NCBI RefSeq assembly: GCF_025751435.1
Contig: NZ_JAOWKY010000002.1
Location: 434,001-498,000, forward strand
Source: Albidovulum marisflavi
Lineage (GTDB): Bacteria > Pseudomonadota > Alphaproteobacteria > Rhodobacterales > Rhodobacteraceae
Length of the DNA: 64,000 nt
Reading direction: 5' to 3'
Each line of letters starts with the position of its first letter. Position 1 is the first letter of the stretch. The position numbers and the translations under genes were made by a program. The notes below the pieces were generated by a model. That model worked only from the letters and a program-made list of their open reading frames with translations. It did no database searches and was not told where the DNA came from. Shown here in pieces: positions 1 to 64,000 of the stretch.

Positions 1-917
1 ACAGCCGCATCGGCCGCGGCCAGCCCATGGGCGTTCGCGGTCTGGTGGTCGCCCGAAGCCGCGGCGAAGGGGATGAGGATGGAGGGGCGCCCGATGACCG
101 AGATATCGGCAACCGACGATGCGCCCGACCGCGAAATGACCAGTTGCGCCTCTGACAGGCGTCTGGGAACATCCGCGAAGAAAGGCTGGACTTCGGCCGA
201 TATCCCGGCCTTGCCATAGGCTTCGGTGACGCGGTCCGCGTCTTCGGGACGGGCCTGGTGGGCAACGCGCAAATGTCTGCGCAAGGCTTCGGGAAGCCCC
301 CCAAGGGCAGCAGGCACCACGTCGGACAGGATGCGCGCGCCCTGGCTGCCGCCGATGACAAGCACGCTCATCGGATAGTCACCCGGCGGGATATAGGGTG
401 CGCCAGCGCGCTCTAGCACCGCAGCCCGCACGGGGTTTCCGGTGTGGGTTGCCTGCGCGCCCTCGGGCAGGTCCGTGGGCCAGGTGCCGCAGGCGATCCT
501 GTCGACGCGCCGGGAAAAGACCCGGTTCACGCGGCCCAGGACGCCATTCTGTTCATGGATCATGCGCGGCAGGCGCAGGATCGTGGCTGCCGCCAGCGCG
601 GGAATGGTCGGATAACCTCCAAACCCCACCACCGCCGAGGGCCGGTCCCCGTGCAGACGCATGATCGCCGACATGACCCCGCCTGCGATCCTGAAGGGCG
701 CCACGAGTTTCGCCAGCACCCCGCCCCGGGCGAAGGTGGCCGAGGCGACGGTCTCGATCTCGACCGCCTTTGGGAACCCGCCGATGTAGCGCGCGCCGCG
801 TTCGTCCGTGGACAGCCTGACGCGCCAACCCTGCGCCAGCATCGCCTCGGCAAGCGCCTGCGCGGGAAACATGTGCCCGCCGGTCCCCCCGGCGGCGATC
901 AGCAGAAGCCGCGCCAT
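1..917 (-). CDS. murG: MurG, lipid II-forming GlcNAc transferase (C-terminus cut by window edge)
   Basis: Transfers GlcNAc from UDP-GlcNAc to lipid I at the inner face of the membrane, giving lipid II for peptidoglycan. About 305 of roughly 360 residues are present. The N-terminus carries the glycine loop [10 protein letters not shown], followed by VGFGGYPT in the acceptor domain and the VIGGSQGA loop at the start of the UDP-GlcNAc domain. The ATG at 917-915 shares a base with the ftsW stop (TGATG), which fixes the start and implies translational coupling. The order ftsW-murG is the usual dcw-cluster order, so murC would be expected beyond the left edge. Confidence 0.96.
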
Positions 918-2083
918 CAGCGCCCCCGCCTGCCGATGAAGTCGCTGATCCGCCCTTGCGGACGCGTGCGCGTGAACGCCAGCAGCATTCCAACCGCAAT
1001 GCCGCTGGCGATCACCGAGGACCCGCCGTAGCTCACGAAGGGAAGCGTCATGCCCTTGGCCGGCAAAAGCCGGACAGCCACGCCCATGTTGATCAGTGCC
1101 TGCACTCCGAAGGCGCAGGCCAGGCCCGTGCCCGCCAGCCGGATGAACGGGTCGCGTTCGCGCATCAGGCGGAACAGCGAGCGCACCGTGACGAAGGCAT
1201 AGAGCGCGATGATGATCAGCACCATGATCAGGCCGTATTCCTCTGCCGCCACGGCGATGATGAAATCGGTATGCGCGTCCGGCAGAGACCACTTCACGGT
1301 CCCCTCGCCCACGCCGACGCCGAAGATCCCGCCCTCCTGGATCGCGTTCGTGGCATAGCCGATCTGGGTGCGCGGGTCGATTTCAGACGACAGAAAGCCA
1401 TCGATCCGGCGCGCGAAGTGTTCGGACGCGTTGTAGGCGGTCAACCCGCCCGCAACGACCATGCCCGCGAGGACGGTCAACAGCAGGAAGGGCGCGCCGC
1501 CCACGAAATACATGACCCCCCAGGCAAAAAGCACGAGGCAGGCTTGTCCGAAATCTGGCTGAAACGCCAGGAAAAGCACGATGACCAGCGTCAGCACGAA
1601 GGAATAGAGCCTGCCCGGCGGGCCGTTGATTTCCTGCGCGGCAGCCATCAGCCAGGCCGTCAGGACAATGTAGCCGGGTTTGAGGAACTCGGACGGCTGG
1701 AACGAGGCGAAGCCCAGCGAATACCAGCGCACCGCGCCCTTGCCGAAATCGGTGCCGAGGATCGGTAGCAGCGTCAGCGCGACGAAGGCGCCAAGAAACC
1801 CCAGGACGCCCAGGCGTCGGACCATGTCGGGCGACATCATCGAGGTTATGGTCATCGCCACGATCGCGGCCGCGCCGAAGACCGCCTGGCGCGACACGTA
1901 GTAGAACGGATCAAGCCCGTTCTTTTCGGCCAGCGGAACCGAAGCCGCGAGCCCCAGAAGAAGGCCAAGGCCGAAAAGCGCTATGACGGCGCCAAGCGCC
2001 CAGCGATCGATCGTGCGCCACCAACGTGGAAGGATGGGCTCACCCGCGCGCGCGGGAACGGAGCCGAAGACCATTTCAGTCAT
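917..2083 (-). CDS. ftsW: FtsW, SEDS-family septal peptidoglycan polymerase
   Basis: A polytopic inner-membrane SEDS glycosyltransferase of 388 aa that polymerises lipid II at the division septum with its cognate class B PBP. About nine or ten hydrophobic segments are visible. Family signatures include [27 protein letters not shown] and the C-terminal [10 protein letters not shown]. RodA is the alternative, but direct coupling to murG favours FtsW. The gene ends in a TGATG overlap with murG. Upstream it is separated from rpoH by a strong terminator, so it probably has its own promoter in 2084-2220; I could not pick one out with confidence. Confidence 0.94.
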
Positions 2084-2217
2084 GGGATACCGCCGTCACT
2101 GCCTCTGAACGCCCGTTTGCCGGGTCTGTCTTGAACAGTAGCGAAGCGCGGCGTGAAAGACCAGAAAAACTAATCCCCAAGCGCGGGGAACGGCGGGCAT
2201 TCGCCTTACCTGATCGC

Positions 2218-2250
2218 AAAACGAAAAACGGCCGCACAGGTGTGCGGCCG
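2218..2250 (-). terminator. Rho-independent terminator of rpoH
   Basis: A perfect 9-bp GC-rich stem (2229-2237 with 2242-2250) and a 4-base loop lie 24 bases past the rpoH stop. On the minus strand the stem is followed by TTTTT, a CG interruption and TTTT. It sits between rpoH and ftsW, which share the same direction, and should insulate them. The rest of 2084-2273 shows no gene. Confidence 0.88.
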
Positions 2251-2273
2251 CTTCGGTTTGCGATCGGAAAGTC

Positions 2274-3167
2274 CTAGCTTGCGGACAGCATTCCCCGTTC
2301 CTTGGCCAGCTGCTGCATGCGCGCCTGGATCTTTTCGAACGCGCGCACCTCGATCTGGCGGATGCGCTCACGGCTGACGTCGTAACGTGACGAAAGCTCC
2401 TCGAGCGTCATCGGATCGTCCCGGAGCCGACGCTCGATCAGGATGTCGCGCTCCCGGTCGTTGAGCGTGTCCATCGCGCGCTCCAGAAGTGCGCGGCGGG
2501 CCTCAAGCTCTTCGGCCTCGGCGTAGGCTCCGGCTTGGTCGGCGTCCTCGTCCTCAAGCCAATCCTGCCATTGGCTGCCACCGTCCTCGGCCCCGATCTG
2601 CGCGTTGAGCGAGGCGTCCGACCCCGACAGGCGCCGGTTCATGTCGATGACTTCGTCCTCGGTCACGTTCAGGTCCTTGGCGATCTGCGCGACATTTTCG
2701 GGACGAAGGTCGCCCTCTTCCAGCGCGCCGATCTTGGACTTGGCCTTGCGAAGATTGAAAAACAGCTTCTTCTGGGCCGAAGTCGTGCCCAGCTTCACAA
2801 GGCTCCAGGACCGCAGGATGTACTCCTGGATCGAGGCCCTGATCCACCACATGGCATAAGTTGCAAGCCGGAAGCCCTTTTCGGGGTCGAACCGCTTGAC
2901 CGCCTGCATCAGGCCCACATTCGCCTCCGAGATGACCTCGGCCTGGGGCAGGCCGTAGCCCCGGTAGCCCATGGCGATCTTCGCCGCGAGACGAAGGTGC
3001 GACGTGACCATCTTGTGCGCGGCCTCGGTGTCCTCGTGGTCGGCCCAGCGTTTCGCAAGCATGTATTCCTCTTCCGGTTCCAGAAGGGGGAACTTGCGGA
3101 TCTCCTGAAGATAGCGGTTCAGCCCCTGTTCAGGGCTTGGCGCGGGAAGGTTTGCATAACTCGTCAT
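2274..3167 (-). CDS. rpoH: RpoH, heat-shock sigma factor (sigma-32 type)
   Basis: An alternative sigma factor of 297 aa that directs RNA polymerase to heat-shock and protein-quality-control promoters. Region 2 contains GFRLATYAMWWIRASIQEYI (about residues 98-117). The RpoH box QKKLFFNLR is at residues 132-140 and separates this family from RpoD. Region 4 ends in a helix-turn-helix with RYDVSRERIRQIEVRAFEKI. Many Rhodobacterales carry two RpoH paralogues; this one resembles the RpoHI type, which is an inference from memory. It is monocistronic, with its own terminator and a candidate promoter. Confidence 0.95.
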   Translation of the reverse strand: MTSYANLPAPSPEQGLNRYLQEIRKFPLLEPEEEYMLAKRWADHEDTEAAHKMVTSHLRLAAKIAMGYRGYGLPQAEVISEANVGLMQAVKRFDPEKGFRLATYAMWWIRASIQEYILRSWSLVKLGTTSAQKKLFFNLRKAKSKIGALEEGDLRPENVAQIAKDLNVTEDEVIDMNRRLSGSDASLNAQIGAEDGGSQWQDWLEDEDADQAGAYAEAEELEARRALLERAMDTLNDRERDILIERRLRDDPMTLEELSSRYDVSRERIRQIEVRAFEKIQARMQQLAKERGMLSAS

Positions 3168-3197
3168 TCTGACCCCGTTTCTTCCTACGGACCCGCG

Positions 3198-3226
3198 AAA
3201 TTAAGGCTGGTCCGGGATTTGTTCAA
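3198..3226 (-). promoter_or_regulatory. Candidate promoter of rpoH
   Basis: Reading the minus strand, TTGAAC (3226-3221) is followed after 17 bases by TAATTT (3203-3198), placing the expected start about 25 bases before the rpoH ATG. The preceding base makes the -35 CTTGAA, which also resembles the -35 of heat-shock promoters, so sigma-70 or autogenous control are both possible. The box matches are only partial. Confidence 0.4.
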
Positions 3227-3330
3227 GGCGAAGCCACCCGCAGTGGCGGTGACTAACACCATTATTTTAACTGCAGATGAACATTCAGCCGTCGCGTTAC
3301 GAGGTTTGTGTCACTCAGATCACGCGGTTG

Positions 3331-4371
3331 TCAGGCGCGCAGCCTCAACGCGGACAGCAGCGCGGCCATGTCGTCGGGAAGGGGGCTTTCGAATTCCAGC
3401 CACTCGCCGGTGACCGGATGGGAAAACCCCAGGGTCGCCGCATGTAGCGCTTGGCGCGGAAAGGCCGCCGCGGCTTGAGAGGCAGCGTCGCCCACCGCCT
3501 TGGCCGAAAGCTTCCGCCGCCCCCCGTAGGTCTGGTCGCCGACAAGCCCGTGCCCCGCATGCGCCATGTGTACGCGGATCTGGTGCGTGCGACCGGTTTC
3601 CAGCCAACATTCGACCAGGGCCGCAGCGGGCGGTTCGCCAAGGATTTCAAGCACCCTCACACGCGTGACCGCATGCCGCCCTCCCTGAAACAGCACCGCC
3701 TGACGCTGGCGGTCGGTCTTGTGCCGGGCCAGCTGGGTCGTGATCTTGAGGATGCCGCCCGGCTCAAAATTCGTTCCCTTAACGCCATGCAGCCTGGGGT
3801 CGTTGGCGTCGGGCACCCCGTAGGCGATGGCAAGGTAGCGCCGGTTGACGGTGTGCTTCTCGAACTGCCGGGCGAGGCCGTGGTGCGCTCGATCGGATTT
3901 CGCGACGACCAGCAGACCCGTCGTGTCCTTGTCGATGCGGTGCACGATGCCCGGCCGGCGTTCGCCGCCGATCCCTGACAACGTGTTTGCGCAGTGATGC
4001 AACAGGGCGTTCACCAGCGTGCCATCGTGCGAACCCGGTGCGGGATGAACGACCATGCCCGCGGGTTTTTCAATGACGATCAGGTCGTCGTCTTCCCACA
4101 CGACATCCAGCGGAATGTCCTGCGCCCGCGTTTCGACGGTTTCGGCCGGGCCAAGGACAATCTCATAGACTTCGCCCTCTGCCACGCGGGCCTTGGGATT
4201 GTCGACCAAGGCGCCATCACGCCGCACCGCGCCTTCTGCCAACAGCTTCGCAAGACGCGAACGCGAAAGCGCCGCTTCCTCTGGCACATCGCGGGCCAGC
4301 GCCTTATCAAGGCGGTCGGGCGGGTTTTCCCCGATCGTCACGCTCAGGATGCGGTCCGAAAGGTCAGACAT
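3331..4371 (-). CDS. rluD: RluD/RluA-family 23S rRNA pseudouridine synthase
   Basis: Isomerises specific uridines in 23S rRNA to pseudouridine. The 346-aa protein has an N-terminal S4 RNA-binding domain (SRSRLAKLLAEGAVRRDG) and a catalytic domain with the RluA motif GIVHRIDKDTTGLLVVAKSD holding the catalytic Asp, then ETGRTHQIRVHMAHAGHGLVGD. The open frame extends 85 codons upstream. The start MSDLSDRI at 4371 is chosen because the preceding residues have no family similarity and overlap the divergent gene. RluC/RluD specificity cannot be decided from sequence; the S4 domain and length suit RluD. Confidence 0.88.
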   Translation of the reverse strand: MSDLSDRILSVTIGENPPDRLDKALARDVPEEAALSRSRLAKLLAEGAVRRDGALVDNPKARVAEGEVYEIVLGPAETVETRAQDIPLDVVWEDDDLIVIEKPAGMVVHPAPGSHDGTLVNALLHHCANTLSGIGGERRPGIVHRIDKDTTGLLVVAKSDRAHHGLARQFEKHTVNRRYLAIAYGVPDANDPRLHGVKGTNFEPGGILKITTQLARHKTDRQRQAVLFQGGRHAVTRVRVLEILGEPPAAALVECWLETGRTHQIRVHMAHAGHGLVGDQTYGGRRKLSAKAVGDAASQAAAAFPRQALHAATLGFSHPVTGEWLEFESPLPDDMAALLSALRLRA

Positions 4372-4690
4372 GAACGATGCTCCAGAGGCCGGGCCGGGTG
4401 TCAGCCCCGCCGATCTCAGATTTCTCAAGCGGTTGGTCACGGTGCTTGCCGGGACGATGATCCTTGGCCTCATAACGATCATCACGCTGCTTGTCATCCG
4501 CCTGCAGGCGCTCGACCGTCCGGCCCCGGTCCTGCCCGAGGCGGTGAATCTGCCCGATGACGCAACGCCCGAGGCGATCACATTCGGACGCGGCTGGTAC
4601 GCGGTCGTGACTGACGACGACCGCATCCTGATCTTCGACGCGCAAAGCCACGCCTTGCTGTCGGAAACGCGGGTCGACCTGCCCCGCTAG
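4370..4690 (+). CDS. Small single-pass membrane protein of unknown function (possibly DUF6476-like)
   Basis: A 106-aa protein starting MNDAPEAGPG, with one transmembrane helix at about residues 24-46 and a hydrophilic C-terminal domain (GRGWYAVVTDDDRILIFDA). The topology suggests a small inner-membrane protein with a periplasmic domain. It diverges from rluD with start codons that share the bases of one CATG, so each gene's promoter must lie inside the other gene. From memory such a protein beside rluD recurs in Rhodobacterales. Function unknown. Its stop overlaps the stop of the convergent gene at 4687. Confidence 0.72.
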   Translation: MNDAPEAGPGVSPADLRFLKRLVTVLAGTMILGLITIITLLVIRLQALDRPAPVLPEAVNLPDDATPEAITFGRGWYAVVTDDDRILIFDAQSHALLSETRVDLPR

Positions 4691-7600
4691 GCGCCCGGCG
4701 CGATCGCGGCCAACCCGGCAAAGGCGGCTTCGAGCGCGTCGCACAGGATGTCGGCCTCCGCCCTTCCGAAAACCATGGGCGGCTTGAACTTCAAGACGTT
4801 GTCAAACGGTCCGTCGGTCGAGGCAAGGACACCCTGCCGTCGGATGTGGTTGACGATCCAGCCCGCCTCGTCCGTGGCCGGCTCAAGCGTCTGCCTGTCC
4901 CGAACCAGCTCGACCCCCGAAAAAAGCCCCCAGCCCCGGACATCGCCGATCAGAGGCCAGCGCTTTGCCAGATCGTGAAAGCGGTCCAGCATATACCTGC
5001 CGGTTTCCAGTGCGCGCTCCTGCAAGCCCTCGCCCTCGATCACATCCAGTACGGCCATGCCGACGGCCATCGACACCGGGTTCCCGCCGAAGGAGTTGAA
5101 GTATTCCATTCCGTTGGCGAACTTCGCCGCAAGGTCAGGCGTGGTGACGACGGCGCCCAGCGGATGGCCGTTGCCGATGGGCTTGCCCATCACCACGACG
5201 TCGGGGACCACGCCCTGCAACTCGAACCCCCAGAAGGCCGCGCCGACGCGACCGAAGCCGCACTGCACCTCGTCCGCGATGCAGACCCCGCCGGCGGCAC
5301 GGACATGTTCGTAGGCGGCCCTGAGGTAGCCGTCGGGATAGCCCACCTGCCCGCCGACGCCGGATATGCTTTCGGCGATGAAGGCCGCAGCGGCGCTGCC
5401 AGTCTTGCTGCGAACCCGTTCGAGGCAGCGTGCGACGTCATTGGCATAGGCGCGTCCCGCCGCCTCGGACCTACCCTTGTGCGGGCCGCGGTAGGGATCG
5501 GGGAAGGATGCGATCTCGACGAAGTCAGGCTGAGGATAGCCGCCCCTGCGCTTGAACTTGTAGGGGCTGACGTCGACCATCCCCCCCGAATTGCCATGAT
5601 AGGCCCAGTCCAGCACCACGGTCGATTTCTTGCCGATCGCAGTGCGCGCTATGCGCAGGGCCAGTTCGTTCGCCTCGGTTCCCGAGTTCACGAAATAGGC
5701 GACCTTCAGATCTCCGGGCAGCTTCGCCGTCAGCCGTTCGGAGAAATCGAGCATCAGTTCGCTCAGATAGCGCGTGTTGGTGTTCAGGATCCCCGCCTGC
5801 CGCGCGATCGCGGCGACGACATGGGGGTGGCAGTGGCCCACGTGGGTGATGTTGTTCACCGCGTCCAGGAATCGCCGTCCAGTGTGATCGACAAGCCAGG
5901 GACCCTGCCCCCTGACGATCTTCAGCTTTTCGGCGTAAGAGATCGACAACGAGGGGCCGATCGCCTTTGCCCGACGCTCCAGAAGCTCGGCAGGGGGGTG
6001 CGGATCGGCGCGGAAACTTTCGGGTGCCAGCCTCAGGATCAGGTTGGGGTCGATGCAGATGTCGGACCACAGATCCCAAAGGCTGTCATGGCCGACGCCG
6101 AAGAAATTCCCTTGATCCTGCGCCAGCATGTCGGACATGACCTGGAAATGCAGGTGCGGCGACCAGCCGCCGTTTTCGTGCCAGTCGCCGAAATGGCCGA
6201 CCAGCTGGCCGGCTTCCACCCGTTGCCCCGGCTGGACAATCGTGGGCAAGGTGCTGGCAAGATGACCGTAGAGCGTCCAGAAGCGAACGCCCTGGCTTGT
6301 TTCGTGTTCAAGGATCAGCGTGTGCCCATAGTCCAGCGGATCGGCGTTGTAGGTGACATTGGTGACCTTGCCGGCCAGCGGTGCGTTGACCGGCGTGCCC
6401 TTCGCGGCGAAGATGTCGATCCCGGTGTGCCGCGTTCGCCGTTCCGGGCTGGCCGCGTCGGCGAAGTGGCTTGCGGTGTAGACCGACCGATTTTCTCCGT
6501 AAGGGCCAAAACCGTAAAAGGCGACGTTGGCGGGCAGTCCCGCCGGACGCTGCGCCGAAAACCAGGCGTCGAAGGCACGATCGAAAAAGGCGGGCATGTC
6601 GGGATGCGTGCCGTCCGTCAGCAGCGCCACCCGTGCCGCGCGTTGCGGATCGGGTGAAACCACCGGCGCAACTCCTGCCTGCGCCAGGAAATCGCGAACC
6701 GAAACCGCCCCACGCGTCGCGTCAAAGCCCGCGGCCTTGCGGCAAAGCGCCACCATGAACTCGGGATCGATGCCGTCGAGCCGCTCCAGAAGGGCAAAGG
6801 CGGGCCGTTGGCTGATCGTCAGGTAGGCGTTGTTCGCATTCTCCTTCGCGCGGCGCGAGGATATGCACACGCTCATCACCAGGCGCATCCGCATGAGGTC
6901 GTAGAGCACCTCTGCCTCGTCTTCGGTGATCGGAAAGGCCGCGACATATCCCGAAATGAGCGACCGCATCGCCGCGTAAAGATCAGGCGCATCCAGCAAC
7001 GCATAGGCCATCGTGATCGCCAGTTCGTTGATCGTGCGCCCGTGCGCCATGTCGCCGAAGTCGATCAGACCCGCGACCGCATTGGCGTTCGCGGCCTCGA
7101 CGATGACGTTGTTGTCGTTCGCGTCCTGATGCAGGACCGACACGCGCAAACCAGCCAGCCGCGGCGCGACGCGGCGGCGGTACCGATCAAACAAAGCCTC
7201 GACCAGCGCGCGCCGATCAGGGCTGTCGATATCGCTCGCCCATGAGGCGATCCCAGCCGCGTTGTCGAGAGACCACAGGAACTCATCGCGGAACGCGGCG
7301 GGATGGCCGAAACCCTGCATCGCGCGGCTCAGCCGCCCCATGAAGCGGCCCAGGCTTTCGAGCTGCGCAAGCGTTCTTGGCGCGGACGAAAGAAGCGGCC
7401 CGTCGACCCAGGTCACGATCCTTGCACTTCCGGGCCCGTGGCCGGTTTCGACCTCTGCCCCGTCCTCTCCAGCAAGGGTCGGAACAAGGCGCGGAATGCC
7501 TGCAAGCCCCTGATCCTCAAGATGCTTCAGAACCGCCGCCTGAAGCGCGATCTGACCGGCGTCTTCGCCCGCGTTCGACACCTTCAGCACGTACCGCCCC

Positions 7601-7740
7601 CCCGGTGCATCAAGACGCGCGTTCTGATCACGCTCTGAAATCAGGGAGTGGATCGTGCCCTGCAGCCCCCAATGGCGGCGCGCCAGTTCGGCAAGCGTGA
7701 CGGGATCTAGCGCGGGCGGAGGCGTTTCGAATGGGGACAT
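4687..7740 (-). CDS. Trifunctional fusion: APH/hydroxylysine-kinase-like kinase + M23 peptidase + class III PLP enzyme
   Basis: A 1017-aa protein. Residues 1-340 are an aminoglycoside/choline-kinase fold with HQDANDNN near 204 and IDFGD near 230. Residues about 400-560 are a LytM/M23 metallopeptidase domain with HTGID near 437 and the HLH motif near 528, so the zinc ligands are intact. Residues about 585-1017 are a class III aminotransferase fold with the PLP lysine in [12 protein letters not shown] near 850. Kinase plus class III enzyme matches the mammalian pairs HYKK/PHYKPL and ETNPPL, where a phosphorylated amino alcohol is split by an ammoniophospholyase. The substrate (hydroxylysine, ethanolamine or another) is inference. 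No signal peptide is seen despite the peptidase domain. Start at MSPFETPP; a GTG at 7809 is the alternative. Confidence 0.85.
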
Positions 7741-8201
7741 GGGGCTCTCTGATATCAGGGTCGGCTGTTGACGCCGCCGTCCAAGCGTCGGGATGAACGC
7801 GGGCGTCACGAAGATTCGCGGATGCTAGTCGGGTTCGCCCGCGACCGCACGCAGGATGTGTCCGCGCGGCCGCGCCACCAACGGCACATGGACAGGTGCG
7901 CGAGTTTGGCGGCGGGTTCACTCAATCCGCCGGTGCGCGCCTTTGTCTGCCAACGAACAAGGCGCGGCCCTGACGGCACCGCCACGCCGACGAAGGAAGG
8001 ACACGATCGCGCGCGGGATTCGATGTTCGCGCCCGGCTGTTCGATGCTCGCGCCCGGCTGTTCGATGGCAATCCAGAACCCCGCCCTCGTCTTCGTTGCA
8101 GCGCGCCTGACCGCCCAAATCAGTCGGCTTCTCGTCCTTAAGGGAAGTCAGCGCCCCGGACGTGCCGCGATGCCACGAAGGGCAAGGAACCGCTCCTTGC
8201 C
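7741..8201. other. 461-bp intergenic region without a supported gene
   Basis: It lies between two minus-strand genes. Short open frames exist on both strands, but none has recognisable domains, a good ribosome binding site or typical codon use. It holds a short tandem repeat (8020-8068) and a hairpin at the end of the upstream hydrolase gene, and presumably the promoter of the kinase/M23/PLP fusion gene. Confidence 0.6.
8020..8068. repeat. 21-bp direct tandem repeat, about 2.3 copies
   Basis: Units at 8020-8040 and 8041-8061 differ at one position (T versus C at unit position 7), followed by a 6-base match and truncation at 8062-8068. The unit is GC-rich with core CGCGCCCGGCTGT. It sits in a non-coding gap. 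Possible regulatory iteron or simple slippage product. Confidence 0.8.
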
Positions 8202-8202
8202 C
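8180..8202 (-). terminator. Terminator-like hairpin after the dienelactone hydrolase gene
   Basis: A 9-bp inverted repeat (8180-8188 with 8194-8202) with a 5-base loop begins at the stop codon of the hydrolase gene. On the minus strand only TTCGT follows, so it lacks a real T-tract and may be a weak or mRNA-stabilising hairpin. Confidence 0.5.
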
Positions 8203-9089
8203 TAAACCAGCTTCCCGCGGAAGAATTCCACCGTGCGATCCCAGGCGAGTTTCGCCGCCTCTTCGTCGTAGCGCGGGGTGGTGTCATTGTGGAAACCGTG
8301 GTTCGCGCCCTCGTAGAAATGGACCTGATAGTCGGTTCCCGCCGCTTCCAGCGCGGCTTCGTAGTCCGGCCATCCCGCGTTCACGCGCTCGTCCAGGCCG
8401 GCGTAATGGATCAGGAGCGATGCCTTGATCCTGGGCACGTCCGCCGCGTCGGGCTGGCGGCCGTAGAACGGCACCGCCGCCTTAAGTTCCGGATAGGCGA
8501 CCGCGGCGGCATTGGCCACGCCACCGCCGTAGCAGAACCCGACGATCCCGACGTTCCCCGTTGAGCCATCGTGCGTCATCAGGACTTCGACCGCCGCGAA
8601 GAAATCGTTCATCAGCTTGGTCCGGTCGACCTGCTTTTGCAGCTCGCGCCCCGCGTCGTCATTGCCCGGGTAGCCGCCGACCGAACTCAGCCCGTCCGGC
8701 GCCAGAGCCATGAACCCCACCTTGGCAAGGCGCCGCGCCACGTCCTCGATATAGGGGTTCAAGCCCCGGTTCTCGTGCACCACGACGACAGAGGGCGCAG
8801 GCCCGTCGACGCCGGCAGGGCGCACCAGATAGCCGCGCACCTCGCCGTGGCCGTTGGGCGAGGGATAGGTGATGTAGTCTCCCACTATCTCCGGATCATC
8901 CGGGCTGACCTGTTCGGCCAGCGCGTAATTGGGGCTCATCATGCCAAGGATCGCCGAGGCGGTCAGGCCGCCGACCGCATACTTGCCGGCGCGCTCCAGG
9001 AACTCGCGCTTGGTGATCATGCCATGGGCATAGAAATCATAAAGTTCAAGCAATTCCGGCGCAAAATCACGCGCTGTCAATCGGGTCAT
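8202..9089 (-). CDS. Dienelactone hydrolase family protein, probably exported
   Basis: A 295-aa alpha/beta hydrolase. The nucleophile elbow GFCYGGG has Cys186, with Asp233 in AGLDERV and His264 in GANHGFH, giving the Cys-Asp-His triad of dienelactone hydrolases. The first 58 residues include [12 protein letters not shown], a hydrophobic stretch and an ALA site, resembling a Tat signal with a KR pair after an unusually long N-region. A GGGAG ribosome binding site sits 6 bases before the ATG. Substrate unknown; hydrolysis of a lactone or ester is inferred from the family. Confidence 0.85.
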
Positions 9090-9146
9090 TGCGTTCTCCC
9101 AGGCGTTGAAAGCCTGGATGCTAGCATGGAAAGGCGGTGCCGGGCC

Positions 9147-10037
9147 TCACGGTGGCGTGAGCGTTCCATTCACGGCTCTGGCGCGGCGGCGCCAGAAGAC
9201 AAGGTTGTAAGCCAAGAGCAGGATCAGCACGGTCACCCCCGTTTCGCCGGCGACGTACTCCAGCATCCACTCGGGCTCCGCGACCGTTGCGGTATCAAGC
9301 CGGTCCCACAGACTGTTCACGGTCCTATGCGCTAGCGCCACGGGCCATATGCTGGCCGATGCGAGGCGCAGATGGCCGTAGAACGTCCCTGCAAGCGTCA
9401 TGACGCCCAGGAACAGCGGCACGACAATCCAGGGCGCCCCGGCCGAATGGTAAAACGGGGTGAGGAGCATCAGCGGAAGGTGCCAGATGCCGTGCAGGGC
9501 TCCGGTCAGCAACATGGCCCTGCCCGGCCCCAGATGCATCAGCCGCGGAAAAAGGTAGCCGCGCCAGCCGATCTCCTCTCCCAATGCGCCCAGGCAGGCA
9601 CCCACAAGAATTGTGACGCACAGTCGAAAAAGGTCGCGCGGCAGGTCGGACCACTGGGGCAGTACAGGACCTGAATCCGGCATCAGCCAGACGATGATGT
9701 AGCCGGGCAGAAGCAGGGCGACGGGGAACGCGACGGCCATAGGCCACATCGCCAGACCCAACCGATGCAGACCGGCGTCGGCCCACGCAGCCGGCGACCA
9801 GCCGTCCCTCACCAGCACAAGCCGCAAGATCAGAACAGCGGCAAGCGGCGTGAACATGGTCAAAAGCGCGACCGCCTCCCCAAACCGCGGTGCGGCCAGT
9901 GCAATCCCGAGGGCAAGCGTGAAGGCGAGGATATAAAAGACCGCGGCCTGGCCGAGCGGACCGGAGAAAACCCCCCGGCCGGGCAACGGCGCTTCCGGGC
10001 TTCGCAGCTTTGACATTCCGGGATCGGGGACGCTCAT
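9147..10037 (-). CDS. CPBP-family intramembrane metalloprotease (CAAX/Abi type)
   Basis: A 296-aa polytopic membrane protein with the CPBP motifs EEIGWRGYLFPRL (glutamate pair and Arg) and HGIWHLPL (metal-binding His), then a third motif around ALAHRTVNSLW. About eight hydrophobic segments are visible. Start MSVPDPGM at 10037 is preferred because GGAG lies about 9 bases upstream; in-frame starts further upstream lack one. Bacterial members act in bacteriocin immunity, protein maturation or stress, but no partner is nearby, so the substrate is unknown. Confidence 0.82.
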   Translation of the reverse strand: MSVPDPGMSKLRSPEAPLPGRGVFSGPLGQAAVFYILAFTLALGIALAAPRFGEAVALLTMFTPLAAVLILRLVLVRDGWSPAAWADAGLHRLGLAMWPMAVAFPVALLLPGYIIVWLMPDSGPVLPQWSDLPRDLFRLCVTILVGACLGALGEEIGWRGYLFPRLMHLGPGRAMLLTGALHGIWHLPLMLLTPFYHSAGAPWIVVPLFLGVMTLAGTFYGHLRLASASIWPVALAHRTVNSLWDRLDTATVAEPEWMLEYVAGETGVTVLILLLAYNLVFWRRRARAVNGTLTPP

Positions 10038-10216
10038 GGCTGCACTCCGGACGGTGCGACCATGGGAATCTAAGCCGCGTTCGCCCCAAGCCAAAGCAAA
10101 TTCGGCGCCTCGGCGCATTCCCGTGTCGCCCGGACGGCCGCCATGGAGTATTTCTGGACTTGCCGGCGCAAGCGGATGCGCCGTCGGTCACGGGGCAAGA
10201 AGATCAGGGGGTTCGG

Positions 10217-10627
10217 ATGCAGCGACTTTTCACCATCGAAACCGACGGACCCGGTCTTTACGAGTTCACCGACCATGTGCGGACATTCGCGCGCGGCAAA
10301 GGCGACGGCCTGCTGACGCTTTTCGTCCGTCATACCTCATGTTCGCTCGCCATACAGGAAAACGCCGACCCGGAGGTTCGGCGCGACCTGACCGAGTTCT
10401 TCCATCGGCTGGTGCCGCCCTCGGACCATCCGGAGATGTCCTACCTCACGCATACCTACGAAGGTCCTGACGACATGCCGGCGCACATCAAAGCGGCGCT
10501 GCTGCCGGTCAGCCTCTCCATCCCGGTCGCATCGGGCCACCCTCTTCTGGGGACCTGGCAAGGCATTTACCTTTTCGAACACCGCCACGATCCCCACCGC
10601 AGAGAGGTCGCAGCGCATCTGGGCTGA
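10217..10627 (+). CDS. YjbQ/UPF0047 family protein
   Basis: A 136-aa single-domain protein with the signatures of YjbQ proteins: [21 protein letters not shown], then a C-terminal [14 protein letters not shown]. coli YjbQ has weak secondary thiamine-phosphate synthase activity; the physiological role is unsettled. The histidine of RHTSCS is the conserved putative active-site residue. A GGGGG stretch lies 5 bases upstream of the ATG. It diverges from the CPBP protease; the 179-bp gap holds the promoters of both, with no clear boxes. Confidence 0.88.
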
Positions 10628-10748
10628 GTCCCGGAAGCCACATATCCGCGCTTCAAGATCTGGTGGCCCAGACAACCCACTACCCAACGAATCGCTTGCC
10701 CCCTATAGTGCCTGTGGAAAACCCCACTCTGACCCCGAGGGAGAGGCG

Positions 10749-11216
10749 ATGCGCTGCCCGTTTTGCGGAAATGTCGACACGCAGGTTAAGGATAGCCGTC
10801 CGGCGGAAGATCACGTCGCAATCCGCAGGCGCAGGTTCTGCCCGGCCTGTGGCGGCCGCTTCACCACTTACGAACGGGTGCAACTGCGCGACCTCGTGGT
10901 AATCAAGTCCTCCGGCAAGCGTGAGGATTTCGACCGCGGCAAGCTGGAGCGCTCCATCCGCATCGCCATGCAGAAGCGCCCGATCGAACCGGAACGCATC
11001 GACCAGATGATCTCCGGCATCGTACGGCGGCTTGAATCGCTGGGCGACACGGATATCCCGTCGAAGTCGATCGGTGAAATCGTGATGGAGACTCTGGCCC
11101 GGATCGACACCGTCGCCTATGTTCGCTTCGCAAGCGTTTACAAGAACTTCCAGGCAGCGGACGACTTCGACAAGTTCGTTTCCGAACTTCGCCCGGCCAC
11201 CCCGGCGGACGAGTGA
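10749..11216 (+). CDS. nrdR: NrdR, ATP-cone/zinc-ribbon repressor of ribonucleotide reductase genes
   Basis: Senses dATP/ATP and represses nrd operons. The 155-aa protein has a zinc ribbon with CPFC (residues 3-6) and CPAC (31-34), then an ATP-cone domain from about residue 49 to 139 starting [20 protein letters not shown]. Length is typical. A GGGAGAGG sequence precedes the ATG. The last codons overlap the GTG start of ribD (GTGA), so the two are translationally coupled; nrdR-ribD adjacency is widespread. Confidence 0.96.
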
Positions 11217-12310
11217 GTACGCAAGACGACCGCCGCTTCATGGCGCTTTCCATCGCGCTTGGTGCGCGGGGCCTGGGCCGTGTGTGGCCCAATCCCGCCG
11301 TCGGATGCGTGATCGTGAAGGACGGCCGGGTGGTGGGGCGCGGCTGGACACAGGACGGTGGCCGCCCCCATGCCGAGACCGTGGCGCTGGCCCAGGCCGG
11401 CGCACAGGCGCGTGGCGCCACCGCCTATGTCAGCCTTGAGCCCTGCGCCCATCACGGCCGGACCCCGCCCTGCGCCGTGTCACTGGTCAACGCCGGCGTG
11501 GCGCGCGTCGTGAGCGCGATCACCGATCCCGACCCGCGCGTCGCGGGACGCGGCCACGAAATCCTGCGCGGCGCCGGCGTCTCTGTCACCACTGGCGTCA
11601 TGGCCGAGGCCGCCGCCGCCGCGCAGAGCGGCTTTCTGACGCGCATCCAGCATGGCCGACCGATGGTCACGCTGAAGCTCGCCACCAGCTTCGACGGCCG
11701 GATCGCCACCGCGACGGGCGAAAGCAAGTGGATCACAGGCCCCGAGGCCCGCCGGATGGTGCACGCGATGCGCGCGACGCATGACGCCGTCATGGTCGGC
11801 GGCGGCACGGCGCGCGCGGACGATCCGGCGCTGACGGTGCGCGATCTGGGGATCGCGCGGCAGCCCGTCCGCGTCGTGTGCGCCCGCGATCTGGACCTGC
11901 CGACCTGGGGCACCCTGGCACGCAGCGCGGAACATGCGTCGCTCTGGCTGGTGCACGGCCCATCGGCGCCACATTCGGCGCGGTCTGCATGGACAGATAT
12001 TGGCGCACGCCTGATCGAGGTGCCGGACGACCAGACTGCGCTTTCGCCGGAAGCCATTCTGGCTGCTCTGGGGGCCGAAGGTCTGACCCGCGTCTTCTGC
12101 GAAGGCGGCGGACAGTTCGCGGCGGCGCTTTTGCGCGCGGGCCTTGTGGATGAGATCAGGCACTTCACGGCCGGACTGGCGCTTGGATCGGACGGCCGTC
12201 CCGCGCTTGGCGCGCTTGCGCTTCCCGCCCTGGCCGAAGCACCCAGGTTCATGCTGCGCGATCTGCGCAGCATCGGTCCTGACACGCTCGCACATTGGGT
12301 GCGCGCCTGA
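11213..12310 (+). CDS. ribD: RibD, bifunctional riboflavin deaminase/reductase
   Basis: Deaminates the GTP-derived pyrimidine intermediate and reduces the ribose side chain, steps two and three of riboflavin synthesis. The 365-aa protein begins with GTG overlapping nrdR. The deaminase domain (1-150) has the zinc motif HAE (53-55) and [11 protein letters not shown] with Cys78 and Cys87. The reductase domain follows from [26 protein letters not shown]. The remaining rib genes are 4.7 kb downstream in a separate operon. Confidence 0.95.
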
Positions 12311-12329
12311 ACGGGCCCAGTCGCGGGGT

Positions 12330-14375
12330 CTAACGCCAGAGCCAGCTCTGGCTGGCAAAAAGCCCCTGCAGCTTGGACAGCGCGCGGTTCGCGGGGCCTG
12401 GAGCCGGAGTATCGTGCTTCACCAGACGGTCGACGATTACCTCGACCGGGCAAGGAACCCTGGTCACCGGATCGACGTAGCGCGGATAGGAGATCAGCGC
12501 GGCATGTGCCAGCGCCAGCAGGCTTGCCCTGCCCCGCCGCGCAGGTTGCGGAAACAGGTCGCGCGTCAAGCCCCAGCCAGCGTAGAACGGCATTCCCAGC
12601 GTCACCACGGCCTTGCCGCGCAACAGCGCCTCGAACCCAAGACCCGAGGTCATGGTCCAGATTTCGTCAGCGGCTTCGATCAGCTGTATGGGATCGCCAT
12701 TGGCGATGACAGCGTCGGCGTATTTCAGCGCGTCGCTCTCGGTCACGGCCCCGGCCCTCAACCCCGCTTCGACGTCCGGGTGCGGTTTGTAAAGGATCAC
12801 GGCATCGGGGTTTTCCGCCCGCACCCGCGCCAGCAGGGCAAGGTTCGTCCTTTCCTGCCCCGCGCCAAGCCGGATCGAGGCGTCATCCTCGACCTGGCCG
12901 GGCACGACAATGCGGCGTCCTTCCGGCAGTTCGGGCAGTTCACGGGCTTCCAGATTGTACTTGGACAAGCCCGAAAGCGTCAGGCGGCGCAGCAGCCGCT
13001 CTGCCCGCGCCTCGCCCCCCGGCGGCGGCCCGGCCTGGATCAGCCGCTCAAGGTTGCTGGGTCTTGAAGGATCGTAGTAGATCCCGGCCCGGTCTGCGAG
13101 AAGCGACAACGGCGGAACAAGCTCTGCCCCCAGCCCGCGGGATCGCAGGAACCCATCCTCGACCCGGCGGATCGGAATGTCGCCCGCGGCCTCGGTCAGC
13201 GCCTGGCTGTCCTTGCCCGCCCAGACCAGGATATCGCGCCCCTCGCGACGGGCCCGCGCCGCGGCCCGGCCCGGTTCGTCGACGAAGGCGACGCGCCTTT
13301 CCCGACCGAATGCGCGTTGCAGATGCGACCGCTTCCAAAGCCGCATGCCCACGGCGACATGGCCGCGCCGGTCGTCGCGATAGGCGCGCACTTCTGCCTC
13401 AAGCTGATCCACGGCCTCTTCGAACGTGGTCAGCCTGTCCCGGGCACGGTCGTACCACGTGGGCGCAAGGATCATGGCAGCCGCGAACAGTTGCGCCCGC
13501 GTCAGGCGCTTCTGGCGCCGCGCGACGGGATTTTCGTCCTGTGTCAGTCCCCAGCCGGCATAGAAGGGCTGCCCGAATACACGCGGCTTATGACCCGCCA
13601 GGATCGCCTCGAACCCCATCTGGGAAGAGACGGTGTAGACCGCGATCGCGCCATCCAGAAGCGTCCATGGCGAAATCGGATCGCGTAGAACGCTGATGCG
13701 CCCGTGACCGTGACGCTCGGTGTAATGCCCAAGCCGATGTCCCGCGACCGACTCGGGGTGCGCCTTGATCACGATGCGCGCGCCGGGGTGTTCTTCCTGT
13801 GCGATGACCAGCATTTCCCGGAACGTCGCCTCGGATGCGCCGCCGTGGCGGATCGAGGCGTCGTTGCGGGTCTGGTCCAGGACCAGCACATAGCCGGGAG
13901 GCGGGGCCTCAAGATCGGGGTCGAAGCCGTTGTACTTGGACAGGTGCAGGTGTTTCAGCCGCGCGATCCCGTCGCGGGCGCGCGTCAGAACGGCAGCGTC
14001 GTCCAACGGTTCGCGGCGGATGATATCCTCGATCAGCGAGGGCGCGGAGCCGTCGAAATGGATGCCCACCGGGTCGATCAGAAGGCCCAGCGGCGGCTCG
14101 CCCGACCGGCCCGGCCGGATCGAACGCAGGAACGCATCCTCGATCCGCAAGAGGCCCGCCCCGGTGCGCGCGGCCACGGCCTCGCCCCGGGGCGCGGTCG
14201 GGCTCTTGCCCCAGACCGCGATCAGGTCATCCTTGCCGGGAATGCCCAGTCTCTGGTCGTATCCGCTAAGCGCCAGGATGCGGCGGACGCGGTGGTTGGT
14301 CAGAAAGCCGCCGTTGAAGACATAAAGCCTCCGGCCCTTTTCCCCGGCAGCCCCTTCTGAACCCGGATGGGCCAT
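12330..14375 (-). CDS. kpsC: KpsC-type capsular polysaccharide beta-Kdo transferase
   Basis: A 681-aa cytoplasmic enzyme. In group 2 capsule systems KpsC, with KpsS, builds the poly-Kdo linker on lysophosphatidylglycerol. The protein is an internal duplication. Both halves carry an R-E/V-DGFLRS-like N-terminal motif (RIEDAFLRSI, RVEDGFLRSRGLG), a KYN motif (LSKYNGFD, LSKYNLEA), an IKAHPES/YKPHPDV motif and FYAGWGLT. This matches the two glycosyltransferase modules of KpsC. The start MAHPGSEG overlaps the stop of the upstream export lipoprotein gene (TGATG). It converges with ribD. Confidence 0.88.
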   Translation of the reverse strand: MAHPGSEGAAGEKGRRLYVFNGGFLTNHRVRRILALSGYDQRLGIPGKDDLIAVWGKSPTAPRGEAVAARTGAGLLRIEDAFLRSIRPGRSGEPPLGLLIDPVGIHFDGSAPSLIEDIIRREPLDDAAVLTRARDGIARLKHLHLSKYNGFDPDLEAPPPGYVLVLDQTRNDASIRHGGASEATFREMLVIAQEEHPGARIVIKAHPESVAGHRLGHYTERHGHGRISVLRDPISPWTLLDGAIAVYTVSSQMGFEAILAGHKPRVFGQPFYAGWGLTQDENPVARRQKRLTRAQLFAAAMILAPTWYDRARDRLTTFEEAVDQLEAEVRAYRDDRRGHVAVGMRLWKRSHLQRAFGRERRVAFVDEPGRAAARARREGRDILVWAGKDSQALTEAAGDIPIRRVEDGFLRSRGLGAELVPPLSLLADRAGIYYDPSRPSNLERLIQAGPPPGGEARAERLLRRLTLSGLSKYNLEARELPELPEGRRIVVPGQVEDDASIRLGAGQERTNLALLARVRAENPDAVILYKPHPDVEAGLRAGAVTESDALKYADAVIANGDPIQLIEAADEIWTMTSGLGFEALLRGKAVVTLGMPFYAGWGLTRDLFPQPARRGRASLLALAHAALISYPRYVDPVTRVPCPVEVIVDRLVKHDTPAPGPANRALSKLQGLFASQSWLWR

Positions 14376-15508
14376 CAGCCCCCGGCCGCATTTGTGATCG
14401 CGTTGGCAGAGCTTGCGGTCCCGGTCAGCACCGACAGCGTCTTCTGCCACTGGACGTAGGGCGCTTCGGTCACGTAAATCGTGTCGCCGTCGCGGATGAT
14501 GAAATCGCGCGCGTTGAAAATGCCGTCCGGCTGGGTCAGGTCAAGCACATAGGCGACGCGCTGCGTTTCCCTCAAGCCCGCCTGCCCCAGAACCGCCGAA
14601 GCGATTTCGGGCGTTTCGTCGCGCATGATGAAGACGCCCTTCGGATCTGCCAGGTTGGTGTTGAGCCCGCCAACCTTGGCGATCGCCTCGATCGCGGTCA
14701 TGTTCGGCGAATCGAAATCGACGCGGGTCTGTCCCCCGGTCGCACCAAGCGCGGTGAACGTCCGCGTGTCCTTTTCGACCAGGATCACGTCGCCACCACG
14801 CAGCGCGATGTCCATCCTGGGATTCCTGTAAAGGTCCTTCAGCCAGACGCTGCCCGTGCGCCCGCGGCGGGTTACCGTGATCTGCGCCGTTTCGGGATCG
14901 ACGGCGATGCCGCCCGCGCGCGCGAGCATCGACGACAGCGTGCGTGTCGGCCTTTCGATCGGGAAGACGCCCTGCGCGCCGGTATTGCCCAGGACCGAAA
15001 CGGTCGCACCGTCACCCGCCGCGCGGGAGACCAGCACCTGCGGATCGGGCGTCTGTTCCTTGAGCTTGTCGGTGATCGCCTGTCGCAGCGTTTCGGGCGT
15101 GTTGCCCGATGCGCGGATCCGCCCTGCGTAGGGCACAAAGATGAAACCCGCGTCGTCGACCTGAAGTTCCTGCAGTTCGGTCGCGTTCACGCCCTTGCTG
15201 GCCAGAAGGCCGTCATCGACGTTTTCCCAGATGACAAGCGACAGCGTGTCGCCCGGGTGAATCACGTCCGACCCGACGACATCCGCCGTCACGAAGTCCG
15301 CGGAGAAGCCAAGTTCGGGCGACTTCGAGGCCGCGCGCGCCACCCGCGCGTCAACTGGCACGATGTAGGTCGTCCCCAGTTTTTCGACCGATCCGGCAAG
15401 AATTTCACTCTTGCTGGGACCCGAACGCGGCAGGCCGCAACCGGCAAGCGAGACCGAAAGAAGCAGGACGGCAACCGATCTCGTCCCAAGGCCATATGCG
15501 CGTTTCAA
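14375..15508 (-). CDS. Polysaccharide export outer-membrane lipoprotein (OPX, Wza/KpsD-like)
   Basis: About 377 aa from a TTG start at 15508. This start gives a classic lipoprotein signal ending LLLSVSLAGCGLP with lipobox LAGC; no ATG in frame would place the signal correctly. A GGGGGA precedes the TTG at short spacing. The mature part has a poly-export domain (IHPGDTLSLVIWENVDDG) followed by SLBB-type beta-grasp repeats. It should form the outer-membrane conduit for the capsule made by the flanking KpsS and KpsC. The C-terminus lacks an obvious long amphipathic barrel helix. Confidence 0.85.
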   Translation of the reverse strand: MKRAYGLGTRSVAVLLLSVSLAGCGLPRSGPSKSEILAGSVEKLGTTYIVPVDARVARAASKSPELGFSADFVTADVVGSDVIHPGDTLSLVIWENVDDGLLASKGVNATELQELQVDDAGFIFVPYAGRIRASGNTPETLRQAITDKLKEQTPDPQVLVSRAAGDGATVSVLGNTGAQGVFPIERPTRTLSSMLARAGGIAVDPETAQITVTRRGRTGSVWLKDLYRNPRMDIALRGGDVILVEKDTRTFTALGATGGQTRVDFDSPNMTAIEAIAKVGGLNTNLADPKGVFIMRDETPEIASAVLGQAGLRETQRVAYVLDLTQPDGIFNARDFIIRDGDTIYVTEAPYVQWQKTLSVLTGTASSANAITNAAGG

Positions 15509-15584
15509 TGAGTCCCCCGTCTGCCCGGTATTGTTCAACAAATTTGCGGGCACACTAATGAAGTCCCCGGTCAAAAAAAAGTGC

Positions 15585-16862
15585 CTAAGCAGAGCTTCGC
15601 AGGGGTTGTCGCGGCGAAGCCATACCCGCTGCCAGGGCGTCGTAGGGATCCAGCTCGGACAAGAGCATGTCCACCACTTGGCGCAGCAGAATACGCCGTC
15701 CCCGGCTTGAGTAGAAGCCGCCAGGAATCTGCGAAGTTTCAAGAAGGTACTGGCGATAGTCCGAATAGGCCACCATGTCTGGGCGGTCGCAGGACGCGAA
15801 GAAGCGGTCGATCGGCAGATCGGAGACGAATTCGGGCTTGCAATAGACCGCCTTCCCGAAAGCCCTTAGCGGCAGACCGCGCCATAGCGCCTGTTGCGCC
15901 GCAGTGGAATTGACCGTGACGACCGATCGCGCGGCGCCCAGCAGCGACGCCAGCTTGCCCCCACGCAGGAAGTGCACGCGATCGGCGACACCCAGACGCC
16001 GCGCCGCCGCGCGCACGGTCGCCCGGACGGGGGCCCGGCCATCCTCAAGCGGATGCGCCTTGAAGACCAGGTGGTGATGCCGCGGCGCTCCGGCCGCGAA
16101 GCCATCCAGGCAGAGTTCGATGAACTCGGTCTGAGACGCGAAGGGAGAATGCGTTCGGAAGCTTGCGTCGTGTTCAAGCTGCAACAGAACCAGGTGGTAC
16201 GGGAAGCCCCCATTCTTGACCCGGCGCGTGCTGATCCAGCGTTCCACGCGGTGAATGGGCATCATGAGAAGGCGGCGCAGATGCAAGCGGAACTCCTGCC
16301 TGACAGAGACACCGCGATGGGGCACGAAATTCTGGTAGCGGCGGTTCAGGGCCATCACGAAGAAATGGTAGAGCGCGCCGTAGAACACATGCTGCCTGAG
16401 GTCGCCCCAAAGCGCGGGGACCTCGGGTGTGTCGACGCGGCTACGGGCAAGCGCGACGCGCATCGTGGCCACGTCGGTGTCCATCAGCCGCGAATGTCCG
16501 TTCGATCCGCCACGTTCATAGGTGACCCAGTAGGGCCTCAGGTACCCTTCCTCGAACACGTGGACGCGAATGCCCCGGTCGCGCGCCTGACGGACCGCTT
16601 CGGCATGGATGGGGCGCGTGTCGCCATAAAGAACCAGATCGGTGATCCGCATCGTGGCCAGCATGTCCGAACACACGCCCGGCCAGTCCTCGGCCCGACC
16701 AAGGTAGGGGACGTAGTTCTTGCGGCCGCGCCAGAAGAACTCGTCGCCACGATTGAAGCCCACACGCCAAACCGTCGCGCCGGCAGAGCGGAGCGCATCG
16801 GCCAGAAGGCCGAAGAAGGGCCCATGCGGCCCTTGCAGCATCAATACCCGCCGGTTTTCCAA
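15585..16862 (-). CDS. kpsS: KpsS-type capsular polysaccharide beta-Kdo transferase
   Basis: A 425-aa enzyme recognised from its N-terminus (VLMLQGPHGPFFGLLADAL, then FNRGDEFFW), the VFEEGYLRPYWVTYE motif and a FKAHPLEDGR motif before a C-terminal NSTAAQQALWRGLPL nucleotide-sugar region. KpsS adds the first Kdo to the lipid acceptor, and KpsC extends it. The start is a TTG at 16862 preceded by GGAA; an internal ATG seven codons on would cut into the first beta strand. It leads the three-gene capsule block; the KpsMTE transporter and Kdo-supply genes are not in the window. Confidence 0.87.
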   Translation of the reverse strand: MENRRVLMLQGPHGPFFGLLADALRSAGATVWRVGFNRGDEFFWRGRKNYVPYLGRAEDWPGVCSDMLATMRITDLVLYGDTRPIHAEAVRQARDRGIRVHVFEEGYLRPYWVTYERGGSNGHSRLMDTDVATMRVALARSRVDTPEVPALWGDLRQHVFYGALYHFFVMALNRRYQNFVPHRGVSVRQEFRLHLRRLLMMPIHRVERWISTRRVKNGGFPYHLVLLQLEHDASFRTHSPFASQTEFIELCLDGFAAGAPRHHHLVFKAHPLEDGRAPVRATVRAAARRLGVADRVHFLRGGKLASLLGAARSVVTVNSTAAQQALWRGLPLRAFGKAVYCKPEFVSDLPIDRFFASCDRPDMVAYSDYRQYLLETSQIPGGFYSSRGRRILLRQVVDMLLSELDPYDALAAGMASPRQPLRSSA

Positions 16863-17050
16863 GTTGTTCCGAATGTTCCTGTCAAATATCTTCGCCTCAT
16901 TAGACCGCCATGATCGTTTGTGTCACCACAATCATTGCCTGCTTGCGCCCTTTCTCATCGCATTGGGGTTAATTAATGGCCAGTTTTGGCCGGGGCTTGC
17001 GACCCTGCCGTGCTCGGGATACGCATTTGACCAGATCAAGGAGCCTGAAC

Positions 17051-17659
17051 ATGTTCACCGGCATCGTTACCGACATGGGCGAAATCATCGCGCTGGAGCA
17101 GCAGGGCGATCTGAAGGCGCGGATCGCGACCGCCTACCCGGTCGAGACGATCGACATCGGCGCCTCGATCGCCTGCGAAGGCGTGTGCCTGACCGTGATC
17201 GACACGGGAAACGGCCCGCGCGGCTGGTTCGACGTGCAGATCTCGGCCGAGACCGTATCCAAGACAAACATCGGGCGCGACGGGTGGCGGATCGGAAAGC
17301 GGATCAACCTGGAACGCGCACTCAAGGTCGGGGATGAACTGGGCGGCCACATCGTTTCAGGCCACGTCGACGGCGTCGCCGAGATCCTGAGCGCGGTGCA
17401 GGAAGGCGATTCCACGCGCTTCACCTTTCGCGCGCCGGACCATCTGGCGGGCTTCATCGCGCCCAAGGGCTCCGTCGCGTTGAACGGCACCTCCTTGACC
17501 GTAAACGAGGTCGAGGGAGCGACCTTCGGCGTCAACATCATCCCGCACACAAAGGCGGTGACGACCTGGGGCACCGCGCAAGCGGGTGACCTGGTGAACC
17601 TGGAAATCGACACGCTGGCCCGATATGTCGCGCGGCTTCAGGACTGGGCTGGGCGGTGA
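17051..17659 (+). CDS. ribE: RibE, riboflavin synthase alpha subunit
   Basis: Dismutates two 6,7-dimethyl-8-ribityllumazine molecules into riboflavin and the pyrimidine precursor. The 202-aa protein begins MFTGIVTDMGEI and has the two lumazine-binding repeats, each with a SGHVDG or PKGSVALNGTSLTVN signature. AAGGAG lies 7 bases upstream of the ATG. The stop overlaps the GTG of the next gene. The 188-bp leader shows no recognisable FMN riboswitch. Confidence 0.95.
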   Translation: MFTGIVTDMGEIIALEQQGDLKARIATAYPVETIDIGASIACEGVCLTVIDTGNGPRGWFDVQISAETVSKTNIGRDGWRIGKRINLERALKVGDELGGHIVSGHVDGVAEILSAVQEGDSTRFTFRAPDHLAGFIAPKGSVALNGTSLTVNEVEGATFGVNIIPHTKAVTTWGTAQAGDLVNLEIDTLARYVARLQDWAGR

Positions 17660-18249
17660 GCGGACCGGGGCATAACGGCGGCCCCTCGCTTGAACCCGGC
17701 GTGGGCTGGCGCCGCCACTGCTGGCGCACGGCGCGAAGCGCACTTCTGCCCACCCTGCCGATCGAGGTCGTGCGCACCCGCGTGCGCCGCGCCGCAGAGC
17801 TTGGACTTGACTACAAGACCTACGCCGGCGTCCGCGCGACGACGGGGCGCGACCTCGTGGCCTTCCTGTTTTCGACCAACGCGCTCAGGCTTCTGCGCGA
17901 CAGCGACCGAATGCGGCGGGAAGAGGCGCGCCGGCTTTCGCGGATCGCGGGCGCCGATCGCCTTCTGGCCGTCCAGCCGCCCCTTTCGCCCGATGCCGCG
18001 CGCGAGGCGCTTCGGGATCAGGGCGTCGCAATCCAGGACGCGCTTCACGCGCCCGGACTTTCCGCCAGCTGGTCCGAAACCGGCCAAAGGCTGCGCGGCT
18101 TCCTGGCCGGCTGCGGGTATCCCGCGGACGGCGTGCTGGTGATCGGTGAAACCGTGCTGGAACGCGACTGGGTCGCCGCCGCGCGCCTGGCGGGCTTTGT
18201 GTCGGCTGACGCCTACTTTGCGCGGACGGTGGCGTCGCAAACGCCCTGA
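17656..18249 (+). CDS. Unknown protein embedded in the riboflavin operon
   Basis: A 197-aa soluble, Arg/Ala-rich protein with a GTG start that overlaps the ribE stop (GTGA), so it is coupled to ribE. The N-terminus MSGPGHNGGPSLEPG is followed by a basic helical region (WRRHCWRTARSALL; VVRTRVRRAAELGLDYKTY) and a stretch FLFSTNALRLL. I recognise no catalytic motif or domain. Position between ribE and ribB suggests a role linked to flavin metabolism, but this is context only. Confidence 0.75.
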   Translation: MSGPGHNGGPSLEPGVGWRRHCWRTARSALLPTLPIEVVRTRVRRAAELGLDYKTYAGVRATTGRDLVAFLFSTNALRLLRDSDRMRREEARRLSRIAGADRLLAVQPPLSPDAAREALRDQGVAIQDALHAPGLSASWSETGQRLRGFLAGCGYPADGVLVIGETVLERDWVAAARLAGFVSADAYFARTVASQTP

Positions 18250-18325
18250 GCGTCGCGTCCGGGCTGGCAAAACCTGCGCGCATCCGATATCGCCTGTCCT
18301 GACATTTCCGACATTGGCGAGCACG

Positions 18326-19420
18326 ATGACAGACGACCTCAAATCCGCCATCTCCCCTTCGGACGAGATCATCGCAGAGGCCCGCGCGGGCCGAATGTTC
18401 ATCCTGGTCGATCACGAGGACCGGGAAAACGAAGGCGACCTCGTGATCCCCGCACAGATGGCGACGCCCGAGGCGATCAATTTCATGGCCACCCACGGGC
18501 GCGGCCTGATCTGCCTGACGCTGACCGAAGCGCGGATCGACGCCTTGGGCCTGTCTCTCATGTCGATCAAGAATTCCTCGCGCCACGAAACCGCATTCAC
18601 CGTGTCCATCGAGGCGCGCGAGGGGGTGGAAACCGGCATATCCGCCTATGACCGCGCCCGCACCATCGCGGTCGCCATCGACCCGGCCAAAGGGCCGGCC
18701 GACCTGGCGACCCCCGGGCACGTCTTCCCGCTGCGCGCGCGCGATGGGGGCGTCCTTGTCCGCGCGGGTCATACCGAGGCCGCGACCGACGTGGCGCGGC
18801 TTGCGGGGCTGATGCCCGCCGGCGTGATCTGCGAGATCATGAACGAGGACGGCACCATGGCGCGCCTGCCTGACCTGGTGAAATTCGCCAAGAAGCACGG
18901 GCTGAAGATCGGCACGATCTCCGACCTGATCGCGTATCGCCGGCGCCACGACAACCTTGTCCGGGAAACCGAGCGCCGGGTCGTGCATTCCGCCTACGGC
19001 GGCGAATGGACCATGCGCATCTTTACCGACCAGACCGAGGGCACCGAGCACGTCGTTCTTACCAAGGGCGACATCACCACGCCGGATCCCGTGCTGGTGC
19101 GCACGCATTCCCTGAACGTGCTTGAGGACGTGCTGGCCCTTGGGCCGACGCCGGAAGGCGAACTGGCCCATGCCATGCGCATCATCGCCGAAAAGGGCCG
19201 CGGCGCGGTCTGCCTGTTCCGCGACCCCCGCGCCAAGCTCGTCGTGGCCGAGGATGAAGGTCCCCGCACGGTCAAGCAGACCGGTCTGGGCGCGCAGATC
19301 CTTTCGAACATGGGCATCAGGCAGCTGATCCTGCTGACGGATTCCCCGATGACCCGCTACGTGGGTCTTGACGCCTACGATCTTCACATCGTCGGCACCC
19401 ATCCGATCACCGGGAACTAA
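18326..19420 (+). CDS. ribB: RibB (DHBP synthase) fused to a degenerate GTP cyclohydrolase II domain (RibBX-like)
   Basis: A 364-aa protein. Residues 1-205 are 3,4-dihydroxy-2-butanone-4-phosphate synthase with DHEDRENEGDL (29-39) and RAGHTEA (146-152). Residues 215-364 align in outline with GTP cyclohydrolase II (HVVLTKGD, LGLGAQIL-like C-terminal part), but the zinc-binding Cys motif expected after VLVRTHS is replaced by a cysteine-free stretch (262-280). The RQEGRG motif is also lost. Cyclohydrolase II activity is therefore unlikely, and a separate ribA is expected elsewhere. Such RibBX hybrids are known in proteobacteria. Confidence 0.93.
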   Translation: MTDDLKSAISPSDEIIAEARAGRMFILVDHEDRENEGDLVIPAQMATPEAINFMATHGRGLICLTLTEARIDALGLSLMSIKNSSRHETAFTVSIEAREGVETGISAYDRARTIAVAIDPAKGPADLATPGHVFPLRARDGGVLVRAGHTEAATDVARLAGLMPAGVICEIMNEDGTMARLPDLVKFAKKHGLKIGTISDLIAYRRRHDNLVRETERRVVHSAYGGEWTMRIFTDQTEGTEHVVLTKGDITTPDPVLVRTHSLNVLEDVLALGPTPEGELAHAMRIIAEKGRGAVCLFRDPRAKLVVAEDEGPRTVKQTGLGAQILSNMGIRQLILLTDSPMTRYVGLDAYDLHIVGTHPITGN

Positions 19421-19423
19421 GCC

Positions 19424-19975
19424 ATGGCCGCGAGCGAAACCCATTACATCCTGGACCTGCCGCGCTTCGACAAGCCGGTGAAGCTGCTCATCGTCGTCGC
19501 GCCCTACTACAAGGACATCGCCGACAACCTTGTCGCGGGGGCAAAGGCCGTCGCGGTCGAGGCGGGCGCCAGCGTCGACCTGGTCGAGGTGCCCGGCGCG
19601 CTTGAGGTTCCCACGGCCATCGGCATGGCTTTCCGCATGTCCGATTACGACGGCTTCGTCGCCCTTGGCTGCGTGATAAGGGGCGAAACGACGCACTACG
19701 ACACGGTCTGCAACGACAGCTCGCGCGGGCTGACCATGCTGGGCCTGTCGGGCGCCTGCGTTGGCAACGGCATCCTGACGGTTGAGAACCGCGACCAGGC
19801 GGTCGTGCGCGCGGATCCGGCCGGTCAGAACAAGGGCGGCGGCGCCGCGGCAGCGGCCTTGCATCTGGTCGCGCTTTCCCGCAAATGGGCGCGCCAGACC
19901 AAGGGGATCGGCTTCAAGCCTGCGGGTGAGGAGTTTCGGATCGCCGGAGACAGTGAAGGATCCACCCGCGCATGA
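19424..19975 (+). CDS. ribH: RibH, 6,7-dimethyl-8-ribityllumazine synthase
   Basis: Condenses the RibD product with the RibB product to form the lumazine substrate of RibE. The 183-aa protein has the EVPGALEVP substrate-loop motif, GCVIRGETTHYD with the catalytic His, and GILTVENRDQAVVRA. About 25-30 residues at the C-terminus (from KWARQTKGIGF) exceed the usual core length. It starts 4 bases after ribB, and its TGA overlaps the nusB ATG (ATGA). Confidence 0.95.
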   Translation: MAASETHYILDLPRFDKPVKLLIVVAPYYKDIADNLVAGAKAVAVEAGASVDLVEVPGALEVPTAIGMAFRMSDYDGFVALGCVIRGETTHYDTVCNDSSRGLTMLGLSGACVGNGILTVENRDQAVVRADPAGQNKGGGAAAAALHLVALSRKWARQTKGIGFKPAGEEFRIAGDSEGSTRA

Positions 19976-20454
19976 CCGAGAAGCCGCGAAAGCTTTCCAC
20001 CGAAGAAAAGCGCCAGATGCGCTCTGCCGCGCGGCTTTACGCCGTGCAGGCGCTGTTCCAGATGGAGGCGTCAGGCCAGGCGCTTGACCGCGTCGCGCGC
20101 GAATTCGAAACGCATCGTTTCGGCGCCGTCTACGAGGACGACGAAATGGCCGAGGGCGATCCGGGCCTGTTCCGCGCCATCCTGGAAGAGGCGGTCAGCC
20201 AGCAGGCCAAGATCGACCAGATGACAGATCGGGCGCTTGTCGCCAAATGGCCGATCGACCGCATCGACCCCGTGCTTCGCGCCCTGTTCCGCGCCGCCGG
20301 TGCCGAGCTTGTGCTTCCCGCCACCCCGCCCAAGGTGGTGATCACCGAATACGTCGACGTTGCGCGCGCCTTCTTCCCCGAGGGCAAGGAGCCGAAGTTC
20401 GTGAACGCCGTTCTTGACCACATGGCGCGCGAGGCGAAGCCCGAGGCGTTCTGA
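19972..20454 (+). CDS. nusB: NusB, transcription antitermination factor
   Basis: A 160-aa all-helical RNA-binding protein that pairs with NusE/S10 in antitermination complexes on rRNA operons. It has the NusB motifs RLYAVQALFQME, WPIDRIDPVLRALFRAAGAEL, TPPKVVITEYVDVARAFF and KFVNAVLDHMARE. It ends the rib operon through an ATGA overlap with ribH, a common alphaproteobacterial arrangement. Confidence 0.95.
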   Translation: MTEKPRKLSTEEKRQMRSAARLYAVQALFQMEASGQALDRVAREFETHRFGAVYEDDEMAEGDPGLFRAILEEAVSQQAKIDQMTDRALVAKWPIDRIDPVLRALFRAAGAELVLPATPPKVVITEYVDVARAFFPEGKEPKFVNAVLDHMAREAKPEAF

Positions 20455-20521
20455 ACTGCGGCGACGCGCCGCTGGCGGTTTTCCGGCAATCGGGTAGAAT
20501 ACCCCCTTGCAGGAGGACGCC

Positions 20522-20842
20522 ATGCCCGCACTGGTCCGTCTTTACATCATCAACGTCTTGATCGGCTTTGTCCTGTCAGCGGTCTTTACCGGGCTGCTTC
20601 TCTGGCTCGACGTGGCGGGGTTGCGCCATCTGGCGACAGCCGTGAACGGCGGCTGGATCGGCGTGCTGATGCTGTTCGTTTCGAACGGCATCGTGTTTGC
20701 CGGTGTTCAGTTCGCCATCGTCATCATGGGCATGGCCGAAGACAGCAAGGGCGGCGGAACGCGACGCCCGATCGGGCGTGTGCCTGCTTTGGTGCGTGCG
20801 GTCGCGCGAACGGCTGGCCGGATCCCGCTCAACCGGCCCTGA
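20522..20842 (+). CDS. Small two-helix membrane protein of unknown function
   Basis: A 106-aa protein with two long hydrophobic segments, about residues 8-29 (IINVLIGFVLSAVFTGLLLW) and 44-70 (GWIGVLMLFVSNGIVFAGVQ), then a basic tail ending in several Arg residues. An AGGAGG site 5 bases before the ATG supports the start. It follows nusB by 67 bases and may be a separate unit or the operon tail. The last 14 bases overlap the convergent kinase-like gene. No function assigned. Confidence 0.78.
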   Translation: MPALVRLYIINVLIGFVLSAVFTGLLLWLDVAGLRHLATAVNGGWIGVLMLFVSNGIVFAGVQFAIVIMGMAEDSKGGGTRRPIGRVPALVRAVARTAGRIPLNRP

Positions 20843-21731
20843 CCGCGGCCAGGTGACGCGCGAAGTCGGGATCTGCCATCAGCGCCTTGCAGCGGGCGAA
20901 CCGGCCGTCGGCATAGGCGCGGAAATCGTCCGCCGGATTGTCATTGGCCAACTGGATCAAGCCCCACAGCGTCCACAACAGGTCGCACATCGCCTTGTAG
21001 ATCACCATCCTGCCGCGATCGAACGGGCTGGGCCCCCCGCCGAAATAGGCGCGCAGCATCTCTTCCTCCTGCGCCGCGTCGAAGCCGCCTTCGACGGACA
21101 GGTCGCCCAGGTCCCACATGGGATCGTTCATGCCGGAATATTCCCAGTCGACGATCCACATCCTGTCACCGGTATCCAGGAAGTTTTCGCACAAAGGATC
21201 GCAGTGACACGGAGCCAGCGGCAGCGGACGCGCGGCCAGCGCACTGCGGACCCCTTCGGCCTCGGCAACCACGTCGTGATACCCTTCGGGCAGGGCGACA
21301 TCCTTGGTGGCAAGAATGCCGAGGTATTCGTCGATCATTGCGAAAAGCTCGAACCGGAAGGGAAAAACCGCGCCGGAGTCATGGAGCTTGCGAAATGCCT
21401 TTCCCGCCCTCCCGGGCGCGCCGCCGCGGTTCCGGAAGGTTTCCGGGCTCATCGTCACCGCTCCTTCGATGAAGCGCGTGACCATGACACCTGTCGCCTC
21501 GTCCATGTGCGCGACCTCCGGGCTTACCCCCGCGCGGGCGGCCTCCTGCGCCGCGACGGCTTCGTTCGCCCGGTCGATGTATTCCTCGGTTCCCTTGCCG
21601 GGGATGCGCAGGCACCAGTCGCCCACACGAAACACGAGGTTCGTCAGCCCGCCCAGACGCTCGGGTTGACCCGAGCCATGAAGGGCCGGGATGCCCCGGA
21701 TCGTGTCGCGTGCAAGGTCCAGATCGCTCAT
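20829..21731 (-). CDS. Choline/ethanolamine-kinase-like phosphotransferase, second copy in operon
   Basis: A 300-aa APH/choline kinase fold. The N-lobe has LGGLTNLVFRVGDWCLRIPGKG. The catalytic loop is APCHCDPLCENFL (HxDxxxxN form) and the metal-binding aspartate is in WIVDWEYSGMNDPMWDLG, a pattern typical of choline kinases. It ends the seven-gene amine operon and overlaps the preceding demethylase by ATGA. The likely substrate is choline, an N-methylated ethanolamine or a related amino alcohol; specificity is inferred from context only. Confidence 0.83.
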   Translation of the reverse strand: MSDLDLARDTIRGIPALHGSGQPERLGGLTNLVFRVGDWCLRIPGKGTEEYIDRANEAVAAQEAARAGVSPEVAHMDEATGVMVTRFIEGAVTMSPETFRNRGGAPGRAGKAFRKLHDSGAVFPFRFELFAMIDEYLGILATKDVALPEGYHDVVAEAEGVRSALAARPLPLAPCHCDPLCENFLDTGDRMWIVDWEYSGMNDPMWDLGDLSVEGGFDAAQEEEMLRAYFGGGPSPFDRGRMVIYKAMCDLLWTLWGLIQLANDNPADDFRAYADGRFARCKALMADPDFARHLAAVRAG

Positions 21732-24136
21732 GCCTTCAGCCTTTCCATCTTTGCGTCGTACAGGCACCGCGGACCGCGCGTGGCGGCATAGGGGGTGCCG
21801 AAGGCCTCGATCGTGAAGCCCTGCTCACCGGCAAGCTCTGCCGGAAGATAGGCGAAGCCGATGGTCTTGCCCAAATGGTGACCATAGCCCGCGCTGGTCA
21901 GCGAAGCGACGGGTTTGCCGTCGTAGAGGACCGTCTCTCCGGACAGGAACGGGGCGAACCCCTCGACCGTCAGCGTCACAAGCTTCCGCTTCGGCTTGTC
22001 GGCCGCCTCAAGCGCCTTGCGCCCGGTGAAGTCGCCTTTGCCCATCGCCACGGCAAACCCAAGCCCAGCCTCGTAAGGCGTCGTTTCGGGCGTGATATCG
22101 GCGGACCAGTACAGGTAGCCCTTCTCCAGGCGGCAGCTTTCGATGGCCCTATAGCCGACGTCGCGGATGCCCGCCGCCGCGCCCGCCGCCTTGAGCGTTT
22201 CATAGACATGGGCCGCGTATTCGGTCGGGATGTAAAGTTCCCACCCAAGTTCGCCGACATAGCCCACGCGGACGGCGTAGGCGGGGGCGTGACCCACCAC
22301 GATCTCGCGGGCGGAAAGGAAGGGGAAGGCACCGTTCGAAAGATCCGCATCCGTGAGCGAGGACAGGACGGTTCGCGCCATCGGCCCGCAGATATTCAGG
22401 ACGACGTGGGCGTTGGTCACGTCGCGCAAGCCCATCCCCTCGGGCAACTGCCGCGTGATCCAGTTCGCGTCGCGCACCCCGAATCCGGACCCGGTGACGA
22501 TCAGGAAATCCTCGTCTCCCCTGTGCAGGATCGTCAGATCGGCCTCGATCCCGCCCTTGTCATTCAACAGCTGAGTATAGATCGCGCGCCCCGGATCGCC
22601 CGCGATATCGGCGGCAGCGATGCGGTTCAGCGCCGCCTGCGCGCCGGGCCCGGATAGTTCGAATTTTGAAAATGACGTCTGGTCGATCAGCGCCACCCCT
22701 TCACGGATCGCGCGGACCTCGGCGGCGACGGCAGCGTGCCAGCCTGGCTTGTCCTCGAAGCTGGGCGTATCGGTCGCGGTCGCATCGGACGACTTGAACC
22801 AGTTGGCCCGTTCCCAGCCGAAGCGCGCGCCGAAGACAGCGCCGGCCGCCCTCAGCGGCTCGTATAAAGGTGATCGCCTAAGTCCACGTCCTGCATGGTG
22901 TTCTTCGCCTGGCCAGTGCACCTTGTAGTAGGCGGCATAGGCTTCGGCCGCGCGGGCGGCCAGCCACGAGGCGCGTGCATGCGGGACACCGAAACGGCGC
23001 GCATCGAAGGGCCAGAGGTCAAGCCCCGGATCGCCGTGCAGGATCCAGTTCGCCATCGCCTCCCCCGCCCCGCCCGAGGCGGCGATACCTGCGGTGAAGC
23101 CGCAGGCGAGGTAGAAATTGTCCAATTCCGGCGCAAGCCCCATGATAGGCTCGCCATCCGCGGAAACCGGGATGGGCCCATTGATCACCGTCTTGATGCC
23201 GATGTCGTTCAGCACCGGAAGCCGCTCTGCGGCCGGTAGCGCGAAAAGTTCGAGCCGATCCATGTTGGCTGGGAAAAGCTCGCGTGCGAAGTCGAAGGGT
23301 GCCCACTGGTTCCACAGCGCGCGCGTTCCTTCCTCCCACCCGCCGATTGCCCAGGATCCGCCGACCTCGGGCTTCAGATAGAAGTTGTGGTCCGGGTCGC
23401 GAAGCGTGGTGAGGTTGTCGGGAACGTCCAGCCCCTTTTCCGTGACGAAGTACTGGTGTTCGACCACGCCCGCGGCGACGGGGACACCGGCCATGGCGCC
23501 CACCCGGCGCGCCCAGTAGCCGGCGGCATTCACCACCACATCGGCCGAGATCGTGCCGTGGTCCGTCACCACCCCCAAGGCGCGCCGCCCCTTGACGACG
23601 ATGCCGGTGACGGTCACGCCTTCCTCGATCCGGACGCCGCCTTTCCGCGCGCTGGAGGCGAAGGCCATGGTGACGGCGTAGGGGTCGATGTAGCCGTCCG
23701 TCGGGATCCATGCGGCGCCGACCACGCCCTTCGGGTCGATATGCGGAAACATCCGCCGCGCCTCGTCCGGGGAAACCAGATGCGCCTCGAACCCGAAGCT
23801 CTTGGCAAGCTGAACCGAGCGGCGGATTTCGCTCCACCGCGCGTCCGAGGCGGCCAGACGCAGCGAGCCCACCTTTTTCCAGTCGGTCGCCATGCCGCTT
23901 TCACCGGCCAACCGGTCGAAGACCGCGACCGAGTTCTGCATCAGGCGTGTCAGCGACCGCTTGCCCCGAAGCTGTCCGACCAGACCCGCGGCGTGCCAGG
24001 TCGATCCGTGCGTCACCTGCGCCTTTTCCAGCACCAGCACGTCTCGTTCGCCCTGTCGGGCAAGGTGGTAGGCGATGGCACAACCGATGGCGCCCGCGCC
24101 GATGATCACGATCTTGGCGTGGCGGTCAGCCTTCAT
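21728..24136 (-). CDS. FAD-dependent, folate-linked N-demethylase (dimethylglycine/sarcosine dehydrogenase family), copy 2
   Basis: An 802-aa flavoenzyme. Residues 1-390 are a DAO-type FAD domain with VIIGAGAIGCAIAYHLA and GSTWHAAGL, the His of which is the covalent flavin site in dimethylglycine dehydrogenase. Residues about 430-802 are a GcvT-type tetrahydrofolate domain, where the removed methyl becomes methylene-THF. The exact N-methyl substrate is not decided by sequence; dimethylglycine, sarcosine and methylated ethanolamines are all possible. It overlaps its paralogue upstream and the kinase gene downstream (both ATGA). Confidence 0.86.
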   Translation of the reverse strand: MKADRHAKIVIIGAGAIGCAIAYHLARQGERDVLVLEKAQVTHGSTWHAAGLVGQLRGKRSLTRLMQNSVAVFDRLAGESGMATDWKKVGSLRLAASDARWSEIRRSVQLAKSFGFEAHLVSPDEARRMFPHIDPKGVVGAAWIPTDGYIDPYAVTMAFASSARKGGVRIEEGVTVTGIVVKGRRALGVVTDHGTISADVVVNAAGYWARRVGAMAGVPVAAGVVEHQYFVTEKGLDVPDNLTTLRDPDHNFYLKPEVGGSWAIGGWEEGTRALWNQWAPFDFARELFPANMDRLELFALPAAERLPVLNDIGIKTVINGPIPVSADGEPIMGLAPELDNFYLACGFTAGIAASGGAGEAMANWILHGDPGLDLWPFDARRFGVPHARASWLAARAAEAYAAYYKVHWPGEEHHAGRGLRRSPLYEPLRAAGAVFGARFGWERANWFKSSDATATDTPSFEDKPGWHAAVAAEVRAIREGVALIDQTSFSKFELSGPGAQAALNRIAAADIAGDPGRAIYTQLLNDKGGIEADLTILHRGDEDFLIVTGSGFGVRDANWITRQLPEGMGLRDVTNAHVVLNICGPMARTVLSSLTDADLSNGAFPFLSAREIVVGHAPAYAVRVGYVGELGWELYIPTEYAAHVYETLKAAGAAAGIRDVGYRAIESCRLEKGYLYWSADITPETTPYEAGLGFAVAMGKGDFTGRKALEAADKPKRKLVTLTVEGFAPFLSGETVLYDGKPVASLTSAGYGHHLGKTIGFAYLPAELAGEQGFTIEAFGTPYAATRGPRCLYDAKMERLKA

Positions 24137-26571
24137 GCCTTCACCTTCAGATTTTCGGGGTCGTAAAGCGATGTCAGCGCGATCCGCGCCGGAATTCGTT
24201 CGTTGGCCACCACCAGTTCGTAGCGGCCCAAAGCCAGGTAATCGTCGCTGACGCCGTCGGGATTTCGCACGTAGCCATAACCGATCGACTGGCCAAGCGT
24301 GTAGCCGTAGCCGCCCGAGGTCAGGTAGCCCACCGCCTGACCGTCCCTCAGGATCGTCTCGCGACCGACCAGCACGGCGTCCCTATCATCCAGCGTGAAG
24401 CCCACGAGCCGCTTCTTCAGGGGCTGGCCAGCGACTGCCTCAAGCGCGCTTCGCCCGATGAAATCGGCGTTCCGCCGCATCTTCACCGCCCAGCCCAGCC
24501 CCGCTTCGAACGGCGTGTCGTTCGGCGTGATATCCGAAGACCACGCCCGGTATCCCTTTTCAAGCCGCAGGGACTCGATCGCGCGGTAGCCCACGGGCCG
24601 GATGCCCTGATCTGCCCCTGCCGCCATAAGCGCGTCGAACACCGCGCCGGTCGCGGCGATGGGCACATGCAGTTCCCAACCAAGTTCCCCCACGTAGGTG
24701 ATCCTCAGCGCCCGAACCGTGGCGCCCGCGATCACGATTTCACGGACGTGGCCGAAGGGGAATGCGGTGTTGGACACGTCGGCATCCGTCGCGCGCGCCA
24801 GCACATCCCGCGACCGTGGACCCATCAGAGACAGCGTGCCCCAATCTTCGGTGATGTCACGGATCGCGACGTCGCCTTGGGGCATATGTTCGGCGATCCA
24901 GGCAAGGTCATGGGTTCGAAACCCGGTGCCGGTCACGATGTAGAAGCGGTCTTCCGCCAGTCTTGCGACGGTCAGGTCGGCCTCGATCCCGCCGCGCGAG
25001 TTCAGAAGCTGCGTGTAGGTCAGACGCCCCGGCGCCCTGGTCACATCGTTGGCGCAGACGTGGTCCAGCGCGCGGGCCGCGTCGCGCCCGGTCACCTCGT
25101 ATTTGGCAAAGGACGACTGGTCGAAAAGACCGACCGCCTCACGCACGTGCCGGTGCTCCTCGCCTACGTAGGGGAACCAGTTCTGCCGGCCCATGGAATA
25201 GACGTCGCGCGTTTCCACCCCTTCGGGCGCGAACCAGTTCGGCCTTTCCCAGCCAAGCTTCGACCCGAAGACCGCGCGGCGGGCCTTCAGCCGCTCGTAC
25301 AGCGGCGAAACGATCCGCGGGCGACCCGATGTGTACTCTTCATGCGGAAAGCCGATGGTATAGTGTTTGCCATAGGCCTCGCACGTCCGGTCCGACACCC
25401 ACTGCCGGTCGCGGTGCATGTCGGAAAAGCGGCGTATGTCCACGACCCACAGGTCAAGCGGCGCCTCGTCGTTCATTACCCAGTCGGCCAGAACCCAGCC
25501 CGCGCCCCCGCCCGAGGCGATACCGAAGGCGTTGAACCCCGCGCCTACGTACATGTTCGCGCATTCGGGCGCGGGGCCCAGGATGAAGTTGCCGTCCGGT
25601 GTAAAGCTTTCGGGGCCGTTGATCATCTGCTTGACCCCAACCTCGGCCAGTGCCGGCACCCGCTCGATCGCCTGCACGAGGTGCTGTTCGAAATGGTCGT
25701 AGTCGTCTTCGAACAGGTGGAACTGCCAGTCATTGGGGATATCGCCCGTGGGCAGGGGTTGCGGGTTCGGCTCGTATCCGCCCATGACCAGCCCGCCGAC
25801 CTCTTCCTTGAAATACGTCCTCCGGTCGGGGTCACGGATGGTGGCCGCATCGGTGGCAAGGCCCGGGATCTTCTCGGTCACGATATACTGGTGGCGGACG
25901 GCCTGAAGGGGCACGTTGATCCCGGCCATCGCCCCCACCTGCCGCGCCCACTGCCCCGCGCAGTTCACCACCTTTTCGCAGGCGATATCACCCTGCGTGG
26001 TCCTGACCGTCGTGATGCGGTTTCCATTCATCGCGAAGCCGGTGACGCCGACTTCTTCGATGATCTTCGCGCCGTGTATCCGCGCGCCCTTGGCCAGCGA
26101 CTGCGTGATGTCCGAGGGGCTGGCCTGCCCGTCCGTGGGCAGCCAGCTGGCGCCGACCAAATCCGATGTTTCCATCAGCGGCCACATCCGACTTACCTCT
26201 TGCGGAGAGATCAGGTGCATTTCCATCCCGAAGGACCGCGCGGTCGTGGCCAGCCGCTTGTATTCCGTCCATCGGTCCTGGTTCGTCGCGAGGCGAAGGC
26301 AGCCGGTCATCTTCCATCCGGTCTCAAGCCCCGTCTCGGCGGCAAGCTCCTTGTAAAGCTCGACCGAGTACTTCAGCACCCTGGTGATCGAGGCCGATGA
26401 GCGGAGCTGTCCAACCAGTCCTGCCGCGTGCCAGGTGGACCCCGACGTCAGCTTGCCCTGCTCAAGCAGCACGACATCGGCCTTGTGGTCGCGGGCCAGA
26501 TGATAGGCCGTCGAACATCCGATGATCCCGCCGCCGATGACGACGATCTGGGCGTGGGTGGGTACAGTCAT
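24133..26571 (-). CDS. FAD-dependent, folate-linked N-demethylase, copy 1
   Basis: An 812-aa paralogue of the next gene with the same architecture: FAD domain with VVIGGGIIGCSTAYHLA and GSTWHAAGLVGQLR, then a GcvT aminomethyltransferase-like C-terminal half (SMGPRSRDVLARATDAD, ITYVGELGWELHVP, YRAIESLRLEKGYRAW). Two side-by-side copies suggest sequential demethylations. It overlaps the upstream kinase-like gene by ATGA, so the four catabolic genes are translated as one coupled block. Confidence 0.86.
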   Translation of the reverse strand: MTVPTHAQIVVIGGGIIGCSTAYHLARDHKADVVLLEQGKLTSGSTWHAAGLVGQLRSSASITRVLKYSVELYKELAAETGLETGWKMTGCLRLATNQDRWTEYKRLATTARSFGMEMHLISPQEVSRMWPLMETSDLVGASWLPTDGQASPSDITQSLAKGARIHGAKIIEEVGVTGFAMNGNRITTVRTTQGDIACEKVVNCAGQWARQVGAMAGINVPLQAVRHQYIVTEKIPGLATDAATIRDPDRRTYFKEEVGGLVMGGYEPNPQPLPTGDIPNDWQFHLFEDDYDHFEQHLVQAIERVPALAEVGVKQMINGPESFTPDGNFILGPAPECANMYVGAGFNAFGIASGGGAGWVLADWVMNDEAPLDLWVVDIRRFSDMHRDRQWVSDRTCEAYGKHYTIGFPHEEYTSGRPRIVSPLYERLKARRAVFGSKLGWERPNWFAPEGVETRDVYSMGRQNWFPYVGEEHRHVREAVGLFDQSSFAKYEVTGRDAARALDHVCANDVTRAPGRLTYTQLLNSRGGIEADLTVARLAEDRFYIVTGTGFRTHDLAWIAEHMPQGDVAIRDITEDWGTLSLMGPRSRDVLARATDADVSNTAFPFGHVREIVIAGATVRALRITYVGELGWELHVPIAATGAVFDALMAAGADQGIRPVGYRAIESLRLEKGYRAWSSDITPNDTPFEAGLGWAVKMRRNADFIGRSALEAVAGQPLKKRLVGFTLDDRDAVLVGRETILRDGQAVGYLTSGGYGYTLGQSIGYGYVRNPDGVSDDYLALGRYELVVANERIPARIALTSLYDPENLKVKA

Positions 26572-27455
26572 GACTGGGTCTTTCCGTAACGGGAGTGATA
26601 GCGGTCAAGCGCGGCGCCAAGCCGGCCCAGGTAGTCGCGGGCGTGGGCGTCGTAATCGGCGCCCGGCGCAGCCAGGAAGATTTCCGAGACCATCGCCCAC
26701 ATTGCCTCGCGCGCGAGGGAGGCGCATTGCATCGCCTCGAAGGCGCGCAGCATCGCCTCGTCCGGGACCGTCCCGAAATAGGCGATCAGCATGGCGCGCG
26801 CCTCTTGCGCGCTCATCCCCGCGTTCGACGCCGCACCGGCAAGGTCGAACATCGCCGTGCCGAAGGCGGCGTATTCGAAATCGATCAGCCAAAGCTGGCC
26901 GCCGGGACTTTCTAGGAAATTTCCGGGAAGCAGATCGTGATGACCGAAGATGATCGGCAGCGGCACCTGCGCCGCCTCCATCTCGGCCGCCACGCCGGTC
27001 AGCCAAGGCAGGTCCTGGCCGAAGCGGCTGCCATGATCGACGAGCGTCCGGGCATAGTCGCGGATGACGTGGAACACCCAGAAGATCATTCCCGGACCGG
27101 ACACCTGGGCCGGCATCCTGGTGTGGAAGTCGCGCAGCAGCCGGCCGATGCGGCCGGGATTCGCCCGCATGTCGGTCTCGGACCAGGTCCGGGCCTCCAG
27201 AAATTCGGACACCATCACGCCGCGCCCAGAATGTTCAACCCTGGGGGCAAAACCTGCCTGGTGCGCCGCGCGGGCGGCCATGACCTCGGCGGCACGGCTC
27301 ACATGGTGAAACGGAAAATCCTTGCCGAAGCGCACCACATGGTCGCCTTGCGCGTCGGTCACCTTCCAGCTTTCGTTCGAAAGGCCGCCCTGAAGCCGCA
27401 CGGCCCTGATCTCGCCCTGCCAGCAGGGCAAAGAGCGGATGCGTCTCAGGCTCAT
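26568..27455 (-). CDS. Choline-kinase-like phosphotransferase, first copy in operon
   Basis: A 295-aa APH-fold kinase with LQGGLSNESWKV in the N-lobe, FGHHDLLPGNFL as catalytic loop and WLIDFEYAAFGTAMFDLAG as metal-binding segment, as in choline/ethanolamine kinases. It sits between the permease gene (73-bp gap) and the demethylases (ATGA overlap). It is a distant paralogue of the kinase at 20829-21731. A sugar or antibiotic kinase is less likely given the neighbours. Confidence 0.83.
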   Translation of the reverse strand: MSLRRIRSLPCWQGEIRAVRLQGGLSNESWKVTDAQGDHVVRFGKDFPFHHVSRAAEVMAARAAHQAGFAPRVEHSGRGVMVSEFLEARTWSETDMRANPGRIGRLLRDFHTRMPAQVSGPGMIFWVFHVIRDYARTLVDHGSRFGQDLPWLTGVAAEMEAAQVPLPIIFGHHDLLPGNFLESPGGQLWLIDFEYAAFGTAMFDLAGAASNAGMSAQEARAMLIAYFGTVPDEAMLRAFEAMQCASLAREAMWAMVSEIFLAAPGADYDAHARDYLGRLGAALDRYHSRYGKTQS

Positions 27456-27528
27456 CCTTCCGTCCTTTCAAGCTTCCACGACTCGGGCCGGCCCGCGCGC
27501 CCTGCCCGCATCTTTCCGGTCAGCCGGG

Positions 27529-29520
27529 TCATGCCGCCTCCAGCCCCAGCCGCGCCCGCGCAGCGCGGGCCGAGGCCGAAATCAGCCGATCGGTGATGAT
27601 GGCTATGAAAGCGACTGCAAGGCCCGCGACCAGGCCACGGCCGGGGTCGGCCTTGGTCAGCGCGATATAGACCTCCTGCCCCAGGTCGCGCGTGCCGACG
27701 AGCGCGGTGATCACCAGCATCGACAACGCGAACATCACGGTCTGGTTAAGACCAAGCAGGATTTCGGGAAGCGCAAGGCGCAATTTGATTCGCCAAAGAA
27801 TCTGCCCGGGCGTGCAGCCCATGGCGCGCCCCGCCTCGGTCAGGCGCGGATCCACGCCCTTCAGCCCAAGAACCGTGTAACGAACGGCGGGCACGACGGC
27901 ATAGGCCACGACGGCGATCATCGCGGTGAAGTCGCCCACGCGGAACAGCATCACCGCAGGCATCAGATAGACGAAGGAGGGCAGTGTCTGCAGCGTGTCG
28001 ATGATGATGCGAACGGGCGCCCACACGCCTTCGCGCTCGGACGCGAGGATGCCGATGGGAACGCCGATCAGCATCGCGAACACGGTGGAAATCCCGCACA
28101 GGTAAACGGTGATCGCGGCCTTTTCCCACTGGCCCGTCGCCGCGATCAGCCCGGCCAGGGACGCCACGAGGACCGCCAGACGCCAGCCGCCCAGACGCCA
28201 GCCGACATAAGCCAGAAGCGCGGTCACACCGGCCCAGGGCAGGCCGCCAAGGAAGCGCTTGAACGGCACCAGCAGGTTCAGAAGCACCGCGTTCTTGACC
28301 GCCTCGATCGTGTCGAAGAAGTTGACGTTGATCCACTGGACGACGTTGCTCCAGAACGCGCCGGTCGACAGTTCGAACGCGTCCGGCCAGGTCTGCAACG
28401 CGGGAACGGCCAGCCCCGCCAATCCGGCGGCAAGGATCAGCGCCACGCCCGACAGAAGGTAGGGATGGCGCGCGACCGGGCCGTTCCCCCTTGCCGGTTC
28501 GTTGCGAAGACGGGCAAAGGCCTGGCTCAGGCGGTCCAGAGCGACAGCCAATGCGACGATCGCCAGCCCCGCCTCGAGCCCCGCGCCGAAATCCAGCCGC
28601 CGAAGTGCGGCCAGGACGTCGAAGCCCAGCCCCCCGGCCCCGATCATGGACGCGATGATGACCATGTTCAGGCTCAGCATGATGACCTGGTTGACCCCGA
28701 CCATCAGGGGATCCTTGGATGCGGGCACCAGCACGCGCCACATCATCTGCCGACGCGTGCAGCCGACCATGCGGCCGAGATCGGTCAATTCGGCGGGCAC
28801 CCGCCGCAGCGCCAGTTCAGTGATGCGGGTCATCGGCGGCATGGCATAGATCAGCGTGGCCACCACCGCAGCCGTGGGCCCGAAGCCGAACAGGATCAGG
28901 ATCGGAACCAGGTATGCAAACACCGGTATGGTCTGCATGAGGTCCAGAACCGGACGGATCGCACGTTCGAACCAGGAATGGCGGAAGGCCAGGATGCCAA
29001 GCAAGAGCCCGCCCGCCACGCCCAAGGGAACTGCGACCAGGATCGAGGCCAGCGTGACCATCGCGCTTTGCCACTGCCCGAAGACAAGGACGAAGGTCAG
29101 GCACCCGGCCACCAGCGCGGCAAGACGCGCGCCGCCCGCGTATCCGCCCAGGATCGCGCCCGTTCCGATGACCGCGACCCAGGACAGCGGTGGCAGGATC
29201 TGCACCGCCTGCGATCCCTCGCCGCTCTGGAAACCGGTCGAAAGCAGACTGAGCACGAAGCGATAGGGCACATCCAGCACGGCGGCAATGAAGCGGGTCA
29301 GTTCCGCGAAGGTGAACAGTCCAAAGGTCGCCTCGTTCAGCAACCACTTGGTGAAGGACGTTATCCAGCGCGCCGCGGGAATGCTGATCGACCTGGGATA
29401 GTCGAATGCCCAGGGGAAAAGCTGGCCCCCATAAAGCCAAAGCCCCACGAACAGGGCGAGGGTCAGGGCCCAGCCCGCCCAGCCGGAAAGGTCGCGTTCG
29501 TCAGTCGGGCGCCGCCTCAT
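27529..29520 (-). CDS. ProW-type ABC permease, tandem fusion of two permease domains
   Basis: A 663-aa inner-membrane protein made of two BPD permease domains in a row. Each half has the same late motif: an N-terminal-half version with SLNMVIIASMIGAGGLGFDV and a C-terminal-half version with ALSMLVITALVGTRDLGQEV, each followed by a long helix. Each also has a copy of GRMVGCTRRQMMWRVLVP / GRAMGCTPGQILWRIKL, the ATPase-coupling loop. Usual ProW proteins have one domain and homodimerise. It imports glycine betaine, choline or TMAO together with the adjacent ATPase and binding protein. Starts 3 bases after the ATPase stop. Confidence 0.9.
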   Translation of the reverse strand: MRRRPTDERDLSGWAGWALTLALFVGLWLYGGQLFPWAFDYPRSISIPAARWITSFTKWLLNEATFGLFTFAELTRFIAAVLDVPYRFVLSLLSTGFQSGEGSQAVQILPPLSWVAVIGTGAILGGYAGGARLAALVAGCLTFVLVFGQWQSAMVTLASILVAVPLGVAGGLLLGILAFRHSWFERAIRPVLDLMQTIPVFAYLVPILILFGFGPTAAVVATLIYAMPPMTRITELALRRVPAELTDLGRMVGCTRRQMMWRVLVPASKDPLMVGVNQVIMLSLNMVIIASMIGAGGLGFDVLAALRRLDFGAGLEAGLAIVALAVALDRLSQAFARLRNEPARGNGPVARHPYLLSGVALILAAGLAGLAVPALQTWPDAFELSTGAFWSNVVQWINVNFFDTIEAVKNAVLLNLLVPFKRFLGGLPWAGVTALLAYVGWRLGGWRLAVLVASLAGLIAATGQWEKAAITVYLCGISTVFAMLIGVPIGILASEREGVWAPVRIIIDTLQTLPSFVYLMPAVMLFRVGDFTAMIAVVAYAVVPAVRYTVLGLKGVDPRLTEAGRAMGCTPGQILWRIKLRLALPEILLGLNQTVMFALSMLVITALVGTRDLGQEVYIALTKADPGRGLVAGLAVAFIAIITDRLISASARAARARLGLEAA

Positions 29521-29523
29521 GGT

Positions 29524-30579
29524 TCAGCCCCCCAGCATCAGCGCAACGACATCTTCACGGATCAGGTGCCCGACCGTCCGCCCGTCGTCATCCGTGACGC
29601 GCAGCGCCGTGGCCCCCTCAAGGAACTTGGGCGCGGCCTCGGCAATCGTCGCGCGGGCGGAAATCGTGCCGGCGGGTTCTGCCCCGCTTGCCTTCCGCAT
29701 GGCGGTCGCGACCCTGACGACCTTCGCACGTGGGACTGCCCGAGTGAACTCGCGCACATAGTCGGTCGCGGGCTGGAGCACGATTTCCTCTGGCGTGCCC
29801 TGCTGGACGATCGCGCCGTCCTTCATGATCGCGATGCGGTCCGCCAGCCGGATCGCCTCGTCGAAATCGTGGGTAATGAAGACGATGGTCTTTTTCAGAA
29901 CCGATTGCAGGCGGATGAACTCATCCTGCATCTCGCGCCGGATCAGGGGGTCCAGCGCGGAAAACGGCTCATCCAGGAACCAGAGTTCCGGCTCGACGGC
30001 AAGCGAGCGCGCGATGCCCACGCGCTGCTGCTGCCCGCCCGACAACTGGCGCGGCAACGAGCTTTCTCGTCCGCCCAGCCCCACGAGCGCGATCATCTTT
30101 CTTGCGCGCGCTTCCCGTTCGGCCCTGGGCACGCCCTGCACGTCCAGCGGAAAGGCGACGTTGTCCAGCACGGTCAGATGCGGCAGCAGCGCAAAGTGCT
30201 GAAACACCATCCCCATCTTGTGCCGGCGGATCTCGATCATCTCGGCGTCCGAGGCGGACAGCAGGTCGCGGTTGTGAAATAGGACCTCTCCCGCCGTGGG
30301 TTCAACCAGCCGGGACATCAGGCGGACAAGTGTGGACTTGCCCGACCCCGAAAGCCCCATGATCACGAAGATCTCGCCCTCGCGCACCGAAAGGGTGACA
30401 TCGCGAACGGCAGGCACCAGGCCCGACGCGGCAAGGCGTTCCGGCGTTGCCGCATCGCCGAGTGCCGCAAGCGTTTCGCGCGCACGCGGGCCGAACAGCT
30501 TCCACAAATTCCGGCAGACGAGTTTCGCGCCTTCGGCCGCATTGGCGCTGATCGCATCGGGGGCAGGCAATTCGGTCAT
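29524..30579 (-). CDS. ProV-type ABC ATPase for betaine/quaternary amine or TMAO import
   Basis: A 351-aa ATPase with Walker A GLSGSGKST, signature LSGGQQQRVGIARS, Walker B ELWFLDEPFSALD and the switch His in FITHDFDEA. An N-terminal extension (CRNLWKLFGPRARETL) and a C-terminal CBS-like region are typical of the ProV/OpuAA branch. Start MTELPAP has AGGA 7 bases upstream; MPMTEL two codons earlier is the alternative. It also resembles TmoV of the roseobacter TMAO transporter; I cannot separate these by eye. Confidence 0.9.
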   Translation of the reverse strand: MTELPAPDAISANAAEGAKLVCRNLWKLFGPRARETLAALGDAATPERLAASGLVPAVRDVTLSVREGEIFVIMGLSGSGKSTLVRLMSRLVEPTAGEVLFHNRDLLSASDAEMIEIRRHKMGMVFQHFALLPHLTVLDNVAFPLDVQGVPRAEREARARKMIALVGLGGRESSLPRQLSGGQQQRVGIARSLAVEPELWFLDEPFSALDPLIRREMQDEFIRLQSVLKKTIVFITHDFDEAIRLADRIAIMKDGAIVQQGTPEEIVLQPATDYVREFTRAVPRAKVVRVATAMRKASGAEPAGTISARATIAEAAPKFLEGATALRVTDDDGRTVGHLIREDVVALMLGG

Positions 30580-30652
30580 GGGCATCCTGAGGGCGCAGCA
30601 TCCCGGCCGCCCGCGCAACGCGGGCGGTCCGGCGTTTCATCCGGCAGGTTCG

Positions 30653-31606
30653 TTACTGACCGATCCAGGCCTTCCAGCGGCCTTCGTTCGCCGCCATCCA
30701 CTCGGCCGTCACCTGTTCGACCGTCTTGCCGTCCAGGTCGACCTCGGTGATCATCTGGCCCATCTCATCATTGTCGATGGTGAAGGCCTTGATCGCATCA
30801 TAGGCGCCCGGCCACTTGTCCTTGACGCCGGCCCAGCCGACCTTCCAGATTTCACCGAAGGGCTTGCCGCAGTCATAGGCCATGTCGGGGTTCGATCCCC
30901 ATGCCGGATCATTGTAGCACTCGGCCGTGTATTCCGGGAATTCGACCCATTCGCCCTCGTATTTCGCGGGCGCCCAATGCGGAGCGTAGATCCACAGCAT
31001 GATCGGAGCCTGGCGTTGATAGGCGCTTTCCAGTTCCGCGAACAGCGCCGCGTCGGTCCCAGCGTGGATCACCTCGAACGGCAGATCCAGCGCCTCGACA
31101 CGCTCGTCATCAAACCCGCCCCAGGTGACGGGACCACCCAGATAGCGCCCTTTCGGCGCGGTCTCGGCGGTCGAGAATGCCTCGGCGCAGGCTTCGTCCT
31201 TCAACGCCTCCCAGTTTGGCAGACCGGGGCACTTTTCCTTCATGTAGGACGGATACCACCATTCCTCCTTGGCTTTCATGCCGGTCGGGCCGAACACCTC
31301 GGTCTTGCCGGTCGCGGTCGAGGCGTCCATGGCGTCGCGGCCCGTCGTTTCCCACATTTCCATCGCGACATGAAGGTCGCCGCTTTCCAGTCCCGCGAAC
31401 TGCGCAAGATAGTCGGCCTGGACATATTCGACATTGTAGCCCGCCTGCTTCAGCACCTCTCCCATCAGGTTGGTGGTGATGAGCTGGCCGGTCCAGTCGT
31501 GCAACGTCAGCTTGATCGGGTCGCTTGATTCCTGCGCCCAGCCCGAGCCGGCCATCAAGGCTACGGCAGAAGCGGCAAGGCTCAACTTGAGAAAGGTCTT
31601 CGGCAT
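30653..31606 (-). CDS. Periplasmic substrate-binding protein for a quaternary amine or amine oxide (ProX/TmoX-like)
   Basis: A 317-aa OpuAC-family protein with a Sec signal peptide cleaved after GSGWA (about residue 24). Mature aromatic positions suit a cation-binding box: HDWTG, EMWETTG, EEWWYP, VTWGG and MLWIYAPHW. These fit glycine-betaine binders and the TMAO binder TmoX of roseobacters, so the ligand is one of these. GGGAG lies 7 bases before the ATG. It is the first gene of the seven-gene operon, whose promoter lies in 31607-31770. Confidence 0.88.
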   Translation of the reverse strand: MPKTFLKLSLAASAVALMAGSGWAQESSDPIKLTLHDWTGQLITTNLMGEVLKQAGYNVEYVQADYLAQFAGLESGDLHVAMEMWETTGRDAMDASTATGKTEVFGPTGMKAKEEWWYPSYMKEKCPGLPNWEALKDEACAEAFSTAETAPKGRYLGGPVTWGGFDDERVEALDLPFEVIHAGTDAALFAELESAYQRQAPIMLWIYAPHWAPAKYEGEWVEFPEYTAECYNDPAWGSNPDMAYDCGKPFGEIWKVGWAGVKDKWPGAYDAIKAFTIDNDEMGQMITEVDLDGKTVEQVTAEWMAANEGRWKAWIGQ

Positions 31607-31771
31607 GACAATCTCCCTGTTCGGCCGGACTTTGCCGGTCAAGTTGGGACGACACTGCGTGGACAAGCATCCTGCGGCCGCCCCTTACGTCAAGTAGGGA
31701 CCGGGCAAACGATTCCGTCAATCCCGATTTGTGGCTTCTTGTGTTTTTTGTGCCCGATTGGCGACTGATGA

Positions 31772-31800
31772 TTGTGTGTTTTCGTGGGATTTTCTATGAT
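31772..31800 (+). promoter_or_regulatory. Candidate promoter of the deoR-type regulator gene
   Basis: TTGTGT (31772-31777), 17 bases, then TATGAT (31795-31800), placing the start near 31807 and a leader of about 16 bases. The region is noticeably T-rich against the GC-rich background. A related TTGTGT-rich element lies 33 bp upstream at 31739-31752 and could be an operator. Confidence 0.4.
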
Positions 31801-31822
31801 CTGCAAAAATTACGGTCACAAC

Positions 31823-32578
31823 ATGCTGTCAAAACGCCACGCGGACATCCTTCAGATCCTTGAGACAGAGGGTTCGGTCTCAATCTCGGCGCTGGCCGAG
31901 CGTCTGGGCGTTTCGCTTGAGACCGTGCGCCGCGACGTCAAGCCGCTGAGCGAGGCGGGAACCGTCGTGCGCATCCACGGCGCCGTCGGGCTGGCCGGCC
32001 AGATCGGAGAGGCACCCTTCCAGAAGCGGATGCGGGAAAACGCCGCCGCCAAGCAGGCGATCGCGCGCGCCGTGACGGAAATGATCCGTGACGGAGATTC
32101 CGTCATGCTGGATACAGGCACAACCACCAGCTATGTCGCGCGCGAACTGACACGGCGCAGGCGGCTGACTGTTGTCACCAATTCGTCGGACATCGCGCGC
32201 ACGCTGGCGACGGTGAACGGCAACAGGGTCTACATGGCCGGGGGGGAACTGCGCAGTGACTCGGGCGCCGCTTTCGGCAAGTCGGCCCTGGACTTCGTCA
32301 GCCGCTTCGCCGTCACCCATGCCATCATCTCGGCCAGCGCGGTGGACCAGACCGGCGTCATGGACTTCGACCTTGAGGAGGCCGAGATCGGGCGGCTGCT
32401 GTTATCACGCGCAGAACGGCGGATGGTTGTAACCGACCAGACGAAGTTCGGGCGAAGGGGCCTGATCCATGTCTGCGGCTTCAGCGATCTTGACATGCTG
32501 GTGACCGACCGCGCCCCGCCACCGATTATCGCCCAGGCCCTCAAGGAAGCGAACACCTCGCTGAAGGTCGCCAGCTAG
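31823..32578 (+). CDS. DeoR-family transcriptional regulator
   Basis: A 251-aa regulator. Residues 1-57 are the winged helix (RHADILQILETEGSVSISAL, then ETVRRDVKPLSE). Residues 75-230 are the DeoRC sugar-phosphate-sensor domain with MLDTGTTTSYVARELT and VVTNSSDIARTLA. The start MLSKRHADIL fits the family; an in-frame ATG at 31796 would sit on the candidate -10. It diverges from the amine-importer operon and is the obvious candidate to control it; DeoR proteins usually respond to phosphorylated ligands, which is interesting beside two kinases. Confidence 0.88.
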   Translation: MLSKRHADILQILETEGSVSISALAERLGVSLETVRRDVKPLSEAGTVVRIHGAVGLAGQIGEAPFQKRMRENAAAKQAIARAVTEMIRDGDSVMLDTGTTTSYVARELTRRRRLTVVTNSSDIARTLATVNGNRVYMAGGELRSDSGAAFGKSALDFVSRFAVTHAIISASAVDQTGVMDFDLEEAEIGRLLLSRAERRMVVTDQTKFGRRGLIHVCGFSDLDMLVTDRAPPPIIAQALKEANTSLKVAS

Positions 32579-32586
32579 AGGCGGCT

Positions 32587-33843
32587 TCAGGCCGGCAGCA
32601 TGTGGGTCAGCACCGCGCCGGTTTCGTAGTAAAGCGCGCGCAGCTTCGGAAGCGTCTCAGGCTGCTCGGGCCGGATCGGAACCGGGAAGGTATCGGAATC
32701 GCCCATTGCCCAGCCTGCCGCGGCACGGCCAAAGACCGTGCCGGGCGAAATCCCGCGCCCGGAATAGCCCCAGATCGAAACCGCGCCCGGCCCGATTTCC
32801 GCGACCTTGGGCATGTGATCGCCGGTCATGGCGATCCGGCCTGACCAGGCGGCCTCGATCCCGATACCGGCAAGCGACGGAAAGGTTGCAGCGATCCTGC
32901 GCCGCGCCCAATTCCGATGAACGCGGGCGCCCAGATCCTCAAGGTTGCCCACCGAGCCCAACAACAACCGACCCGCCCGATCCAGCCGGTAAGAGGTCAT
33001 GACGGTCGCGGTATCCCAGCACCCCTCGCCGCCGGGAAGGATGGAGCCGCGCTGCGCCGGGCTCAGGGGTTCGGTCGCCAGTTGGAAGTAGTGGACCGGC
33101 GTGAACGGGCCCGGACGGGCCGCGCCGGCGGCGTAGCCGTTGGTGGCCTGGATCAGCCTTTCAGCCCGCACCTTGCCAGTCGCGGTGCGCACCGTCCACT
33201 GCCCGCCGTCCCGCTCGATGGACGTGGCGGGGCTGGCTTCGTGTATCTTCGCACCCGCCGCGATGGCCGCGCGCGCCAGTCCCATGGCATAGGCCAAGGG
33301 CTGGATCGTGCCAGCCCGACCGTCCCAAAGCGCACCGGCGAAGCGATCGCTGCCAACCCGCCTGGCGGTTTCGGCCGCATCCAGCAACCGGACCGGCGCC
33401 TGGCGGCGCACCTGCTGTTCGTGGCGGGACCGAAGGTCGCGCAGCCCGGCGGCGCTATGGGCCAGATGCAGCGTTCCGTTGCGAACGGCCTCGCAATCGA
33501 TCCCGTGGCGTGAAATCAGATCGAAGACCAGTTCGGGACCTGCCGCCAGCGCCGCGTTCAGGCGCTGCCCGTCCGCAACGCCCATTGCCGCTTCGACCTC
33601 GTCCGGTGGCGTCCAGAGCCCGGCGTTCACCAGCCCCACGTTGCGACCCGAGCCGCCATGGCCGATGGTTTCGGCTTCCAGCAGCACGACGCGCACGCCG
33701 GACTCGGCCAGGTGCAGGGCGGCCGACAGCCCCGTGAAGCCGCCGCCGATCACGACGACATCGGCCGCTACCTCTCCCTCGACCGGGGCAAGGTTCAGCG
33801 CGGGGCCGCAGGTCATCCGCCAAAGGTTCTGGATCGCTTTCAT
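32587..33843 (-). CDS. FAD-dependent amine/amino-acid oxidase (DadA/PuuB-like)
   Basis: A 418-aa flavoprotein with the Rossmann motif VVVIGGGFTGLSAALHLAE near residue 29, then GGSGRNVGLVNAGLW and a C-terminal [25 protein letters not shown]-binding region. It is similar to gamma-glutamylputrescine oxidase and glycine/D-amino-acid oxidases. Open frame continues far upstream, but the start MKAIQNLW at 33843 marks where family similarity begins; the extension is antisense to the ABC exporter gene. It converges on the deoR gene, stop codons 9 bp apart. Confidence 0.83.
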   Translation of the reverse strand: MKAIQNLWRMTCGPALNLAPVEGEVAADVVVIGGGFTGLSAALHLAESGVRVVLLEAETIGHGGSGRNVGLVNAGLWTPPDEVEAAMGVADGQRLNAALAAGPELVFDLISRHGIDCEAVRNGTLHLAHSAAGLRDLRSRHEQQVRRQAPVRLLDAAETARRVGSDRFAGALWDGRAGTIQPLAYAMGLARAAIAAGAKIHEASPATSIERDGGQWTVRTATGKVRAERLIQATNGYAAGAARPGPFTPVHYFQLATEPLSPAQRGSILPGGEGCWDTATVMTSYRLDRAGRLLLGSVGNLEDLGARVHRNWARRRIAATFPSLAGIGIEAAWSGRIAMTGDHMPKVAEIGPGAVSIWGYSGRGISPGTVFGRAAAGWAMGDSDTFPVPIRPEQPETLPKLRALYYETGAVLTHMLPA

Positions 33844-34023
33844 CGCCGCTCTCCGATGCATGACTGGCGCCACTAAGCACGGAACGTGGCAGGTTGGAAT
33901 AGCTTGTGCATCGCAACCGTTGTGCCGGACGCGACGGACTGCCAGACTGGGGAAATCCTTGCGCCAGATCAACGCGGGATGCCACGGCTTCCTGCATCTC
34001 TGGCCCAGCGAAAGCAGGGCGGG

Positions 34024-34731
34024 ATGAGCGAACTGATTTTCCGAAGCGAGGGTCTGACCAAGGTCTATCGCACGGGCGACGTCAGCGTGTACGCGCTGCG
34101 GGGTGTGGATCTGCGCCTGCATGCGGGTGAACTGACCGTGCTGCTTGGCCCTTCCGGAAGCGGCAAGTCGACGCTTCTGAACATCCTTGGCGGGCTTGAC
34201 CGCGCAAGCGAGGGCCAGGCCTGGTTCCGCGATGCCGAACTGACCGCCATGACGGACCGCGAACTGACCGTCTATCGCCGCGATCACGTCGGCTTCGTCT
34301 TTCAGTTCTACAACCTGGTGGCGTCCCTGACGGCGCGGGAAAACGTCGAGCTTGTGACTGAAATCGCCAAGGACCCGATGCCCGCCGCCGAGGCACTGGC
34401 GATGGTCGGGCTCGACAAGCGGCTTGACCACTTCCCTGCACAGCTTTCGGGCGGCGAACAACAGCGTGTGGCAATCGCCCGCGCCATCGCCAAGCGGCCC
34501 GAGGTCCTGCTGTGCGACGAACCAACCGGCGCCCTCGACAGCAAGACGGGCGTGCAGGTTCTGGAGGCACTGGAACGCATCAACACCGAACTGGGCACGA
34601 CGACGATCGTGATCACCCACAACGCGGGCATCCAGGCGATGGCGCACCGCGTCGTGTTCTTCGCCGACGGACGGATCAGCGAGGTGCGTGAGAATGACAG
34701 CCGCGCCCAGCCCTCGGACATCACCTGGTGA
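34024..34731 (+). CDS. MacB/LolD-type ABC exporter ATPase
   Basis: A 235-aa ATPase with Walker [11 protein letters not shown]-loop FVFQFYNL, signature [14 protein letters not shown], Walker [14 protein letters not shown] and switch His ITHN. The sequence pattern is that of the MacB/LolD/FtsE group that works with FtsX-like permeases. Its TGA overlaps the ATG of the permease gene. With the two following genes it forms an ATPase-permease-adaptor exporter. Substrate unknown (lipoprotein, peptide, macrolide or siderophore are family precedents). Confidence 0.9.
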
Positions 34732-37100
34732 TGGCGATGCATGTTCTCGACCGTAAACTCCTTCGCGACCTGAAGCGCATGTGGGCACAGGTTCTGGCCA
34801 TCGCGCTGGTTCTGGCCTGCGGGGTCATGATCCTCGTGCTGGCGATCGGGGTGCAGCGGTCGCTGCAGGACACACTTGATGCCTACTACGAACGCAACCG
34901 TTTCGCCGAGGTGTTTTCGGGGGCAAAGCGCGCGCCGGAAAGCCTGCTGGGCGAAATCCGGGCGCTGCCGGGCGTTCGGGTCGCCGAGACGCGGATCGTC
35001 GGGCAGGTCGTTCTGGACGTGCCGGGGCTTTCCGAACCGGCGGCGGGACGCGTCATCTCTTTGCCCGAGATCGATGTCCCGGCCCTGAACCTGCCGCTGG
35101 TTGTGACCGGCCGTCCGCCCGCGCAGGATTCCGTGGACGAGGTGATGGTCACCCGCGCCTTCGCGGATGCAAACGGCTTCGTCGCAGGCGATCGTTTTTC
35201 CGCCAACCTGAACGGGCGTAAACGCGAACTGACGATCACCGGCACCGCCCTGTCGCCGGAATACATCTACGTCCTGGGGCCGGGTGCGATGCTGCCCGAC
35301 AACCGCCGCTTCGGCGTCCTGTGGATGCCGCGGCGGGCGCTGGCGGCGGCCTTCGACCTGCAGGGCGCCTTCAACGATGTGTCGCTGGCGCTGACGCGCG
35401 AAGGGCGCGCCGAAGAGGTCATCCCCGCCCTGGACCGCATCCTCGCGCCCTATGGCGGCGCCGGCGCCTACGGTCGCGCCGAACAGGCTTCGCACATCTT
35501 CATCGAGGGCGAGCTGACCCAGCTGCGCGCGCTGGCCCAAATCCTGCCGCCGATTTTCTTCGTGATTTCCGCCTTTCTCGTGAACATGGTGCTTGCACGG
35601 ATCGTGACGCTTGAACGCGGAGTGATCGGCTTGCTCAAGGCACTTGGCTATTCCGACCTGGCCGTCGCGGGCCACTTCCTCAAGTTCGCGAGCCTTGTCG
35701 CCGCCATCGGCATCGTGATCGGCTGGGCGGTAGGAAGCTGGCTCGCGCAGGGGATGGCGCGGCTTTATACGGAATTCTTCGAGTTTCCCTATCTCGTCTT
35801 CGACCCAAGGGGCGACAGCTACGCAATCTCGGCGGCCGCGGGCCTTGTCGCGGCTGGTCTGGGGGCCGTCCAGGGCGTGCGCCGCGCGGTCAGGATGCCC
35901 CCTGCGGTTGCCATGGTGCCCCCTGCCCCGCCCACCTTCAAGCGTGGGCTTTCGGATCGCCTGGCGACATGGGCGCGCTTCTCGCAACCCTCGATGATGG
36001 TGCTGCGCGGGATCACCCGCTGGCCGGGACGCGCCACGTTTTCGGTGCTCGCGATATCGGCCGCGGTGGCGATGCTGATGTCGGCCTCCTTCTTTCCGGA
36101 TTCGCTGGACGAGATCATCGACACCAGCTTCTTTCGCCAGAATCGGCAGGACGCGATGCTGATCCTGACGCGGGACCAAACCGAAAATGTCGTCGAGGAT
36201 GTGCGCCACCTGCCCGGCGTGATTGCGGCGGAACCGATGCAATACCTGCCCGTGGTGCTGCGCCATGGGCACCTGTCGCGCCGCATCGCCATCGAAGCGC
36301 GGGACCCGGATGCGACGCTCAGCCGCGTGACGGACGCATCCGGCCAGCCGGTCGCGCCCGCCGGCGGCGGAATAATCCTGTCCGACCGGCTGGCGGAGCG
36401 CCTGGCCGTCAAGCCCGGCGACAAGGTGCAGGTCGAGGTCCTGACCGGACGGCGCGACACACTGACCGTTCCGGTCACCGACATCGCCACGGTCTACTTC
36501 GGCCTTGGCGCCTACATGGATCGCGGGGCACTGGCGCGGCTTCTGCGCTCGCCGCCGCAGGCGAGCGTCGTCAACATCGCGATGGACAGGCAAAGGGCCG
36601 ACGCGCTTTATGCCGCCGCCAAGGAAACACCGGGCCTGGCGGGGACGGTGCTGCTGTTTCAGACGCGCGCATCCTTCCGCGAAACCATTTCACGCAACGT
36701 GCTGAACACGACCGTCGTCTACATCCTGATCGCCGTGCTCATCACCGTGGGCGTGACCTACAACGGCGCGCGCATCCAGCTTTCGGAACGGGCCCGCGAA
36801 CTGGCCAGCCTGCGCATCCTGGGCTTCAGCCGGGCCGAGGTTTCCTACATCCTCATGGGCGAGCTGATGCTGCTCAGCATCCTGGCGCAACCGGTCGGCT
36901 GGCTGCTGGGATGGGCTTTTGCCTATGCGCAGGTAAAATCCTTTTCATCGGACCTTTATTCGCTGCCATTCGTGATGAACCCTGCAACCTACGCCAAGGC
37001 CAGCCTGGTCGTGCTGGCGGCATCCGCCGCATCTGCGCTGATCGTCAGGCGGCGGATCGACAGCCTGGACCTTGTGGCTGTCATGAAAACACGGGAGTGA
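34731..37100 (+). CDS. ABC exporter permease with two FtsX domains
   Basis: A 789-aa permease. An N-terminal helix (about 15-35) is followed by a large periplasmic domain, a first FtsX helix cluster near residues 265-390 (PPIFFVISAFLVNMVLARIV, LERGVIGLLKALGYS), a second N-terminal-type helix near 440, another periplasmic domain and a second FtsX cluster near 660-785 (LRILGFSRAEVSYILMGE). The motifs in the two halves match, showing an internal duplication as in LolCE-like or DevC-like permeases. It starts at the ATG overlapping the ATPase stop; another ATG lies two codons on. Confidence 0.88.
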   Translation: MAMHVLDRKLLRDLKRMWAQVLAIALVLACGVMILVLAIGVQRSLQDTLDAYYERNRFAEVFSGAKRAPESLLGEIRALPGVRVAETRIVGQVVLDVPGLSEPAAGRVISLPEIDVPALNLPLVVTGRPPAQDSVDEVMVTRAFADANGFVAGDRFSANLNGRKRELTITGTALSPEYIYVLGPGAMLPDNRRFGVLWMPRRALAAAFDLQGAFNDVSLALTREGRAEEVIPALDRILAPYGGAGAYGRAEQASHIFIEGELTQLRALAQILPPIFFVISAFLVNMVLARIVTLERGVIGLLKALGYSDLAVAGHFLKFASLVAAIGIVIGWAVGSWLAQGMARLYTEFFEFPYLVFDPRGDSYAISAAAGLVAAGLGAVQGVRRAVRMPPAVAMVPPAPPTFKRGLSDRLATWARFSQPSMMVLRGITRWPGRATFSVLAISAAVAMLMSASFFPDSLDEIIDTSFFRQNRQDAMLILTRDQTENVVEDVRHLPGVIAAEPMQYLPVVLRHGHLSRRIAIEARDPDATLSRVTDASGQPVAPAGGGIILSDRLAERLAVKPGDKVQVEVLTGRRDTLTVPVTDIATVYFGLGAYMDRGALARLLRSPPQASVVNIAMDRQRADALYAAAKETPGLAGTVLLFQTRASFRETISRNVLNTTVVYILIAVLITVGVTYNGARIQLSERARELASLRILGFSRAEVSYILMGELMLLSILAQPVGWLLGWAFAYAQVKSFSSDLYSLPFVMNPATYAKASLVVLAASAASALIVRRRIDSLDLVAVMKTRE

Positions 37101-37102
37101 AC

Positions 37103-38314
37103 ATGCCGACGAAGTTGCGTTCGATTGCGATGGGGGTCGCCGCCGCGGGTGCGGTCGGCGCGCTGATCTGGGTCGCGGTGCGCCCCGAAACCGTGCCGGT
37201 GGATCTCGCGACCGTCACGACGGGCGCGATGGAGGTCACGATCAACGGTGACGGCGTGACCCGCATACGCAACATCTACGAGGTGGCGGCGCCCGTGGCG
37301 GGAAAGGCGCTGCGCTCTCCGGTCGAGGTGGGCGACACCGTCGTCGCGGGCAAGACCATCGTCGCCCGGGTCGAGCCCGTGGACCCCGGCCTGCTGGACC
37401 GGCGCAGCCGCAACCAGGCCGAGGCCGCCGTCAAGGAGGCCGAGGCCGCCGTCAGCCTGGCGCTGACGCAGATCGCCAAGGCCGAGGCGGACGTGGACTA
37501 TGCAAGGTCTCAGTACGACCGGGCCGAGGCGCTTTCGAACCGCGGTGTCTTTTCCCTGACCCAGCTGGAAGATGCCGCCCAGCTTCTGAAGGTTCAGGAG
37601 GCCGCCCTGGCGGCCGCCCGCGCGCAGCACCAGCTTTCCATCGGCGCGCTTGAACGGGCGCGCGCCGCGCTGATCGGGCCGGAGAGCGACGGGATGACAG
37701 GAACCTGCTGCGTCGAAATCGCGGCCCCAGCGGACGGCGCCGTGCTTTCGCTGGCCAATGCCAGCGAGCGCCCGGTGATTCCGGGAACCGTGCTATTGTC
37801 CGTCGGGCAGCCGCGGGACCTGGAGATCGTGGTCGACCTGCTGTCGTCGGACGCGGTTCGCGTGGAAGCCGGAGCGCGCGCCGAGATCCTGCGGTGGGGT
37901 GGCGAAGGCGCCCTTGCGGCAACGGTGCGCGAAGTCGAGCCCGCCGGTTTCACCAAGGTCAGCGCGCTTGGCATCGAGGAACAGCGGGTCAACGTCATCC
38001 TGGACCTTGAAAGCCCGGTCGAGATGCGCGCCGGCCTGGGTGATGGCTTTTCGGTCTTTGCCCGCATCGTCGAATGGAGCACCGACGCGGCGCTGCTTGT
38101 GCCGATCGGCGCGCTGTTCCGCGCAAACGGCGGCTGGGCCGTCTTCACTGCCCAGGACGGTCATGCGGCCTTGACGCAGGTGAGGGTCGGCCACATGAAC
38201 GACACGGTCGCAGAGGTGCTTGAGGGCCTTCAGGAAGGCGTGCAGGTGATCACCCACCCAAGCGACCGTATCGAGGACGGCACCGGGATCACCGACCGTC
38301 AGTCGCTGGAATGA
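37103..38314 (+). CDS. HlyD/MacA-type periplasmic adaptor of the ABC exporter
   Basis: A 403-aa protein with an N-terminal membrane anchor (about residues 8-28), a lipoyl-like half motif (VAAPVAGKALRSPVEVGDTV), a coiled-coil hairpin (about 95-195, rich in Ala/Glu with DYARSQYDRAEALSNRGVFS), the returning lipoyl half (IAAPADGAVLSLANASERPV) and beta-barrel domains. It links the inner-membrane permease to the outer membrane or cell wall. It starts 2 bases after the permease stop, so all three genes form one operon. Confidence 0.86.
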   Translation: MPTKLRSIAMGVAAAGAVGALIWVAVRPETVPVDLATVTTGAMEVTINGDGVTRIRNIYEVAAPVAGKALRSPVEVGDTVVAGKTIVARVEPVDPGLLDRRSRNQAEAAVKEAEAAVSLALTQIAKAEADVDYARSQYDRAEALSNRGVFSLTQLEDAAQLLKVQEAALAAARAQHQLSIGALERARAALIGPESDGMTGTCCVEIAAPADGAVLSLANASERPVIPGTVLLSVGQPRDLEIVVDLLSSDAVRVEAGARAEILRWGGEGALAATVREVEPAGFTKVSALGIEEQRVNVILDLESPVEMRAGLGDGFSVFARIVEWSTDAALLVPIGALFRANGGWAVFTAQDGHAALTQVRVGHMNDTVAEVLEGLQEGVQVITHPSDRIEDGTGITDRQSLE

Positions 38315-38318
38315 TCCC

Positions 38319-39371
38319 TTAGCCGCCCCATGTGCGCTGAAGAAGCGCAAGCCAGTTTTCATGCGCGATCTTTCGCACCAGCTCTTCGCCGTATCCGTGC
38401 TGGGCCAAGGCGGTCAGAAGGGCCTGCTGGCCCGACACGTCGCCGATAGACGCCGGCATGGTGGCCCCGTCGAAATCCGATCCAAGGCCGACACGATCCT
38501 CGCCAAGGACCCCGATCAGATGATCAAGGTGGCGCAGGATCGGGTCCCAGCCCTCGAACGTGGATTTGCGCCCGTCCTCCCGCAGGAAGATCGTCGCGTA
38601 GTTCAGCCCCACCATACCGTTCGTGTCGCGTATGACGCGCAACTGCCGATCGGTAAGGTTGCGGGTCGAGGGCGTGACCGCATGGGCGTTTGAATGCGTC
38701 GCGACCAGCGGCGCATCCGAGATCGCGGCGATGTCGTCGAAACCCTTTTCGTTCAGATGGCTGAGGTCCAGCATGATCCGAAGCTGGTTGCATTCCTTGA
38801 CCAGCCGCTTGCCGGCCTCCGTCAACCCGTCGCCCGTGTCGGGACCGCCGGGGAAGCGGAACGGCACGCCGTGGCCGAAGACGGTCGGGCGGGACCACAC
38901 GGGCCCAAGCGATCGCAGGCCAGCCGCGTGCCAGACGTGCAGGGCGTCCAGATCCTCGCCGATCGCCTCGGCGCCTTCCATGTGCATGACCGCCGCTATC
39001 CGGCCCGCGTCCATCGCCCGGCGGATGTCGGCGACCGAGCGGCAGATCGTCAGATCGCCCGTTCGCTCAAGCCACATCAGGTGCCCTGCCATGGCCATCG
39101 CGACCGGCAGCGCCTCATCCACCCCGATCAAGGCGCCCAGCGGCAGGTCGTAGGGCGGCGCATCCATGATCGCCTCGTAATCGCCGCTGTCGAGCTCTTC
39201 GGGCGAAGGGATGTAGATTGCGAAGAAGCCACCGACGAACCCGCCCGCCCGCATCCGCGGCAGGTCTAGATGCCCCTTGCCCTCGCCCGGGTTCCAGATC
39301 TCTTGACGGTTGGCGGGATCGCGAAGCAGACGCAGCAGAAAGTCGTTGTGACCGTCGAACACGGGGATCAT
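38319..39371 (-). CDS. Membrane dipeptidase family (M19) zinc peptidase
   Basis: A 350-aa renal-dipeptidase-like enzyme. Metal ligands are visible in FDGHNDFLLR (HxD), AVMHMEGAEAIG (Glu), MLDLSHLNEKG and VATHSNAHAV (His), and the catalytic-base region GLGSDFDGA. No signal peptide is present, so it is probably cytoplasmic, acting on dipeptides or D-containing dipeptides. It ends 4 bp from the convergent adaptor gene. Confidence 0.88.
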   Translation of the reverse strand: MIPVFDGHNDFLLRLLRDPANRQEIWNPGEGKGHLDLPRMRAGGFVGGFFAIYIPSPEELDSGDYEAIMDAPPYDLPLGALIGVDEALPVAMAMAGHLMWLERTGDLTICRSVADIRRAMDAGRIAAVMHMEGAEAIGEDLDALHVWHAAGLRSLGPVWSRPTVFGHGVPFRFPGGPDTGDGLTEAGKRLVKECNQLRIMLDLSHLNEKGFDDIAAISDAPLVATHSNAHAVTPSTRNLTDRQLRVIRDTNGMVGLNYATIFLREDGRKSTFEGWDPILRHLDHLIGVLGEDRVGLGSDFDGATMPASIGDVSGQQALLTALAQHGYGEELVRKIAHENWLALLQRTWGG

Positions 39372-39474
39372 GGCTGCCCTTTCCATAGGAACCGAGTCGC
39401 CCGTGCCTCGGGCAGGGTCAGATTGCCCTGCCGATCAACTGGCGCGCAAGGGGCCGCAGATGTGGCCTTTGGGG

Positions 39475-40305
39475 TCAGATCTTTCCCTCTGCCCGCCACT
39501 CTTCAAGCTTTTCGCGGCTGACCTCGAAATGCATGCTGTCCTCGCGGCCAAAGCCCGCGCCCCAGATCCAGCCGGCATCGCGGAAGAAGTCCGCAAGGAT
39601 CGTCAGGCCAAGCTGCGTCTGGCCGTCGCCCAGCGTGTCCAGGCGGCCATCGATGTTCAGGTCGATCGACAAGCCGAAGGCATGCGACGAAAGCGAGCTT
39701 TCCGACCCGCGCACGAAGCGCACGCACAGCGACCCCGCCGTATTGATACGGTCATAGAGGTCCTGATCGGTGGCGCGGATGCGCTCGAACACCTCGCGCA
39801 GGCTATCGACCGCGGGTTTCAGCATCTTGACCCGAACGGGTCCCACCTGTTCGGTCACGAGCATCGCTGCCAGCGTCGGGTTCGTCATATCCTGACACTG
39901 GTCGCTGTAGTCTTCACGCGGATGGCCGAACATATCGATCAGGAAGTTCGTCGTCGGTGCGTGAAGCGTTGTGTTCAGTTCCCTGCGTCCGGCGACCAGC
40001 ACGACCTGGGCGTAGCTGTCGATGATGCCGTTCGGGCCGAAGTTGTCGACAAATCCCTGCTGGTCGGGTGCGAGGTTCGCCATCGGGGCCGAACCAATCC
40101 GCGCCACCTCTCCCTGAAGGCGGTCGACTGTCGTGCGAAGGGCCTCGACCTGTTCGCGCAGCATCTCGATCTCGATCCGCGCGCCGCTGTCGACCGCAGG
40201 TCCGCCGAAGTCATCCTCGGGGCTGAAAACCATGGGGGTGACGTACCAGATGACGGGGGCAAGCAAGATGGCGATCGCGATCAGGATGGCCGGCAAGAAA
40301 CGCAT
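39475..40305 (-). CDS. M15-family (VanY/D-Ala-D-Ala carboxypeptidase-like) peptidase, membrane-anchored
   Basis: A 276-aa protein with one N-terminal membrane helix (about residues 3-28), a short coiled coil (RIEIEMLREQVEALRTTVDR) and a C-terminal peptidase domain. Zinc motif SSHAFGLSIDLN (SxHxxGxxxD) and DSMHFEVS match the M15 family of peptidoglycan L,D- and D,D-carboxypeptidases. Likely role is cell-wall trimming in the periplasm. It diverges from the OmpA gene at the edge of the T6SS locus; a link with secretion is possible but unproven. Confidence 0.8.
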   Translation of the reverse strand: MRFLPAILIAIAILLAPVIWYVTPMVFSPEDDFGGPAVDSGARIEIEMLREQVEALRTTVDRLQGEVARIGSAPMANLAPDQQGFVDNFGPNGIIDSYAQVVLVAGRRELNTTLHAPTTNFLIDMFGHPREDYSDQCQDMTNPTLAAMLVTEQVGPVRVKMLKPAVDSLREVFERIRATDQDLYDRINTAGSLCVRFVRGSESSLSSHAFGLSIDLNIDGRLDTLGDGQTQLGLTILADFFRDAGWIWGAGFGREDSMHFEVSREKLEEWRAEGKI

Positions 40306-40483
40306 GACAAACTCTCTTGTGCGTCCGCCTTCGGGGCGAACCTGATGATTCTGTTTCAGGCAGCGATACAAGTCAACAAAGGCGCGATCACGTCAACGAC
40401 GGGACGCAAATTCGTTGTCGCCCGCATGGCACTGGTATAGACTTCCGGCGATAACCGCGAAGAAACCGGGAAAGTACAATACG

Positions 40484-41050
40484 ATGCATAGAAACGCGCT
40501 TTTTGTTGCCGGCATTGCACTGGCAGTATCCCTGGCAGGCGCCCCCATTCACGCCCAGTCGGCAGACGGTGAACTGACCGCCGAGGAAATCGCGGAGCTT
40601 TTCGCCAAGCAGAAGACCCGCGGTCTGGTGCTGGCGCCTTCGACGGCGGCCACGACCGTTACCGACACCGCCGCCGCCGCCGCGACCGAGCCGGCCTACC
40701 AGCCGGTGGCCGCCGAGGAACAGATCAACCTGAGCATCTCGTTCGACTACAACTCGTCGTCCCTGCGCGCGGACCAGACGCCGAAGCTTGCCACGATGTG
40801 CGAAGTGATGAAATCGGTGGACGTCAACCGCTTCCAGGTCATCGGACACACCGATTCTTCGGGCAGCGAGGCGTACAACCAATCGCTGTCCGAGGCGCGC
40901 GCCGAAGCGGTCGTGCAGTACCTTGTCAACGACTGCGGCATCGCCGCGGACCAGTTGATGGCGGTTGGCGCAGGAGAATCGTCGCCGCTTGATGCTGCGA
41001 ACCCGGGCGCGGACGTGAACCGCCGCGTCGAGTTCCAGGCGCTTGGCTGA
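40484..41050 (+). CDS. OmpA-family peptidoglycan-binding protein at the T6SS locus edge
   Basis: A 188-aa protein with a signal peptide (cleavage after PIHA, about residue 24), a linker with TTAATTVTDTAAAAA-like low complexity and a C-terminal OmpA domain (residues about 85-188). Peptidoglycan-binding residues are in IGHTDSSGSEAYN and VNRRVEF. It lies 35 bp before ppkA in the same direction. It is probably a periplasmic or outer-membrane anchor that positions the secretion machine, though TssL here already has its own OmpA domain. Confidence 0.85.
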   Translation: MHRNALFVAGIALAVSLAGAPIHAQSADGELTAEEIAELFAKQKTRGLVLAPSTAATTVTDTAAAAATEPAYQPVAAEEQINLSISFDYNSSSLRADQTPKLATMCEVMKSVDVNRFQVIGHTDSSGSEAYNQSLSEARAEAVVQYLVNDCGIAADQLMAVGAGESSPLDAANPGADVNRRVEFQALG

Positions 41051-41085
41051 TACTCCCCCCGGAACGTGAAGACGGATAGCCGCCG

Positions 41086-43230
41086 ATGAACGAGTCACGC
41101 CCAGGCGACGCCTTCCGGCCCGGGGACCTTCTTAACAACACCTACCGAATCGAAGCGCTGCTGGGGCGCGGCGGCACGTCCGAGGTGTATCGCGCAAGAA
41201 GCGAAATCTCGGGCCGGGTCGTCGCGCTCAAGGCGCTTCGGTCCGAGTTTTCGGGCAATGAGGACTTCCTGCTGTTGATGACGCGGGAAGAGGAGATGCG
41301 CGACATCCGCCATGACGCAGTCGTGCGCTATTCCGACAACCAGAGAACGCCCGAAGGCACGGTCTACCTGGTGATGGACTACGTCGACGGCCCCGGCCTG
41401 GACCGGAAACTGCGCGAAGGCGGCATGTCGGCCGAGGACCTGCTGGTCATCGGCGCGCGCGTGGCCGAGGGGCTTGAGGCCGCACATTCAAAGAACATCG
41501 TTCACCGCGATCTGTCGCCGGACAACATCATCCTGCGCAACGGCAACCCGGCCGAGGCGGTGATCATCGACTTCGGGATCGCCAAGGATACCAATCCCGG
41601 CGCGGCGACGATCGTCGGCAACGAATTCGCCGGGAAGTACGCCTACGCTGCGCCCGAGCAGCTTAGCGGCAGGACCGATGCGCGGTCCGACCTTTATTCC
41701 CTGGGCGCTCTGCTTCTGGCGACCTTCCGCGGACGCCCGCCTAACGCGGGCTCGAACCCGATGGAGGTGCTGCAGAAGAAGGGCGAGCCTCTTGACACCG
41801 AGGGCGTGCCCGAACCGCTGAAGTCGCTGATCGAAAAGATGTCGCATCCGGATCCGGACAAGCGGTTCCAGACCGCGGCTGAGGTCGTCTCGGCGATCCG
41901 GTCGGGCGGCAGCGTCACCTCGGCCAGCGCGCTTGAGGACCGCACCGTCATCGTTCCAAACCGCAAGAGCGAAGCGCCCCCGGCCATCGCGACGGCCACG
42001 CCCAGCAAACCCCAAACGGCGGCGAAGAAAAGCCGGCTTCCCATTGCGATGGCGGCCGTGCTGCTTCTGGCTGGCGGGGGCGGTGCGGGTGTCTACTTTT
42101 CCGGGATATTGACGCCTTCGCTGCCGCTTGCCGATCCGTTCGTTTTCACGGCTTCCAAGACCGATGGCGGTGTGCCGGAGGCGACGGGATACGCGCCCTC
42201 GCAGGATGTGCAGCGTGCCCTGACACAAGAGATCGCGCGACAGAGCGGCACTGCCGAGCTTTCGCTCGCCCGGGGCGACATCGGTGAAGGCTGGGGCTCG
42301 GATGTCGGCCTGCTTTTGTCGACGGTCGCGGTTCTGGACGACTGGGCGCTGAGCGTGAACGATATGACCTTCACCGTCTCCGGGCAGACCTCGGACGCGG
42401 CCAAGGAGGAAAGCGTCACCGCGCTTCTGAACACCGCCCTGCCGGGCGGAATGAGCGGGACCGTCGACATCACGCGGAAGATACAGGTTCTGGAAGCCCC
42501 TAAATTGCAGGCGATCATGGACCAGGTCGCCGATTGCGGGCCGTTGTCCCAGCAGGACGTCCCGGCTGGCGGATACGCCGAGGGCGACAAGATCGTGGTT
42601 TCGGGCAGGCTGGCGGACAACGGTTCGCGGATCCGCCTTTACGATGCCCTGCGCGAGATTTCGGCCGAGCGGGATGTGGTGATCGACGCCGAGATTCTGA
42701 ACCCCGCGCTTTGCCTGATCGAGTCGCGGCTGCCCGCGGCACCCGGTGGCGGGTTCGACATCAAGTTCGGCTTCGGCGACAGTTCCGATCCCAATCCTTC
42801 GGGCCGGTATTTCGTCGGCGAAAACCCTGTCATCGACGTGAACATCCCCGCCGACGTCACTGATGGATACATCTATGTCTCTGTGCTCGACGTGTCAGGG
42901 AATGTCTTCCACCTGCTGCCGAACCAGACCCGGACCGACAACTCGGTTTCCGCGCTTCGGGGCGGCCAGTCGGGCGACTTTCCCGTGCGCGTGGCCTATG
43001 GCCTTGCCGAAGCTCAGGGAACGTCGAAACTGGCCTTCACGGTCGACGCCAGTTCGCTTGGAAAAAGCAAGGTCCTGGTGCTCTACTCGAAGACGCCGCT
43101 GTTCGAAAAGATGCGGGACATCTCGGAACCCGCAGCAACTTACGCGCAGGCGCTTGCCGATCTTCAGGCAGGCGGCGACACGTCGGTCGCCTCGATCGAC
43201 AGCCGCATCCTGACGACGGCCCAGCCCTGA
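41086..43230 (+). CDS. ppkA: PpkA-type membrane Ser/Thr protein kinase of the T6SS
   Basis: A 714-aa Hanks-type kinase. Kinase domain residues 20-275 have the G-loop LGRGGTSEVY, Lys49, HRDLSPDN (Asp142) and DFGIAKD (Asp162). A linker with EDRTVIVPN (284-292) leads to one transmembrane helix (about 317-340). The periplasmic part ends in a DUF4384-like domain (FVGENPVIDVNIPADVTDG). In the threonine phosphorylation pathway PpkA activates the T6SS and is opposed by PppA. The Thr287 motif closely resembles the TssL N-terminal motif and may be an autophosphorylation site. Confidence 0.9.
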   Translation: MNESRPGDAFRPGDLLNNTYRIEALLGRGGTSEVYRARSEISGRVVALKALRSEFSGNEDFLLLMTREEEMRDIRHDAVVRYSDNQRTPEGTVYLVMDYVDGPGLDRKLREGGMSAEDLLVIGARVAEGLEAAHSKNIVHRDLSPDNIILRNGNPAEAVIIDFGIAKDTNPGAATIVGNEFAGKYAYAAPEQLSGRTDARSDLYSLGALLLATFRGRPPNAGSNPMEVLQKKGEPLDTEGVPEPLKSLIEKMSHPDPDKRFQTAAEVVSAIRSGGSVTSASALEDRTVIVPNRKSEAPPAIATATPSKPQTAAKKSRLPIAMAAVLLLAGGGGAGVYFSGILTPSLPLADPFVFTASKTDGGVPEATGYAPSQDVQRALTQEIARQSGTAELSLARGDIGEGWGSDVGLLLSTVAVLDDWALSVNDMTFTVSGQTSDAAKEESVTALLNTALPGGMSGTVDITRKIQVLEAPKLQAIMDQVADCGPLSQQDVPAGGYAEGDKIVVSGRLADNGSRIRLYDALREISAERDVVIDAEILNPALCLIESRLPAAPGGGFDIKFGFGDSSDPNPSGRYFVGENPVIDVNIPADVTDGYIYVSVLDVSGNVFHLLPNQTRTDNSVSALRGGQSGDFPVRVAYGLAEAQGTSKLAFTVDASSLGKSKVLVLYSKTPLFEKMRDISEPAATYAQALADLQAGGDTSVASIDSRILTTAQP

Positions 43231-43239
43231 GGCGGGCCT

Positions 43240-43962
43240 TCAGATGACATCGACCACGATGACCGAGATGTTGTCGGCCCCCCCGCCTTCCAGTGCGACC
43301 TGAAGCAGGGTGTCGGCCACGGTTTCGATTGGTTCGCGCGCAAGGATGCGGCGGATCATGTCGGTCGTCGCGTACTTGTTCAGCCCATCCGAGCATATGA
43401 GGAAGCGGTCGCCGGGCATGACCTCGCCCCGGATCTTGTCCAGTTCCAGCTCGTCCCCGACGCCGACCGCACGCGTGATCGCATTCGACTGGGGATGGGC
43501 ATCGGCCTCGTCCCAGGTCATCTGGCCGGAAAGAACGTACTGCGCGACGAAAGAATGATCGGTGGTCAGCACCTCGACCTGTCCATCGCGGAAGCGGTAA
43601 AGCCTGCTGTCCCCCGCCCAGAAACACAGGAAATGACCATTCGCCAGCATCAGGGTCACGACCGTCGCGCCGATCGTCGAAACGCCCCTCCGATCCGCCT
43701 CCTGACGGATCACGGCATGGGCACGGTGGATCGCAGCCCTGAGTTCCTGCATCTTTTCGCGCGGCTCTAGCCCCGCAGGCAGCATCGCGATGGCGTCGAC
43801 TACGCTCTGGCTTGCGAACTCGCCGCCCTCGTGACCGCCCATCCCGTCCGACACGACCCAAACGTCCTGCTCTGGCATCGCCAGGATGGAATCCTCATTC
43901 AGTTTGCGGACACGGCCGACATGGGTCGTCGCGCTGAAGCGCACGTGAAAGCCTGAACTCAT
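43240..43962 (-). CDS. pppA: PppA, PP2C-type Ser/Thr phosphatase of the T6SS
   Basis: A 240-aa PPM phosphatase with the metal-binding motifs RKLNEDSIL, VVSDGMGGHEGGE, LICSDGLNKY and GGGADNISVIVVDV. It should reverse PpkA phosphorylation and switch secretion off. It starts at an ATGA overlap with tagF, preceded by AGGGAGG, and ends 10 bp from the convergent ppkA, so kinase and phosphatase genes face each other tail to tail. Confidence 0.93.
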   Translation of the reverse strand: MSSGFHVRFSATTHVGRVRKLNEDSILAMPEQDVWVVSDGMGGHEGGEFASQSVVDAIAMLPAGLEPREKMQELRAAIHRAHAVIRQEADRRGVSTIGATVVTLMLANGHFLCFWAGDSRLYRFRDGQVEVLTTDHSFVAQYVLSGQMTWDEADAHPQSNAITRAVGVGDELELDKIRGEVMPGDRFLICSDGLNKYATTDMIRRILAREPIETVADTLLQVALEGGGADNISVIVVDVI

Positions 43963-44636
43963 GCGGCCTCCCTTTTCTGCCAGATCGCGGCGGACAGGTC
44001 GAACAATCCGACCGAAGCGCTTTCGTCGGGCAATCCCTCAAGGACCATCAGACGTGGACCGGCGTCCGTCTCGGCGCTCCAGACGCTGGGCGCACGGAAA
44101 TCGCGCGCGAGGCTTCGCGCCGCCAAAGCCGGCAACGCCCCCCCAGGCGAAGATCCAGACACGACGGCGCGGCCGGGTGACAACTCCACCCGGTCAGGTT
44201 CGGCCTCGAAATGCCAAACGATCTGGCCCAGACGCTCGGCCAGCGCATCCCGCGCCATATCGTCCAGCGCATCGAGCGCCAGGCTCTCAAGCTCCTGGAA
44301 CAGGGGTACCGCCGCGAAATGGGCGGCGATTGGGTCCATCCCGGTCTGCAGCGTCGCGACCAGAGTCAGCGGAAACTGCCGTCCCACGCGATCGACCGAG
44401 GGCATCAGGACCCCGATCGTCGGATTGCCGCCTGCCAGGCCCGGCGAAAGTGTAAACCGCCATATCGGCGCGGACATATAGCAGTCGTGCCAGGCGTCAC
44501 CCAGCCGATCGCGCGCGGCCAGGATGGCATTCTGAAGCCAGCCGTCCCAGGCAGTGACGAACCCCGGCGCGACCTCCAGCCGGAAGAAGTCGCCAAGCGC
44601 AGGCATTTTTCCGAAGGCGCCGAAAGCTCCTGCCAT
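43959..44636 (-). CDS. tagF: TagF (ImpM/SciT), post-translational T6SS regulator
   Basis: A 225-aa protein with the ImpM signature (GAFGKMPALGDFFRL at the N-terminus, then WHDCYMSAPIWRFTLSPGL and the VGVLMPSVDRVGRQFPL-like region). TagF represses T6SS assembly by binding Fha in species studied. In Agrobacterium TagF and PppA are one polypeptide; here they are adjacent overlapping genes (ATGA). The start overlaps the tssM stop (TGATG). Confidence 0.92.
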   Translation of the reverse strand: MAGAFGAFGKMPALGDFFRLEVAPGFVTAWDGWLQNAILAARDRLGDAWHDCYMSAPIWRFTLSPGLAGGNPTIGVLMPSVDRVGRQFPLTLVATLQTGMDPIAAHFAAVPLFQELESLALDALDDMARDALAERLGQIVWHFEAEPDRVELSPGRAVVSGSSPGGALPALAARSLARDFRAPSVWSAETDAGPRLMVLEGLPDESASVGLFDLSAAIWQKREAA

Positions 44637-47600
44637 CAGAACGACTTCGGACAGGCAAACTTGGACAGCGCCGGCAGGGCAAAGGGATTGAACACCGATC
44701 CCGCCTGCAGCTGGAAGATCGCGATCCGGCCGCCTACGTTGAAGATGACGCGGTTGCGGTCGGCCACGTTTGTCGCCCGCACATCCGCGGCGTCCAACAT
44801 GCGGAACCAGGCCCAGGGTCCGTCCTTCATGAAGCTGCTCTCGGCGTTCTTGGCCGACGGTTCGAGCTCAAGCTTTGCGACGCCGACACCGCCGGGCCAG
44901 GCGACGGCCGTGGGCGAGGGTTCCCGATGGTTGAACGTGATCTCGGTTCCGTCGATGTTCAGCGTCACCTTCTTGGCCTTGGGGTCAAGCGCCTCTGGCG
45001 TGACCTGGAAGCTGACCGCGGGTGTCGGCCCGCCGGCGAAGAAGGCGTCCCTGATCTCTGCCGCGTACTGGAACTGCTGCAGCACCGAGGCTGAGATGCC
45101 CAGGTCGACGTCATTGACCGTCTTCCAGCTCCACGGGCGTGAGCGCGTATCGACGTACTGGAACAGGTTCTCGTTGAAGAAGCTGTCTATCATGCCGTTC
45201 GGCGCGAACAGCTTGGCGAAGTCCGCCAGCGCGATGTCGGCGCGTGATCCGCGGGTGAAGGGATAGCGGTTGTCCAGCGCCTGTTCGCAGAAGGGCAGAA
45301 CCGTCGCCTGCCAGCGCGCGTTGATCGAGGCGCGCGTGCCGCCGGCGGTGATCCCCGAGGACCCCGTCGCGATCTGCGCCGCCCAGCGCTGCATCGGCCC
45401 GGGCAGTCGACCGGCCTCCTGCTGGAACTGCTGCAACGCACTGACCTCTCCGGTTGGCTGAGCGACGCCGCCCGAGAAGGACATCTTGTTCAGTTCCTGG
45501 TAAACCAGCGTCAGCGTCTGCATCAGAAGGTCCAGCTGCGAAGGCTGGCCTTCGCCGCGCGCCACCAGATCGTGCAGCCAGCTGAACCTGTCGGTGACAT
45601 ATTCGCCCGGCTCTTTCGGGGCGACGGTCTGTTCGCCCTGAAGAACGGTGCTGCTGGACAGTGCTTGCAGAAAGATCTGGCTTTGCACGTCGAGGTTCGA
45701 GTGCAGTTCCAGCTGACCGACCTCGGTCAGTCCTTCGGTCACGCCGCTGGAGTCAACCAGACCTCGTTTTTGCGTCAGGTTCGTTTCGGCCGAGATCGCG
45801 GTCAGCACGTTGGTGATGGGCGAGGTCGGACCGGACAGAACGTTCGTGACCTCCACCGCGTGGCTGAGCGACTCCATTGGCACGATGTCCAGATCCGACA
45901 GGATGCCGTCATACCGCGCGATGTAGTCATTGTAATAAAGGTCAAGCACATCGCGGCTGATGGCAAGAAGCGCTGCTTCGCTCTGCTCGGACGCGCCGCG
46001 CGGCCCCAGCACCCAGCTTTCGCTCTGGATGCGCTTGGCGACCCCCAGGGCCTCGCCCAGGAAGACGTTGTTGAAGCCGTTGTAGGTATAGATCCCTTCG
46101 ACGCCGTCTGTCAGGGCCTTGCCCGAATTGCGGATCATCACCCGAGACATTGCCGGCCCGCCCACGTCAGAGGGCCGCCATTCCGGCAAGGCTGTCGCGG
46201 CAGGGCTGTTCACGATGCCGTTGTAGATGCGCTGCGCCAGCGACATTTCAGACAGTATACCCTGCACCTGCTCGACCAGGGGACCGTTCAGCAGGATCTC
46301 CTGCATGGGCTGGGTCAAGAGCGCCTCAAGATGCTGCGAAAGATCGGCGCGCATCTGTTCGCGCGCGGGCCCCGGATAGGCAAGCGACCAGTCGATGTTC
46401 ATCCACTCAGTGATCATGTCCTTGTTCATCGGCCCCTGCAGGCCAAGCATCAGGTATATCTTGAGCGCCTCGTACAGGAAGTCGTGGTTGTTCATGTTCG
46501 CCTGCATCTGCTCCTCAAGACGCAGAAGCAGACGAGGCAGGAAGTGGGTGTTGAGCGCCGAGCGATAGGTCTGGTGCGCCTGCGTGCCGATCACCTGGCC
46601 CTGGTACAGGCCCCAGGTCAGGGCTCCGTCGGGCTCCGGGTCGCCAAGTGCGGGGTTTCCGGGCATGTCGCGCAGGATGTTGAGCGCCGGCACGATCGAC
46701 GGCAGATCCGTGTCGCCGATCGGGCTGCCGGGAATGGACTGGGCCATCTGCTGGAAGGTGTCGGCCTGGGTCGCGGCATTGGCGATCATGTCGCGATTGC
46801 CAAGGAAACTGCGGGTCCACAAGCCGAAGGCGCCGATCGCCAGTAGTGTCATTGCGGCGATGGCGATGCGCTTGGTCCAGCGGTACCGGCGTTCGACCTT
46901 GTCGTCGGCCGAAACCAGCCCCGCCTCGCGGAAGATCACGTTGTCGAACAGGCGGGTCAGGAAGAAGGACCGGCCGGTGCCGCGGCCCGACCCGATGGCC
47001 TGGCGCCCGATCCCGAAGGTGCGCGCCATGTTCATCATCAGGCGGTCGATGGGCGTGCCTTCCTGGGTGCCGGAGGTGAAATAGACCCCGCGCAGCATGT
47101 GGCGCTGTTCAAAGCGGTTGTCCTGGAAGACCTGCGCAAGGAAATCACGCGCCACCTGCCGGACCGAGGCCACCTGGCCGGGGAAAGCGGCGATCAGGCT
47201 GCGGCGCTGGTGATCGGTTTCCGCCTGCAGCTTCTCCAGCGATTGCGCGTTGAGCCGCTGCAGCAGAAGCGAGAACTCCTGCTCGAAGTTCGCGATCGGA
47301 GAGACTTCGCCCTTGGATTTCTCAAGCGGGAATGTGAAGCCCCAGACCTGCTCGCGGTCCTCCTTGCCAAGTGTGTCATAGAACTCGGTGAACCCGGCAA
47401 TCAGGTCGGCCTTGGTGAACAGGACATAGACCGGGAAACGCACCCCCAGCTTTTCGCGCAGTTCGTGCAGGCGCCTGCGCACCGCGTTCGCATGTTCCTT
47501 CTGCGTGGTTTCGTCCTGCATCGACAGGTCCGAAAGCGAGATAGCGATCATGGCCCCGTTGATCGGCTGCCGCTTGCGGTATTTCTTGAGCAGGCCAAGG

Positions 47601-48202
47601 AAGCCGAGCCAGGTTCCGCCGTCGGTCTCGGCGTCGCTTTCCTGGGTGGTATAACGGCCCGCAGTATCAATCATCACGGCGTTGTCGGTGAACCACCAGT
47701 CGCAGTTGCGCGTGCCACCGACACCGCCGACAGCCGTCTTGCCCATCGCATCGGCCAACGGGAACTGAAGGCCGGAGTTTACGATGGCCGTGGTCTTGCC
47801 CGCGCCCGGCGGTCCGATCATGACGTACCAGGGCAGTTCGTAGAGGTGCCGGCGCCCCAGCTTTGACTTGCGAAGCGCGCCAAGCGCGGTCTTCATCTTG
47901 TCGCGCAGTTCGGCAAGTTCCTGCGCCGTCATGTCGGGCTCTGCCTCGACCGAGGTCAGGTCCTCTTCCATCTTGCGATTGCGGCGGCGGCGCAGGTACC
48001 AGCGCAAGGTGATCACGAAAAGCGCGATGAACACGATCACCGCGATCGCCACGACGCGCGACATGACCGTGTCCAGCGGTCTCCAGTCGCCCCAGTGGAA
48101 CAGCGGTCCGAAGTACCATGTCAGGCCGCCGAAGATCACCGCCAAAAGCAGGATGACGAAGTTCAGCGTGCCAAGAATGTGGCGGATTCTGCGAAAGATC
48201 AT
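44636..48202 (-). CDS. tssM: TssM (IcmF), T6SS inner-membrane core protein
   Basis: An 1188-aa protein spanning the inner membrane. Two N-terminal helices (about 10-30 and 40-65) precede a cytoplasmic NTPase-like domain with Walker A IGPPGAGKTTAIVNSG near residue 127. A third helix lies near 440-460 (IAIAAMTLLAIGAFGLW), followed by a large periplasmic IcmF-related region that ends in a beta-rich C-terminal domain. With TssL and the lipoprotein TssJ it forms the trans-envelope complex; tssJ is not visible in the window. It overlaps tssL by one base. Confidence 0.95.
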   Translation of the reverse strand: MIFRRIRHILGTLNFVILLLAVIFGGLTWYFGPLFHWGDWRPLDTVMSRVVAIAVIVFIALFVITLRWYLRRRRNRKMEEDLTSVEAEPDMTAQELAELRDKMKTALGALRKSKLGRRHLYELPWYVMIGPPGAGKTTAIVNSGLQFPLADAMGKTAVGGVGGTRNCDWWFTDNAVMIDTAGRYTTQESDAETDGGTWLGFLGLLKKYRKRQPINGAMIAISLSDLSMQDETTQKEHANAVRRRLHELREKLGVRFPVYVLFTKADLIAGFTEFYDTLGKEDREQVWGFTFPLEKSKGEVSPIANFEQEFSLLLQRLNAQSLEKLQAETDHQRRSLIAAFPGQVASVRQVARDFLAQVFQDNRFEQRHMLRGVYFTSGTQEGTPIDRLMMNMARTFGIGRQAIGSGRGTGRSFFLTRLFDNVIFREAGLVSADDKVERRYRWTKRIAIAAMTLLAIGAFGLWTRSFLGNRDMIANAATQADTFQQMAQSIPGSPIGDTDLPSIVPALNILRDMPGNPALGDPEPDGALTWGLYQGQVIGTQAHQTYRSALNTHFLPRLLLRLEEQMQANMNNHDFLYEALKIYLMLGLQGPMNKDMITEWMNIDWSLAYPGPAREQMRADLSQHLEALLTQPMQEILLNGPLVEQVQGILSEMSLAQRIYNGIVNSPAATALPEWRPSDVGGPAMSRVMIRNSGKALTDGVEGIYTYNGFNNVFLGEALGVAKRIQSESWVLGPRGASEQSEAALLAISRDVLDLYYNDYIARYDGILSDLDIVPMESLSHAVEVTNVLSGPTSPITNVLTAISAETNLTQKRGLVDSSGVTEGLTEVGQLELHSNLDVQSQIFLQALSSSTVLQGEQTVAPKEPGEYVTDRFSWLHDLVARGEGQPSQLDLLMQTLTLVYQELNKMSFSGGVAQPTGEVSALQQFQQEAGRLPGPMQRWAAQIATGSSGITAGGTRASINARWQATVLPFCEQALDNRYPFTRGSRADIALADFAKLFAPNGMIDSFFNENLFQYVDTRSRPWSWKTVNDVDLGISASVLQQFQYAAEIRDAFFAGGPTPAVSFQVTPEALDPKAKKVTLNIDGTEITFNHREPSPTAVAWPGGVGVAKLELEPSAKNAESSFMKDGPWAWFRMLDAADVRATNVADRNRVIFNVGGRIAIFQLQAGSVFNPFALPALSKFACPKSF

Positions 48203-49707
48203 TAGCCGTCAGCCTTCACCAGAAGAACCTCGATGCGGCGGTTCTTTGCCCGCCCCTCTTTGGTGTCGTTGCTATCGATGGGTTCCTTGTCGGCGCGCCC
48301 CTCCGCGCTCATGCGCGAGGTGTCCTCGAGCTTTTGCGCAAGCACCTTCATCACGCTTTCGGCGCGCGCGAGGGACAGGTGCATGTTCGAGGGGAAGCGC
48401 GACGACTTGATGGGTACGTTGTCCGAATGGCCCACCACGATGATGGGCCCCTTGGAATCGTTCAACGCCGTGGCGACTCGTTCCAGCTTGGTCAGGAATT
48501 CATCCTTCACCTGGTCGGAGCCGGACCCGAACATCCCCGCGCCTGCGATCCGGACGGTGATGGTGTTGCCCTTGTCCAGAACCGTCACCAGGCCCTCTTC
48601 GATTTCGGGCTTCAGGAACTCGGCAACCTTGACGGATTCGCTTTCGGGCTGCGGAGGCGGCGGCGGAGGTGGCGGGGCGCGCCGCTGAAGTTCCGGCACG
48701 ACCGAGGTCTCAAGCGCCGAAAGCTGGCCGATGAGCCGCTCTGAGCGCACGCCAAGCGCGTAGGAAAGGCCGGCGTATCCCAGCGACATGATCACGGTCG
48801 CGACCCCGGCCGCGATCCACAGTGCCTTCCATGCCGACAGCGGCTTGTGCGGCATGTCGAGCCCGGCCCAGTGGGGCGACAGGTCGCGCTCGACCGGGCC
48901 GCGCTGGCCGCGGATGATCCGCGCAAGGCCATTGCGGATCTGGAGATGCTTTTCCCCCCCGCCCTGCTCGACGCGAAGCCGCCCTTCGAAACCAAGCGAC
49001 AGGCACATGTAGAGAAACTCGAGCATGTCGATGTTCGGCCCGGGCGCCTGCTCCATGCGCGCCAGAAGGTCGTAGAAGCGGTCACCGCCCACGGTTTCAC
49101 GGTGGAACGTCGCCACCATGGACTGCACCGCCCAGGATGACTGTCCGCCCCAAGGCGTATTCAGCACAACGTCGTCGATCGTGGCGCACAGCGCATAGCG
49201 CGCGACCTTGACGGTCTGCGCCTCGATCCCGGCCTGGAGCGCGCGGTTTTCAAAGGCGCGCACCTCGGCGATCACGCTTTGGCGCAGCTTGTCGGCATCC
49301 ATGTGCTGCGCGCGGTTGCGGATGCGGCCGATGAGCGAAAACAAAGTCGCTGCGCAGGCGTTCAGCGTGTTCATCCCCGTCATCGAGAGCGCCAGCGCCG
49401 CTTCGCCGTCGGCGTCCTGGCGTGGTCCAGGCGACGCGGCGCGCTGCGGCTGCTGCGGCACGCCATAGGACATCGGATCGGCCATGGCGTCCTGACCCGG
49501 TGCGGGCTGCTGCGGCGGGTAGCCACCTTGCGGCGCGTGTCCGGGTTGCTGCGGGGGATAGCCGGGTTGCTGGGGATATCCGGCCTGCGGCGGGTATCCG
49601 GGCTGGGCCGGGCTTGCCCCGCCGGGCGTGCGCCGCCCACCGGGGTTCGGCCGGATCACAGTCCGTTCGTTGTCATCCGGTTCGGCAAAGGGGTCCTTGT
49701 TCGACAT
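48202..49707 (-). CDS. tssL: TssL (DotU) with Pro/Gln/Gly/Tyr-rich N-terminus and C-terminal OmpA domain
   Basis: A 501-aa protein. Residues 1-30 hold NERTVIRPNPGGR with Thr16; residues about 31-75 are a PGYPPQ-type repeat. The DotU domain covers about 95-285, a transmembrane helix lies near 293-318, a Pro stretch follows, and the C-terminal OmpA domain has VVGHSDNVPI and ENRRIEVLL-like ends. In Agrobacterium a phospho-Thr in the TssL N-terminus, made by PpkA, is bound by the FHA protein; Thr16 here is the natural equivalent. Gap to tssK is 18 bp. Confidence 0.94.
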   Translation of the reverse strand: MSNKDPFAEPDDNERTVIRPNPGGRRTPGGASPAQPGYPPQAGYPQQPGYPPQQPGHAPQGGYPPQQPAPGQDAMADPMSYGVPQQPQRAASPGPRQDADGEAALALSMTGMNTLNACAATLFSLIGRIRNRAQHMDADKLRQSVIAEVRAFENRALQAGIEAQTVKVARYALCATIDDVVLNTPWGGQSSWAVQSMVATFHRETVGGDRFYDLLARMEQAPGPNIDMLEFLYMCLSLGFEGRLRVEQGGGEKHLQIRNGLARIIRGQRGPVERDLSPHWAGLDMPHKPLSAWKALWIAAGVATVIMSLGYAGLSYALGVRSERLIGQLSALETSVVPELQRRAPPPPPPPPQPESESVKVAEFLKPEIEEGLVTVLDKGNTITVRIAGAGMFGSGSDQVKDEFLTKLERVATALNDSKGPIIVVGHSDNVPIKSSRFPSNMHLSLARAESVMKVLAQKLEDTSRMSAEGRADKEPIDSNDTKEGRAKNRRIEVLLVKADG

Positions 49708-49725
49708 CTTCCGTTCCTTCCCCCA

Positions 49726-51063
49726 TCAGCCCTGACGGATCGCCCAAAGCTCCATCGAGAGTCCGGGATAATCGCCCGACACATGCACCGCGATACCTCC
49801 CGAGGTCGTCATCTTGCCCCAGTATGCGCTTTCGCTGTCCAATTCGAAATAGACGACGCCTGCGTGATACGGGATCTGGCGCGGCGCCACGGGAAGCGGT
49901 CGCAGCGTGATGCCCGGCAGGGCGGAGTTCACAAGCTGCCGGATCTCCTCGACCGGACCGATCTTCGCGTGGCCGGAAAAGTGCCGCCGGATGGTTTCGG
50001 CCGGCACATCGGCCTTGACCGCCAGGACGAAGCCCGCGCGGCTGATCAGCTTGCGGTCGGCGATGATGCCGACGCTGATCCCGTACTTGCGCGGGTCCAG
50101 GGCGATCGCGATGGCGGTCTGTTCGATCACCGAAGACAGGTACTGCCTTAGCGTCCGTATCACCGGGTTGAAGGTCGAGGTCAGTTCGCCATGACGATAG
50201 GGCGGGAATTCCGGCGGGTGCTTTTCGCCCGCCATGAAGGTCGCAAGCTCGCCCGCGAGGGCCACGCATTCGCGGTAGGCGCGTTCGGGGTGAACGTTCT
50301 CGATCGAAAGCAGATGACGGAACACCGGAAGCGCGCGGTTGATCACGGTCAGCAGAAGGAAGTCGGACACATCCGCCACGCCCTTCGCGCCGCCCTCGGC
50401 CAGGCGACCCGACAGGGCCACCATGCGGTGCGCCAGAAGCCCCTCGATCTCGCGGACGAAATCGTTCAGCGGAGGCGCCGCGCTCAGGTCCAGCGCCGAA
50501 GCGATGAACCCCCGGTCGAGCACGATCTCGCGATCCGACTTCACCTCGATGATGCGCGCGATGGGCATCACAAGCCGGTCGGCAAGATCGTCCACCGCCA
50601 GCGCGAAGGACAGGCGCAACTTGGCGACGCCGATGTTGGTTGCCTTGCGATCACGGCCCATGGAATCCATGATCTCCAACTCGGCGGGCTTGTACCGGCT
50701 GGCCGACTGATCCGCGCCCGACAGGTCCACTTCGACCGCGCCGGCGCGTCTCTGGGGCACCGTCAGATAGACGACGCAATCCTTGACCGTTTCGGGAACC
50801 TCAAGCGAGATCGGATGGTCTTCGACCTGAGGCACGCGGAAGACAGCGCCGTCCGGCGTGATGCCAGAGCAAGAGCGGATCGCGAATTTGCCGATCTTGA
50901 GCAGTTCATCGTCGATTTCGAGCGTCGAACAGCCCCAGAAATACGGCACGACCCGCCGCGCCATGCCCGAGACCAGCGCCTCGGCGTACCGGTCCGATTG
51001 CTGGAAATGATGCGGCTGAAGGAACAGGCCTTCGGTCCACAGAACCTTGCTTTCCCAGGACAA
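49726..51063 (-). CDS. tssK: TssK (ImpJ), T6SS baseplate component
   Basis: A 445-aa baseplate protein that connects the TssF/G wedge to the membrane complex. It begins with the family signature MSWESKVLWTEGLFLQPHHF at a TTG start, with GGGAG 7 bases upstream. The family motif PHHFQQSDRYAEALV and a C-terminal domain with AYWGKMTTSGGIAVHVSGDY are visible. Length is typical. It lies between tagH and tssL. Confidence 0.94.
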   Translation of the reverse strand: MSWESKVLWTEGLFLQPHHFQQSDRYAEALVSGMARRVVPYFWGCSTLEIDDELLKIGKFAIRSCSGITPDGAVFRVPQVEDHPISLEVPETVKDCVVYLTVPQRRAGAVEVDLSGADQSASRYKPAELEIMDSMGRDRKATNIGVAKLRLSFALAVDDLADRLVMPIARIIEVKSDREIVLDRGFIASALDLSAAPPLNDFVREIEGLLAHRMVALSGRLAEGGAKGVADVSDFLLLTVINRALPVFRHLLSIENVHPERAYRECVALAGELATFMAGEKHPPEFPPYRHGELTSTFNPVIRTLRQYLSSVIEQTAIAIALDPRKYGISVGIIADRKLISRAGFVLAVKADVPAETIRRHFSGHAKIGPVEEIRQLVNSALPGITLRPLPVAPRQIPYHAGVVYFELDSESAYWGKMTTSGGIAVHVSGDYPGLSMELWAIRQG

Positions 51064-51127
51064 ACGCGCTTCTCCCTGCTTTCTCCGGCCGAACTTGGCG
51101 GCACGAATGACTTTGTTGTGGACCCGC

Positions 51128-52657
51128 CTACTTCAGCCGGTCCAGCTGTTCCTGATAGGCGCGCGAAAACTCGCGCGCGAAAAGGTCGTGGAAATCGTTC
51201 TCGGCCTGATCGGAGATTTCCGCATACATCTTTTCATAGACCTCCCAGTAGCGCGCCTTCTTGCCCTTCAGGAAGTCTCCGATGCCGCCGCCGCCCTGGA
51301 TCTTTTCCTCGAGCGCCTTGGGGTCAAGCCGCTTCAGCACGCCTTTCAATGCGGCCTCCATCCCGGTCACCATCGCGACCTCGTGCGCCTTGATATCGTT
51401 CAGCGCCTGTTCGGTGGCGGCGGTGGCGGCCAGGTAACCGCGCTGCGTCGGCTTGACCATCGCCTCGACCGCCTGTTCGGGGCTGATCGAGAACTTCAGC
51501 GGGTTGTTGCCGCCCGCGCTGATCATGGTCTGGTTGATCCGGAATTCGCCCTTGATCGAGGTCCGGGTCATCAGGATTTCCCGGATCCCCTCGATCATCA
51601 GTTTCAGGACGGAGCCCATGCGGCCAAGCGTGGCGGCAAGGTCCTCGTCCTTGAGGCTCAGCTCGGCAACGCCCAGCGAGTCCAGGAACGCCCTTGCGGC
51701 CGCCGCGTCCGAAGCGTCCGGCCTCGCCGCGGGGGTCTGCGGCGCCCTGGGTTCAGCGGGCGCGACGGGCTTGGCCGGCGTCACCGGCGCCTCGGGCGGC
51801 CGCACGTCCTCCGGCGCTTCGGAAGGTTCGGGTGCGGCATCAGGAACGGACGGCGCCGCAGGTTCAGGGGGCTCTGCCGGGGCCAGGAAATCGTCGTCGA
51901 AATCCGTCACGTTCTGCGGCGGGGGCGCGGGTCTGGCGGGCGGCGCAGGCGGCGCGGCATCCTTCGGCGCGCTTGGGGCCAGGAAGTCCTCGTCCCAGTC
52001 ATCGGGGATGATCGACGCGCGCTTGGAAGGCGTGAAGGAATCCTCGATCGAAGGATTGTGATACTTCTGGGTCGGCCGGTCCCATTCCGGTTCCGGAGCG
52101 GGGGCTAGCAGATCGTCCTCGCCCAAGGGCGGAAGCAGCGGATCATCGGGTTCTTCCCGCTTCAACCCCTTGGGTCCGGTAGGCTGCGGGGTCCCCAGGA
52201 GATCGTCCAGAAAGTCGCCCTTGCCCCCTTCATGCGTATCCTCGAGCAACGCCAGCGGATCCGGCGCCTGGGTGGCGCGGCCGTGCGAAACGGGGCCTTC
52301 GCCCAGCGGATCGGGAATATGCGCCATCGGATCGCGCGGCGCCTGGCCGAAGCTGACCAGAAGCTCGTACCCGCCAAGGCTGAGGATATCCCCGTCGTTC
52401 AACGGTGTCGGTACGTTGCCAAGTGGCACCTTGCCGTAGTTCAGGAAGGTGCCGTTGGTCGAAAGGTCGATCACCACGACGTTGCCGTTATGATCCTCGA
52501 TCACGCAATGGCGCTTCGAGATCATCCGGTCCGGATCGGGCAGAACCAGGTCGTTTTCAGGCCCCCGACCAATGGTCAGGTTCGTGCCATGCATGACCAC
52601 GGGCTGCGCCTGGCCCGGCACCGTGCCTGTAGACTGGAATCTAAGCGTTACTGCCAT
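51128..52657 (-). CDS. tagH: TagH/Fha, FHA-domain T6SS regulator
   Basis: A 509-aa protein. The FHA domain (about residues 25-95) has TIGRGPENDLVLPD, ISKRHCVIE and STNGTFLN, the residues that bind phospho-Thr. A long acidic, Pro/Ala-rich linker (about 110-330) repeats DDLLAP, DEDFLAP and DDDFLAP. The C-terminal domain (about 340-509) is the T6SS-FHA type (LKLMIEGIREILMTRTSIKG, NNPLKFSISPEQAVEAM). It should read PpkA-made phosphothreonines on TssL or PpkA. Confidence 0.9.
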   Translation of the reverse strand: MAVTLRFQSTGTVPGQAQPVVMHGTNLTIGRGPENDLVLPDPDRMISKRHCVIEDHNGNVVVIDLSTNGTFLNYGKVPLGNVPTPLNDGDILSLGGYELLVSFGQAPRDPMAHIPDPLGEGPVSHGRATQAPDPLALLEDTHEGGKGDFLDDLLGTPQPTGPKGLKREEPDDPLLPPLGEDDLLAPAPEPEWDRPTQKYHNPSIEDSFTPSKRASIIPDDWDEDFLAPSAPKDAAPPAPPARPAPPPQNVTDFDDDFLAPAEPPEPAAPSVPDAAPEPSEAPEDVRPPEAPVTPAKPVAPAEPRAPQTPAARPDASDAAAARAFLDSLGVAELSLKDEDLAATLGRMGSVLKLMIEGIREILMTRTSIKGEFRINQTMISAGGNNPLKFSISPEQAVEAMVKPTQRGYLAATAATEQALNDIKAHEVAMVTGMEAALKGVLKRLDPKALEEKIQGGGGIGDFLKGKKARYWEVYEKMYAEISDQAENDFHDLFAREFSRAYQEQLDRLK

Positions 52658-52666
52658 TCTTCTATC

Positions 52667-52966
52667 TTATCCGCCCGTCAGTACCGTGAAACATCCGAGC
52701 GTTATCGGCCCGCCGCAGGCGCAATTGTCAAGCACGCGCGCGGCAGGAAGGCTGCAGATCAGCACCGTGGCTGATCCCTTGATGATCGGGTGCGGCGGCA
52801 CCGACGCAGTGTTGTCGGTCAGCCGAGCCGCCGGAAGTGAGCCGACAAGGACGGTAGGCGCGCCCGGCATCGCGATCGGCAGCGGGACCGGCAGAACCGG
52901 CGGGGGCGGAATCGACGGCGCCATGCAGCCGTGCAGGTCGGTCAGGCGTGCTTGCGGAAACCCCAT
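52667..52966 (-). CDS. PAAR-domain spike-tip protein
   Basis: A 99-aa Pro/Ala-rich protein made almost wholly of a PAAR domain, with two PAAR motifs (VGSLPAARLTDNTASV and CSLPAARVLDNCACGG). It should cap the VgrG trimer and may carry or recruit effectors. No toxin extension is present. Start follows directly on the stop of the preceding gene (TAG then ATG). Confidence 0.88.
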   Translation of the reverse strand: MGFPQARLTDLHGCMAPSIPPPPVLPVPLPIAMPGAPTVLVGSLPAARLTDNTASVPPHPIIKGSATVLICSLPAARVLDNCACGGPITLGCFTVLTGG

Positions 52967-53575
52967 CTACCCCTCCTTTGCCTTCTGCTTGCCGGGCTCG
53001 ATCCGACCATTTCCGCCACGCGCGATGTCAACCGCGCGGTCGATCACCATCTGAGTGTATTGCTCAAACTTATCAGAGTGCTTGCCCATTGCCACGATGT
53101 TCATCGCAAAAGCCGACACCTCGGACGCGCCGACCGGGCCTTGATGATGGGACAACTCGCCCGGACCAAGCGTCCCGTCGGCAAAGACGACGGCATTCGC
53201 CAGATAGACCGTGTCGTCATCCACTTCGGCCGTGTCCAGCGTCGCGCGGGCACGTTCGCAGTTCTCGGCCGTCGGCTTGAAAACCCAGGCCTCGGCCGCG
53301 GCAAGCGAGGGCGTGTTGTTCTCCGGCGCCTCGCCGATGTAGTCCCGCGCGGCCAGGCACGCCCACCAGACACGCTCGCGCGCGGGAAGCGCGACCGACA
53401 GGAGCCGGATGATGTCGACCGTGGCGCCCTCGGCCTCCAGCGTCTCGAGCACCTTCTGAACCGGGGCGCTTGCAGGCAGCGACAGCTTCGTCTGCAGCTT
53501 GGCGTTGGCCATGGCCAGCATCCGCGCGGCGGGTTCCCTGGGGATTTTCTTCAGATCTGAAAAACGTTCGCTCAT
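52967..53575 (-). CDS. T6SS-linked protein of unknown function between vgrG and PAAR genes
   Basis: A 202-aa soluble, mostly helical protein (MSERFSDLKKIPREPAARML; later ERVWWACLAARDYIGEAPEN). A charged Gly/Lys-rich tail ends the protein. I recall a family of unknown function (possibly DUF6931) with this context, but cannot confirm it. Its position between vgrG and PAAR genes suggests a spike-loading chaperone, an adaptor or a structural helper; no catalytic motif is seen. Confidence 0.75.
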   Translation of the reverse strand: MSERFSDLKKIPREPAARMLAMANAKLQTKLSLPASAPVQKVLETLEAEGATVDIIRLLSVALPARERVWWACLAARDYIGEAPENNTPSLAAAEAWVFKPTAENCERARATLDTAEVDDDTVYLANAVVFADGTLGPGELSHHQGPVGASEVSAFAMNIVAMGKHSDKFEQYTQMVIDRAVDIARGGNGRIEPGKQKAKEG

Positions 53576-53582
53576 GATGCCC

Positions 53583-55712
53583 TCAGTTGATCATCGTAAG
53601 GCCGCCCTTGAGCGTCAGAATCCCGTCGCCCTTGACCGTGGTCATCGGGGACTTGGCTTCAAGCATGGCCGTTCCTTCGATCTTGACCATTGTGCCCTTG
53701 ATCGTGACGCCCGAGCTGTCGATCTTCACCGAATTCGATCCCACCTTTAACAAGATCTCGGTGCCTGCGGTCACCGTGATCTTCTGCCCGGCATCGATCG
53801 TGATGTTTGAGCCGACATCCTCGGTCAGGTTATTGCCGATCGACACCGAAGTATCGTTGCCGATCGTCAGCGTCTGGTTGTTCCCGATATCCTCGGTGTG
53901 ATCGTTCGAAATGGTCTCGGTGCGGTTGTTGCCGACGGTTCGGGTGACGTCGTTGCCGATGTCCTCGGTCTGGTCCGTCGCGATCGAGCGGATTTCATTG
54001 CCGGTCTCCACGGTGAAGGTGCTATCGCCCTGCTTCACCGTCTCGGTCCGGTTGTTGTAGATCGTCTGGGTGTAGTCGCCTGCGTCCTGTGTCTCCATCC
54101 CGATGGTGATGGTGGCGTTGTTCTTGATGATCTCGAAATAGTCCTTCTCGGACTGAAGCCGGACGAATTCCGCGTCCTTCTTGTCCTCGAATACCAGCTC
54201 GTTGAAATTGGTCTCCCCGCCGCTTTTCGTGCTGCGCGTCTTGATCCCGGTCTGGGTCATGTTGGCGGGCAGCGCGTAGGGCGGCATCGTTTCGGCGTTG
54301 TAGAGCATGCCGGTGCAGATCGGGCGGTCGGGATTGCCCTCCTCGAACATGATGGCGACTTCCTGGCCGATCCTTGGAACGGCGATCATCCCCCAGCCGC
54401 TGCCGGTCCAGGGCATGACGCAACGCACCCAACAGGTCGTGTTCTCGTTCTTCTCGCCGACGCGGTCCCAGTAGAACTGCACCTTGATGCGACCGTAGTC
54501 GTCCGTGTAGATCTCTTCACCCGAGGGGCCGACGACCAGGGCGGTCTGCATCCCCGCAATCTGGGGCCAAGGGGTCGTCTTGGGCGCGCGATACTGCGTT
54601 GACTTCGGGATCACCTCGAAGATGCAGCGATAGGTGTCCACCTGATCTTCGGTGACCTGTTGCGCGCTGCGCTCAAGCACAGGGCGCGTCATTTCATCGT
54701 CGTCGTAGTCGGTCTCGATCTTCAGATGGTGCGTCGCCCGCGTGACCAGGAATTCGGTCTGGTCATTCACGCGGGGGTGGTTCGACATCTGGAACGTCAT
54801 GCCCACGCCCAACGTGCGCACGTTCGCCGCGCCCCGGAACGATTGGTGTCGGGCGGCTTCGCCCTCCTGCACCATGCGCGCCAGCACAGAGCCCCTATCG
54901 GAGTCATCGAAATGGCCCGGATAGTGATAGATCTCGTAGCTCTTGTGGCTGTGGGTGCCCTTTTCGATCACCGTCATGCTCATCAGGTTCGCACTTGGGG
55001 TTTCGAAATTGTAGTCGGTCATCGCCACCTTGCCGCCGACCACCGCTTCCGAGGGCGCCCACTCGAAGATGTGGTCCATGTCGCGCCGATACTTCTTTTC
55101 GCGGAAGTGGAACTCGATCGGCGTCGGGCCGGGCACCACCGAATGCGCGCCCACGCCATCGGCCAGCACAAGCTTTTCGTTGGATCCGCTGTGATCGAAG
55201 AAGAAGTAGATCCCCTCCTCCTCCATCAGCCGGGAAACGAAGTCGAAATCCGTTTCGCGATACTGGACGCAATAAACCCTTGGCGGGTAGGTGCCTGAAA
55301 GGGAGTCGGTGTAGTCGGTGAAACCCGCAGCCGAAAACACGTCCTTGATGATGTCGACCGCCGTCATGTCCTGGTAGATGCGGTTGTCCCGCCGCTTGGT
55401 CAGGAACCAGGGCCAGCCGTGCACCTTGGCCTCGAAATGACCGAAGCCCTCGTAAAGCCCAAGGAAACGGACCGCTGTGCAGGTTCCTGTGAAATTGCGC
55501 TCGCTCTCGTCCTCGGCGGTGACGACGACGGTCATCTTCTTGCCGGCGACGGTCGCCAGGTCCAGGGCCCTGTCCTTGGCAAGGAACTCCACCGTCATCT
55601 CGGTGATCTTGTTGAAACCCTCCTCGACCACCGCCGACTTGAGGAACGTATCGGCAATGTCGCTATCGAGCCGCAACTGGCGGTTTTCGAAGACGGGGTT
55701 CACGTTGGGCAT
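53583..55712 (-). CDS. vgrG: VgrG (TssI), T6SS spike protein
   Basis: A 709-aa spike. Residues 1-400 are the gp27-like region (VEFLAKDRALDLATVAGKK, DFDFVSRLMEEEGIYFFF). The gp5-like OB-fold follows (TDDYGRIKVQFYWDRVGEKN, MPWTGSGWGMIAVPRIGQEV), then a beta-helix of short repeats of the type N-x-T-E-x-I/V (about 545-650). The protein ends soon after with no extra effector domain. Cargo is more likely delivered through PAAR or Hcp. Confidence 0.95.
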   Translation of the reverse strand: MPNVNPVFENRQLRLDSDIADTFLKSAVVEEGFNKITEMTVEFLAKDRALDLATVAGKKMTVVVTAEDESERNFTGTCTAVRFLGLYEGFGHFEAKVHGWPWFLTKRRDNRIYQDMTAVDIIKDVFSAAGFTDYTDSLSGTYPPRVYCVQYRETDFDFVSRLMEEEGIYFFFDHSGSNEKLVLADGVGAHSVVPGPTPIEFHFREKKYRRDMDHIFEWAPSEAVVGGKVAMTDYNFETPSANLMSMTVIEKGTHSHKSYEIYHYPGHFDDSDRGSVLARMVQEGEAARHQSFRGAANVRTLGVGMTFQMSNHPRVNDQTEFLVTRATHHLKIETDYDDDEMTRPVLERSAQQVTEDQVDTYRCIFEVIPKSTQYRAPKTTPWPQIAGMQTALVVGPSGEEIYTDDYGRIKVQFYWDRVGEKNENTTCWVRCVMPWTGSGWGMIAVPRIGQEVAIMFEEGNPDRPICTGMLYNAETMPPYALPANMTQTGIKTRSTKSGGETNFNELVFEDKKDAEFVRLQSEKDYFEIIKNNATITIGMETQDAGDYTQTIYNNRTETVKQGDSTFTVETGNEIRSIATDQTEDIGNDVTRTVGNNRTETISNDHTEDIGNNQTLTIGNDTSVSIGNNLTEDVGSNITIDAGQKITVTAGTEILLKVGSNSVKIDSSGVTIKGTMVKIEGTAMLEAKSPMTTVKGDGILTLKGGLTMIN

Positions 55713-55741
55713 TTCAGGTTCCTCCTGCCGTTCGGCAAAGG

Positions 55742-56020
55742 TCAGCCAAGCGGCGCTTCGGTTTCAAGCAGGTGTTCGTCGCGGCGCAACCGTTCCACGA
55801 TGTCGGGGTTGATCCCCCAGAAATCGGTCATGGGCCGCCCCGCGCCGATGAAGGCGCGCAGGGTAAGGTGATCCTCGAAACGGTAGCAAATCACCGGAGT
55901 CGGGAAATATCCGCTGCCCTTGAGCATGGGCGAAAGGAACTCCTCTCCCTCGAAGAGCCAGTAGGTCTCGTTGATCCTGAGAAGGATCATCCGCGGTTCC
56001 TGTCCGTTTCCCGTCGTCAT
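55742..56020 (-). CDS. Small T6SS-linked protein of unknown function
   Basis: A 92-aa soluble protein, aromatic-rich (ETYWLFEGEEFLSPMLKGSG, then YRFEDHLTLRAFIGAGRP). The ATG at 56020 overlaps the stop of the fused sheath gene (TGATG), and a GGAGGGG inside the last codons of that gene is its ribosome binding site. A TTG one codon earlier is the alternative start. It lies between the sheath gene and vgrG, consistent with an adaptor or chaperone, but no family is recognised. Confidence 0.75.
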   Translation of the reverse strand: MTTGNGQEPRMILLRINETYWLFEGEEFLSPMLKGSGYFPTPVICYRFEDHLTLRAFIGAGRPMTDFWGINPDIVERLRRDEHLLETEAPLG

Positions 56021-59000
56021 CAAAGCCCCTCCAGCAGCGCCGCAAGCTCGGGGTCCATCTCATCCGATCCGCCGTCCGAGGCCCCCAAGTCGTCAAATCC
56101 CGCCAGCAGCGCGTCAAGGTCGTCGTCCCCCCCCTGGGACCCGTCATCCGAACCGGTATCCAGCCCAGCCAGCAGCGCGTCCAGATCATCGTCCCCGGAC
56201 GAGCCGGCATCGGCGTCCGCGTCCAGACCCGACAGCAATGAATCAAGATCGTCGTCGCCCTCGTCCTTGGGCGCGGGAATATCCATCTCAATGTCCGCGG
56301 GCCTTGCAGGCGTGCCTGGCATGGACGGTGGCGGGGTCCTTGCGGGCATCGGCACGCCGGTCCAGCGGCCGCGGATCTCGTCTCCGGCCAGAGACTGGAA
56401 CGAGCCAAGCCGGATCTCATCCCGGCCGCGGATCGACAGCACGGGCTGGAAGCCCCGTGTCACGACATGCTGGACCTTGGACGTTGTCAGGTTGCGCTCG
56501 GTATGCGGCAGCGCGACCTGATCGCCGTGCCGGTCCCTGACGTAGTGGAACGGAATGTCGCCGATCGACATCACGGACCCAAGGCTCATCTGCTTGCCAT
56601 GCTTCGACCAGCCCATGCCCAGAAGGACGGCGACAAGCAGGACCGGGTTGGCCCACAGCATGCCCGACAGACCCTCGGCCTCGGTGAACTCCTCGAAGTC
56701 GAAGGCGTCGATCGGGTCGGTCCGCTCTCCGTAGGGGCGCCTGAGCAGGAAGCGCGGTGAGGCCATGCCCAGATATGCGGCCTCTGGCAAGGCGCGCAGT
56801 TCGTCCCAGGCCTTGGCCACCAGCGGGTGCCGATCCTCCTTCGCGACCTCGAGGAAGGCGGGGGAAATTGCCGTGAAGAAGGGCGCGTCCACATGCGCCG
56901 CTGCCTGCGCTATTCGCGCCAGAAGTTCGGCATGGGGTGGCGTTTCCTCGAATGTGTAGAGGCCGAACAGGGCCGAGTACCCCCCCGGACCCTCTTCCCC
57001 CAGCGGCCGGTCGGTCAGAAGCCGAAGGAAACCGCTTTCCGACAGGTCATCCGCGGCCGCAAGATCGACCGCCAGTTCCTCGGCCGAGACGTCGTAGAGA
57101 TCGATCGTCAGCTTGACGTCGGTCTCGATCCGGCGCGCCAGGAAATCGAGTGAACGCCACAGCGCCTCGACCGACTGGAACTCCGGGTGGTGCAGGATCA
57201 GGCGCATCGCGGACGAAAGCGCGGCATCGACCGCGCTGAGCATCGCGCCAGCGTCCGGGTTAGGCGCCTCGACCACATGCGGGCCGATTATGCGCGCCAC
57301 CATGTCGTCGATCGGCGACGCCTCGGTCAATCGTCCGCCGGTATCACCGATCAGCTGCTGGAACGCACCGAGCTTGAGGTTCGCAGGCACCGCGGACCCC
57401 GAGGAGCTTCGCCGCGGCGCATGCAGGCGCTGGCCATGCGCCTCGCCCCATTTTTGAAGCTGCGCCATGGCGGCAGGCGCAAGCGAGGCGCTTTTCAGTC
57501 TCTGGCGCAGCCCCGAGATGCCCGCGAATATCTCGACATTGTCGAACAGTTCGTCCGGGTGAAGGGAATCCAGATCCGAAAGGCTTACCTTGATGCCCGC
57601 GCCGTCCTGACCGACAGGAAGGATCAGATCGGTCGCGAAGCCCTCGATCACCTCCTCGACGGTGTCGACGTCCAAGGGTATCGCCCGACGGTTCGCAAGC
57701 GCATCGCCGGGCTCGATCAGGCCGCGCGCCGCACGGCCGGTGAAATCGCCGAAGATCGCCATGCGAAAGCCTGTGCGCCGCAGCTCCTCGGGTGCCGGCC
57801 GCGGCGCAGAGATGAAGCCGTAGGGGTGCTCGACCTTCCTCGCGGTGGCGACGTCCTTCGACCCGGTGTCGCGACTTTCGGACAGATCTGGCATATCTTC
57901 CCCACCTTCGTCCCCGGATGTGTCTGCCTCTTCGCCCGCCGCATCCTCGTCCGCATCCACGTCCGCCAGAAGCGCGTCCAGATCGGTGTCCGCGTCCGTT
58001 TCTTCGTCACCGGCGAGCAATGCATCAAGGTCGGAGCTGTCTTCCCCGTCGCCGGCCAGAAGCGCATCCAGATCGGATAAATCGGTCTCGTCATCCGCCG
58101 GGTCATCGGCCAGCAGCGTGTCGAGATCCGCATCGGCGGCGGCGTCCCCTGACAGCAAAGTATCCAGGTCGGTGTCAGTGTCGTCGGATCCGTTATCCGC
58201 CAGAAGCGCGTCGAGGTCCGACGCAGCGTCGTCGTCACCTGCCAGCAAAGTATCCAGATCAGTGTCAGCGTCGTCCGAGCCATCGCCAGACAGCAACGCG
58301 TCAAGGTCAGCGCTGTCACCATCATCCGACAGCAAAGCATCAAGGTCGGGGTCAGCGTCGCCCCCCGACAGTACCGCGTCGAGGTCCGCGTCGGCAGCCC
58401 CGTCACCCGCCAACAAAGTATCCAGATCAGTGTCAGCGTCGTCCGTGCCATCGCCAGACAGCAACGCGTCAAGGTCAGCGCTGTCACCATCATCCGACAG
58501 CAAGGCATCAAGGTCGGGTTCAGCGTCGCCCCCCGACAGTACCGCGTCGAGGTCCGCGTCGGCAGCCCCGTCACCCGCCAGCAAAGTATCCAGTTCACTG
58601 TCAGCGTCGTCAGAGCCATCGCCAGACAGCAACGCGTCAAGGTCAGCGCTGTCACCATCATCCGACAGCAAAGCATCAAGGTCGGTGTCGGTGTCCTCTA
58701 CCGCAGCGACCGTCAGAGCCTCATCCAGACCCACGACACCTTCCTCCGGTTCGCCCTGCAGGTCGGCCAGAAGATCGGCAAGATCATCGTCGGCGCCATC
58801 ACCGGCAGGCGCTTGGTCAAGATCGGAGTCCGCAAGGGCCGCCAGCACGCTCTCGGAAGTATCCGCTTCCCCTTCAGGGGCGTCATCCTGTTCGATGTGC
58901 AGCCCACCCAGGATGTCCGCGATATCGTCGTCGCCGTTCGGCGCATCATCGCCCACGGTCCCTGCCATGCCCGACAGCAGGTCATCCAGGTCCGCTTCCG

Positions 59001-60669
59001 CCGCAGTTTCATCCGAAGCCGTCTGAGCCAGAGCAGAAAGAACCTCATCGTCGAGGTCTTGGTCGGGTTCGTCGTCCCCGGCGAGGGTGGCCATATCCGT
59101 CAGCACGGCATCATCCGCATCGTCCTGCACGACCTCATCCGGCGCGACAGCGGCCAGACCGCCCAGAATGTCGTCCGTGCCGTCACGCTCTGCCACGTCG
59201 ACCGGCGCGGCGTCCGCAAGCCCGGAAAGAATGTCGGCGGTGTCGTCGGCCTCTGGTGTGTCGGCTTCGTCCGTCGCAAGCCCGGCAAGGACGCCGTCGA
59301 CGTCCTCCGGCTGGGCCTCGTCAACCGGCAGGTCGCGCAGCGATCCGAGGATATCCGCAGCCTGATCTGCCTCGGGCGCGCCATCGCCCGCGACAGCGGC
59401 CAGACCGCCCAGAATGTCGTCCGTGCCGTCACGCTCTGCCACGTCAACCGGCGCGGCGTCCGCAAGCCCGGAAAGAATGTCGGCGGTGTCGTCGGCCTCT
59501 GGTGTGTCGGCTTCGTCCGTCGCAAGCCCGGCAAGGACGCCGTCGACGTCCTCCGGCTGGGCCTCGTCGACCGGCAGGTCGCGCAGCGATCCGAGGATAT
59601 CCGCGGTCTGATCTGCCCCGGGCGCGTCATCGCCCGCGACAGCGGCCAGACCGCCCAGAATGTCGTCCGTGCCGTCAGGCTCTGCCACGTCAACCGGCGC
59701 GGCGTCCGCAAGCCCGGAAAGAATGTCGGCGGTATCGTCGGCCTCTGGTGTGTCGGCTTCGTCCGTCGCAAGACCAGCAAGGACGCCGTCGACGTCCTCC
59801 GGCTCCGCCTCGTCAACCGGCAGGTCGCGCAGCGATCCGAGGATATCCGCGGCCTGATCTGCCTCGGGCGCGTCATCGCCCGCGACAGCGGCCAGACCGC
59901 CCAGAATGTCGTCCGTGCCGTCAGGCTCTGCCACGTCAACCGGCGCGGCGTCCGCAAGCCCGGAAAGAATGTCGGCGGTATCGTCGGCCTCTGGTTCTTC
60001 TGCAGGAGCTGCCTCGCGCAGCGCGGCGAGCGCGTCATCGGCCCCGTCCGGCGCCTCTTCTGCCTGCGGAGCCGCGTCGCGAAGCGCTGCGAGCACACCG
60101 CTTGCCGCATCATCATGCTGCGCTTCATCAGGGGCGCGCCGCCGCATGGCGTCCAGCACTGCATCCCCACCCGAACCATCCGCGGGCGCCGCGTTGGCCA
60201 GCGCGGCCAAGAGCGTCGGATCCGTGAGAAGCTTTTCAATGAGCGATTCCGCGCCCGCCTTTCCGTCCATGTAGGTCAGAAGGTTTTGCAGCTGCGTTCG
60301 CGCCTCCAGCAGGGCGCGCAAGGGTTCCACCTTGGCCGCGACGGCGGCAGGGGAAAAATCCTGCATGCTCTCGAATGTCAAATCGACCGGAAGGTTGCCT
60401 TCACCGGTCAGCGTGTTCGCCACCGCAAAGCTCGCGCGCGGCGCCATCGCGCGCATCCGCTCGTCGAAGTTGTCGATGTCGATCTCAAGAAACTTGCGGT
60501 CGCCCACAGCCGGCTGAGGCACCGACGACTTGCCGGCAAGATCGGACAGGACCCCCATGACGAAGGGCAACTGCACCTTCTTTTCGGAGCCGTAAAGCTC
60601 CACGTCGTATTCGATCTGCACGCGCGGAGCGCGGTTTCGGGCGATGAATTTCTGCGATCCGCTAGCCAT
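56020..60669 (-). CDS. Fused T6SS sheath protein: TssB-like module, long acidic repeat linker, TssC-like module
   Basis: A 1549-aa protein. Residues 1-165 match TssB (RAPRVQIEYDVELYGSEKKV, RKFLEIDIDNFDERM, FESMQDFSPAAV, LRALLEARTQLQNLLTYMDG). Residues about 170-942 are an Asp/Ala/Leu linker of repeated short D-[LIV]-x-x-[LV]-L-like motifs. Residues about 943-1440 match TssC (LHHPEFQSVEALWRSLDFL near 1160; DAPFFTAISPAFL; YLGMASPRFLLRRPYGE). The usual TssC C-terminal region is not seen; instead a second acidic tail with DDLDALLAGLD repeats ends the protein. TssB and TssC normally are separate genes. Agrobacterium has an extra TssC paralogue, so this may be an accessory sheath-like protein rather than the only sheath. 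Confidence 0.85.
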   Translation of the reverse strand: MASGSQKFIARNRAPRVQIEYDVELYGSEKKVQLPFVMGVLSDLAGKSSVPQPAVGDRKFLEIDIDNFDERMRAMAPRASFAVANTLTGEGNLPVDLTFESMQDFSPAAVAAKVEPLRALLEARTQLQNLLTYMDGKAGAESLIEKLLTDPTLLAALANAAPADGSGGDAVLDAMRRRAPDEAQHDDAASGVLAALRDAAPQAEEAPDGADDALAALREAAPAEEPEADDTADILSGLADAAPVDVAEPDGTDDILGGLAAVAGDDAPEADQAADILGSLRDLPVDEAEPEDVDGVLAGLATDEADTPEADDTADILSGLADAAPVDVAEPDGTDDILGGLAAVAGDDAPGADQTADILGSLRDLPVDEAQPEDVDGVLAGLATDEADTPEADDTADILSGLADAAPVDVAERDGTDDILGGLAAVAGDGAPEADQAADILGSLRDLPVDEAQPEDVDGVLAGLATDEADTPEADDTADILSGLADAAPVDVAERDGTDDILGGLAAVAPDEVVQDDADDAVLTDMATLAGDDEPDQDLDDEVLSALAQTASDETAAEADLDDLLSGMAGTVGDDAPNGDDDIADILGGLHIEQDDAPEGEADTSESVLAALADSDLDQAPAGDGADDDLADLLADLQGEPEEGVVGLDEALTVAAVEDTDTDLDALLSDDGDSADLDALLSGDGSDDADSELDTLLAGDGAADADLDAVLSGGDAEPDLDALLSDDGDSADLDALLSGDGTDDADTDLDTLLAGDGAADADLDAVLSGGDADPDLDALLSDDGDSADLDALLSGDGSDDADTDLDTLLAGDDDAASDLDALLADNGSDDTDTDLDTLLSGDAAADADLDTLLADDPADDETDLSDLDALLAGDGEDSSDLDALLAGDEETDADTDLDALLADVDADEDAAGEEADTSGDEGGEDMPDLSESRDTGSKDVATARKVEHPYGFISAPRPAPEELRRTGFRMAIFGDFTGRAARGLIEPGDALANRRAIPLDVDTVEEVIEGFATDLILPVGQDGAGIKVSLSDLDSLHPDELFDNVEIFAGISGLRQRLKSASLAPAAMAQLQKWGEAHGQRLHAPRRSSSGSAVPANLKLGAFQQLIGDTGGRLTEASPIDDMVARIIGPHVVEAPNPDAGAMLSAVDAALSSAMRLILHHPEFQSVEALWRSLDFLARRIETDVKLTIDLYDVSAEELAVDLAAADDLSESGFLRLLTDRPLGEEGPGGYSALFGLYTFEETPPHAELLARIAQAAAHVDAPFFTAISPAFLEVAKEDRHPLVAKAWDELRALPEAAYLGMASPRFLLRRPYGERTDPIDAFDFEEFTEAEGLSGMLWANPVLLVAVLLGMGWSKHGKQMSLGSVMSIGDIPFHYVRDRHGDQVALPHTERNLTTSKVQHVVTRGFQPVLSIRGRDEIRLGSFQSLAGDEIRGRWTGVPMPARTPPPSMPGTPARPADIEMDIPAPKDEGDDDLDSLLSGLDADADAGSSGDDDLDALLAGLDTGSDDGSQGGDDDLDALLAGFDDLGASDGGSDEMDPELAALLEGL
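58230..58685. repeat. 168-bp coding tandem repeat in the sheath-fusion linker
   Basis: Nearly identical units begin at 58281, 58449 and 58617 (period 168 bp, 56 codons), with similarity extending left to about 58230 and ending at 58685. Each unit encodes four or five copies of DLDALL/DLDTLL/DLDAVL spaced by acidic Gly/Asp/Ala spacers. Near identity at the DNA level implies recent duplication or gene conversion. Confidence 0.88.
59144..59993. repeat. 246-bp coding tandem repeat in the sheath-fusion linker
   Basis: Units at 59144-59389, 59390-59635, 59636-59881 and a partial one at 59882-59993 have a period of 246 bp (82 codons) and very few differences. Each 82-aa unit is itself four sub-repeats of about 20 residues (TADILSGLADAAP, TDDILGGLAAVAG, AADILGSLRDLP, VDGVLAGLATDEA). 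Confidence 0.92.
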
Positions 60670-61522
60670 CGGTTCGCCCCCTGAGTCCCGCGATCTCGCG
60701 CCGGAGCGCGCTGATCTCGTCCTTCAGCTCAAGAACATGCGCATCGACCTGGTCGGTTTCGCTGCGCACAAGCTCGCGCAGAACCTCGAACTCCTGCTGT
60801 TCCTCCGCTTCCACCGCGCTTTGCATGGTGTTGACCAGCAGGCCGATGAAGAGGTTGAGGACGGAGAACGCGGTGATGATGATGAAGGGCACGAAAAAGG
60901 CCCAGGCGTAGGGGAATTCCTCCATCACGGGGCGCACGATGCCCATCGACCAGCTTTCCAGAGTCATGATCTGGAAGAGCGAGTAGAGCGAGCGCCCGAG
61001 CGTGCCAAACCATTCGTCGAACGCCGCGCCGAAGATGATCGTCGCCATGACCCCGAAGACGTAATAGACGATCCCCAGCATGATGATGACCGCGCCCATG
61101 CCGGGCAACGCATCGAAAAGCGCCTGAACGACGGCGCGCATCTGCGGAACGATCGACAGCAGTCGCAGAGCGCGGATGACGCGCAGCGCACGAAGGGCGG
61201 ACAGGCTTTCCGTCGCTGGCAGCAAGCCGACCGTCACGACCGCAAGGTCGAAGATGTTCCAGGCGGACCGGAAGAAGGACAAGCGGTAGGCAAAGAACTT
61301 CATCCCCAGTTCAAGGACGAAGATTGTCAGCACAAGGTTGTCGATCAGTGGCAGCGCGCCGCCCAGGTGGGCCTTGGCCCACTGAGTGGTGGATATGCCA
61401 AGCGTGATCGCGTTGAAGATGATGACGGCAAGGATCGCGTTGCGGACGCTTTCGCGCTCGACGAACTCCCTCACCGCATCCCTTAGCGACCTTTCGTGAC
61501 TTACGACACCGTTGCCTGCCAT
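60662..61522 (-). CDS. Bacterial voltage-gated sodium channel (NaChBac/NavAb-like) inside the T6SS operon
   Basis: A 286-aa six-helix channel. S4 carries Arg111, 114, 117 and 120 at every third position. The pore loop has TLESWS (187-192), the selectivity filter of bacterial Na+ channels. S6 is IITAFSVLNLFIGLLVNTM, followed by a C-terminal coiled coil (about 245-283). It should form a homotetrameric voltage-gated Na+ channel in the inner membrane. It overlaps the start of the sheath fusion by 8 bases and follows the Lys-rich coiled-coil gene, so it is co-transcribed with T6SS genes. Confidence 0.9.
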   Translation of the reverse strand: MAGNGVVSHERSLRDAVREFVERESVRNAILAVIIFNAITLGISTTQWAKAHLGGALPLIDNLVLTIFVLELGMKFFAYRLSFFRSAWNIFDLAVVTVGLLPATESLSALRALRVIRALRLLSIVPQMRAVVQALFDALPGMGAVIIMLGIVYYVFGVMATIIFGAAFDEWFGTLGRSLYSLFQIMTLESWSMGIVRPVMEEFPYAWAFFVPFIIITAFSVLNLFIGLLVNTMQSAVEAEEQQEFEVLRELVRSETDQVDAHVLELKDEISALRREIAGLRGRTDG

Positions 61523-61560
61523 CTTTTCCCCCGGTCGAACCAGCGTGCCCGCTGGCGACT

Positions 61561-62562
61561 TTAACCAAGTTTCCCTTCGACCCGCTTGAAATGCGCGGCC
61601 AGATCAGCAAAGTCCTTGCGCGCCTGATCGGCCTTGCTGTCAAGACCGCCGGTCTTCCGTTCGAAGTCCTTGAGATCACTCTTGACGTTGTCGCAGTCGT
61701 CTCTGCCAGCTTCGACCTCGCCGCAGGCATCCATCAGATAATTCTCGAATTTTTCAAGCTGCTTCTGAAGCTTCCGCATCGCCGGGATCTTGCCGTCCAC
61801 GTCTTTCGCGAAACCCTCGACCTCCGGAATGTCCATCCGCTTGAGGCTCTTGCGAAGCCCTTCGAGCGCATCGACGGCCGAGATGATCTGCTTGACGTTC
61901 TTTTCGTACTTGTCCTTCACCTGCTTCATCGTTCGCGCGCAACGGGTATAGGCAGCGTCCCGGCGCTTGTCGGCAGCTTTCTGGAACGCCCGCTTCTTCT
62001 TGTCGTCCTCTTCATCCTTGCCAAGCGCCTCGTCCGCCTCGGCCTTGCCCAGTTCCTTGATCAGGGCATTGTAGGCCACGGTGAACTCACCCGCGGGGCC
62101 GCTGAAAACGCCCTTGAGCGAAACGGAAGAGATTTCCCGAACGAATTCCAGCCCTTCCTTCAGGAATTTCTTCTCCTCCGCGGCGCCCTGGTTCTTGAGC
62201 TCCTCAAGCGCCTTCTTGCACTTCTTCTTGATCAGCTTCTTGGTGTCCTTGAGCGCGGCATCAAGATCCTTGTCGATGATCTTCTTCAGCTTGTCGGGCG
62301 ACTTCTCCGCCTCCTTCTGCGCATTGCCGACCGCCGAGGCGAGGTACTTCAGTTCGTAGACGACAAGGCCCTCAAGGGCCTTGGCCAGCTTCTTTTCGCT
62401 CCATTTCGAGTCATCAAGCTCAAGCGACTCGGAATGCTCGAGGGGTTCCTTGAAAAGCTTTGCAAGATCCGGGTTCGACTTGATCCAGTCCTTCGACTTC
62501 TTGGTGAACTCGGAGCTTGGGCTGATCTTCAGCTCCGCCACCATCATCTTCTTGCCTGCCAT
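61561..62562 (-). CDS. Lys-rich coiled-coil protein of unknown function in the T6SS operon
   Basis: A 333-aa soluble helical protein, strongly Lys/Glu-rich with long predicted coiled coils (about 75-135 around DKDLDAALKDTKKLIKKKCK; about 180-330). It has no signal peptide, transmembrane segment or catalytic motif that I recognise. It lies between clpV and the Na+ channel gene. The basic stretches could pair with the acidic linker of the sheath fusion, but that is speculation. Effector, scaffold and chaperone roles all remain open. Confidence 0.78.
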   Translation of the reverse strand: MAGKKMMVAELKISPSSEFTKKSKDWIKSNPDLAKLFKEPLEHSESLELDDSKWSEKKLAKALEGLVVYELKYLASAVGNAQKEAEKSPDKLKKIIDKDLDAALKDTKKLIKKKCKKALEELKNQGAAEEKKFLKEGLEFVREISSVSLKGVFSGPAGEFTVAYNALIKELGKAEADEALGKDEEDDKKKRAFQKAADKRRDAAYTRCARTMKQVKDKYEKNVKQIISAVDALEGLRKSLKRMDIPEVEGFAKDVDGKIPAMRKLQKQLEKFENYLMDACGEVEAGRDDCDNVKSDLKDFERKTGGLDSKADQARKDFADLAAHFKRVEGKLG

Positions 62563-62583
62563 CTCGACCTCCCGTTTCCTGTC

Positions 62584-64000
62584 TCACTCGAACGAGTAAC
62601 TGAAGTCACCATCGGCCACGTCGATTTCGACCTTCTTCACCTCTTCCCCCGCCATCATCCGCATGAGGAACTCTCCCGAAATATCGGGCAGCATGGTGTT
62701 GGTAACGATCGCGTCGATCATGCGGCCACCACTCTCCAGTTCCTGACACCGTGATACGATCGTATCCACCACCGCGTCGGTGTAGGAGAAGGGGACATTG
62801 TGGGTGGATTTCACCCTCTTCCGGATCCGGTCCAGCTGCAACCGCGTGATCGCCGCGATCATCGAGGGCGAAAGCGGATAGTAGGGGATTGTGACAAGCC
62901 GTCCCAGCAGCGCCGCGGGGAAGATCTTCAGCAACGGTTCCCGCAGGGCTTTCGCGATCTCTTCCGGGTCGGGCATCAGTTCGGGATCCGAACACATGTC
63001 CATGATCAGATCCGACCCGGCGTTCGATGTCAGCAGGATCAACGTGTTCTTGAAGTCGATCAGCCGGCCCTCGCCATCCTCCATCACGCCCTTGTCGAAG
63101 ACCTGGAAGAAGATCTCGTGCACGTCGGGATGGGCCTTTTCGACCTCGTCCAGGAGGACGACCGAATAGGGCTTGCGGCGCACGGCCTCGGTCAGCACGC
63201 CACCCTCTCCATATCCCACGTAGCCCGGAGGCGCGCCCTTCAGCGAGGACACCGTGTGGGCTTCCTGGTATTCCGACATGTTGATGGTGATGACGTTGTG
63301 CTCTCCACCGTACAGCAGTTCGGCCAGCGCCAGCGCGGTTTCCGTCTTGCCCACACCCGAGGTGCCGGCAAGCATGAAGACCCCGATGGGCTTCGACGGG
63401 TTGTCGAGCCCAGCCCGGCTGGTGCGGATGCGCTTGGCAATCATCTTCATCGCGTGGTCCTGTCCGATCACGCGCTTGGCCAGGTGGTCTTCCAAGTGAA
63501 GGACGGTGTCGATTTCATCCTTCATCATGCGGCCGACGGGAATGCCGGTCCAGTCCCCGACAACCGTCGCCACGGCCTGAGCGTCGACGATCGGCAGGAT
63601 CAGGGGGCTTTCCCCCTGGATGGCGGTCAGCTCCGCATTCTTTGCCCGCAGATCCTCGACCAGTTTGGCGCGTTCTTCAGCCGACAGCGGACTGGCCTTC
63701 GCGGCTTCCTCGCCCGCGGCGTTCGGCGCATCGACCGGCGCGCCGCCCTCGCGCAGCTTGGCGCGGATGGCAAGGATGTCCTCGACCACCGCCTTTTCCT
63801 TTTCCCAGCGATCGTTCAGACCAGCCAGGCGGGCGTCTTCCTCGGCCTTGGCGTGACTGACGGCCGCCCGGCGCTCGGCGACATCGTAGCCCGCGCTCTC
63901 GTCCCGGTCGATGATTTCAAGCTCGATCTGCAGACCCTCGATCCGCTTCCTGCTGTCATCGACCTCGGCGGGGACCGCATGTTGGCTGATGGCGACACGC
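62584..64000 (-). CDS. clpV: ClpV (TssH), T6SS sheath-disassembly AAA+ ATPase (N-terminus cut by window edge)
   Basis: The C-terminal 471 residues or so of a ClpB-like unfoldase that recycles the contracted sheath. The visible part begins just after the first ATPase domain (RVAISQHAVPAEVDDSRKR), then a coiled-coil middle domain and the second ATPase domain with Walker A AGTSGVGKTET, INMSEYQE, GAPPGYVGYGEGG and Walker B VVLLDEVEKAH. ClpB itself is the alternative, but the operon places it in T6SS. It ends 21 bp before the next gene, so it is upstream of the whole visible T6SS operon. Confidence 0.93.
   Translation of the reverse strand, partial: RVAISQHAVPAEVDDSRKRIEGLQIELEIIDRDESAGYDVAERRAAVSHAKAEEDARLAGLNDRWEKEKAVVEDILAIRAKLREGGAPVDAPNAAGEEAAKASPLSAEERAKLVEDLRAKNAELTAIQGESPLILPIVDAQAVATVVGDWTGIPVGRMMKDEIDTVLHLEDHLAKRVIGQDHAMKMIAKRIRTSRAGLDNPSKPIGVFMLAGTSGVGKTETALALAELLYGGEHNVITINMSEYQEAHTVSSLKGAPPGYVGYGEGGVLTEAVRRKPYSVVLLDEVEKAHPDVHEIFFQVFDKGVMEDGEGRLIDFKNTLILLTSNAGSDLIMDMCSDPELMPDPEEIAKALREPLLKIFPAALLGRLVTIPYYPLSPSMIAAITRLQLDRIRKRVKSTHNVPFSYTDAVVDTIVSRCQELESGGRMIDAIVTNTMLPDISGEFLMRMMAGEEVKKVEIDVADGDFSYSFE

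What the first reader, a model, noticed from the sequence alone, without database searches (positions are those of the whole stretch)
56020..60669. TssB and TssC sheath modules fused into one 1549-aa protein through a giant acidic repeat linker
Seen: an intact TssB-like N-terminus, about 770 residues of acidic Leu/Asp repeats, then a TssC-like domain, all in one frame. Known: TssB and TssC are normally separate subunits that pair 1:1 in the contractile sheath. Inference: a tethered sheath unit, or a sheath-associated regulator that caps or limits the sheath. The linker is long enough to bridge several subunits. I do not recall such a fusion being described. A separate tssB/tssC pair may exist outside the window, as Agrobacterium has two TssC paralogues.
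Basis: partly seen in the sequence, partly recalled or inferred. Interest (0 to 1): 0.9.

Follow-up and report, generated by a model that had tools for sequence, protein, structure and literature searches.

The report
Sheath protein fused to tethered sheath-like module
A bacterial toxin-injection machine carries, beside its normal sheath proteins, a giant protein in which an intact small sheath subunit is joined by a long acidic chain to a stripped-down sheath-like module; such fusions were reported in 2022, but the stripped-down design, the very variable tether and the sodium-channel-like gene next door suggest a regulator or tether of the sheath rather than a building block.

Summary
The minus-strand ORF 56020-60669 (1549 aa) joins an intact TssB, about 785 acidic residues and a TssC-like module in one frame. 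It is no assembly artefact: 59 of 80 related loci from named genomes carry the in-frame fusion, and the TssB part is under purifying selection. As a fusion it is not new: it is a TssCL protein, described in roseobacters in 2022 (PMC9515649). Separate tssB and tssC lie about 10 kb upstream in the same cluster.

Added here: (i) the TssC-like module has its own TssB-like piece and lacks the VipB_2 domain in 69 of 69 members scanned, so it resembles the outer part of a sheath protomer and probably cannot polymerise; (ii) linkers run from 76 to 1198 aa, vary within species and mostly keep a hydrophobic beat of about 21 residues; (iii) stand-alone modules exist; (iv) the acidic C-terminal tail is conserved; (v) a bacterial sodium-channel-like gene lies directly upstream in 57 of 69 loci, usually overlapping.

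Most likely mechanism, inferred: the fused TssB co-assembles with ordinary TssC and displays the tethered module on the sheath as stabiliser or recruiter, not as a sheath unit.

The parts
56020..60669 (-). tssCL-type fusion gene, 1549 aa
   Evidence: homologous fusions
60190..60669 (-). intact TssB moiety, aa 1-160; 77% identical to the separate TssB of the same genome
   Evidence: Pfam PF05591 10-160; dN/dS 0.064 and 0.143 against the two nearest relatives
57835..60189 (-). acidic, low-complexity linker, about aa 161-945, hydrophobic beat of about 21 residues
   Evidence: DNA repeats of 246 bp at 59143-59995 and 168 bp at 58207-58689
57490..57768 (-). second, partial TssB(VipA)-like stretch, aa 968-1060, part of the module
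56389..57243 (-). TssC N-terminal-domain-like (VipB) part of the module, aa 1143-1427; no VipB_2 follows
56023..56283 (-). acidic C-terminal tail, aa 1463-1549, with two short helices predicted at modest confidence (DDLDALLA at 56101-56124; PELAALLEG at 56026-56052)
   Evidence: conserved columns; helices (block pLDDT 51-58 and 71); motif counts; similar tail in Eleftheria terrae
60662..61522 (-). bacterial sodium-channel-like gene (Ion_trans, filter TLESWSM), overlapping the fusion's start by 8 bp
55742..56023 (-). small ORF (93 aa as listed; ATG at 56020) directly after the fusion, overlapping stop/start TGATG; no Pfam or NCBIfam match
   Evidence: homologue in part of the loci
61561..62562 (-). 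protein of unknown function between clpV and the channel; weak phasin-like match below cut-off

Best explanation
It is a TssCL protein of a TagJ-containing T6SS. Shown here: an intact, selectively constrained TssB paralogue is joined by a long, strongly acidic, repeat-built chain (probably disordered) to a single-chain 'pseudo-protomer' (TssB-like piece plus TssC N-terminal domain) that lacks the TssC C-terminal domain VipB_2. Inferred: (1) the fused TssB pairs with the ordinary TssC made from the same cluster and enters the sheath as a minor isoform, because the module's own TssB position looks already filled and its assembly domain is missing; (2) the chain lets the pseudo-protomer and its conserved C-terminal tail reach along or around the sheath or towards the membrane or baseplate; (3) there it stabilises the sheath or recruits a partner (candidates: TagJ/ClpV, baseplate, or the neighbouring channel) without itself polymerising. 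Exact linker length is not critical.
Against: No experiment shows that the fused TssB enters a sheath. Stand-alone modules without TssB exist (11 of 69 loci with a complete frame: 57 fused, 11 alone, 1 split; and 3 of 15 in the family sample), so anchoring by a fused TssB is not needed for the module's core role. In one lineage (L111, Sulfitobacter) the fused TssB has diverged to 37.5% identity. The AlphaFold model of a natural short-linker fusion (L150) gave TssB at pLDDT 35-66 per block and no docking information, hence inconclusive. The beat was not significant at 0.01 in 7 of 56 linkers. The two tail helices are modelled at modest confidence only. The partner of the tail is unknown.
Confidence: 0.45

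Rival explanations
1. Tethered sheath unit: the fused TssB and TssC-like domains pair with each other and polymerise as a built-in protomer (the first reader's first idea; PMC9515649 likewise explains the fusion by TssB-TssC dimer formation).
For: TssB and TssC normally pair; both ends are recognisable.
Against: The module carries its own TssB-like piece, and VipB_2 is absent in 69 of 69 scanned; the linker reaches 1198 aa; normal tssB and tssC coexist.
Confidence: 0.1
2. Channel-coupled sensor: the sodium-channel-like protein and TssCL form one functional pair, translated from overlapping genes, so that membrane potential or ion entry controls assembly, firing or disassembly of the sheath through the acidic chain.
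For: Channel directly upstream in 57 of 69 loci with upstream sequence, overlapping by 4-11 bp in 49 of the 57, filter TLESWSM in 58 of 58 including the window. Channel of at least 59% identity in 14 of 15 module genomes but 0 of 20 T6SS genomes without the module. Fused loci with the channel have linkers of 337-1198 aa (n=51), without it 76-415 aa (n=6).
Against: 12 of 69 loci lack the channel, six of them fused; all six lie in one clade of eight rows, so the linker relation is not independent evidence. In L131 the channel is 2.7 kb from the module because the frame is split. Operon neighbours need not interact.
Confidence: 0.2
3. ClpV/TagJ recruiter or decoy: the fused TssB N-terminus (the TagJ-binding part in the P. 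aeruginosa system) and the repeated Leu-Leu motifs bring TagJ/ClpV to, or hold them off, the sheath, setting recycling.
For: TagJ (ImpE, PF07024) is present. TagJ/HsiE1 binds the TssB N-terminus and ClpV1 (PMC4239648, passages) and TagJ1 binds short TssA (PMC7896307 section 9). Most residues of the N-terminal stretch QKF..RNRAPRVQIEYD are invariant in the 32 fused proteins aligned (the diverged L111 was left out).
Against: That stretch reads the same in the genome's ordinary TssB and may serve the handshake arm. In TagJ-type systems the LLDEII TssC motif is, with one exception, absent, so a direct ClpV link by LL motifs is speculative.
Confidence: 0.15
4. Ruler or cap: linker length sets sheath length or the module caps the growing end.
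For: The linker is long and has a regular beat.
Against: Stop-to-stop frame lengths differ within species: 1410, 1452 and three of 1490 aa in five L. aquaemixtae, 1546, 1634 and two of 1653 aa in four L. caerulea; 76-1198 aa of linker across the family. This speaks against the ruler, not against a cap.
Confidence: 0.08

Closest known systems
TssCL of roseobacters (Leisingera sp. ANG-M7; PMC9515649, 2022; sections 12 and 13 and passages seen)
   Same: Two VipA and one VipB domain in one long protein (1684 aa there), the same type of T6SS cluster, separate tssB and tssC also present.
   Different: No difference in kind. Its main text has no occurrence of ion transport, channel, linker, repeat, disorder or acidic, and the two sections read do not discuss a missing VipB_2 domain.
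Canonical TssB/VipA
   Same: aa 1-160 is a full TssB above the NCBIfam cut-off, 77% identical to the genome's own TssB.
   Different: Followed by a giant linker and module; the 15 ordinary TssBs compared are 167-174 aa long.
Canonical TssC/VipB and the second TssC of Agrobacterium type (TssC40)
   Same: Shares the VipB N-terminal domain (29% identity to the genome's own TssC).
   Different: No VipB_2 domain, own TssB-like piece, acidic tail; the second TssC of Rhizobium tumorigenes has VipB_2 and no TssB-like match.
Stand-alone homologues, e.g. Eleftheria terrae (L161:11956-13734)
   Same: TssB-like piece plus VipB without VipB_2, and a similar C-terminal tail.
   Different: No TssB moiety and no long linker.
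TagA / TagB / TagJ sheath stabilisers (PMC7896307; abstract, outline and section 9 seen)
   Same: Would work alike if TssCL stabilises sheaths.
   Different: No sequence comparison was made here; TagJ is present in this cluster in addition.

Membership tests
TssCL (roseobacter TssB-TssC fusion) | two VipA and one VipB domain in one protein | tested here: met
   (the second VipA is above the cut-off at 25.2 bits, slightly below it when the module is scanned alone, 22.7 vs 24 bits)
TssCL (roseobacter TssB-TssC fusion) | separate tssB and tssC in the same genome and cluster | tested here: met
TssCL (roseobacter TssB-TssC fusion) | cluster with PAAR, FHA and impE/tagJ accessory genes | tested here: met
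   PAAR 52667-52966, FHA, ImpE
canonical TssB | full VipA domain above the TIGR03358 cut-off | tested here: met
   202.2 vs 97.25 bits
canonical TssC | score above the TIGR03355 cut-off | tested here: not met
   136.9 vs 271.5 bits
canonical TssC | VipB_2 (gpW/gp25-like) C-terminal domain | tested here: not met
   absent in the window protein and in 69 of 69 modules scanned, window included; present in own TssC
TssC40/ImpD type second TssC | VipB plus VipB_2 without a TssB-like piece (as seen in one Rhizobium tumorigenes protein) | tested here: not met
functional sheath subunit | incorporation into a contractile sheath | not testable with these tools
   needs microscopy or cryo-EM
bacterial voltage-gated sodium channel (neighbour gene) | sequence similarity over sensor and pore to solved channels, and the TLESW filter | tested here: met
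   best PDB match E 2.2e-74, residues 16-244; an entry named NavAb is among the 60 listed hits; filter TLESWSM. That TLESW is the sodium filter is recalled.
bacterial voltage-gated sodium channel (neighbour gene) | voltage gating and Na+ selectivity | not testable with these tools
   needs electrophysiology

The most novel reading that the evidence does not exclude
A voltage-gated sodium-channel-like protein and a sheath-tethered pseudo-protomer form a co-translated cassette that lets a T6SS read membrane potential or ion entry and act directly on its own sheath through a very long acidic chain: an electrically gated contractile injection machine.
Probability: 0.1. Interest if true: 0.92.

Novelty: new member of a known kind. 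Interest (0 to 1): 0.52.

Why it matters
If the inferred mechanism holds, sheaths of many marine Rhodobacterales are mixed polymers that carry a tethered, non-polymerising sheath-like domain, a way of regulating a contractile machine that my searches did not turn up as tested. It also shows that a long acidic chain can vary greatly in length while its beat and ends are mostly kept. Annotated gene starts leave out the TssB part in the 10 plasmid records examined, so the architecture is easily overlooked. The conserved link to a sodium-channel-like gene makes a concrete, testable question out of how these machines are triggered.

Tried and rejected
Frameshift or misassembly: rejected (same fusion in many genomes; purifying selection on the TssB part).

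TssC40/ImpD identity: rejected by domain content, on one Rhizobium tumorigenes protein.

Repeats grown from TssB's own C-terminal tail: a profile of the repeat found its best TssB match at residues 65-86, not at the tail, in all 15 canonical TssBs, so not supported. Three control proteins in that script (ClpV, TssE, PpkA) were mis-framed and are void.

Co-occurrence with DUF6931: 15 of 15 module genomes but also 14 of 20 T6SS genomes without the module (13 above the cut-off), so not specific.

Ruler: disfavoured by within-species length variation.

AlphaFold of the short-linker fusion L150: inconclusive on docking.

TssB tree (27 rows): fused copies on one side of a branch at weak support (58/78), so a single origin is allowed, not shown. 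Module tree (81 rows, quick method; L135 was dropped by the script): fused/alone needs 7 changes, so fusion was lost (or gained) repeatedly. L131 was labelled alone in that count although its TssB and module lie in different frames of a draft contig; it was left as it is. The first dN/dS script failed for the three window-clade pairs, which were rerun.

Literature: for fusions and clusters, for TssC40 and TagJ, for a channel with a T6SS. In the last two only the top 10 of 75 and 8 of 315 papers were listed, so absence there is weak. Passages of PMC13098142 held no mention of fused, fusion, Leisingera or ion channel.

Full report
What is there. On the minus strand, 56020-60669 encodes one 1549-aa protein. 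Residues 10-160 are a complete TssB (PF05591) and residues 1143-1427 match the TssC N-terminal domain (PF05943). Before the latter lies a second, partial TssB-like stretch (window 57490-57768; aa 39-131 of the module). The TssC C-terminal domain VipB_2 is missing, while the genome's own TssC has both domains. Between the two ends lie about 785 acidic residues, and after the module an acidic tail. TIGR03358 (TssB) passes its cut-off and TIGR03355 (TssC) does not.

Surroundings. The window is G000:C3:434001-498000, and its nearest named relatives are Defluviimonas. Reading from upstream along the minus strand, the cluster holds TssA (345 aa, ImpA_N), TssB, TssC, an Hcp-like protein (below its NCBIfam cut-off), TagJ (ImpE), TssE, TssF, TssG and ClpV. 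Then come a protein of unknown function, a sodium-channel-like protein, the fusion, a small ORF, VgrG, DUF6931, PAAR, FHA, TssK, a DotU/OmpA protein (TssL), TssM (by position and size only), TagF and a PP2C phosphatase, with a protein kinase on the plus strand. The ordinary tssB and tssC are thus about 10 kb upstream of the fusion.

Not an artefact. In 149 genomes of the family, 15 including the window's own carry the module at 48% identity or more; 20 others have only TssC matches of 23-34% identity. Of the 15, 10 hold TssB, linker and module in one open frame, 2 are cut by contig ends inside the linker with a TssB frame on another contig, and 3 have the module alone with a single TssB. Of 80 named loci (the best 80 kept of 513 relatives), 59 have TssB in frame with the module (57 complete, 2 cut at the left), 9 are cut by a contig end before any TssB, 11 are complete without TssB, and one (L131) has TssB and module in different frames. 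dN/dS of the fused TssB is 0.009-0.209 in the eight pairs that gave a value, of nine tried. In 244 genomes of the order, 25 including the window's own passed E<=1e-60; 23 of these score 727 bits or more and 2 about 215 bits. In 385 class and 398 phylum genomes, one and two besides the window's own pass, with open frames of 479-530 aa.

It is known as a fusion. PMC9515649 (sections 12 and 13 read; [quoted passage not shown] The window protein meets these features. Its main text has no occurrence of ion transport, channel, linker, repeat, disorder or acidic.

The linker. 58 linkers including the window: 76-1198 aa, median 574, D+E 22-42%, K+R 0.3-5%, at most 1.7% aromatic residues and 0.2% cysteine. 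Hydrophobic residues recur every 20-22 positions at p<=0.01 against shuffles in 49 of 56 linkers of at least 200 aa; the mean curve peaks at 21 also in the 26 linkers of low exact redundancy. Within Leisingera species, frame lengths (stop to stop) differ: 1410, 1452 and three of 1490 aa; 1546, 1634 and two of 1653 aa. The annotated gene starts lie after the TssB part in 10 of 10 plasmid records compared; that gene table is incomplete by its own description.

The tail. Two short helices are predicted near the end at modest confidence, and several tail columns are invariant or nearly so in 69 sequences. A strict C-terminal pattern fits 62 of 80 loci, a looser one 73 of 80, and an LDxLL-type motif occurs in the tail of 62 of 80. 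The stand-alone betaproteobacterial homologue of Eleftheria terrae ends in a similar way, while two more distant stand-alone proteins (L166, L168) lack the tail; a third (L167) was not recovered by the script.

The channel. The gene directly upstream is similar to solved bacterial sodium channels (best E 2.2e-74) and carries TLESWSM in 58 of 58 sequences, window included; it is present in 57 of 69 loci with upstream sequence and overlaps the fusion's start by 4-11 bp in 49 of these 57. A channel of at least 59% identity occurs in 14 of 15 module genomes and in 0 of 20 T6SS genomes without the module; 13 of those 20 have only channels of 46-53% identity and 7 none at the threshold. The 51 fused loci with the channel have linkers of 337-1198 aa and the 6 without it 76-415 aa, but these six all lie in one clade of eight rows.

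How it probably works. Shown: architecture, conservation, missing domain, linker properties, gene linkage. Inferred: the fused TssB enters the sheath with ordinary TssC, the module and tail are displayed on a flexible chain, and they stabilise the sheath or recruit a partner. TagJ, whose P. aeruginosa form binds the TssB N-terminus and ClpV1 (PMC4239648, passages) and short TssA (PMC7896307, section 9), is present and is one candidate; the channel is another. The model of a natural short-linker fusion did not settle docking.

Verdict. A real, conserved and odd protein. It is a new member of a class already in print, with added anatomical facts and a gene linkage that I did not find in print; for the channel those searches were shallow.

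Noticed in passing
60662-61522 (-): A bacterial sodium-channel-like gene is embedded in the T6SS cluster and overlaps the fusion's start; it lies beside tssCL in 57 of 69 related loci with upstream sequence (in L131 it is 2.7 kb from the module).
   Followed up: partly
55742-56023 (-): A small ORF without Pfam or NCBIfam match sits between the fusion and VgrG, overlapping the fusion's stop; homologues were found in only part of the related loci.
   Followed up: no
61561-62562 (-): A protein with only a weak phasin-like match lies between clpV and the channel; very divergent in relatives and often not detectable.
   Followed up: no
52967-53575 (-): DUF6931 protein inside the cluster; found in 29 of 35 T6SS genomes searched and in none of 14 control genomes.
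   Followed up: partly
51128-52657 (-): The FHA protein's linker also holds acidic Leu-Leu stretches (e.g. GDFLDDLLG), reminiscent of the fusion's motifs.
   Followed up: no
L111:7234-10683: In Sulfitobacter sp. M05 the fused TssB has diverged to 37.5% identity, suggesting that its role is being lost or changed there.
   Followed up: no
L173:9914-11396: In one Leisingera aquaemixtae plasmid (strain M597) the region that holds one FHA gene (tagH) in the other strains is annotated as several pieces.
   Followed up: no
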